Shown here piece after piece: positions 1 to 37,547 of a stretch of DNA of 37,547 bases. Origin of the DNA: Gammaproteobacteria bacterium (GTDB lineage: Bacteria > Pseudomonadota > Gammaproteobacteria > SZUA-152); the NCBI GenBank assembly GCA_021647505.1, contig JAKIUN010000036.1, positions 1-37,547 of the forward strand. The letters run 5' to 3'. The position numbers were made by a program, and so were the translations under genes. Numbering within the stretch: the stretch's first letter is position 1; each line of letters opens with the position of its first letter. Under the pieces are notes generated by a model that had not been told where the DNA came from, did not search any database, and worked only from the letters and a program-made list of their open reading frames with translations.

Positions 1-134
1 GCAACCTTTTTGAAATGAATGTCGTACGGCAGGGTTGGTGCTGGCCGGGATTTCGTAAAATCTGCACAATGTTGTCAGGTGGTGGAGAAATCACCCACAA
101 ACACGCAACAATATCCATGTTATTTATACGTGAA

Positions 135-343
135 TTAGCCCTGCCCGAAACCGTGGCTTATTTCATGGGTTTTCGGGCTGGCACTAATTAACCCGACCAC
201 CTCATATGCCGTGTTCAGGGCTTCAGACATGCCCTGATACAAGGCGTGGCCCGCAGAAACGTAGCCTGGATTGAGTCTGCGAAACCCGGGGGAACCGGTG
301 CGATAAACTCCCGGGTTTCGCTACGCTCAACCCAGGCCACCTG
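135..343. other. gspN downstream region, no clear gene
   Basis: Bases 1-343 hold no gene I can support. An imperfect hairpin lies at about 139-182 (arms around GCCCGAAACC and GGGTTTTCGGGC); it could serve as a weak terminator for the leftward gsp operon but lacks a T-run. A GTAG-type inverted repeat occupies 261-338 and is listed separately. A 31-codon minus-strand frame (230 to 135) starts with ATG but has no recognisable family or good ribosome site. Confidence 0.35.
261..338. repeat. REP-like GTAG inverted repeat (hairpin)
   Basis: The left arm begins GTAGCCTGGATTGAG and continues to GCGAAACCCGGG. The right arm reads CCCGGGTTTCG, then CTCAACCCAGGC. The arms are imperfect reverse complements around a loop of about 20 bases. 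The 5' GTAG and paired arms fit REP elements mobilised by RAYT transposases. It lies just past the gspN stop codon and may also end transcription. Confidence 0.6.
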
Positions 344-1135
344 CTAACGCTGACCAGACCCCAAACCCAGAGCCGCCAGCGTCCCCGACTGGTTGACCTG
401 TATGCGTCCATCGGCTCCCGGACGACCCAGTGCCCCCAGGGCCTGACCGAGGGGGGACTGCGCACCTTCACGGGCGGCAAAGCTGCCGGTGAACTGGTAG
501 CTGCCGTCGGGCTTGAAGGTCAACAGGCCTTCTGCCTGCAGGGGGCCGCCGGCGTCACTCAGTTCACCGATAACGCTACCGTCGCGATTTTCCAGGGTCA
601 ACGCCAGGTCGCCAAACTGCAACGGCTGTAACAGGCTGATGCCGGCGCCACTCCACACCATGCGCCCCTGTGCGGAGAGCAGGGCCTCGCCGTTCCAGTC
701 CACGTCCTGCAGATTGAGATTGATGACACCGGCGGGCCGCAGAGCTGCAATCGCCGGCAGCGGCAGCTGAGCCAGGGGCAGTTTGGCCTCCAGCGCATCG
801 AAAGCAATCGCACCCTGTGGGTTGGCCGCCACGCTGCCGCGCAGGAAACCGTCATCGAGACGGATTTCATAGTCGATTTCCAGTTTGCCAAACAGTACGG
901 TCCAGGGTTTGAGTCGCCATTCCAGGCCTTGCACCCGCTGGCCATCAATCAACGCCTGTTGTGCACTGCCCTGCCATACACTCCCCGAAATGCCTGTGAG
1001 CACCACCTCTTGTTGTGCACCGGGGCCGGCCTTCCACCAGGCATAGGCCTGCCCGGCCGGGAACTGCACCAACAAAAAAATGACGTAAGCCAGCAGGCCG
1101 ATCAGCACGTAGCGCCAGTTGAGCCACAGCCTCAT
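344..1135 (-). CDS. gspN: Type II secretion system protein N (GspN)
   Basis: 263 residues, the usual size for GspN. A short cytoplasmic start is followed by one membrane segment (about residues 9-25) and a periplasmic domain rich in beta-strand patterns such as LTGISGSVWQGSA and GLEWRLKPW, typical of the T2SSN family. GspN is an accessory inner-membrane component of some type II secretion systems; its exact role is not settled in the family. It is the last gene of the visible gsp cluster and overlaps gspM by 4 bases (ATGA), so the two are probably translated together. GspC and GspD may lie beyond the window edge, since in some relatives gspD follows gspN. Confidence 0.9.
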   Translation of the reverse strand: MRLWLNWRYVLIGLLAYVIFLLVQFPAGQAYAWWKAGPGAQQEVVLTGISGSVWQGSAQQALIDGQRVQGLEWRLKPWTVLFGKLEIDYEIRLDDGFLRGSVAANPQGAIAFDALEAKLPLAQLPLPAIAALRPAGVINLNLQDVDWNGEALLSAQGRMVWSGAGISLLQPLQFGDLALTLENRDGSVIGELSDAGGPLQAEGLLTFKPDGSYQFTGSFAAREGAQSPLGQALGALGRPGADGRIQVNQSGTLAALGLGSGQR

Positions 1136-1626
1136 GCCCCGCCTCCAATTTCAAACACCAGCCGTGCATCGACACGACCCACTTCTTCCCGTGCCTCGAA
1201 GACACTGCTCACCACGTCCACGCCCTGCTGGCGCTGTAGGCTGTCCACCCAATGCACAAGCCGATCAAAGCTGGCACCTTCCAGCCACACCCGGGCGCGC
1301 TCACGACCATCGGGCTGCACACGCTTGAGGGCATCGGCAAGCTGGTTGCTGCGCGCGACATCGTCAATGGCTGACAGCAGGGATTGCCCCTTGGCCAGTT
1401 GCGCAGGTCGCCCGCTGCCACCACGCAGCTGTTTGACCTCGGCCACGGCCTGTTGCATCCACTGCAGCTGGGCCTGTTGTTCTGCGTTACTCTTGCGCAG
1501 GGTCTCAACGCCGTGTTCCAGCGGCTCCCATACCAGCAGGTAAAACAACATCACGCCGAGCAGCACGCTGCCGATAATCAGCATACGCCGCTCGCGCAGA
1601 TCCAGACTCTCGAACCAGGTTTTCAA
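1132..1626 (-). CDS. gspM: Type II secretion system protein M (GspM)
   Basis: 164 residues. A short cytoplasmic N-terminus with the MKTWFESLDLRERRML pattern is followed by a membrane segment at about 14-33 and a periplasmic domain, the normal GspM plan. GspM binds GspL in the inner-membrane assembly platform that couples the GspE ATPase to the pseudopilus. The start codon is TTG (1626-1624), which is unusual in this operon. It sits exactly at the edge of a 238-bp element inserted between gspL and gspM. Removing the element and one copy of TGAA restores ATGAAAACC, an ATG start overlapping the gspL stop. Expression may therefore be reduced or uncoupled from gspL. Confidence 0.9.
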   Translation of the reverse strand: MKTWFESLDLRERRMLIIGSVLLGVMLFYLLVWEPLEHGVETLRKSNAEQQAQLQWMQQAVAEVKQLRGGSGRPAQLAKGQSLLSAIDDVARSNQLADALKRVQPDGRERARVWLEGASFDRLVHWVDSLQRQQGVDVVSSVFEAREEVGRVDARLVFEIGGGA

Positions 1627-1863
1627 CCTAGAATCCTCAGTTGGACGAGGTGAAGTGTGCGTTTGCGGCAGCGCAGGACAAGGCGTAACGACACGGAATA
1701 GTTGTTCTATTCCAAGAAGTTACAACGCCGTCATGCGCTGATGCAAACGTGCAATTCGCCCCGTAGCGTGGCTCACTCAAAAAGTGAAGAAATAAATCAA
1801 AGTTAATGACATTCATATCAATAATTTAGTATCAGAATGGAGCGGTCTACTGAGGTTTCTAGG
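1626..1863. mobile_element. MITE-like palindromic element between gspL and gspM
   Basis: A 238-bp noncoding insert with terminal inverted repeats CCTAGAATCCTCAGT (1627-1641) and ACTGAGGTTTCTAGG (1849-1863), which match at 14 of 15 positions. It is flanked by TTCA on both sides (1622-1625 and 1864-1867), a candidate 4-bp target duplication. Inside, 1657-1752 is a long imperfect palindrome: GTGCGTTTGC pairs with GCAAACGTGC, and the tip pairs GGAATAG (1695-1701) with CTATTCC (1707-1713). It contains no plausible ORF. All other adjacent gsp genes here overlap, so the gap stands out. The parent transposase is not in the window. Confidence 0.7.
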
Positions 1864-1864
1864 T

Positions 1865-3142
1865 TCATACGCCACCTCCGCCATGTAAGGCGATGCGGCT
1901 TTCCACTTTGCCATCACGCGAGGAGGCGGAAACAATCTCCACCGTCAGCCCGGCCTCGTCGGCGAGACGCTGCTTGAGCTTGTCGAGGGTTTGCAAACTG
2001 TTGATCTCCAAGTCAATATCCAGACGGTTCTCTTTATAGCGCAGGCTGCGCAGCTTCAGCCCCGGGGTGGCCTTGAGAACGGGACCGGCCTTACCGATAA
2101 AGCCAAGCAGATCCGTTTGGCCGCCGCCGCTACCACGCAGCTTTGCCAGCCCACGCTCCATCTGTACACGTGGGTCGACCACCTTGCGCGCCTCCGGGAA
2201 AGCCTCCCGATACAGGGCCGTGATCTGTTCACGTATCTCGGCATCCTGTTGCGACAGGCGGCTGTACTCCAGGCCCATCGCACCCAGCAAAACCACCAGC
2301 CACAGACCCAACAGCAGTATCGCCGGGCGCCATGGACGCAGTAGTTTTTCCAGCTGTCCACGACGGCTGTAGTCACCTTGCAGCAGATTGATGGCCTCCT
2401 TTTCATCGAAACCACGTGCCAGCAGCAAAGCGCCGTCTTCCTCCTGCGGCTGTAGTACCACGTCGATACCCGCTTCTTCACATACCCGGATCAACTGCCT
2501 GTCGTCATCGCTGCCGGAGAAGGTATCATCGCCACAGATTTTTACGTCGAGACTGGCCGGCAGGCTGTCGCCCGCCTCGTCCAGTGCCGCCTGCAAAATA
2601 ACGGGCAGGTTGTTCAAATCCAACGCCAGGCCATGCTGACTGTCGGTACGCAACAGACAACGCAGGCCATCGATCAGCAGCGACCAGTGCCGGCCGGCAT
2701 CGTTGGCGGCCTCGCGTGGCACGGCTAACACCTCGGATAGCATCACGTCCGCCTGCAGACCCGCAGCACGCAAAGATTCCAGCCAGGCGGCAATCTTTCC
2801 GCGCGCCACCACGGCATTGTGAATACGACCATCATCGCTGCGGCTACCGAGTGCAAAATGCATGTCTTCCACATCGCTGGCCAACTGCTCCTCCAGCGCA
2901 AAGGGCACCGCACGCGCCAGCCGCTGACGATTCAGACCGGGCAGTTCGGCGCTGGCCAACAGCACGTCCTCCCCCGGCACCAGCACCACCACCCGTGCCC
3001 CGGCTGCCTGTTTCACGGCCTCGGCGAGGACACCATGAAACAGGTTACCAGCGGGACATTCGTCGTCACGCAGCACCCAACACAATTCATTGGTCTCATT
3101 CAGGCCGTCTGCTGGTAATGGCAGGATCAGTTGTTTACGCAC
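1865..3142 (-). CDS. gspL: Type II secretion system protein L (GspL)
   Basis: 425 residues, the usual family length. The N-terminal cytoplasmic actin-like domain (about 1-265) contacts the GspE ATPase in known systems. A membrane segment follows at about 273-290 (AILLLGLWLVVLLGAMG), then a periplasmic ferredoxin-like domain that binds GspM. The start overlaps the end of gspK by one base, and the stop TGA overlaps what was probably the original gspM start (GTATGAA). GspL anchors the secretion ATPase to the membrane platform. Confidence 0.93.
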   Translation of the reverse strand: MRKQLILPLPADGLNETNELCWVLRDDECPAGNLFHGVLAEAVKQAAGARVVVLVPGEDVLLASAELPGLNRQRLARAVPFALEEQLASDVEDMHFALGSRSDDGRIHNAVVARGKIAAWLESLRAAGLQADVMLSEVLAVPREAANDAGRHWSLLIDGLRCLLRTDSQHGLALDLNNLPVILQAALDEAGDSLPASLDVKICGDDTFSGSDDDRQLIRVCEEAGIDVVLQPQEEDGALLLARGFDEKEAINLLQGDYSRRGQLEKLLRPWRPAILLLGLWLVVLLGAMGLEYSRLSQQDAEIREQITALYREAFPEARKVVDPRVQMERGLAKLRGSGGGQTDLLGFIGKAGPVLKATPGLKLRSLRYKENRLDIDLEINSLQTLDKLKQRLADEAGLTVEIVSASSRDGKVESRIALHGGGGV

Positions 3143-4116
3143 TAATAGACTCCGATGCTTCGCTGCAGGGTGGTGACCTTGTTATTGCTGCGTTTGAGCA
3201 GGCTGTATAACTGTACATTGGTACGGCCGATGGTGGCGAGGGCATTGGTCAGAAAATATTCGCTCTTGACGTCCACCAATTTGGGATCCACGGTGACACC
3301 GAACTCGCTTTGCATATATTGGGTGAAATCCGCCGCTGAGTCGAAAGGGGTCTTTTTCCGATAGGCCACGACCTGCTGCGCCATTGGCGGCGTCAGCTTC
3401 GTGTCCAGGCTGATCAGCACCATTTCCGGCGCTGTGTTGACGTTGAGCGTGGTCGGCCCGGGCAGGGTGGCGACCAGTGGCGTCAACTTCGCCACCGCGC
3501 GGACGGAAAAGCCCGCCAGGGCCAGCATTTCACTGGGACTGACCATCGGCCGGTTGGCGGCACGGTAGGGCACGGGTTCCATATTCAGATAATCGCCATC
3601 CTCGGCACCGCTGCGATAGACGCCGGGCTCGGCATCCAGCCAGTCCACCACCACATCGGCCAGAGAGGGGCCCAGGCTTAACTTGGCATCCGTGGCCGCC
3701 ACCCGCTCGAGCAAATTCTGCAGGATCTTTTCCTGCGCCGGCACGGGCTTGCCGCTGGCATCGACCAGATTATTGAGATTAAAACGCCCCTGCAAGTCTT
3801 CCACCGTGCCCTGTACCGAGCCGCCCTCGACCGGAAGAGACGGCACCGCAGCGGCCCAGGGGTCTTTCAGATAGTCGAGGGTATCGCGCGTATGATCATC
3901 GGCGGCCAGCACCTGGCGCGCCCAGGCCTCGACACCAAGGGCATACTGCCAAGCCTGATCAGCCTCCATCAGGTTGCCGGTACGGCGGATATCCAGCTGC
4001 TGGCGCGAGGCCATGGACACAGCGGCCACCGTCACCAGGGCGGTAATCAGTAGGGCGGTAATCAGCGCCACACCGGACTGTCTGCGCCTGTGGTTCATCG
4101 CCTTCTGGCCCATCAT
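3142..4116 (-). CDS. gspK: Type II secretion minor pseudopilin GspK
   Basis: 324 residues from the ATG at 4116, chosen because it overlaps the gspJ stop as ATGA; an in-frame extension upstream to 4245 is antisense-like and lacks a leader. The prepilin peptidase site is QSG followed by VALITALLI (cleavage after residue 15). Threonine rather than glutamate stands at mature position 5, the known hallmark of GspK. The large soluble domain contains the expected LNLNNLVD and TLNVNTAPEMVL motifs. GspK caps the tip of the pseudopilus together with GspI and GspJ. Confidence 0.93.
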   Translation of the reverse strand: MMGQKAMNHRRRQSGVALITALLITALVTVAAVSMASRQQLDIRRTGNLMEADQAWQYALGVEAWARQVLAADDHTRDTLDYLKDPWAAAVPSLPVEGGSVQGTVEDLQGRFNLNNLVDASGKPVPAQEKILQNLLERVAATDAKLSLGPSLADVVVDWLDAEPGVYRSGAEDGDYLNMEPVPYRAANRPMVSPSEMLALAGFSVRAVAKLTPLVATLPGPTTLNVNTAPEMVLISLDTKLTPPMAQQVVAYRKKTPFDSAADFTQYMQSEFGVTVDPKLVDVKSEYFLTNALATIGRTNVQLYSLLKRSNNKVTTLQRSIGVY

Positions 4117-4727
4117 CCGCCGGCCACCTCGAAGACACGACGGATGCGGCCCTCGCGCCCGGTCTCCAGGATCACTTCCACCGCCAGCGGCAGGGCCACC
4201 TTGGACTCCTCGCCACGGCTGATGGCCGGCCACACATCGTGCCATTTCTGCTTATCATCGAGGAAACGCAGCTCCAGTTCCTCCACGTCGTCCAGCATCT
4301 CAGTCTCCAAAGGCTTGCTGTCCTGGGCACGATCCAGCACGTTCCAATGCAGGCGCACCAGCGTTTCATCACGCACTCCCCATGCCACACGCATCAGGTT
4401 ACTGCGCTTGCGACCAACAGGATTGCGCCAGCCGTTTCGGCTCAATTCGAGGCGGCGTTCACCGATACTGACCCCCATCATGGCCGCCTGTTCGTCACCG
4501 AATTCATCACGAATCTTGCGATTGCTGGCCTGGGTAATGTCCCGGCCTAACCAAAAAAAGGCCTTCTGCAACTGCGCCAATCGCTCGGCCTGTTCCGTCG
4601 TAACCTGCTGTGAGCGCATGACCGTATTCAGTCCGCCATAGGCCATGGCCGACAGCAGGGCGAAGATGGACAACGCCACCAACAGCTCCAGCAAGGTGAA
4701 TCCGCCGTGTCCGTTGCGCCCCTTCAT
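4113..4727 (-). CDS. gspJ: Type II secretion minor pseudopilin GspJ
   Basis: 204 residues. The leader MKGRNGHGG is cleaved before FTLLELLVALSIF, the class III prepilin signal with Glu5. The C-terminal domain contains the RLHWNVLDRAQDS and LELRFLD patterns typical of GspJ. GspJ forms the pseudopilus tip with GspI and GspK. The gene overlaps gspI and gspK by 4 bases each (ATGA), indicating a translationally coupled operon. Confidence 0.93.
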   Translation of the reverse strand: MKGRNGHGGFTLLELLVALSIFALLSAMAYGGLNTVMRSQQVTTEQAERLAQLQKAFFWLGRDITQASNRKIRDEFGDEQAAMMGVSIGERRLELSRNGWRNPVGRKRSNLMRVAWGVRDETLVRLHWNVLDRAQDSKPLETEMLDDVEELELRFLDDKQKWHDVWPAISRGEESKVALPLAVEVILETGREGRIRRVFEVAGG

Positions 4728-5098
4728 TGGCGCCCCACGAAGCCGGTCAAGGTCACCAGCGGTGATTCGGCATCCTCATCGGCACGCACAGTAATATCCA
4801 CACGCCGCACGTTCTTGTCCGGTGTGACGGACACATTCATTGACCAGTACCACTCATGACGCACCATCAGGCTGCTACCACGAGTCGTGCGCGTCGACGG
4901 CCACTGGCGGCTGGCATGCAGCTCGGCCATCTGGTTCATGGCCACCCAGTGGGCATAGGTACGCTGCTGCAAGCCGGCGGCATTGCGGGTATTGCCGGAC
5001 ACGGCGCTGACCGCCGCCGACAGGGCGAAGGCAATCACCGCCAGGGCGACGATGACCTCCAGCAGGGTGAAGCCACGCTGACGGCTACCAGTTGCCAT
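4724..5098 (-). CDS. gspI: Type II secretion minor pseudopilin GspI
   Basis: 124 residues. The leader MATGSRQRG precedes FTLLEVIVALAVIAFALSA, a standard prepilin peptidase site with Glu5. The short globular domain fits GspI, including the conserved WVAMNQMAEL stretch after the helix. It starts the GspI-J-K tip complex. Its start lies 14 bases inside the end of gspH. Confidence 0.92.
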   Translation of the reverse strand: MATGSRQRGFTLLEVIVALAVIAFALSAAVSAVSGNTRNAAGLQQRTYAHWVAMNQMAELHASRQWPSTRTTRGSSLMVRHEWYWSMNVSVTPDKNVRRVDITVRADEDAESPLVTLTGFVGRQ

Positions 5099-5645
5099 CG
5101 TCCGCTTCCCCTGTGCGTGCCAGTGTGAGTTTGCCGGTGAAATCGCCCTGCAGGGTATAGGCCTCGCCTTCCAGATTACCGAGTTCGAGGGCGAAGGGGG
5201 TCATCTCACCGCTGGAGAGCACAAAGATACGAGGTGGGTTTTCGCTGTCGTGCAGATCCACTTCCACGTCCTCCAGCACCAGGGAAAGCGTCAAATCCGG
5301 CGGCAGCTCCCGCTCACGCAGCAGACGATCTTTCTCCACTGGCACCCAGTCAGCACCTTCCAGGGTGACGAACAGATAGCCCTCGGGATTGAACTGCATG
5401 GCCAGCTCACGCCCCTGCAACACCGATTCCTCACCCGCCAGCCGTAACAGGCTGTGGATGCGTTTGGCCTCGTCCTGCAGGGCGCGGCTGGCATGCTGAC
5501 CGACGGACAGGGTGGCAAAACTGACGATAATGCCGATGATGAGAAGCACCACCAGCAATTCCAGCAGGGTAAAGCCACGGCAGACGGCAACCGGGTGGCG
5601 GGGATGCGAACCAGCCAATGTGCGGGCGGGCAGTCGTGTGTTCAC
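5085..5645 (-). CDS. gspH: Type II secretion minor pseudopilin GspH
   Basis: The prepilin site is CRG followed by FTLLELLVVLLIIGIIVS. The domain after it (GRELAMQFNPEGYLF, EGEAYTLQGDFTGKLTL) is that of GspH. The frame is open back to an ATG at 5723 inside gspG, which would give a 50-residue leader; that is very long for this class. I prefer the GTG at 5645, giving about 186 residues and a 24-residue leader, but the start is uncertain. GspH is a minor pseudopilin that joins the tip complex to the GspG shaft. Confidence 0.85.
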   Translation of the reverse strand: MNTRLPARTLAGSHPRHPVAVCRGFTLLELLVVLLIIGIIVSFATLSVGQHASRALQDEAKRIHSLLRLAGEESVLQGRELAMQFNPEGYLFVTLEGADWVPVEKDRLLRERELPPDLTLSLVLEDVEVDLHDSENPPRIFVLSSGEMTPFALELGNLEGEAYTLQGDFTGKLTLARTGEADDGNW

Positions 5646-5697
5646 TCGAAGCACGACGGATTGGCCAGTGTCAGCGCACGCGGGAACGTCGTCGCCG

Positions 5698-6150
5698 TTA
5701 CTGCAGATCCCAGTTGCCGACATCGGCCTTCACATCCTCACCGCCCGCCTGACCATCGGCGCCCAGGGAAAAGATATCGATCTCCCCTTTCACACCTGGC
5801 GACAGGTACTGATAACCATTCCCCCAGGGATCCTTGGGCAGACGATCCATGTAGGCTTTCCAGTTACGCGGCTCGGGCGAGCCCGCGGGCTTGCTGACCA
5901 GTGCCTCCAACCCCTGATCGGTCGTCGGATAGACGAAGTTGTCCAGCTTGTAGAGATTCAGCGAACTCTCGATGGCGCGGATATCCTGCTTGGCCTTGAT
6001 GATGCGCGCGGCATCCGGCCTGTCCATAACGCGTGGCACGACGATAGCAGCGAGGATACCGAGGATGATCACAACCACCATCACTTCGATGAGGGTAAAG
6101 CCGCGCTGGTGGCGGGAATATGGCTGCTTGTGTGTGGAATTCTGCTTCAC
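5698..6150 (-). CDS. gspG: Type II secretion major pseudopilin GspG
   Basis: 150 residues. Cleavage after RG at residue 17 leaves FTLIEVMVVVIILGILAAIVVPRVM. The rest carries the family motifs YPTTDQGLEALV, LPKDPWGNGYQY and GADGQAGGEDV, the calcium-binding region of GspG. It is the main subunit of the pseudopilus shaft that pushes folded substrates through the outer-membrane secretin. It is the first gene of this cluster, and gspC-gspF are not next to it. Its promoter must lie in the 108-bp gap it shares with the divergent rhombosortase gene. Confidence 0.96.
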   Translation of the reverse strand: MKQNSTHKQPYSRHQRGFTLIEVMVVVIILGILAAIVVPRVMDRPDAARIIKAKQDIRAIESSLNLYKLDNFVYPTTDQGLEALVSKPAGSPEPRNWKAYMDRLPKDPWGNGYQYLSPGVKGEIDIFSLGADGQAGGEDVKADVGNWDLQ

Positions 6151-6258
6151 GTATCAACTCCGGTTCTCGTAATTTGTCGCTCAATGGTAACAAATGTTCT
6201 AAAATTCAGGATTCTGGCTTGGGCACATCCCACAGCCAACCCGACGCCAGCGATAAGT

Positions 6259-6861
6259 ATGACATCACCCAAGCAACACTGGTTGCATCCATTCCGTATT
6301 CCGCTACTGCTGTCGGCGCTCATCGTCGTCTTGGCCCTACTCGGTGATAGCACGCAGGCGCTGCTGCGCTACGACCGCACGGCCATTCTCGACGGCCAGT
6401 GGTGGCGATTGCTCAGCGCCCACCTGTTACACCTTGGCGAATCTCACCAGCTGATGAATCTGGCCGGCCTGTGGCTGATCTGGCTACTGGTCGGATCCAC
6501 CCTGTCCCAGCGCAGCTGGCTGATCTTGCTATTTGTCGATGCCCTGATAACGGCTCTGGCGCTGCTAATCCTCAACCCACAGCTGGGCTGGTATGTAGGT
6601 CTGTCCGGCGTCCTGCACGGTTTGCTGGTGGCGGGGGCCATCGCAGATATCCGTGCCGGCCATCGCAGCACTTGGCTGCTGCTGGGCGCCGTGGTGTTCA
6701 AGCTGGGCTGGGAGCAACTGGCAGGGCCGCTGCCAGGCTCCGAGGCCAGCGCCGGTGGCACGGTGATCGTGGATGCGCACCTCTACGGCGCTTTGGGCGG
6801 ACTGTTGCTCAGCCCCCTGCTTCCACCACGTACCCAGCCACCGCCCAAGCGTTCACGATAG
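6259..6861 (+). CDS. rrtA: Rhombosortase, rhomboid-family intramembrane protease
   Basis: 200 residues, multi-spanning. The motif GLSGVLHG (114-121) contains the predicted catalytic serine (Ser116), and VDAHLYGALGG (171-181) supplies the catalytic histidine (His174). The segment DGQWWRLLSAHLLHLGESH followed by MNLAG is the conserved N-terminal signature. Rhombosortases are known to process C-terminal GlyGly-CTERM tails on proteins that leave through type II secretion. The divergent placement beside gspG fits this role. The frame is open upstream, but ATG at 6259 gives the normal N-terminus; an ATG at 6184 is an alternative. No GlyGly-CTERM substrate was seen in the window. Confidence 0.88.
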   Translation: MTSPKQHWLHPFRIPLLLSALIVVLALLGDSTQALLRYDRTAILDGQWWRLLSAHLLHLGESHQLMNLAGLWLIWLLVGSTLSQRSWLILLFVDALITALALLILNPQLGWYVGLSGVLHGLLVAGAIADIRAGHRSTWLLLGAVVFKLGWEQLAGPLPGSEASAGGTVIVDAHLYGALGGLLLSPLLPPRTQPPPKRSR

Positions 6862-6894
6862 ATCAACAGATCTTTTCTTTCGTCTGTTTTTCGC

Positions 6895-7305
6895 CTACTT
6901 CACCACCCGCAGGGTTGGCTGGACGGGCCTGTTCTTTTCCGTCTTGTCACTCTTCTGCAGCTCTGGCGGGCCAGGTGGAGGGTTATCATCACTGTCACTG
7001 AACACCATGCCACGGCCATTTTCACGGGCATAGATGGCCAGCACGGCAGCCACGGGAAAAAAAAGATTCACCGGACGACCGCCAAAGCGGGCATTGAAAC
7101 TCACATCCGCACTACCCAGATCGAGCGACTGCACGGCCTCCGGCGCCACATTGAGAATGATCTTGCCATCGTTGATGTGCTCGGTGGGAACCTGCACATC
7201 CGCATAGCCGGCATTGACCAACAGGTAGGGCGTCAGGCCGTTGTCCATGATCCATTCATAAATAGCACGTAGAAGATAAGGCCGGCTGGATGTCATTTCC
7301 GACAT
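6895..7305 (-). CDS. sspB: ClpXP protease specificity-enhancing factor SspB
   Basis: 136 residues. The N-terminal domain begins SSRPYLLRAIYEWIMDNG and contains LVNAGYADVQVP and FNARFGG, the peptide-binding fold of SspB. A flexible acidic, proline-rich linker leads to the C-terminal tail PTLRVVK, which resembles the ClpX-binding XB motif. SspB delivers ssrA-tagged and other substrates to ClpXP. It follows sspA by 26 bases on the same strand, the usual arrangement. It converges with rrtA across a 33-bp gap. Confidence 0.95.
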   Translation of the reverse strand: MSEMTSSRPYLLRAIYEWIMDNGLTPYLLVNAGYADVQVPTEHINDGKIILNVAPEAVQSLDLGSADVSFNARFGGRPVNLFFPVAAVLAIYARENGRGMVFSDSDDNPPPGPPELQKSDKTEKNRPVQPTLRVVK

Positions 7306-7331
7306 GTGAAGTATACCCGTAGAAATCCCGA

Positions 7332-7958
7332 TTAACCCTCGCGGACTTCCCGCTCGCTTTCGGTCAAGCTGGCCTGGAAGGATTCCATATCAAACAGACG
7401 CTGGGCATATTCCACCATCGATTTGGCGGCAGGCGGCAACTCGATGCCATATTCCGGCAGACGCCACAGGATCGGCGCCACCGCGCAGTCCAACAGCGAC
7501 AGGTCATCACTCAGAAAATACGGCTTTTGCTCAAAAATGGGGGCAACCACGGTCATGCTTTCGCGCAGCTCTTTGACGGCCTTGCTCTTCTCTTTGCCGC
7601 TGCCGGCAATCTTTCCCAACAGGCTGTCCCAGTCGCGCTGAATGCGACGCAGTGTCATACGGCTCTGGGCACGGGAAACCGGATCAACCGGCATCAATGG
7701 TGGGTGCGGAAAACGCTCGTCCAGATATTCCATAATCACCTGCGAGTCATAGAGCACAAGATCACGATCGACCAGGGTGGGTACGGTACCGTAAGGATTC
7801 AACGCCATGAGATCCTCAGGGGGACTGGCAGGGTCGACATCGACCGCGTCAAAATTGATGCCCTTTTCCGCGAGCACGATGCGCACGCGATGACTGTGAA
7901 CATCCGACACCCCGGTAAAAAGCGACATTACCGACTTTCTATTGGCCACAACTGCCAT
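7332..7958 (-). CDS. sspA: Stringent starvation protein A
   Basis: 208 residues with a glutathione-transferase fold. The N-terminal thioredoxin-like half has SDVHSHRVRIVLAEKGI and the cis-proline region NPYGTVPTLVDRDLVLYDS. The C-terminal helical half begins around residue 90. SspA binds RNA polymerase and alters promoter choice under starvation; it is not thought to act as a normal transferase. It lies between petC and sspB on the same strand, an order common in beta- and gammaproteobacteria. A strong terminator (8143-8170) separates it from petC, so it has its own promoter within 7959-8140. Confidence 0.95.
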   Translation of the reverse strand: MAVVANRKSVMSLFTGVSDVHSHRVRIVLAEKGINFDAVDVDPASPPEDLMALNPYGTVPTLVDRDLVLYDSQVIMEYLDERFPHPPLMPVDPVSRAQSRMTLRRIQRDWDSLLGKIAGSGKEKSKAVKELRESMTVVAPIFEQKPYFLSDDLSLLDCAVAPILWRLPEYGIELPPAAKSMVEYAQRLFDMESFQASLTESEREVREG

Positions 7959-8142
7959 TACTGTTTTCTCCCTGCATTACACCCGCCCGCCGCATAACCA
8001 GAAGTAAAGGCCATGCACCCAGGCACTGGAAACGATCAAATGAACGGGGGATTATACCTGAAATCCGCTGAACCTTGCGGAAACGGCCATAACACATTGA
8101 ATAAAAAGAAGATGCTGAACAAGCATTATCGCCAAAAGAAGG

Positions 8143-8170
8143 GACTCACCGGCCTGCGGGCCGGTGAGTC
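8143..8170 (-). terminator. Rho-independent terminator after petC
   Basis: A perfect 12-bp stem, GACTCACCGGCC with GGCCGGTGAGTC, and a 4-base loop. On the minus strand it is followed by CCCTTCTTTT. It lies 13 bases past the petC stop codon and ends the petABC transcript. Confidence 0.85.
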
Positions 8171-8182
8171 AAGACGACAGAA

Positions 8183-8929
8183 TCAGCGGATATCTTTCCA
8201 ATATTCCTTCTTCAGCATATAGACCAGAATCAGGAAAATAAACAGAAAGCCCAGCACCCATTTGCCCAGCGCCAGGCGCTGCATCTTGCTGGGCTCGCTC
8301 ACATAGGCCATAAAGTTCACCAGATCACGCACGGCATTGTCATAGGCCTCGGGACTCAGTGAACCCGGCTCGACCAGTTTGAATCCCGTGATGGTCTCAC
8401 GTTCATGACCATCCTCGTCGGTATGCGTCTCTACCACGGCCTCTTGCAAACCTTGCAGTTCCCACAGCGCATGCGGCATGGCCACATCCTTGAACACCGA
8501 GTTATTCACGCCCCAGGGACGTGATTCATCACGGTAGAAGGCACGCAGGTAGCTGTAAACCCAGTCTTCACCACGTACACGCATCAGCACAGACAGATCC
8601 GGAGGCGCGGTGCCAAACCACTGCGCCGCCTCTTTCGGCTGCATGACGATCTCCATGGTGTCGCCAATCTTACCATTGGCGGGCAACAACTCGGCGATCA
8701 ACTCCTCATCGGTCATGTCAAGATCCTGACCGATACGGCTGTATCTCATCAGTTCCGCAGAATGACAGTTCAGGCAATAATCCACGAATAGCTTGGCGCC
8801 GTTACGCAGCGACACCTTGTCTGCAAGATCAATATTGGCCTCGTCCAGATCCAGGTTGCTGCCACCCGCCGCAAACGCTGCCTGCGGCATACCGAATAAT
8901 AATGCAATAACAAAAATTAGGTATCTCAC
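8183..8929 (-). CDS. petC: Ubiquinol-cytochrome c reductase, cytochrome c1 subunit
   Basis: 248 residues. A signal peptide (about 1-20, ending AAFA) precedes the mature domain. The haem c site CLNCH is at residues 52-56. Methionine in DVAMPHALWE is the likely sixth ligand. The C-terminal anchor WVLGFLFIFLILVYML is followed by the positively charged KKEYWKDIR. Cytochrome c1 takes electrons from the Rieske centre and passes them to soluble cytochrome c on the periplasmic side. The start overlaps the petB stop by 4 bases. Confidence 0.96.
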   Translation of the reverse strand: MRYLIFVIALLFGMPQAAFAAGGSNLDLDEANIDLADKVSLRNGAKLFVDYCLNCHSAELMRYSRIGQDLDMTDEELIAELLPANGKIGDTMEIVMQPKEAAQWFGTAPPDLSVLMRVRGEDWVYSYLRAFYRDESRPWGVNNSVFKDVAMPHALWELQGLQEAVVETHTDEDGHERETITGFKLVEPGSLSPEAYDNAVRDLVNFMAYVSEPSKMQRLALGKWVLGFLFIFLILVYMLKKEYWKDIR

Positions 8930-10164
8930 TTGAATGTCACCCTTTCTGGAACCGGTTTGGTCTTATCCCACCGGGAATAAATCGGCATCAGTAGGAAAAA
9001 GGCGAAATACAGTATCGAAAAGATACGTGAAAACAGCGTCGCAACCGGCGTCGCGGCCACCGTGCCCAGATACGCCAGACTGATAAAGCTCACCACAAAA
9101 ACAGTCAGCGCTGTCTTGAAGACCATGCCACGCTGGCGGATGGACTTGACAGGACTACGATCCAGCCAGGGCAGCAGGAACAGCACTCCAATCGCCGCTC
9201 CCATGGCGAGCACCCCAATGAACTTGTCCGGCACCGCACGCAAAATGGCGTAGAAGGGTGTGAAATACCAGACCGGGGCAATATGCTCCGGGGTCTTCAG
9301 CGGATTTGCTGGCGTGAAATTGTCTTTTTCGAGGGCGTAGCCACCCATCTCAGGGGCATAAAACACCACTGCGGCAAAAATGATGAGGAACACGGCCACA
9401 CCGACCATATCCTTTACAGTGTGGTAAGGATGGAAGGGAATACCATCCAGCGGCACCCCATCGGGCCCCTTGTTTTTCTTGATCTCGATGCCATCGGGAT
9501 TGTTGGAACCCACCGAGCGCAGGGCCACGATATGCAGCACCACCAGACCAATAAGCACCAAGGGCGCAGCGATCACATGGAAAGCGAAGAAACGGTTGAG
9601 CGTGGCGTCGGCAACCACGTAGTCTCCACGAATCCACAGGGCCAGATCCTCGCCAATATAAGGAATGGCACCAAACAGGGAAATGATGACCTGAGCCCCC
9701 CAGAAGGACATCTGTCCCCAGGGCAACAGATAACCCATGAAGGCCTCAGCCATGAGTACCACGAACAGGCCCATGCCAATCAGCCACAACAGCTCACGTG
9801 GCCCCCGGTAAGAACCGTATAACATGGCACGGAACATATGCAGATAGATGACAATGAAGAAAAACGAGGCACCCGTGGAATGCAGATAACGGATCAACCA
9901 ACCCCAGTTTACATCACGCATGATGTATTCCACAGAGGCGAAAGCTGTCTCTGCTGTGGGTTTGTAATTCATGGTCAGGAAGATACCGGTGACCACCTGA
10001 ATGACCAGCACCAACAAAGCAAGAGAGCCGAAGTAGTACCAGAAATTGAAATTTTTCGGCGCATAGTACTTGGTTAGATTATCTTCCCATAATTTCGTCA
10101 ACGGAAAGCGGGCATCCACCCAGTCACGCAGGGATAGTATGCGGTCTGACAAACGATTGGACAT
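8926..10164 (-). CDS. petB: Ubiquinol-cytochrome c reductase, cytochrome b subunit
   Basis: 412 residues from ATG at 10164, which shares one base with the petA stop (TAATG); longer in-frame extension lies inside petA and is rejected. The protein has the multi-helix core of cytochrome b. The four haem-b ligands appear as His95 and His109 in the second helix, and His196 and His211 in the fourth. The quinol-site motif is PVWY (APVWYFTPFYAILRA) where mitochondria have PEWY, a variant found in other proteobacteria. It oxidises ubiquinol and pumps protons by the Q cycle with PetA and PetC. Confidence 0.97.
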   Translation of the reverse strand: MSNRLSDRILSLRDWVDARFPLTKLWEDNLTKYYAPKNFNFWYYFGSLALLVLVIQVVTGIFLTMNYKPTAETAFASVEYIMRDVNWGWLIRYLHSTGASFFFIVIYLHMFRAMLYGSYRGPRELLWLIGMGLFVVLMAEAFMGYLLPWGQMSFWGAQVIISLFGAIPYIGEDLALWIRGDYVVADATLNRFFAFHVIAAPLVLIGLVVLHIVALRSVGSNNPDGIEIKKNKGPDGVPLDGIPFHPYHTVKDMVGVAVFLIIFAAVVFYAPEMGGYALEKDNFTPANPLKTPEHIAPVWYFTPFYAILRAVPDKFIGVLAMGAAIGVLFLLPWLDRSPVKSIRQRGMVFKTALTVFVVSFISLAYLGTVAATPVATLFSRIFSILYFAFFLLMPIYSRWDKTKPVPERVTFK

Positions 10165-10760
10165 TACACGGCCTCCGGATCGACACCGATCACCAAACGG
10201 GTGCTCAGGGTGAAATGATAGGGTGGTACAACCAGGTTCGTCGGCGCTGGCACGCCCGCGTAAACACGCCCGGAAAGATCGTAACTTGAACCATGACAGG
10301 GGCAGAAGAAGCCTCCCTTCCACTCGGGACCCAGATCGATAGGAGCCACCTCAGGACGGAACGTCGGCGCACAGCCCAGGTGCGTACAGATACCAATCAT
10401 CACCATGTATTCGGGATTGATGGAGCGATGCTCATTCTTCGCATAGGCCGGCTGCTGAGCCAGCTCATCCGAATTCGGATCACGCAACAGCGGTTCCAGG
10501 CTCCTCGTGTTTTCGAGCATTTCTTCGTCGCGCCGCAAGATCCAGACGGGTTGCCCGCGCCATTCGACGGTCATCAACTGACCAACCTCGAGCTTGCTGA
10601 TATCCACCTCGACAGGTGCGCCGGCCGCCTCGGCCCTGGCCGAAGGATGCATAGAAAGAATAAATGGAGTAGCAACATAAGCTGCACCGACTCCCCCCAT
10701 GGCCGTCGTCGCAGCAATAAGCATGCGACGCCGACCGTAGTCGATTTCATCCGAACTCAT
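10164..10760 (-). CDS. petA: Ubiquinol-cytochrome c reductase, Rieske iron-sulfur subunit
   Basis: 198 residues. A twin-arginine-type N-terminus (YGRRRMLIAATTA) leads into the membrane anchor. The [2Fe-2S] site is formed by CTHLGC (Cys125, His127) and CPCHGSSYD (Cys153, His156); Cys130 and Cys155 form the expected disulfide. It is the first gene of petABC and carries electrons from ubiquinol to cytochrome c1. Its upstream region has four 11-bp repeats in exact phase, listed separately. Confidence 0.97.
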   Translation of the reverse strand: MSSDEIDYGRRRMLIAATTAMGGVGAAYVATPFILSMHPSARAEAAGAPVEVDISKLEVGQLMTVEWRGQPVWILRRDEEMLENTRSLEPLLRDPNSDELAQQPAYAKNEHRSINPEYMVMIGICTHLGCAPTFRPEVAPIDLGPEWKGGFFCPCHGSSYDLSGRVYAGVPAPTNLVVPPYHFTLSTRLVIGVDPEAV

Positions 10761-10807
10761 CTCTACCTCTTTCTCAGTGACAGGGTATTTTCGCGCGACA
10801 CGTTAAC

Positions 10808-10851
10808 CCAGATTAACCCCAATTTAACCCCAAAATAACCCCAAAATAACC
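10808..10851. repeat. Four tandem 11-bp repeats upstream of petA
   Basis: Four back-to-back 11-bp units, CCAGATTAACC, CCAATTTAACC, CCAAAATAACC and CCAAAATAACC, end 48 bases upstream of the petA start. Read toward petA the unit is GGTTATTTTGG. A period of 11 bp places each copy on about the same face of the helix, as expected for an array of protein-binding sites. A small inverted repeat CCGGC-TCGC-GCCGG (10850-10863) adjoins them. Which protein binds, if any, cannot be told from the sequence. Confidence 0.6.
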
Positions 10852-10863
10852 GGCTCGCGCCGG

Positions 10864-11715
10864 AACATAACAAATATGCTTGGGCTTTATCACACAGTAA
10901 ACAGTAATCTTGTTGTAATCAAATGTTGCAACCCAACCATCCGCTCCACATGCGAGCACTCCGTTAAGGTAGCATTGACAGAGCCCAACAAGCCTGAGCA
11001 AGAGCTGAATATCCATGTGAAAAAACCATCGTAAGCAATAACAAAGTGGCCTTTTTGCTGTGCATATTGCTTATTCCTGTTCTACCGATTCCTACCGATA
11101 AAAAACCCCGAAAACAGGAACACCGCCGCCTTGTTGGAAAACACCAACAAAGTGCCCTTCATATTACAACTTGGAAATGTTCAAGATTCGCAGGCAGTAC
11201 CGCGATATTTGGAAAAACTGCTGAAACAGTGTACCTCCCTATCACTATTACTTTTTATCAGCCTAATCCGGCAAACAGACAGAATTATTGTTTTTTATCT
11301 GGCCGCATCCCCCGCTGGCAAACACCAACGCCGGAACACTAACGATATTCGCCAATCACCAACTATATTAGTAGTTAATTATGTATATTTTATTAGTTTG
11401 GTATTTCCAGCCACCAACGATATTGATGCTAGAACAACCCCGGCACGAGTGTCAATGTATATTTGATAAAAAAACCACCCCATCGACGCGCATCAAAAAC
11501 AAGCCAAGCAGACGCACCTGACTTGTGCAAGCCACTTATTTTAAAGACTTTTTTGGCGCAGACAGATCAACCTCTCGGCAATATTTCCCGCACGAAAAGC
11601 GCGCCTTTATCTGGCAGACTGTTAAAAAACTGCCCTTCAGCAATCTGTCCCGGATATTTTATCCATTTGCACAAAGTTCGTGTTAGATCGTGGCTCCACA
11701 AGGAAATATCTGCTT
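10864..11715. other. Long A+T-rich region without a convincing gene
   Basis: About 850 bp, clearly richer in A+T than the flanking genes. Frames present on either strand are short and lack ribosome sites or recognisable families. Small local repeats are visible: AAGCAATA and TATTGCTT as an inverted pair around 11033-11073, CTACCGATTCCTACCGAT, and AACGATATT twice (about 11341 and 11418). The petA and downstream usp genes both read leftward, so the region is upstream of petABC and downstream of usp. A small RNA or decayed gene cannot be excluded. Confidence 0.5.
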
Positions 11716-12153
11716 TTATTCAGCAATATTGACAGCCAATACATCGCAATGTGCATTGTGCAAAACCGCGTTTGCGGTGGAGCCCAGCAATTTAAAAATA
11801 CCCCGCCGGCTGTGACGGCCGATGACAATCAGGTCAACCTGATTGTCATCGGCATAACGAATAATCTCCGACTTTGTAACCCCCATCTCAACACTCGAAA
11901 CAACATCGACATCATCCAGGCCTTTCACCTTATCTGCCAGGTTTTTCTTTGCCCGCGCCACCAGCGACTCTTCGATCTCCAGTGGCTGGGGAAGCATGAG
12001 ATCACTACCAAGATCGACAGGCACATACTCCACCACATGTAACAGCAGCAACTTGGCAGAATATTTTTTTGCCAGCTCAACAGCGCGTTCATAGACCTCC
12101 TCACCATCACGGCCAAGATCAAGCGTGGCAAGAACTTTCGCGTATATCGCCAT
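11716..12153 (-). CDS. Universal stress protein, UspA family
   Basis: 145 residues from ATG at 12153, chosen for the strong ribosome site GGAGG placed 7 bases before it; a longer frame to 12222 has no such site. The protein begins MAIYAKVLATLDLG and has LLLLHVVEYVP as the second strand. The C-terminal motif VIGRHSRRGIFKLLGSTAN matches the G-2x-G-9x-G(S/T) nucleotide-binding pattern of ATP-binding Usp proteins. Family members protect cells under stress and growth arrest by means still unclear. It is downstream of groEL on the same strand but behind the groEL terminator. Confidence 0.92.
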   Translation of the reverse strand: MAIYAKVLATLDLGRDGEEVYERAVELAKKYSAKLLLLHVVEYVPVDLGSDLMLPQPLEIEESLVARAKKNLADKVKGLDDVDVVSSVEMGVTKSEIIRYADDNQVDLIVIGRHSRRGIFKLLGSTANAVLHNAHCDVLAVNIAE

Positions 12154-12270
12154 TTCACACCTCCATTTATCGTGTATTCCCACTGACCCGGTTATAGACC
12201 AGTCATCCATCAGTTTCAACACATGGGACTAATCCCCTCACCGGATACCCTCACCCAACAGGCACAAAAA

Positions 12271-12296
12271 AACCCCGCCGGTCTCCCTGCGGGGTT
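12271..12296 (-). terminator. Rho-independent terminator after groEL
   Basis: Stem AACCCCGC (12271-12278) pairs with GCGGGGTT (12289-12296). On the minus strand the stem is followed by a run of T bases (the A run at 12266-12272). It lies 39 bases past the groEL stop and separates groESL from the usp gene. Confidence 0.85.
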
Positions 12297-12334
12297 TTGT
12301 TGCGCTCGGCTGAAAACAGCCGGTAGAGGGCTGC

Positions 12335-13999
<1,665 letters not shown>

Positions 14000-14040
14000 C
14001 TAAAATTAGTGTGTAATACAGATCAGTTGCGGGCACGTGA

Positions 14041-14331
14041 TCAAGCTTCAATGACGGCCTGGATGTCTTCTTCACGCATCATCAGCAACTCTTCGCCATC
14101 GACCTTGACAGCGGTACCGCCGTATTGACCGAACAGAATCTTGTCACCAACCTTCACGTCCATGGGACGAACACTGCCATTTTCCAGGATCTTGCCATGG
14201 CCTGCGGCCAGCACTTCACCCTGGTTGGGCTTCTCTGCAGCGGAGCCTGGCAAGACAATGCCGCCAGCGGTGGTGGTCTCTTCCTCCATGCGGCGAACCA
14301 GCACGCGATCATGCAAAGGACGAATGTTCAT
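14041..14331 (-). CDS. groES: Co-chaperonin GroES (Hsp10)
   Basis: 96 residues. It begins [18 protein letters not shown] and carries the mobile-loop segment [16 protein letters not shown], followed by [21 protein letters not shown]. GroES caps the GroEL ring. It is first in the groES-groEL operon. A CIRCE operator lies about 80 bases upstream. Confidence 0.98.
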
Positions 14332-14411
14332 TTACTATCTCCTCAGATTTACAGGTGTTACTACAAAAGGGTTACCCACAGGCCACACAGCGACCCGTGA
14401 AGGGGATGCAA

Positions 14412-14438
14412 TTAGCACTCGCATCGAGTGAGCGCTAA
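14412..14438. promoter_or_regulatory. CIRCE operator (HrcA-binding site) of groESL
   Basis: TTAGCACTC, nine bases, then GAGCGCTAA. This matches the CIRCE consensus TTAGCACTC-N9-GAGTGCTAA with one change in the right arm. CIRCE is bound by the HrcA repressor, whose release on heat stress turns on groESL. No hrcA gene is in the window, so one is expected elsewhere in the genome. Confidence 0.9.
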
Positions 14439-14465
14439 TAATAGTGATGAATATTTGAAAATCAA
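14438..14465 (-). promoter_or_regulatory. Candidate sigma70 promoter of groESL
   Basis: On the minus strand TTGATT (14465-14460) and TATTAT (14443-14438) are separated by 16 bases. The -10 box runs straight into the CIRCE operator, so bound HrcA would cover the start site. No good sigma32 pattern (CTTGAA with CCCCAT) was seen. The call rests on sequence match and position only. Confidence 0.6.
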
Positions 14466-14538
14466 GGGGGGAGACAACATCGCTGCTGGATTTCAACGCG
14501 GAAGATGCAAAGCCGGTAAATACGCTTGCCACAACAGC

Positions 14539-14887
14539 CTACCGGGAATCAACCACGACAAACTCTCCTGTATCGCGCACCACACCATCGCTCTGCCTAT
14601 CCCAATAGGCCGCGTAGGCAGGCCTGTGGATCATCGACATCGATGAACTCACCGGTATCCCGGGGCGGAGGATCACTGCCTGCATACACTGGAGGATTAT
14701 CCACAGCGATAAATTCGCCGGTATCCTGCACCACTCCGTCACTCCCAAAAGCCCCCATCGCCTCCCCGGCCTCCATCAGAAGCGCGGGCATTTCCGGCGG
14801 CAACGTCGCCCAGGCGGAAAAGGCCGGCGGATTTCCTGCCCCCCACAGGCGGTGGAAAAACGGCCAATCACTCTCCCCTGCCTTCAT
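14539..14887 (-). pseudogene. Frameshifted small gene with three DTGEF repeats
   Basis: The frame from ATG 14887 encodes 96 residues, with WPFFHRLWGAGNPP near the start and two copies of DTGEFI-VD, and ends at a TAG at 14597. A third copy, SDGVVRDTGEFVVVDSR, follows in the next frame and stops at 14539. Removing one base near the GCCTGCC just after repeat 2 (about 14615-14621) would join all three into about 115 residues. The DNA of the three repeats differs mainly at third codon positions in this frame (ACC/ACC/ACA, GGC/GGT/GGA, GAA/GAG/GAG, TTT/TTC/TTT), which argues the minus-strand frame was real coding sequence. I do not recognise the family. A sequencing error could also explain the frameshift. 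Confidence 0.45.
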
Positions 14888-14958
14888 CGACAGATAAATT
14901 CAGCGCGGCAGATATACTTCTCTCGCAGATTCCTTGCAAAAGCAGGTGAGCGATTCGC

Positions 14959-15210
14959 ATAGCACGATTACCACGATACTTTGTCGAAGGACAGGCGCAG
15001 CATATCATCCAGCGTGGCAACAACCGAGAACCGATATTTGCTGATGATTCAGGCATCCATTTTTACAATGAATGCCTTCAGAAAGGCGCTATGTACAGTA
15101 CCTCAACCAGACCTATGGACATACCGGAACCCTATGGAAAGGGCGTTACAGAGCGACACTGAACGCACCGGCTAACCTGCATGCGCTACATAGAGCTGAA
15201 CCCAGTTAGT
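14959..15210 (+). pseudogene. RAYT (REP-associated tyrosine transposase, Y1_Tnp) remnant
   Basis: Three pieces of one RAYT can be read in order. From 14959, ARLPRYFVEGQAQHIIQRGN then NREPIFADDSG and HFYNECLQ is the N-terminus; the expected ATG start is ATA. From 15081 in a shifted frame come RRYVQYLNQTYG and GTLWKGRYRATL. From 15175, back in the first frame, comes TCMRYIELNPV. The middle, including the histidine motif of the HUH fold, is missing, so the gene is dead. RAYTs move REP elements, and several GTAG REPs lie in this window. The remnant ends right at the 3' end of the converging large ATPase gene. Confidence 0.8.
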
Positions 15211-15223
15211 TACAATTACTCAG

Positions 15224-18200
15224 CTACTCCACAAATGCAAAATGGACAATACGCGCCAACCCCTTGCGCGGCTCGACCCGTACCCACAAGGTGCCCCGAT
15301 AGACATCGACAGCGCCGTGCTTGTCGGTCTGTACCTCGACCACATAATCACTTTCGCCACGCGCGAAGCCGTCTTCCAGAATCCAATGTAAATTCTGTAA
15401 TTCCATGCGCCGTGCCACAGTACTATCGAACAAGCCTTGATAGTCCTTGCGAATACCCGTCGCCGTGGAACGATCATCGCTGGAAGCATCGCTGGAGAAC
15501 AGATCCATGAAGGCATTGATATCACCCGCCTCATAGTAAGCCACCAGCGCGGACATCAATGGATCCAGGTCTGCCTCCGACAGGGGAGGATTGCTGGCTG
15601 TCGGCTGACTCCCCTCAATGGTTTTCATATCCGAAAAGTACAAACGGGAAATCTGTAACCCAGCAGCTCCTTTCGTCACCTGCAGCGTCACTTTGCCCGA
15701 CGTCAAAACGGGAACCCCGGCCCCCGCAGACAAGATCGTCGCCTGAAATTTTCCACGGCCGCGCGCAAAGGTATCATCCCACTTCCAACTCAGATCGCTG
15801 AAAACCATATTGCGCTTATCTGTCGTGGTGAAGGTTTTTTCGTATTCTGTGCGAATACCCTCTCCCGTGGTTTGCGTATCCGTGCGCGCCTTGCTGTAAA
15901 ACAGGGACATGACCCCGTTCAGGTCCCCATTTTCGTAGTAAGCAAGAAACTGGCCCATCAGCTGCACCAGGTTCGGCTCGCTGATACCACTCGCGACCGC
16001 CACCTGGGGCGTCTTCGCCGCCACATTGGATCTGGCCTCAGACATGCTTTGAAGAACTGTGTTTCTCTCGCTGGCCACTCGTTCAGCGGCCGCTGCGGCA
16101 CGCGCATCAGCCTCGGCCTTCGTCCGTGCCTTGGCCTCGTTCATTGCCTGAATCCGGGCTTCTTCCTCAGCCCTAGCTCGGGCACGCGCCTCGGCAACAG
16201 CCCGAGCTTCAGCTGCGGCCTTTGCTTCCTCCTCCGCTTTTTTTCGCGTAATAGCTGCCTGCCGAGCGACTTCTTCCTGCCGAGCGATCTCTTCCCTTCG
16301 CACAGCCTCAGCGGCGGCCTGCGCCCTAGCCTCTTCCTCAGCCTGGACACCACTGGCCGACGTAGCAAATTGCTCATCGCCCAGCTCATTACCTCTCACC
16401 ACAGGAGAAACGGCGCCTTGCCAAGCATCGCTGGCTGCACCAGCAGACGTCGCCTCCGGCAATGCCACAGGCATGTCTTCATCTGTTGCCTGATTCTGCG
16501 AAAAGTCCCGCAAATTTCCCTCATCAACACGCCCCAATCCCGGCGCCACGGCAGACAACTGCCCCTCGGGCACAACTTGATGAGCAGGCTCGGCAGGTGC
16601 CGTGCTCACCGGCGTCTTACTGTCCTGGTCACGAATCTGTGTAACATAGAGAACCAGCAACACCACCACGAGGCAAGAAACAAGGATCACATGGCGAATA
16701 TGCACACCGGAATGCCCATCATCGATCTCGACGAAAGCGTCCCGTTGCATGGTGGCTGCCTGAGGCATAGAAATATTGACGGCATCCGGCACCTTCGGCG
16801 CCACATCCAAATCCAGATCACCGATGTTGTCGATGGCCTCGATATCACTCAGTACTGGATTCTCATTACTGGTTGCAGGTCTTTGCTCACCTCGGCACAA
16901 ATGTTCATAGGCCGAACCAATCCGACTGACGCCGCTATCGACGAGGTCAGTATTGTCATGGCGCAAGAGACGCATCAATAGGCCGTAATTGACTTCAATT
17001 TCGGTCAGCGAGGCGCCCTGCTGCAGACCCAGCACACGGTAATCATCGCTACCCGGAACAAACATCACACGCCGCACGAAGAAGCGCACGGCGGCGCGCA
17101 ACATGGCGGGAGAAATTCCCATCACGGAAATCTGCCGCAGATCCCGCAATACCTCGTCGTCGGAAACAGCCAACTGCAAGATATTTCGCACACCGCGGGG
17201 CAGCGGCTGACTCGAATCGTCCAAGCCCGGGAAACTGCGTGGAGAACGATGAAAGGCCAATACCAAACGCAAAATCTTGCGTGTCGTTACTTCGTCCGTA
17301 TCACCGGGCGCATCTGGTAATGGCGCCAGCACCACAGGTTGGCGTCTGTCCGTTTCTGTTCCACGACCACCAGGAATGACCCTGAAACGATCCTGCTGGG
17401 CAGATTTTGTCTCTTCGTCGCGCGGACTTTCAAGCGACCCGGCCTCTGCGGCAATCTCTGTAGACCCGCTTTCGCTCTCATCAAGATCGACCTGTGGTAC
17501 CGGCCGGGCCCAGCCATCATCGGGAACGGCACGATCCAGTGCACTGTCTTCAGGCACAGAGGCCTTGCCTCCATCAGTGGCGACGTGATCCGTTTCCGGT
17601 TCCATCAGCGACTTCTCGGCACTGGCCAGCTCAAACACATCGGCAGCTGGATCTGCTTCAGTGTTGGTAACTTCACGCACAGTTTTGGCAGGTTTCGACG
17701 GTTCTTCGGCCGCATGCCGGGCCTTTTCCCGCAAGGCAGCCGCTAGTTTTTCGCTGCTGTCGTGAAGCTCGTCAGGTCTCAAGACTTCTGCCTCCGTCTC
17801 AAAGGACTCTGCCGCTGCGTCCGTGACGGCCTCCTGTGTCCCCTTTTGCGGCACGACCTTTTGTGTGGCAGCTCGTGCGGCAGATTCTTCCACATCACGG
17901 CCCACATCGAACGAATCATCGTGCAACAGACTTTCCGCCGGCTTTTCGACGGACGGTGGCCGGCCCGAGATTTCCTGACCCAGTTCGTCAGTCACCTGAT
18001 GGAGAATGCTGTGATTTACCTCATGCTTCTCTTCCAGGAAACTGAACAACAACACCCGGTCACAGAGCATATTGATACGGCGGGGGATGCCCTCAGAATA
18101 TTCGTAAATAGCTTTGAAGGCCTGTTCGGTAAAACTGGGATCATCCTGCCAGCCAACCTGCCTGAGACGGCTCTCTACATAGCTGCGGCATTCATCGGGG

Positions 18201-18778
18201 GCAAGGGCACTGAGATGATAATTGGCAATCACCCGCTGGCGCAGCTGTTCAAGATCTGGGTGTTCCAGCTTCTGCCGAAACTGGGGTTGACCCAACAAGA
18301 AGGTTTGCAGCAGGGCTCTGTCGCCCACTTGCAGATTGGAGAGCATGCGTAGCTCTTCCAGGGAGCGGGCGGGCAGATTCTGCGCCTCATCAACCACCAG
18401 CAGGGCCCGTTTGCGCTCCCGCGCACGTGCCAACAGGAAGGCCTCCAAGGTCTTCAGCAGAGCCGCCTTGTCCATACCCTCATAGCGCAGGCCGAAGGAT
18501 GCTGAAACCATGCGCAGCATTTCGTCCGCTTCCAGCTGGGTAGTGGTGAGATGCGCAACAACCAGATGCTGCTGATTCATTTCTTTCAGCAGTATCTGCG
18601 CCAGGGTGGTCTTGCCGGTACCCGGATCACCAGTGATTACCACAAAACCTTCGCCCTGACTGAGCCCGTAGCGTAGATAAGCCAAGGCCCGCTTGTGGCC
18701 CCGACTGGGGTAAAAAAAGCCTGAATCGGGACTCAGGCGAAAAGGCTTGGCGCGCAGCTTGTAGAATGATTCATACAT
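15224..18778 (-). CDS. Multidomain AAA ATPase with J-like, coiled-coil and two NTF2-like domains
   Basis: 1184 residues. Residues 1-270 form an ExeA/GspA-like AAA ATPase, closest in motifs to the PEP-CTERM/XrtA-associated secretion ATPase (start MYESFYKLRAKPFRLSPD, Walker A GDPGTGKTT at 50-58, Walker B LLVVDEAQN at 126-134). A long acidic disordered region runs 271-500. Residues about 575-630 (DYRVLGLQQGASLTEIE to RIGSAYEHL) look like a DnaJ J-domain whose HPD is replaced by RHDN. One membrane segment lies at about 695-713. An Ala/Glu/Arg coiled coil spans about 812-907. Two related NTF2/SnoaL-like domains follow (933-1052 and 1067-1183), sharing AYYE-GD and FARG motifs. By topology the ATPase should be cytoplasmic and the coiled coil and NTF2-like domains periplasmic. 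Role unknown; a secretion or envelope/polysaccharide assembly function is a guess. It is divergent from galE. Confidence 0.85.
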   Translation of the reverse strand: MYESFYKLRAKPFRLSPDSGFFYPSRGHKRALAYLRYGLSQGEGFVVITGDPGTGKTTLAQILLKEMNQQHLVVAHLTTTQLEADEMLRMVSASFGLRYEGMDKAALLKTLEAFLLARARERKRALLVVDEAQNLPARSLEELRMLSNLQVGDRALLQTFLLGQPQFRQKLEHPDLEQLRQRVIANYHLSALAPDECRSYVESRLRQVGWQDDPSFTEQAFKAIYEYSEGIPRRINMLCDRVLLFSFLEEKHEVNHSILHQVTDELGQEISGRPPSVEKPAESLLHDDSFDVGRDVEESAARAATQKVVPQKGTQEAVTDAAAESFETEAEVLRPDELHDSSEKLAAALREKARHAAEEPSKPAKTVREVTNTEADPAADVFELASAEKSLMEPETDHVATDGGKASVPEDSALDRAVPDDGWARPVPQVDLDESESGSTEIAAEAGSLESPRDEETKSAQQDRFRVIPGGRGTETDRRQPVVLAPLPDAPGDTDEVTTRKILRLVLAFHRSPRSFPGLDDSSQPLPRGVRNILQLAVSDDEVLRDLRQISVMGISPAMLRAAVRFFVRRVMFVPGSDDYRVLGLQQGASLTEIEVNYGLLMRLLRHDNTDLVDSGVSRIGSAYEHLCRGEQRPATSNENPVLSDIEAIDNIGDLDLDVAPKVPDAVNISMPQAATMQRDAFVEIDDGHSGVHIRHVILVSCLVVVLLVLYVTQIRDQDSKTPVSTAPAEPAHQVVPEGQLSAVAPGLGRVDEGNLRDFSQNQATDEDMPVALPEATSAGAASDAWQGAVSPVVRGNELGDEQFATSASGVQAEEEARAQAAAEAVRREEIARQEEVARQAAITRKKAEEEAKAAAEARAVAEARARARAEEEARIQAMNEAKARTKAEADARAAAAAERVASERNTVLQSMSEARSNVAAKTPQVAVASGISEPNLVQLMGQFLAYYENGDLNGVMSLFYSKARTDTQTTGEGIRTEYEKTFTTTDKRNMVFSDLSWKWDDTFARGRGKFQATILSAGAGVPVLTSGKVTLQVTKGAAGLQISRLYFSDMKTIEGSQPTASNPPLSEADLDPLMSALVAYYEAGDINAFMDLFSSDASSDDRSTATGIRKDYQGLFDSTVARRMELQNLHWILEDGFARGESDYVVEVQTDKHGAVDVYRGTLWVRVEPRKGLARIVHFAFVE

Positions 18779-18880
18779 ACGAAATTCCTTTCATCAACTC
18801 TGACCGCTCAATCTACCGTTGAACTTTACACGTTAGCGGACGGAGATCAGCGGACTTCAACTCACCCGGAGCCGGGACAG

Positions 18881-18899
18881 GTGCTCAGATCCTGAGCAC
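18881..18899. promoter_or_regulatory. Palindrome between the ATPase gene and galE
   Basis: GTGCTCAG-ATC-CTGAGCAC is a perfect 8-bp inverted repeat with a 3-base centre, about 100 bases upstream of the leftward ATPase gene and 208 bases upstream of galE. The size fits a dimeric repressor or activator site. The rest of the 328-bp divergent region (18779-19106) holds no gene. Confidence 0.45.
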
Positions 18900-19040
18900 T
18901 GAACATTGACAATTTTACCACTTACCACAACTTTTTAAAGGAAATACTTCAGCTGCAACCTGTTATTTACGCGGGAAAATTACCACCCAGTCTACCGGCC
19001 AACTTGACCCAAGCTCCGTGATTGATTGTAAATCTTGGGT

Positions 19041-19070
19041 TTGACGCCGGGAACAGAGGCCCACTAGACT
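19041..19070 (+). promoter_or_regulatory. Candidate sigma70 promoter of galE
   Basis: TTGACG (19041-19046) and TAGACT (19065-19070) are 18 bases apart, with the galE ATG 37 bases further on. A second pair, TTGACC (19004-19009) and TGTAAA (19028-19033), also has an 18-base spacer. Either could serve; neither is proven. Confidence 0.4.
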
Positions 19071-19106
19071 GCGCGCACAACAACCGCAATTCAGAGAACC
19101 TATACC

Positions 19107-20117
19107 ATGGAAAACAAGAGGGCCGTGCTCGTCACCGGTGGCGCCGGCTATATCGGCAGCCACGTGGTCAGACAACTGGGCGAGGCCGGGGAACGGGTCG
19201 TCATCCTCGACAATCTTTCTACCGGTTTTAAAGATTCCGTCCTGCATGGTGATCTGGTGATCGGCGACACTGGCGACCAGGCCCTGGTCAGCCAATTACT
19301 GCGCGATTATGACGTCAGCTCGGTGCTACATTTCGCGGCCCACACCATTGTCCCCGAATCCGTCTCTAACCCGCTAAAATACTACGGAAACAACACCTGC
19401 AGCTCGCGCAACCTGCTGGCCTGTTGCGAACAGGCCGGTGTCGATCAGGTCATTTTTTCCTCAACCGCCGCAGTATACGGCATTCCCGAGACCGACATCG
19501 CCCGCGAGGATACGCCTACCGCACCCATCAATGCCTATGGCACGTCCAAACTAATGACCGAATGGATGTTGCGTGATCTCTCCCAAGCCTCCAGCCTCCG
19601 CCATGTCGCACTGCGCTACTTCAATGTCGCCGGTTCCGACCCGCAGACGCGCATTGGCCAATCCACCCGAAAAGCCACCCTGCTGATCAAGGTGGCCTGC
19701 GAGGCCGCCGTCGGTAAACGTGACAAAATCTGCATCTTCGGCACCGACTACCCGACCCCGGACGGCACCGGCATCCGCGACTACATCCACGTCGAAGACC
19801 TCGCCAGCGCCCACCTCAAGGCCCTCGACTACCTGCGTAAGGGCGGTGAGTCCACCACCCTGAACTGCGGCTACGGCCATGGCTACAGCGTGCGCGAGGT
19901 GCTGGATGCCGTGCAGCGTGTCAATGGCGAGCCGCTGAATATCGTCGAAGAACCGCGCCGCGCCGGTGATCCACCGCTGCTGGTGGCCGGCGTCGAACGC
20001 ATCCATGAAACCCTGGACTGGACGCCGCAGTACGACGACCTCGACTTCATCGTCAAGACTTCCCTGGACTGGGAGCATAAACTGCTTGAATTTGAAAAGA
20101 AAAAGACCGAAGCCTGA
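19107..20117 (+). CDS. galE: UDP-glucose 4-epimerase
   Basis: 336 residues, an extended short-chain dehydrogenase. The NAD-binding motif TGGAGYIGSHV is at 10-20. The catalytic pair is Tyr144 and Lys148 (YGTSK), and FSSTAAVYG holds the catalytic Ser/Thr. Later motifs GTGIRDYIHVEDLASAHLKA and LNCGYGHGYSVREV are those of GalE. It interconverts UDP-glucose and UDP-galactose for lipopolysaccharide or exopolysaccharide synthesis. It stands alone between the divergent ATPase gene and a REP hairpin. Confidence 0.95.
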   Translation: MENKRAVLVTGGAGYIGSHVVRQLGEAGERVVILDNLSTGFKDSVLHGDLVIGDTGDQALVSQLLRDYDVSSVLHFAAHTIVPESVSNPLKYYGNNTCSSRNLLACCEQAGVDQVIFSSTAAVYGIPETDIAREDTPTAPINAYGTSKLMTEWMLRDLSQASSLRHVALRYFNVAGSDPQTRIGQSTRKATLLIKVACEAAVGKRDKICIFGTDYPTPDGTGIRDYIHVEDLASAHLKALDYLRKGGESTTLNCGYGHGYSVREVLDAVQRVNGEPLNIVEEPRRAGDPPLLVAGVERIHETLDWTPQYDDLDFIVKTSLDWEHKLLEFEKKKTEA

Positions 20118-20172
20118 TGAAGAGACGGGTTACGGCTCAATACCATTAGGTTAAGCCTGAGATCCTGCTTGT

Positions 20173-20247
20173 TGTAGGTTGGCGGTGAGCCTGCGAACCC
20201 CAACGAAACCAACAATGTTGGGGTTCCGTCGTCACCACCAACCTACA
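20173..20247. repeat. REP-like GTAG inverted repeat (hairpin)
   Basis: Outer arms TGTAGGTTGG (20173-20182) and CCAACCTACA (20238-20247) are perfect complements. Inner arms GCGAACCCCAAC and GTTGGGGTTCCG pair as well. It lies between the convergent galE and protease genes and may act as a two-way terminator. It belongs to the GTAG REP group seen at several places in the window. Confidence 0.7.
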
Positions 20248-20283
20248 AAACAGTCGCGATTTTGTTAACTTAATGGCATCGGG

Positions 20284-21066
20284 TTACGGCTCGTCCTTCA
20301 GAGTCTCAAGCAGGGCCTTTAGGTGTTTGATGGGAATGGCATAGGAAATACCGCTGGGTTTTTCCAACACGGTCTCCTTCGTTTCCTTGATAAACACCAT
20401 ATTCAGCACCCCGATCACTTCGCCCGTCTTGGGCAGAAACATGGGGCTGCCGCTGTTACCGGGATAGGCGGTGGCATCCAGCTGAAAGATATCAAAGGGA
20501 TCACGCAGGCGCTTGATCATGCTGACGCTCAGCTGCCGTCCGGATTGTGCCGGCAGTACGATCGGTGAAATCGCCGACACAATGCCACGGTGAGTCACCG
20601 GATACAGACCCAATACCGCACCAATCGGAAAACCCGTAAAAGCGATAGACTCACCCTCACGCACCCGGTCAGAATCCCCCAACTGCAGCATCGGCAACGA
20701 ACCACCCTCGATCTTCAGAACCGCCAGATCGTACTTCAGATCCATTGCCACCTGCCGTGCACGCCGACGTATCGAATGTTTGCCTCGCCCGGCAAATACG
20801 GCCAGATATTCCTTGTCTTCCACCGCCAACACCTCGGGCACCACGTGGGCATTGGTAACCACCAAGGTGCCATCACCAATAACGAAACCCGTACCCCGCA
20901 GCTTGGCGGGTGGCCGCCGCGTCGCCTGCATCGTGCCTACTGCAACCACGCCCGGGCGTACCAGGGCAATAGTTTCCGGCAAGCCAGCCTGCACCTGAAA
21001 AGCAGCAAGCAGCATGGGCGACAAAGCAACCAGCATGGCCACGCACCGCGAAAAGACCTTCCCCAT
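20284..21066 (-). CDS. Trypsin-like serine protease (DegP/S1C type, no PDZ)
   Basis: 260 residues with a signal peptide ending near AAFQVQA (about 27). The catalytic triad is visible as His74 (VTNAHVV), Asp113 (KYDLAVLKI) and Ser205 (PGNSGSP). The protein stops shortly after the protease domain, so it lacks the PDZ domains of DegP and DegS. It is probably a periplasmic protease or an inactive-state sensor of misfolded proteins. There is no GlyGly-CTERM tail, so it is not an obvious substrate of the nearby rhombosortase. Substrate unknown. Confidence 0.85.
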   Translation of the reverse strand: MGKVFSRCVAMLVALSPMLLAAFQVQAGLPETIALVRPGVVAVGTMQATRRPPAKLRGTGFVIGDGTLVVTNAHVVPEVLAVEDKEYLAVFAGRGKHSIRRRARQVAMDLKYDLAVLKIEGGSLPMLQLGDSDRVREGESIAFTGFPIGAVLGLYPVTHRGIVSAISPIVLPAQSGRQLSVSMIKRLRDPFDIFQLDATAYPGNSGSPMFLPKTGEVIGVLNMVFIKETKETVLEKPSGISYAIPIKHLKALLETLKDEP

Positions 21067-21235
21067 GACTCTCCAAACAACTAATTGATGTTATAAAAAA
21101 CGAGCAGCATGATGGACAGTAAATGCAATGTGCTCGTGCTTATTGACTCGGCAACGATATAGATCGTTGAGTTGATATTATAAGCGCATCCCGAAGTAAG
21201 TGCGCGGCACCGGAAATGCCTGCTACCATTGCCAC

Positions 21236-22399
21236 ATGACGACAACAACCCGCCCCAACAAAAACCTCGCTGGTAACACCGACTTCCAGCTCGATGACGA
21301 CATTATCTACCTCAACCACGCCGCCGTCGCCCCATGGCCGCAGTGTACGCTGCAAGCCGTGCGGGCCTTCGCGCAGGACAACGCTACCCTTGGCTCGAAG
21401 CACTACCTGCAATGGCTGGAAACCGAGGTGCAGCTGCGCGAACGGCTACGGGCGCTCATCAACGCCCCCTCCGCCGACGATATCGCCCTGCTGAAAAACA
21501 CTTCGGAGGCTTTGTCCGTGGTAGCCTTCGGGCTGGACTGGAAGACTGGCGACAACATCGTCAACAGCAACGAGGAATTCCCCTCCAACCGGGTAGTGTG
21601 GGAGGCCCTGAGCCAGAAAGGTGTCAGCCTGCGTCAGGCCGATCTGTATAGCGCCGAAACACCGGAAGAGGCACTCTTCGCCCAGGTCGACGAACATACC
21701 CGCCTCATCGCCATCAGCTCCGTGCAATACGCCAGCGGCCTGCAACTGGATCTGCAACGCATCGGCAAATTCTGCCGTCAACACGGCATTCTATTCTGCA
21801 TCGATGCTATTCAAAGCCTCGGCGCCGTACAGTTTGACGCCCAGGCCTGCCACGCCGACTTCGTCATGGCCGACGGCCACAAATGGATGTTGGGGCCGGA
21901 AGGACTGGCGGTATTTTATTGCCGCGCGGAACTGCGCGAAAAACTGAAACTGTACCAATACGGCTGGCACATGACCGACGCCCACGTCGACTTCGACCGC
22001 CGCGATTGGCAACCGGCCGATACTGCCCGTCGTTTCGAATGCGGCAGTCCCAACATGCTCGGTATCCACGCCCTGGAAGCCAGTCTTTCCCTGTTGCAGG
22101 AACACGGCATGGAAACGATTGAAAAACGCGTACTGGCCAACGCCCGCCTGCTGATCGATGCCATCGACGCCAGCCCCTCACTGGAATTATTGACCGATTC
22201 CACTCCAGGCCGCTACGCCGGCATGGTCACCTTCCGTCACCGCAGCTGCGGCAACGAAAGTCTGTTCAAGCATCTCACTGAGCACGGCGTCATGTGCGTG
22301 CAGCGTGGCGGGGGCATTCGTTTTTCGCCGCACTATTACACCCCGCCGGAAAAGATCCTGCGGGCGGTGGCCTTGTGTAAAGATCGTAGGCTGGACTGA
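21236..22399 (+). CDS. Class V aminotransferase (cysteine desulfurase-like fold)
   Basis: 387 residues from ATG at 21236; a GTG at 21200 is in frame but adds a 12-residue stretch unlike the family. The PLP lysine is Lys216 in DGHKWMLGPEG, and Asp190 in FCIDAIQSLGA contacts the pyridine nitrogen. The start IYLNHAAVAPWP is the usual N-terminal motif. No cysteine-bearing active loop typical of IscS is evident, so isopenicillin-epimerase-like or kynureninase-like activity is as likely as desulfurase. The last codons (CGT AGG CTG GAC TGA) lie inside a GTAG REP repeat, suggesting that the element reshaped the 3' end. Confidence 0.82.
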   Translation: MTTTTRPNKNLAGNTDFQLDDDIIYLNHAAVAPWPQCTLQAVRAFAQDNATLGSKHYLQWLETEVQLRERLRALINAPSADDIALLKNTSEALSVVAFGLDWKTGDNIVNSNEEFPSNRVVWEALSQKGVSLRQADLYSAETPEEALFAQVDEHTRLIAISSVQYASGLQLDLQRIGKFCRQHGILFCIDAIQSLGAVQFDAQACHADFVMADGHKWMLGPEGLAVFYCRAELREKLKLYQYGWHMTDAHVDFDRRDWQPADTARRFECGSPNMLGIHALEASLSLLQEHGMETIEKRVLANARLLIDAIDASPSLELLTDSTPGRYAGMVTFRHRSCGNESLFKHLTEHGVMCVQRGGGIRFSPHYYTPPEKILRAVALCKDRRLD

Positions 22400-22457
22400 G
22401 CACAGCGATGCCCAACGTTCGCGATTGTTGGGGTTCGCTACGCTCACCGCCAACCTA
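22386..22457. repeat. REP-like GTAG inverted repeat overlapping a gene end
   Basis: It begins GTAGGCTGGACTGAGC and ends GCCAACCTAC, with inner arms GCCCAAC and GTTGGGG. The left arm covers the last codons and the stop of the aminotransferase. A related hairpin pair follows at about 22490-22556 (CCGGATGAAGCA-GGAATCCGG with GGATTCCG-GCTTCATCC). Confidence 0.65.
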
Positions 22458-22489
22458 CAGCGTGTAGCCTATGGGCACAGCATGCAACC

Positions 22490-22556
22490 CGGATGAAGCA
22501 TAACGGAATCCGGAAGATTTAATCCAATGATCTCTGGATTCCGCTGCGCTTCATCC
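22490..22556. repeat. Inverted repeat GGATGAAG / CTTCATCC
   Basis: Arms CCGGATGAAG and GGAATCCGG pair with GGATTCC and CTTCATCC on the other side of a loop around 22515-22530. It sits in the aminotransferase-tatD gap next to the GTAG repeat and looks like a second REP family. Confidence 0.5.
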
Positions 22557-22590
22557 AGCCTGTCCAGCCATCTCTGTGAATCTCCGTATC

Positions 22591-22633
22591 CTCTGTGGCA
22601 AAAAGGCTTTATCGCAGGCATGGCCCGCTCCTA
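22591..22633. repeat. Dispersed repeat, copy 1 (matches 27812-27854)
   Basis: This 43-base stretch (starting CTCTGTGGCAAAAAGGC, ending GGCCCGCTCCTA) matches 27812-27854 at 39 of 43 positions. It lies just past the tatD stop. A shorter relative, GCCTCTGTGGCGAACAAG, occurs at about 25717-25734 past mltG. Confidence 0.6.
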
Positions 22634-22646
22634 TCCCGAGGATTAA

Positions 22647-23447
22647 TCAGGGCCGGGAAGCAACCGGAAAACGGCAAAAGAAGTTTTCCGTAGTCTGTTC
22701 GGCAATAGCTTCCCATTGGGCATTACGCAGTTGGGCGATGCATTCGGCGACGTGGCGAACGTAGGCCGGATAATTGGGTTTGCCGCGATAGGGAACAGGG
22801 GAAAGGTAAGGAGAATCGGTCTCCACCAGCATGCGCTCGGCGGGCATTTTTTGCGCAACCTCCTTCAGTGCCTTGGCGGAATTAAACGTGACGATACCGG
22901 AAAAGGAAATGTCGAAATTGAGGTCGAGGGCGCGCTTGGCCACGGCCCAGTCTTCGACGAAGCAGTGCATCACGCCGCCAACGTCATCGGCGCCCTCTTC
23001 GCGCAGGATACGCAGAGTATCTTCGGTGGCGTCGCGCATGTGAATAATGAGCGGCTTGCCAGTGCTTTTTGCCGCCAAGATATGTTGGCGGAAGCGTTCG
23101 CGTTGCCATTCGAGGCTGCCGTCTTCGCCGTCTTGACAGCGGAAATAGTCCAGTCCCGTTTCACCGATGGCCACGACTTGTGGTTCAGCAGCCAGGGCGA
23201 TGAGTTCGTCGGCGTTGGGATCCTGCCCTTCCTGCTCGTTGGGGTGCACGCCGACGGAGACGGCGATGCGCGGATCCTTTTTGGCCATCGCCAGCAGGTT
23301 CGGGTAGTGCTCCAGGTCGATGGAGACGCAGAGGAAGTAGCCAACACTCTGTTCCGCAGCCGCGTTCAGGGCGCCTTCGAGACGGCCATCCCAGGGAGTA
23401 AGGTCGAGGCGATCGAGATGGCAATGGGAGTCGACGAGATAGGTCAC
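22647..23447 (-). CDS. TatD-family metal-dependent hydrolase (DNase)
   Basis: 266 residues from the GTG at 23447, chosen because it gives the usual start M-TYLVDSHCHLD with an AGG ribosome site 9 bases upstream; an earlier GTG at 23462 is possible. Metal ligands are the HxH in DSHCHLD, Glu in GETGLDY, His in IIHMRDA, His in MHCF and Asp in ETDSPYLSP. The family members are TIM-barrel metal-dependent exonucleases, also active on D-aminoacyl-tRNA in some cases. It ends the mltG-tmk-holB-pilZ-tatD gene string, the common order in gammaproteobacteria (there the gene is often named ycfH). Confidence 0.93.
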   Translation of the reverse strand: MTYLVDSHCHLDRLDLTPWDGRLEGALNAAAEQSVGYFLCVSIDLEHYPNLLAMAKKDPRIAVSVGVHPNEQEGQDPNADELIALAAEPQVVAIGETGLDYFRCQDGEDGSLEWQRERFRQHILAAKSTGKPLIIHMRDATEDTLRILREEGADDVGGVMHCFVEDWAVAKRALDLNFDISFSGIVTFNSAKALKEVAQKMPAERMLVETDSPYLSPVPYRGKPNYPAYVRHVAECIAQLRNAQWEAIAEQTTENFFCRFPVASRP

Positions 23448-23512
23448 GGAAAATACCTGCACGAGGCTGAATCAATCAAGAAAAAGACACACAGCCCGGC
23501 CGGGCTGCAGTA

Positions 23513-23856
23513 CTACATGGTATGGGTCTGACGTTCCGACTTCAAGGCACCACCGAGGTAGCCTTCGATCTTGTTGCGTACGGCACCGTTGTCCTGATTG
23601 CTGAACTGTACGCCGATGCCGGCCACGCGCGCACCCTGTGCACCAGGGGGGGTAATCCAGACAATCTTTCCTGCCACGGGAAGCTTTTCCGTCTCATCCA
23701 TCAGGGTGAGTAGCATGAAGACTTCGTCGCCGAGCTTGTATTTTTTGTTGGTGGGGATAAACAGGCCGCCATTTTTCACGAAGGGCATATAGGCGGCGTA
23801 CAAGGAACTCTTGTCCTTGATGGCCAGGGAGAGAATACCGCCTTGTCGAAAACCGG

Positions 23857-23860
<4 letters not shown>
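23513..23860 (-). CDS. pilZ: PilZ domain protein (type IV pilus biogenesis type)
   Basis: 115 residues from the ATG at 23860 (overlaps the holB stop as ATGA). It begins MTGFRQGGILSLAIKDK and contains NGGLFIPTNKKYKLGDEVFM and GKIVWITPPGAQGARVAGIGVQF. This is the founding PilZ type, which lacks the RxxxR motif needed to bind cyclic di-GMP. In Pseudomonas it is required for type IV pilus function. The frame is open upstream to 24157 but that part is antisense to holB. It is the usual neighbour of holB and tatD. Confidence 0.93.
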
Positions 23861-25643
<1,783 letters not shown>

Positions 25644-25734
25644 TCACCACGGGCATGCCCCGCTCCTACAGGGAAGAAACAGGCGGCAGCAACTGATTTT
25701 TCTCTGTGCGCTCCGTGCCTCTGTGGCGAACAAG

Positions 25735-26790
25735 TCATTTGTCCGGCTTTCCCGATGGCAGCGAAGAGAAAGGCTTGGCACGCCCACCCAACTGGTATTC
25801 CACTACGGCCTTGTTGTGTTCTTTCAGGGTGGCGGAAAACTGGTGACTACCATCGCCACGGGAGACGAAATACAGTTCACCCCCTTCTGCCGGATGCAGG
25901 GCGGCAATCACCGCATCGCGCCCGGGCATGGCGATGGGGGTAGGCGGCAGGCCTTTGTGAAGATAGGTGTTGTAAGGGGTGTCACGGCGCAGGTCGCGGC
26001 GACGGATGTTGCCATCGAAGCTACGGCCAAGGCCGTAGATCACCGTAGGATCGGTCTGCAAGCGCATGCGTTTCTTCAGGCGGCGGTTGAAAACCCCGGC
26101 GATCTGCTTGCGTTCGCTGGGCAGGGCGGTTTCCTTTTCGACAATGGAGGCAAGAATCAGTGCCTTATAGGACGTATCGAAGGCCAGATCCGGCGAACGC
26201 GCCGGCCATTCTTCACCCAGCAGGGTCTGCATGGCTGCGTAGGCACGCTGCAGGAACACCACGTCGGTGGTCATGCGTGGGAAGTGGTAGGTGTCGGGCA
26301 GAAAACGGCCCTCGGGGTGCTCACCGGAATAGCCGAGCTGTTGCATGATTTCGGCATCGCTGTAATCAGACAGCGTGTGTAACAGGTATTCATTGCTGTG
26401 CACGGCGTCCATCAGCTGGCGGAAGTTCCAACCCTCGACGATGGTAATGGCATACTGCAAGGTCTCACCGTTAACCAGCTGCTGCAACAAGCGGCGTGGG
26501 GTAATGCCGGTATCAAAACGGTATTCACCGGCCTTGATCTGTTTGGCCTTACCCTCCAACTGACCCAGCCAGACCAGATAGCGTGGGCGATCAATAATGC
26601 CACGGGTCTGCAGGTCGTGGGCGACGCGGGTGAGCGTCATGCCGGACTTGAGTTCGTAGCGCAGACCGCTTTCGCCAAAGTCCAGTGTTTCATCGGTGAA
26701 GCTCTGGTAATCCATCCATACCCAGGCGGTGGTGAGGCTGGCGAGGAGGATCACTCCACCGAACAACTTAAAAAACCGTGACTTAGTCAT
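25735..26790 (-). CDS. mltG: Endolytic murein transglycosylase MltG (YceG)
   Basis: 351 residues from ATG at 26790. One N-terminal membrane segment (about 9-27) anchors it in the inner membrane. The YceG domain carries the catalytic glutamate at 218 in LASIVEKETALPSER, followed by AGVFNRRL and LQTDPTVIYGLG. It cuts new glycan strands near the membrane and so sets their length. It overlaps the end of pabC by 8 bases. The frame is open upstream to 26946 but that region is antisense to pabC. Confidence 0.95.
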   Translation of the reverse strand: MTKSRFFKLFGGVILLASLTTAWVWMDYQSFTDETLDFGESGLRYELKSGMTLTRVAHDLQTRGIIDRPRYLVWLGQLEGKAKQIKAGEYRFDTGITPRRLLQQLVNGETLQYAITIVEGWNFRQLMDAVHSNEYLLHTLSDYSDAEIMQQLGYSGEHPEGRFLPDTYHFPRMTTDVVFLQRAYAAMQTLLGEEWPARSPDLAFDTSYKALILASIVEKETALPSERKQIAGVFNRRLKKRMRLQTDPTVIYGLGRSFDGNIRRRDLRRDTPYNTYLHKGLPPTPIAMPGRDAVIAALHPAEGGELYFVSRGDGSHQFSATLKEHNKAVVEYQLGGRAKPFSSLPSGKPDK

Positions 26791-27616
26791 TGCACATATC
26801 CACAGCGGCGGCCAGATGGGTGGTGAGCGGCCCCGGCACATAGTCGCAGCCCACCAGCTGGCGCACCGGCCAGATGCCAATGACGCTGTTGGTAAGAAAC
26901 ACTTCGTCGGCAGCGGCCAGATCACGCAGGCCCAGCCGGCCCTCATTCACCGGGATGCCCAGCACCTCGGCCTCGGCCATCACCCGGGCACGCATCACCC
27001 CGGCCACGCCACAGCGCGATAGCCCAGGCGTACGCAGGATACCTGCCTGCACCACGAACAGATTACTCATTGTTCCTTCGATGATATTCCCCTCGATGTC
27101 TTGCATCAGCCCTTCGGCGATGTCTGTGTCGCTCCACTCGGCGCGCGCCAGCACCTGCTCCAAGCGGTTGAGGTGCTTGAGCCCGGCCAACGCCGGGTTC
27201 AGACCCAGGCGGGTGTCGCAAATACGCACGACAACACCCTGTGTCCGGTTTTCCGGCGGATAATCCGCAGCCGGAAAGCGCGTCAGCAGGCGCGTGGGCG
27301 TGGGATCTTCCGGCGGACGATAACCACGCCCACCGCTGCCACGGGTCAGCACGATCTTCAGCACCCCATCGGCCTCGTCACGGCAGAGCCGGTCAACCTC
27401 ATCGCGCAACAGGGTCTCGTCCGGCATCAGTAGACCCAGACGCCCACAACCGTGGGCCAGTCTCGCCAGGTGCTGCGACCAGAGACAGGGTCGGTTGGCA
27501 CGGATGCGTAGGGTCTCGAACAGACCGTCGCCGTACTGAAAGCCGCGATCTTGCGCGTCAATGTCGCATGTTTCGATGCCATTGATAAGTGTCGAAACCA
27601 AGTGCCGCACGTCCAT
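26783..27616 (-). CDS. pabC: Aminodeoxychorismate lyase
   Basis: 277 residues from ATG at 27616 (an ATG at 27643 is in frame). It is a fold-type IV PLP enzyme: RGFQYGDGLFETLR near the N-terminus, PLP lysine Lys147 in GLKHLNRLEQ, and the phosphate-binding GTMSNLF at 181-187. It splits 4-amino-4-deoxychorismate to p-aminobenzoate and pyruvate for folate synthesis. It is downstream of pabB, its pathway partner, with a 235-bp repeat-filled gap between them. Confidence 0.95.
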   Translation of the reverse strand: MDVRHLVSTLINGIETCDIDAQDRGFQYGDGLFETLRIRANRPCLWSQHLARLAHGCGRLGLLMPDETLLRDEVDRLCRDEADGVLKIVLTRGSGGRGYRPPEDPTPTRLLTRFPAADYPPENRTQGVVVRICDTRLGLNPALAGLKHLNRLEQVLARAEWSDTDIAEGLMQDIEGNIIEGTMSNLFVVQAGILRTPGLSRCGVAGVMRARVMAEAEVLGIPVNEGRLGLRDLAAADEVFLTNSVIGIWPVRQLVGCDYVPGPLTTHLAAAVDMCND

Positions 27617-27704
27617 GATTGAAAGCCCGAAAGGATACCACAACCGCCTCGTTTGTTGCCGGGTGAGAACGCCGTATCGGGCAGAGAAATTGTGATTCCG
27701 TTGA

Positions 27705-27737
27705 GGTGGTGCAGAGCACTACGGAATGTGCACCACC
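27705..27737. repeat. Perfect inverted repeat between pabB and pabC
   Basis: GGTGGTGCA (27705-27713) and TGCACCACC (27729-27737) pair perfectly with a 15-base loop. It may form an RNA hairpin in the pabB-pabC transcript. There is no T-run, so it is not a clear terminator. Confidence 0.5.
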
Positions 27738-27776
27738 GCAGAGGAGCGGCGCCACAAGTTCAACAAGCCATCCGGA

Positions 27777-27855
27777 GCGGGCCATGTCCGCGATCATCGT
27801 GTTCTCTGTGCCTCTGCGGCAAAAAGTCTTTATCGCGGGCATGGCCCGCCCCTAC
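27777..27855. repeat. REP pair overlapping the pabB stop codon; dispersed repeat copy 2
   Basis: Arms GCGGGCCATGTCCGCGAT (27777-27794) and ATCGCGGGCATGGCCCGC (27832-27849) are near-perfect complements. On the minus strand the element begins GTAGGGGCGGG, and its GTAG includes the TAG stop codon of pabB (27854-27852). The 27812-27854 segment is repeated at 22591-22633. Confidence 0.7.
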
Positions 27856-29228
27856 GCTGCCCCGCTTTGCTCATCCCCCAACGCCAGCAACAACCCACGC
27901 GCCTTGGCGCGGGTCTCTTCCAGTTCACACTCGGGCACCGAATCGGCAACAATGCCGCCCCCCGCGCGCAGACTAAGGGCCTGACCGTGCTGCACAATGG
28001 TGCGGATGAGAATGTTGAGGTCAAGGCTGCCGTCGTGGTTGAGATACCCCATGGAGCCGGTGTAAGCACCACGTCCCTCCCCTTCCAGTTCACTCAGAAT
28101 TTCCATGCAGCGCACCTTGGGGCAACCGGTGATAGTGCCGCCGGGAAACACGGCGCGAATCACCTCACCCGGGGTGGTACCGGGACGCAGGCGACCGCAG
28201 ACGTTGGAAACAATATGGTGCACATGGGCATAGCTCTCCAACACCATCAGTTCATCCACCTTCACCGTACCAGGGATGCAGATGCGGCCGAGGTCATTAC
28301 GCTCCAAGTCGATGAGCATAATATGTTCAGCGCGCTCCTTGGGATGGGTCAGCAGCTCGTCCTGCAGGGCACGATCCTCTTGCGCCCCGATATTGCGTGG
28401 CCGGGTACCGGCGATGGGACGGGTGTCGACGCAGTCACCGCGTACCCGCACCAGCCGCTCGGGGGAAGAACTGATAATGGCGCTATCACCGTGTAAGGCC
28501 AGCCCGGCAAAGGGTGCGGGGTTATGGCGGCGCAGGCGGCGATAGATGTCGGCTGGGCGGATATCGGCGCCCAGGGCGCCGTGCCAGAGGCGCGACAGGT
28601 TTACCTGAAACACGTCACCTTCGACGATGTAGTCCTTGCAGCGTTGCACACCGGATAGATAAGGCTCCGGCGGCGTTTCGTGCAGGCTCAGCGGCAACGG
28701 CGCCGCCGCTTCGCCAGCGCTGCGAGCCGGCAACGACGCCAGATCGGCCTTTAGCTGCACCAGCTGTTCGGGCTGCTCGGCCACCAGCACCAAGCCATCA
28801 CGCCGGTGATCACGAATCACCGCCGCCGGGACACGGGTGGCAAAGGCCACGGGCAAGCCGTCATTGGCCGCCGGCAACCGTAGCCGGGGCTCCACCTGCG
28901 CGGCCAGCTCGTAGCCAAGGTAGAGAAACCAACCGCCGTGGAAGGGGATCTCCATATCGGATGCATCGGCGGACGAGGCCTGCCGCCAGGTGGCATCCAG
29001 CAGGGTGAGAAAATCACCACCACTGGCACTACTCAGAGTCTCAGCAGGCAAGGCAAAGAGAATGTCGTAACGGGCAGTGCCGCCCTGGGCGACGCTTTCC
29101 AGCAGAAAGGGATAACGTGTGGGATGGGCCTCGTGCAAGTCCAGCAGGTCGGGGGCTGCAACAATGTCGAGGAAACAGGTGTACGGCATGATGGCGACAG
29201 GCCCCCGGTCGGCGACGGTGGGCAGCAA
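27852..29228 (-). CDS. pabB: Aminodeoxychorismate synthase component I (PabB)
   Basis: 458 residues from TTG at 29228; an ATG at 29189 (MPYTCFLDIV) is an alternative start. The chorismate-binding domain has IVEGDVFQVNLSR, ISSSPERLV, DLERNDLGRI and FPGGTITGCPK. It makes 4-amino-4-deoxychorismate from chorismate and ammonia supplied by PabA, and PabC completes p-aminobenzoate. Residues 271-275 are PIAGT, whereas the Escherichia coli enzyme has PIKGT with a nucleophilic lysine. PIAGT is seen in anthranilate synthase and in some PabB enzymes. Placement next to pabC favours PabB, but the specificity is not settled by this motif. Confidence 0.85.
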   Translation of the reverse strand: MLPTVADRGPVAIMPYTCFLDIVAAPDLLDLHEAHPTRYPFLLESVAQGGTARYDILFALPAETLSSASGGDFLTLLDATWRQASSADASDMEIPFHGGWFLYLGYELAAQVEPRLRLPAANDGLPVAFATRVPAAVIRDHRRDGLVLVAEQPEQLVQLKADLASLPARSAGEAAAPLPLSLHETPPEPYLSGVQRCKDYIVEGDVFQVNLSRLWHGALGADIRPADIYRRLRRHNPAPFAGLALHGDSAIISSSPERLVRVRGDCVDTRPIAGTRPRNIGAQEDRALQDELLTHPKERAEHIMLIDLERNDLGRICIPGTVKVDELMVLESYAHVHHIVSNVCGRLRPGTTPGEVIRAVFPGGTITGCPKVRCMEILSELEGEGRGAYTGSMGYLNHDGSLDLNILIRTIVQHGQALSLRAGGGIVADSVPECELEETRAKARGLLLALGDEQSGAA

Positions 29229-29245
29229 GATGCCGCCCGCACGGC

Positions 29246-30502
29246 TCAGCCCGGCTTACGGAGCTCTGGCTTACAAAACACCAGGGTGCCGTTGGTGCCA
29301 CCGAAGCCAAAGGAATTGGACAGAGCCACGTCAATCTTCATCTCGCGCGCCGTGTGTGGCACGTAATCGAGATCACAACCCTCGTCAGGGCTATCCAGAT
29401 TGATCGTGGGCGGGGCCACTTGGTCGCGGATGGCCAGAATGGTGAACACGGCCTCGATACCACCAGCGGCGCCCAGCAGGTGGCCGGTCATGGACTTGGT
29501 AGAACTCATGGCCAGTTTGTTGGCATGCGCGCCAAAGGCGGCCTTCACGGCGTCGGTCTCACCCTTGTCACCGGCAGGGGTCGAGGTGCCATGGGCATTG
29601 ATGTAATCCACCTCGGCCGGATCGATACCGGCATTCTTCAATGCCGTTACCATGCAACGCGCCGCACCCTCGCCGCCCGGAGACGGTAAGGTCATATGGA
29701 AGGCATCGCCACTCATGCCAAAACCGGCCACTTCGGCGTAGATGCGCGCACCGCGGGCCTTGGCGTGTTCGTACTCTTCCAGCACCACCACGCCGGCGCC
29801 ATCGCTGAGCACGAAACCATCGCGATCTTTATCCCAAGGACGACTGGCCGCCTGCGGATCATCGTTGCGCGTGGACAACGCGCGCGCGGCGGCAAAGCCA
29901 CCCAGGCCAGTGGGACTGGTGGCCATCTCAGCACCACCGGCGATCATCACGTCGGCATCGCCGTATTCAATCAGGCGCGCCGCATCACCGATGGAATGGG
30001 TGGCGGTGGCGCAGGCGGTGGTAATGGCATAGTTCGGCCCTTTCATGCCATACAGGATGGATAGATTACCGGAGATCATGTTGATGATGTTGCTGGGCAC
30101 GAAGAAGGGTGAAATCTTACGTGGGCCACCTTTGAGGAAGGCCGCATAGCCTTCTTCGATACCACCCAGGCCACCGATGCCAGAGCCGATGGCGACACCG
30201 ATACGCTCGGCATTTTCGTCGCTGATTTCCAGCCCGGAGTCCTTGAGGGCCTGTATTCCGGCGGCCACGCCGTAATGAATAAAAGGCGCCATTTTACGGG
30301 CATCCTTCGGCTTCATGTAGTCGGTGATATCAAAGCCTTTTACCGAGCCACCAAAGCGCACGGAGAAATCACTGACATCGAAATGGGTGATCGGGGCGAT
30401 GCCACTCTTGCCTGCCAGGATATTGGCCCAGGAATCCACTACGTTTCCACCCACGGGGGAAACCATGCCCAGACCGGTGATAACGACGCGTCGTTTCGTC
30501 AC
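29246..30502 (-). CDS. fabF: 3-oxoacyl-ACP synthase II
   Basis: 418 residues, starting with GTG at 30502. The active site is Cys164 in [11 protein letters not shown]; the two histidines are in [15 protein letters not shown] and [11 protein letters not shown]. It elongates acyl chains and, in relatives, controls cis-vaccenate content with temperature. It lies 165 bases downstream of acpP, behind a partial terminator, the normal order. Confidence 0.96.
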
Positions 30503-30614
30503 GGAGATAACCTCACTTCAACTTCGAGTCCTGCCCAATGGCCAACAGCAGCCGGCACATTCAGCCCCGCCCTTGCGGCGCCGCAGTTAAGGCCTGAACG
30601 CAACATAAAAACAA

Positions 30615-30648
30615 AAGGCCGCTGCCACCAAATCGGGCTAGCGGCCTT
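30615..30648 (-). terminator. Terminator or attenuator between acpP and fabF
   Basis: AAGGCCGCT (30615-30623) and AGCGGCCTT (30640-30648) pair perfectly. On the minus strand the stem is followed by TTGTTTTTATG. It is 20 bases past the acpP stop and would let acpP be made in excess of fabF. Confidence 0.8.
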
Positions 30649-30667
30649 GCAGCTGAACCAGGAAAAA

Positions 30668-30907
30668 TCAGCTGTGTTTATGTGTGTTGATATAATCCGT
30701 CGCCTGCTGAACCGTGGTGATCTTTTCGGCGTCCTCGTCAGGAATTTCGGTCTCGAACTCTTCCTCAAGGGCCATCACCAGTTCCACGGTATCCAGTGAA
30801 TCGGCACCAAGATCGTCAACGAAAGAGGACTCGGCGGTGACTTCTTCCTCTTTCACGCCAAGCTGCTCTACGACGATTTTCTTGACTCGTTCTTCAATGG
30901 TGCTCAT
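30668..30907 (-). CDS. acpP: Acyl carrier protein
   Basis: 79 residues, highly acidic. The 4'-phosphopantetheine attachment serine is Ser37 in [19 protein letters not shown]. It carries the growing acyl chain for all Fab enzymes and for PlsX. It sits between fabG and fabF, with a terminator-like hairpin after it. Confidence 0.98.
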
Positions 30908-31071
30908 TTTGGATAAATCCTCCCAATGGTTTGCTTTGACAGCCCGTAAGGCCGCGGTCGGTATTTTAGTGAAAAGCCAGCCTGGTTACAAGCACAAAAA
31001 AGCCTGCCGAATAACTTTCAACCTATTGATAAGTATATAAATTCAAAAAGTACAGCAATAATTAATATGGT

Positions 31072-31827
31072 TTAGCTCATATACAAGCCACCATTTACAT
31101 GCAGCGTGTCGCCCGTGATGTAAGCGGCCTTCGGTGAGGCCAGAAAGGCCACGGCGGCGGCGATCTCCTCGGGCAGACCCAGACGCCCCAAGGGAATATC
31201 CTTGAGTAGCGCCTCTTTCTGCGCATCCGCCAGGGCGCGGGTCATGTCCGTATCGATGAAACCCGGCGCCACCGCATTGACGGTAATACCGCGTGCGCCC
31301 ACTTCGCGGGCCAGCGACTTGGTAAAACCAACCAGACCGGCCTTGGCGGCAGCATAGTTGGTCTGGCCGGCGTTGCCGGCGGCACCCACCACCGAGCTGA
31401 TACTGATGATACGACCCTTGCGCACCTTCATCATGCCACGCAGCACGGCCCTGGACAAACGGAAAACGGAGGTCAAATTGGTGTCGATAATGTCGTTCCA
31501 CTCATCGTCTTTCATGCGCATCAGCAGATTATCACGGGCGATGCCGGCATTATTGACGAGGATAGAGGGGACACCAAACTGATCCTGAATATTGGCCATC
31601 AGGGCTTCGACGGAGGCCTGTTCAGTGACGTTGAGCACCATGCCGGCACCGTTTATGCCATTCTCCCTCAGCGTGTCGCCGATAGCGGCCGCGCCCTTCT
31701 CCGAGGTTGCGGTACCGATAATCGTGGTGCCCTGGGCGCCCAACTCCAGCGCAATGGCCTGGCCGATGCCACGGCTGGCGCCGGTGACGAGGGCGATCTC
31801 ACCCTGCAATGTTTCATTGTCAGACAT
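31072..31827 (-). CDS. fabG: 3-oxoacyl-ACP reductase
   Basis: 251 residues from ATG at 31827, preceded by GGGAGAG at a suitable distance; an earlier in-frame ATG at 31848 lies in fabD. The NADPH motif is TGASRGIG (15-22), then NNAGI, and the catalytic Tyr158 and Lys162 (YAAAK). It reduces 3-oxoacyl-ACP in each elongation round. It overlaps fabD by 8 bases. Confidence 0.97.
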   Translation of the reverse strand: MSDNETLQGEIALVTGASRGIGQAIALELGAQGTTIIGTATSEKGAAAIGDTLRENGINGAGMVLNVTEQASVEALMANIQDQFGVPSILVNNAGIARDNLLMRMKDDEWNDIIDTNLTSVFRLSRAVLRGMMKVRKGRIISISSVVGAAGNAGQTNYAAAKAGLVGFTKSLAREVGARGITVNAVAPGFIDTDMTRALADAQKEALLKDIPLGRLGLPEEIAAAVAFLASPKAAYITGDTLHVNGGLYMS

Positions 31828-32767
31828 TGTTATTCTCTCCCGTTGCACCCAGCGCCTTGGCTAGGCTGTCAGCATCCAGGGTGACTAGCGCTCCCATGCC
31901 CTTGTTGATGCGTTTATTGAGACCGGTCAGCACCTTGCCCGGGCCGCACTCTACGACCGTATCGACGCCCGCATCGGCCAGCGCCTGAATGATCTCCCTC
32001 CAGCGCACCGGACTGAACAGCTGGCGTTTAAGTGCCACGCGAATGGCATCGGCATCGTTCTCGGCAACCACATCCACATTATTGTAAACGGGAACCAATG
32101 GCGCATTGAATTCGATGTCAGCCATACGCTCGGCCAGCTTTTCCGCCGCTGGCAACATCAAGCTACAGTGTGATGGCACGCTCACCGGTAGCACCAGCGC
32201 ACGCTTGGCGCCGGCGGCCTTAGCCAGTTCCACAGCACGCTCGACGGCGACCTCGTGACCGGCCACCACCACCTGCCCAGGAGAATTAAAGTTCACCGCC
32301 GAGACCACCTCACCCTGCGCCGCCTGCTCGCAAACCCCGATGACCTGGGCATCGTCCAGACCGAGGATCGCCGCCATGGCACCCATACCGGCAGGCACCG
32401 CCTCCTGCATGTAACGGCCGCGATCGGCCACCAGGCTCACGGCATCAACCAACGACAGACTGCCGGCAGCGACCAGAGCGGTATATTCGCCCAGACTATG
32501 GCCCGCCATGGCCGCTGGCTGCACGCCCCCCTGGGCCTGCCAAACGCGGTACACGGCAAGGCCGGCGGCGAGCATTGCGGGCTGGGTGATGTGGGTTTGA
32601 TTCAGCTCCTCGGTGGGCCCCTCTTGCACGATCTTCCACAGATCGTAGCCCAGCGCCCCGGAGGCTTCAGCGAAAGTCTCCACCACCTGCAAATGCTGCG
32701 CGGCGAGACCGGCGAGCATGCCGACGGACTGGGAACCCTGGCCGGGGAAGATGAAGGCAAACGACAT
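31820..32767 (-). CDS. fabD: Malonyl-CoA-ACP transacylase
   Basis: 315 residues from ATG at 32767, preceded by the ribosome site AGGAG. It begins MSFAFIFPGQGSQSVGML. The catalytic serine is Ser91 in GHSLGEYTALVA; His200 in VPSHCSLM completes the dyad. It moves malonate from CoA to ACP. The frame is open upstream to 32995, but that part overlaps fabH antisense to reason and is rejected. Confidence 0.97.
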   Translation of the reverse strand: MSFAFIFPGQGSQSVGMLAGLAAQHLQVVETFAEASGALGYDLWKIVQEGPTEELNQTHITQPAMLAAGLAVYRVWQAQGGVQPAAMAGHSLGEYTALVAAGSLSLVDAVSLVADRGRYMQEAVPAGMGAMAAILGLDDAQVIGVCEQAAQGEVVSAVNFNSPGQVVVAGHEVAVERAVELAKAAGAKRALVLPVSVPSHCSLMLPAAEKLAERMADIEFNAPLVPVYNNVDVVAENDADAIRVALKRQLFSPVRWREIIQALADAGVDTVVECGPGKVLTGLNKRINKGMGALVTLDADSLAKALGATGENNNV

Positions 32768-32831
32768 CGATGAACTCCTGATAAAACCAGAACTAAGAAC
32801 CGGGTAACCCGTACAGTCCAGAGTCTCGTGC

Positions 32832-33788
32832 TTAGTAGCGAAGCAGAGCTGAACCCCAGGTAAAACCGCCACCGAAGGCCTCCAGCAGCAGGGTATCGCC
32901 GCGCTGGATGCGGCCATCACGCACCGCCACGTCCAGCGCCAGAGGCACGGAGGCGGCGGAGGTATTGCCATGTTCCTGCACCGTGGTAACGACATGATCC
33001 ATGGACATCTTCAGCTTGCGCGCCGTGGCCTTGATAATACGGATGTTGGCCTGATGCGGTACCAGCCAGTCGACATCGGACTTCTGCATGTTATTGGCGG
33101 CGAGGGTTTCATCGACGATGCGCTCGAGGGTATTGACGGCTACTTTGAAGACTTCGTTACCCTGCATGGTAATGTACACCTCGCCGTTCAGACCCTCGGA
33201 CACACCACCACTGGTTGACAATAGCTCTTTATACCGGCCGTCGGCATGCAGGTGGGTAGAGAGAATACCTGGCTCGTCACTGGCGGACAGCACGACCGCC
33301 CCGGCGCCGTCACCGAACAGCACACAGGTATCGCGGTCGGTCCAGTCGACGATGCGAGACAGGGTCTCGGCACCGACCACCAGGGCACTTTTATGTGTGT
33401 CGCTGCGAATGAACTTATCTGCCACACTGAGGGCATAAATGAAACCGGTGCACACGGCCTGAATGTCGAAGGCGGTGCAACCATGGATATCCAGCCGTTC
33501 CTGCAACAGGCAGGCGGTGCTGGGAAAGACACGGTCGGGGGTCGTAGTAGCAACAATAATCAGATCGATCTCATCACAGCCAATACCGGCCATATCCAAT
33601 GCCGCGCGCGCAGCCTTTTCGGCCAGGTCACAGGTCGTTTCTCCCTCAGCGGCGAGATGGCGCTTTTTGATGCCGGTGCGATCCGTGATCCACTGATCCG
33701 AGGTCTCGACCATCTCCTCAAGATCGTGATTGGTCAGTATTTTTTCCGGCAGATAGCCGCCGGTACCGCTGATTCGTGAATGGATCAC
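32832..33788 (-). CDS. fabH: 3-oxoacyl-ACP synthase III
   Basis: 318 residues with GTG start at 33788, overlapping the plsX stop (GTGA). The catalytic triad is Cys113 ([10 protein letters not shown]), His245 (VPHQANIRI) and Asn275 ([11 protein letters not shown]). It starts fatty-acid synthesis by joining acetyl-CoA to malonyl-ACP. Confidence 0.97.
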
Positions 33789-34813
33789 GCCGTCTGCCTC
33801 TCACTGAGCAACGCTTCCAGGTGTCTGCTGATGCGCTGAGGTATGTTCTTTTCGACTTCTTTCACTGCTTCACGAATGGCATAGGTGAAGGCCAGAACAT
33901 CGGCACCACCGTGACTCTTGACCACGATACCCTGCAGGCCCAACAGACTGGCGCCATTATAGCGCCGTGGATCGATGCGCTGACGCAGGGACTTCAGTAC
34001 TGGCAATGCCACCAGCGCCGCCGTGCGGGTTAACAGATTGCGGCTGAATTCTTCTTTCATGGCATGACTGATCATCTTCGCCACACCTTCGGAGGTCTTC
34101 AGCGCCACGTTGCCGACGAAACCATCACAAACCACGACATCCACACTACCCTTGTAAATATCGTCACCTTCGACGAAACCCACGTAATTCAGACTGCTAC
34201 CTGTCAGCAGACGCGCAGCTTCTTTGACCCGCTCATTGCCTTTTACTTCCTCTTCACCGATGTTCAACAGGCCCACGGTCGGTGACTCCAGGTTCTCGAC
34301 CGCACTGGTCAACACCGAACCCATGACGGCAAATTCGAGCAGATTCTCAGCGCTGGTATCCACATTGGCACCCAAATCCAGCATATGCGTCGGCCCATTC
34401 ATCGCTGGCAAGGCACTACAAATAGCCGGCCTGTCGATGCCCGGCAACATCTTCAGTACGAAGCGCGCCGTGGCCATCAGGGCCCCGGTATTGCCCGCGC
34501 TGACGCAGGCCTGGGCCTCACCGGACTTGACCAGATTAATGGCCACACGCATGGATGAATCCTTCTTGCCACGCAGGGCCAAGGAAGGCTTGTCATCCAT
34601 TTCCACTTTCTGCGAGGCGTGTTGCAGGCGCAGATTCGAACCGGTGCGGGTATTGTGAGAGGCGAGCTCCTGCGCCAACACCGTCTCATCACCCACCAGT
34701 ACAATCACAAGGTGGGGTACCTCAGCCAACACTTGCAGGGCCGCAGGCACAACGACGGCGGGACCAACGTCCCCCCCCATGGCATCCAAAGCGATGGTTA
34801 CATTTTTACTCAT
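33785..34813 (-). CDS. plsX: Phosphate acyltransferase PlsX
   Basis: 342 residues. It begins [21 protein letters not shown] and includes [15 protein letters not shown] and [17 protein letters not shown]. It makes acyl-phosphate from acyl-ACP for phospholipid synthesis. It is linked with fabH by a 4-base overlap, as is usual. Confidence 0.97.
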
Positions 34814-34964
34814 AGAATCAGGATTCTTACAGCGATAAGCACTGCGAAAAAGGGGGTTGTCGCAACCAACTGACCAACTATTGGTGGAAGATGGGATGAC
34901 ACTCGGAGCAGATTGTCAGGGAGTAGCAACAGGGGCGAAACACCCCCATCGCCAGATGACGGGT

Positions 34965-35147
34965 TTATTCGTCATCCTTGGTGTTGACAACCTTGCGGCC
35001 ACGATAGTAACCATCGGCGCTGATGTGGTGACGGCGATGCGTCTCGCCAGTGGTCGGCTCTACAGACAGGGTTGGGCCCGTCAGGGCATCGTGCGAACGG
35101 CGCATACCGCGGCGGGAAGGGGTTACTTTATTCTGTTGAACGGCCAT
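34965..35147 (-). CDS. rpmF: 50S ribosomal protein L32
   Basis: 60 residues. It begins [20 protein letters not shown] and contains [17 protein letters not shown]. It is the form without the zinc-binding cysteines. It lies between yceD and plsX, the conserved yceD-rpmF-plsX order that links ribosome and lipid synthesis. The 151-bp gap to plsX holds no gene. Confidence 0.97.
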
Positions 35148-35186
35148 CGTTTAATTCCTCGTCTAATCAGTATCTATCTATATCTA

Positions 35187-35714
35187 TCAGTCGTTACGTT
35201 CTTTCTTCAATTCGGCCAGCACCGCGAAGGGATTCTCCCGCCGCGCTGCAACCTCATCCTGCTCGTCCCGCCCTGCCTGCGCATTCACCGCCGGACAGTC
35301 CTTTATTTCATGCAGCGCCACCAGAGGCAACGCCAGAATCAGCTCATCTTCCACAATATCCGCAGCCGTCATCGGCTCATCCGAAACCAACAGCGGATCA
35401 TAGTTGTCGGGCAGGGACTCCGCTTGCTTCTGCGTACGTACGATACCCAGATGAACATCGACGCTCACCGGCAAACCCATCGCCTGCATACAACGTTGGC
35501 ATTGCAGTTGCAGTATCGCCGTAAGACGACCCATCACCCTGGGCTGACCCACCTCGTCCTTGTCAAAATTGAGGCTGACATCCACCCCCCCCTTCCCGTT
35601 CTGGAGAGACTGACATAGTCTATCCATACACGACAAAGGCAACCGGCCCGTGAGGGCACGCCCCTTCTCGGCCAGGGAGAGCGGTTCTATTAATTCGCCA
35701 AGGTGATCCGACAT
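35187..35714 (-). CDS. yceD: YceD family protein (DUF177), large-subunit rRNA accumulation protein
   Basis: 175 residues. The central motif ILQLQCQRCMQAMGLPV carries the paired cysteines of the family, and LVSDEPMTAADIVEDELILALPLVALHE follows. In Escherichia coli YceD is linked to 23S rRNA accumulation. It is the first gene of the yceD-rpmF-plsX-fab operon. The 209-bp region to the divergent biotin carboxylase gene should hold both promoters. Confidence 0.93.
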   Translation of the reverse strand: MSDHLGELIEPLSLAEKGRALTGRLPLSCMDRLCQSLQNGKGGVDVSLNFDKDEVGQPRVMGRLTAILQLQCQRCMQAMGLPVSVDVHLGIVRTQKQAESLPDNYDPLLVSDEPMTAADIVEDELILALPLVALHEIKDCPAVNAQAGRDEQDEVAARRENPFAVLAELKKERND

Positions 35715-35923
35715 AAACGCGCCATGTTATAAGCAATATCGATTGCTGTCAAAGTGAAAAACAATAATCCCAATGCAACCAGTGGCTTAGATGGCTATAC
35801 TAGTGTCATGTCACGGGGCTAGCCGTAAAATGAAAGCATGACCGAACCGTTTCTGCTGCCGGATACCGGTAAGCACTCGTCCTCAATCCTTTTTCTCTAG
35901 GTTCGTTACAGCAAGGCAACTGC

Positions 35924-37342
35924 ATGATACAGAAGATACTCATAGCCAACCGCGGAGAAATTGCCGTGCGCATTGTTCGCGCCTGCGCCGAGGCCGGCAT
36001 TAAATCTGTGGCGGTCTATACCGAAGCCGACCGCTATGCCCTGCACGTCAAAAAAGCCGACGAATCATACAGCCTGGGACCGGACTCTGTCGCCGGTTAT
36101 CTGAACGCCCATCATATCGTCAATATTGCCGTCGCCGCCGGCTGCGATGCCCTGCACCCCGGCTACGGCTTTCTCTCCGAAAATCCACAACTGGCGAAGA
36201 TCTGTGCCCTACGCAATATCCGCTTCATCGGCCCCAACGAAGAAGTCATCCGTCGCCTGGGTGACAAGGTAGAGGCCCGTGCGGCGATGATTGCGGCCGG
36301 CGTACCGGTCACACCCGGCAGCGATGGCAATCTACGCAATACGGAAGAGGCTCTGGCCTGTGCCGAAAAGATCGGCTATCCGGTGATGCTGAAGGCAACC
36401 TCCGGCGGCGGCGGGCGCGGCATTCGTCGTTGCGCCAATGCCGGGGAATTACGCCCAAACTATGACCGCGTGGTCTCTGAAGCCAGCAAGGCCTTCGGCA
36501 GCACCGACGTGTTTTTGGAAAAATGTATCGACAACCCCCGCCATATCGAAGTACAAATCCTCGCTGACAGTCACGGCAATGTCATCCATCTGTTCGAGCG
36601 CGACTGCTCCATCCAGCGCCGTCACCAGAAACTGATCGAGATCGCCCCCTCCCCGCAACTGACGGACGAGCAACGCCGCTTTATCGGTGAGCAGGCCGTC
36701 AAGGCGGCACAGATCGTCGGCTACGAAAACGCCGGTACGGTGGAATTTCTGCTCGACGAAAACGATAACTTCTATTTCATGGAAATGAATACCCGCCTAC
36801 AGGTGGAGCACACCATCACCGAACAAATTACCGGCGTGGACATCGTGCAGGAACAGATTCGCATCGCCGCTGGTCTGAAACTGCGCTACCAGCAATCCGA
36901 CATCCAACGCCGCGGCTATGCCATGGAATTCCGCATCAACGCTGAAGACCCGCAAAATGATTTTCTGCCCAGCTTTGGCCGCGTCACGCGTTATTTTGCC
37001 CCCGGCGGCCCCGGAGTGCGCACCGATGCCGCTATTTATACGGGTTATGAAATCCCTCCCTATTACGATTCCATGTGCGCCAAGCTTATCGTCTGGGCGC
37101 TGGACTGGGATTCACTACTGGATCGTGCCGAACGCGCCCTGCAAGATATTGGCGTCTACGGCGTAAAGACCACCATTCCCTATCACCTGGAGATCATTCG
37201 ATCCGCACAGTTCCAAAGTGGGCATTTCAACACATCCTTTGTCGAACAACATCCAGAGCTCGCGCACTATTCGGTACACCGCTCATCGCGTGATATCGCC
37301 GCTGCGATCGGCGCTGCGGTTGCCGCACACCTCGGCTTATAA
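35924..37342 (+). CDS. Biotin carboxylase subunit (pyruvate carboxylase A / AccC-like)
   Basis: 472 residues. The order is biotin carboxylase N-domain ([17 protein letters not shown]), the ATP-grasp with the glycine loop GGGGRG at 161-166, the motif [10 protein letters not shown] at 287-296, and the C-terminal domain ([33 protein letters not shown]). There is no biotin-carrier domain. The next gene is a carboxyltransferase of the pyruvate/oxaloacetate type, so it is more likely pyruvate carboxylase subunit A (pycA) than the fatty-acid AccC. No accB is adjacent. Confidence 0.85.
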
Positions 37343-37415
37343 ATCGGCCTCATTTAGCTCAACTATTTCAGCCCCAACTATTCAGCCCCAACACAGAACG
37401 ACAGGAACACTGACT
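37343..37415 (+). repeat. Short tandem duplication before the carboxyltransferase gene
   Basis: CAACTATTTCAGCCCCAAC is followed at once by a near copy, CAACTATTCAGCCCCAAC, sharing the CAAC. It lies between the two carboxylase genes, just before the ribosome site AGGAA. Probably a slippage product. Confidence 0.5.
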
Positions 37416-37547
37416 ATGGTAAAGCCACAAGTTCACATCACCGATACTGTGCTACGTGACGCACACCAGTCCCTACTCGCCACCCGCATGCGCACCGACG
37501 ACATGCTGGCCGTCTGTGACAGACTGGATAAAATCGGCTACTGGTCG
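37416..37547 (+). CDS. Carboxyltransferase subunit (PycB / OadA type), partial
   Basis: Only the first 44 codons are inside the window. They read [20 protein letters not shown], then [20 protein letters not shown]. The [16 protein letters not shown] motif is the active-site start of pyruvate carboxylase B and oxaloacetate decarboxylase alpha. With the upstream biotin carboxylase it most likely forms a two-subunit pyruvate carboxylase; an oxaloacetate decarboxylase alpha chain is the alternative. The ribosome site AGGAA lies 11 bases upstream. Confidence 0.85.

Follow-up and report, generated by a model that had tools for sequence, protein, structure and literature searches.

The gene at positions 15224 to 18778 of the window (the whole stretch of 37,547 nucleotides that was analysed, taken from a gammaproteobacterial genome) encodes a single protein in which an AAA ATPase of the XrtA/PEP-CTERM type is joined to a J-like module, a membrane helix, a stalk and two NTF2-like domains. 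The explanation that we favor, with a probability of roughly 55%, is that an ATPase displaced from the XrtA cluster and a bitopic polysaccharide-export protein were fused once, and that the product would work in an ExeA-like manner on its periplasmic head. Taken together, the evidence suggests that both halves, the XrtA-cluster ATPase and the J-like/TM/stalk/NTF2 protein, belong to exopolysaccharide (EPS) export.

Domain layout of the fused protein

The reading frame starts with an ATG at position 18778 and contains no internal stop, and the plus strand across the same positions carries 11 stops. The features of the gene and its vicinity are the following.

15224..18778, minus strand: whole fused gene, 1184 aa (ORF; full length conserved among relatives)
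17972..18778, minus strand: residues 1-269, XrtA/PEP-CTERM-type AAA ATPase, TIGR03015 (profile match; ATPase tree)
18608..18631, minus strand: Walker A, GDPGTGKT, residues 50-57
18380..18403, minus strand: Walker B, LLVVDEAQ, residues 126-133
17288..17971, minus strand: residues 270-497, acidic linker of low conservation
17057..17287, minus strand: residues 498-574, conserved helical N-domain, N-terminal to the J-like domain in all relatives
16874..17056, minus strand: residues 575-635, J-like domain lacking the HPD motif
16634..16690, minus strand: residues 697-715, single predicted membrane helix (hydropathy)
16001..16345, minus strand: residues 812-926, Ala-rich charged coil, TolA-like, predicted periplasmic stalk
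15617..16000, minus strand: residues 927-1054, NTF2-like domain 1
15227..15601, minus strand: residues 1060-1184, NTF2-like domain 2
18912..18939, minus strand: sigma70-like promoter, TTTAAA-16-TAAAAT, with TG before the -10 (consensus match only)
19107..20117, plus strand: galE, divergent neighbour, retained next to the fused gene in most of the family's genera

The domain order and the fusion itself, both proposed in the initial annotation, were confirmed by profiles, hydropathy, folds and relatives with the same order. The assignment of the N-terminal ~270 residues to the ATPase of PEP-CTERM loci also held, as the TIGR03015 profile matches residues 1-269 with 372 bits, above the NCBIfam cut-off of 324.5. 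Both Walker motifs are intact, the domain and the stand-alone ATPase from the XrtA cluster in genome G044 share about 65% identity, and the likeness to TIGR03015 proteins is completed by a genome that encodes XrtA and an EPS cluster. However, stand-alone ATPases of this type have about 300-450 residues (290-455 for most over-cut-off genes in 369 genomes of the class), whereas the fused protein carries more than 900 additional ones, and its gene lies outside the XrtA cluster, not in the slot after TIGR03016. Another fusion of an XrtA-slot ATPase was observed in G084, where it is joined to the neighbouring WecB-type epimerase in a protein of 734 residues (L175:4905-7109).

The linker that follows the ATPase (residues 270-497) has a net charge of -28 and 23% Asp/Glu, yields no Pfam match, and its identity between genera is 22-32%. 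The J-like domain scores 16.2 bits with the Pfam DnaJ profile, below the cut-off of 27.8; a family profile of this domain, one member of which has an intact J domain, matches J domains in the PDB. An AlphaFold2 model of residues 486-644, built from the window sequence plus sequences of related loci, is helical (pLDDT 78), and its second half resembles solved J domains with Foldseek probabilities of 0.99-1.00 and E-values of only 0.1-1, structural re-comparison giving Z of about 5-7. The HPD position reads LLRHDN and the motif is gone in all fused forms, which is why the domain is termed J-like here. Thus, the J fold is shared with J-domain proteins, and several unfused relatives pass the Pfam DnaJ cut-off and three retain HPD, but the fused forms lack the motif needed for DnaK stimulation. 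Given this loss, the role of an active J co-chaperone was rejected, and a docking adaptor is more likely than a DnaK activator.

A second linker separates the J-like domain from the hydrophobic helix, which is found between the J-like and NTF2 parts in nearly every relative. The coil at residues 812-926 is rich in Ala, Glu, Lys and Arg; the TolA profile matches this region only, with 27.6 bits against a cut-off of 59.45. Hydropathy predicts a cytoplasmic N-terminal half, with the stalk and the NTF2 heads in the periplasm, and the proposed link between cytoplasmic ATP use and a periplasmic rod would fit this anatomy.

The tandem C-terminus falls below the Pfam gathering scores of SnoaL_2 and SnoaL_4 (21.6 against 27 and 19.1 against 24 bits, respectively), and Pfam finds no peptidoglycan-binding domain in residues 716-1184. 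Its AlphaFold2 model (pLDDT 86; the orientation of the pair is unsure, pTM 0.53) matches NTF2-like proteins with Foldseek E-values down to 1e-12 and Z of 15-18, including tandem NTF2 enzymes and the periplasmic cell-wall proteins Csd6 and Bd1075. What is shared with Csd6 (4xzz), Bd1075 (7o21) and the VirB8-like OrfG (8s7l), all of them envelope proteins, is the NTF2-like fold; identity, however, is about 6-10%, and the fused protein has neither peptidase nor T4SS parts. A protein of ~560 residues with two such domains and no ATPase lies beside TssK/TssM-like T6SS genes at another locus (L058:4321-6012).

As for the vicinity of the gene, control by PrsR/sigma54 was considered and discarded, there being no sigma54 site upstream and, over the window, 12 loose matches where 9 would be expected. 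A short gene for an HtrA/DegP-type trypsin-like protease is located nearby (20284-21066), and relatives of this protease also lie near the fused gene in G002, G008 and G016.

Conservation and origin of the fusion

Sister species encode proteins with the same order (about 80-85% identity), as do other genera of the family, which comprises deep-sea vent Gammaproteobacteria and conserves the fused order; two other families (f53 and f75) have it with one NTF2 domain. Because such proteins recur in sister species and across the family, neither chance nor misassembly can account for the gene. The possibility that the frame was an assembly fusion of two genes, raised in the initial annotation, is likewise excluded, as is a chance ORF, by the same order in many genomes and by purifying selection. 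Indeed, this selection acts on every folded domain: pairwise dN/dS with genus members is 0.03-0.05 for the ATPase, 0.04-0.05 for the N-domain plus J-like domain, 0.20-0.25 and 0.10-0.12 for the first and second NTF2-like domains, and 0.15-0.53 for the linkers. The value for the N-domain and J-like domain implies that the latter, despite the loss of HPD, is not decaying.

An ATPase tree that was given an ExeA-like root places the 15 fused rows in a single clade (93/91), which spans this family, f53 and f75 and is nested in stand-alone ATPases, including those of XrtA slots. Since this clade is single but its support is not starred, a single origin is favored without being proven, and repeated independent fusion is disfavored. 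The tree of the MID and NTF2 regions groups this family with f75 (99/98), and leaves f53 unplaced, not joining the others. The simplest reading, although not a proven one, is that of one old fusion. The same ATPase tree places a set of ATPase-NTF2 paralogues in a separate clade (93/88), and these were rejected as members of the same family given their own clade and their different partners. They belong to a conserved three-gene set (L023:4315-10246, L021:8981-15195, L176:552-6382, L177:4644-10685, L178:1260-7255 and L180:4399-10680), consisting of an ATPase-NTF2 protein of 700-850 residues without the J-like module, a secreted protein of ~205 residues with a weak match to outer-membrane barrels, and an Ig-like lipoprotein of ~1000 residues.

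It might be argued that the fusion is an ordinary one, the halves having been joined because they share a role in EPS production, with a linker that permits them to work independently and no mechanical coupling. The length and poor conservation of the acidic linker would agree with this, as would the one different fusion of this kind of ATPase, that to its WecB neighbour. However, the fused form has been kept in three families, as one clade, while the halves stay separate in other genomes, and this explanation appears quite improbable.

XrtA clusters and polysaccharide-export loci

The label of a secretion-type (T2SS) ATPase, initially given to the protein, has to be abandoned: the ATPase is of the XrtA/PEP-CTERM-cluster type, and the XrtA cluster of its own genome lacks it in the usual slot. 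In this genome, exosortase A is encoded on one contig (C35), and another (C24) carries the genes for the TIGR03027 export protein, the TIGR03007 chain-length protein, the TIGR03018 tyrosine kinase, TIGR03016, the TIGR03006 deacetylase and PrsT (TIGR02917); the components of the system all score over their cut-offs (TIGR03109, 03016, 03018, 03007, 03027, 03006, 03088 and 02917). No ATPase separates TIGR03016 from the deacetylase in this cluster. The ATPase gene is displaced (DISPLACEMENT) from the XrtA cluster. The slot is empty in 7/7 readable clusters of the family (G000, G006, G008, G010, G013, G016 and G018), which may correspond to a single loss because the members of the family share ancestry, and an ATPase gene follows TIGR03016 in 7/7 outside genomes (G033, G038, G044, G084, G298, G343 and G348). 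Across the 24 genomes of the order, all 19 over-cut-off TIGR03015 matches are the fused gene. The genome under study also has a second polysaccharide cluster of the Wza/Wzz/kinase kind with rml-like sugar genes (L165, G000:C80).

The early observation that only galE adjoins the gene, with no exosortase or glycan cluster, is correct for the window but not for the genome, which has its XrtA cluster on other contigs. Neither does the isolation from glycan genes hold evolutionarily. Eight genomes from sister genera have, with the fused gene at its head, a YjbH/OPX/Wzz cluster that lies directly downstream and in most cases on the same strand, with the order: small secreted protein, YjbH/GfcD barrel (PF06082), Poly_export-SLBB-GfcC protein and Wzz, followed in some by an APS kinase; galE is divergent upstream, as in the window. 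We know of no ATPase/J/NTF2 protein of this type in the E. coli GfcABCD/YjbEFGH operons. The YjbH and Poly_export-SLBB-GfcC genes make the sister-genera cluster similar to GfcABCD/YjbEFGH and class 2 OPX export, this class being that of the Poly_export-SLBB-GfcC protein (PMC9603273). In the genus of the window, no export gene adjoins the fused gene and YjbH genes were not found anywhere, and no EPS genes adjoin the fused genes of families f53 and f75 (G097, G224, G075 and G317).

The J-TM-NTF2 half is also found as a protein lacking the ATPase, and in most other families examined it adjoins Wza/Wzc or YjbH/OPX genes. Its gene comes directly after those for Wza and the Wzc kinase in G338, G123, G307, G201 and G090, follows the Wzc kinase gene in G038, and heads a YjbH cluster of the same type in G097 and G224; one genome from a different class encodes a short N-domain plus J protein after a Wzc kinase. 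Thus, the inspection of homologue neighbourhoods for EPS genes, suggested in the initial annotation, revealed a conserved linkage to Wza/OPX export genes in the sister genera and the unfused relatives, with none adjacent in the window. Other architectures were met among the unfused relatives: one carries the helical and J-like module twice in tandem (L145:9417-11966), and a stand-alone, apparently secreted NTF2-like protein is encoded two genes downstream of the J-TM-NTF2 gene at Wza/Wzc loci (L139:13270-13797, L141:13098-13628).

The location of unfused relatives directly after the Wzc tyrosine kinase could speak for a regulatory sensor, whose NTF2 heads would bind a periplasmic glycan or lipid-linked intermediate and signal inward to the ATPase and J-like parts, tuning a Wzc-type kinase or a polymerase. 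In the same direction would point the common binding of small ligands among NTF2-like folds and the one unfused relative in which a response-regulator receiver domain separates the J domain from the membrane helix (L139:9145-11673). However, a pure sensor would not need the Walker motifs, which are fully retained, and we consider this role unlikely.

Either XrtA/PrsK or YjbH/OPX is present in 18/19 genomes with the fused gene, the exception being G005, which is 74% complete. Genome G011 has the fused gene with YjbH/OPX only, lacking any XrtA or PrsK match over cut-off, so the fused protein is not tied to XrtA alone; as the genus of the window has the XrtA system only, the tie is to EPS export generally, not to the exosortase. 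This bears on the idea that the fused protein serves PEP-CTERM sorting, delivering or anchoring exosortase substrates through NTF2 heads that would bind substrate proteins in the periplasm. Such a role would agree with an ATPase family linked to XrtA by the TIGR03015 name and by its slot in XrtA clusters, and with the presence of PrsK in most genomes carrying the fused gene. Against it stand G011 itself and the unfused halves, which lie in Wza/Wzc/Wzy and YjbH loci with no exosortase gene nearby, making the idea rather doubtful.

Possible mode of action and significance

Among known systems, the general plan of the fused protein recalls that of ExeA/GspA, which combines an AAA ATPase, a single membrane helix and a periplasmic peptidoglycan (cell-wall)-binding domain and promotes the assembly of the ExeD secretin (PMC4098917); in the fused protein, the periplasmic location of the NTF2 heads is predicted. 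However, the fused protein has NTF2-like heads in place of a peptidoglycan-binding domain, adds a J-like module and a TolA-like stalk, and its gene context is polysaccharide export rather than T2SS. The shared ATPase superfamily and plan (PMC4098917) could make it an assembly factor of T2SS or pili, of the ExeA/MshM kind, but neither T2SS genes (ExeB included) nor pilus genes lie near the fused gene in the window or in any genome read, the peptidoglycan-binding domain is missing, and the genome has a separate MshM-type ATPase in its MSHA pilus locus (L036). Its MshM-like, DamX-like and transposon-type relatives are all separate proteins, and this alternative was rejected as very improbable.

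DamX consists of an AAA domain, a membrane helix and a periplasmic SPOR head, with no J-like module, and its ATPase is distant from that of the fused protein (26% identity). What we take to be the DamX-like relative in the same genome (L003) adjoins aroK/aroB.

By analogy, a mechanism can be put forward for the favored reading, that of a displaced XrtA ATPase fused to an export protein. In the cytoplasm, the ATPase would drive oligomerisation, assembly or remodelling, with the J-like domain as a docking adaptor, and the ATP-driven change would act on the periplasmic NTF2 heads. Stalk and heads may contact the export channel or the glycan, and the heads could have a part in how the outer-membrane channel for polysaccharide export is assembled, anchored or gated through the cell wall, following the logic by which ExeA promotes ExeD assembly. 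The partner, like the mechanism, is inferred. A more tentative extension is that the XrtA ATPase is normally complexed with a separate J-like/TM/NTF2 protein, and that the single polypeptide of this lineage carries ATP-driven movement through the inner membrane to the export channel. To our knowledge, no energy transducer of this kind has been described for any Wza/OPX exporter.

Pfam and NCBIfam name only parts of the protein, which as a whole would be annotated as an XrtA ATPase. In agreement with the early statement that no described protein has this full order, there is no named full-length family, and no paper on one was found in the open-licence literature; within the same literature, searches combining NTF2, DnaJ and exopolysaccharide, or J-domain and polysaccharide export, returned nothing relevant, and the papers found contain no description of the role of the XrtA/PEP-CTERM-cluster ATPase. 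Membrane proteins with a helical domain, a J-like domain, a TM helix and NTF2 domains emerge as a family of their own that has no name yet, encoded at Wza/Wzc and YjbH/OPX loci in several gammaproteobacterial families. A natural fusion kept for so long points to this J-TM-NTF2 protein as the probable partner of the XrtA ATPase and to the polysaccharide export complex as its probable place, and its function therefore becomes testable. The fusion suggests that this poorly understood ATPase may act across the membrane during sugar export.
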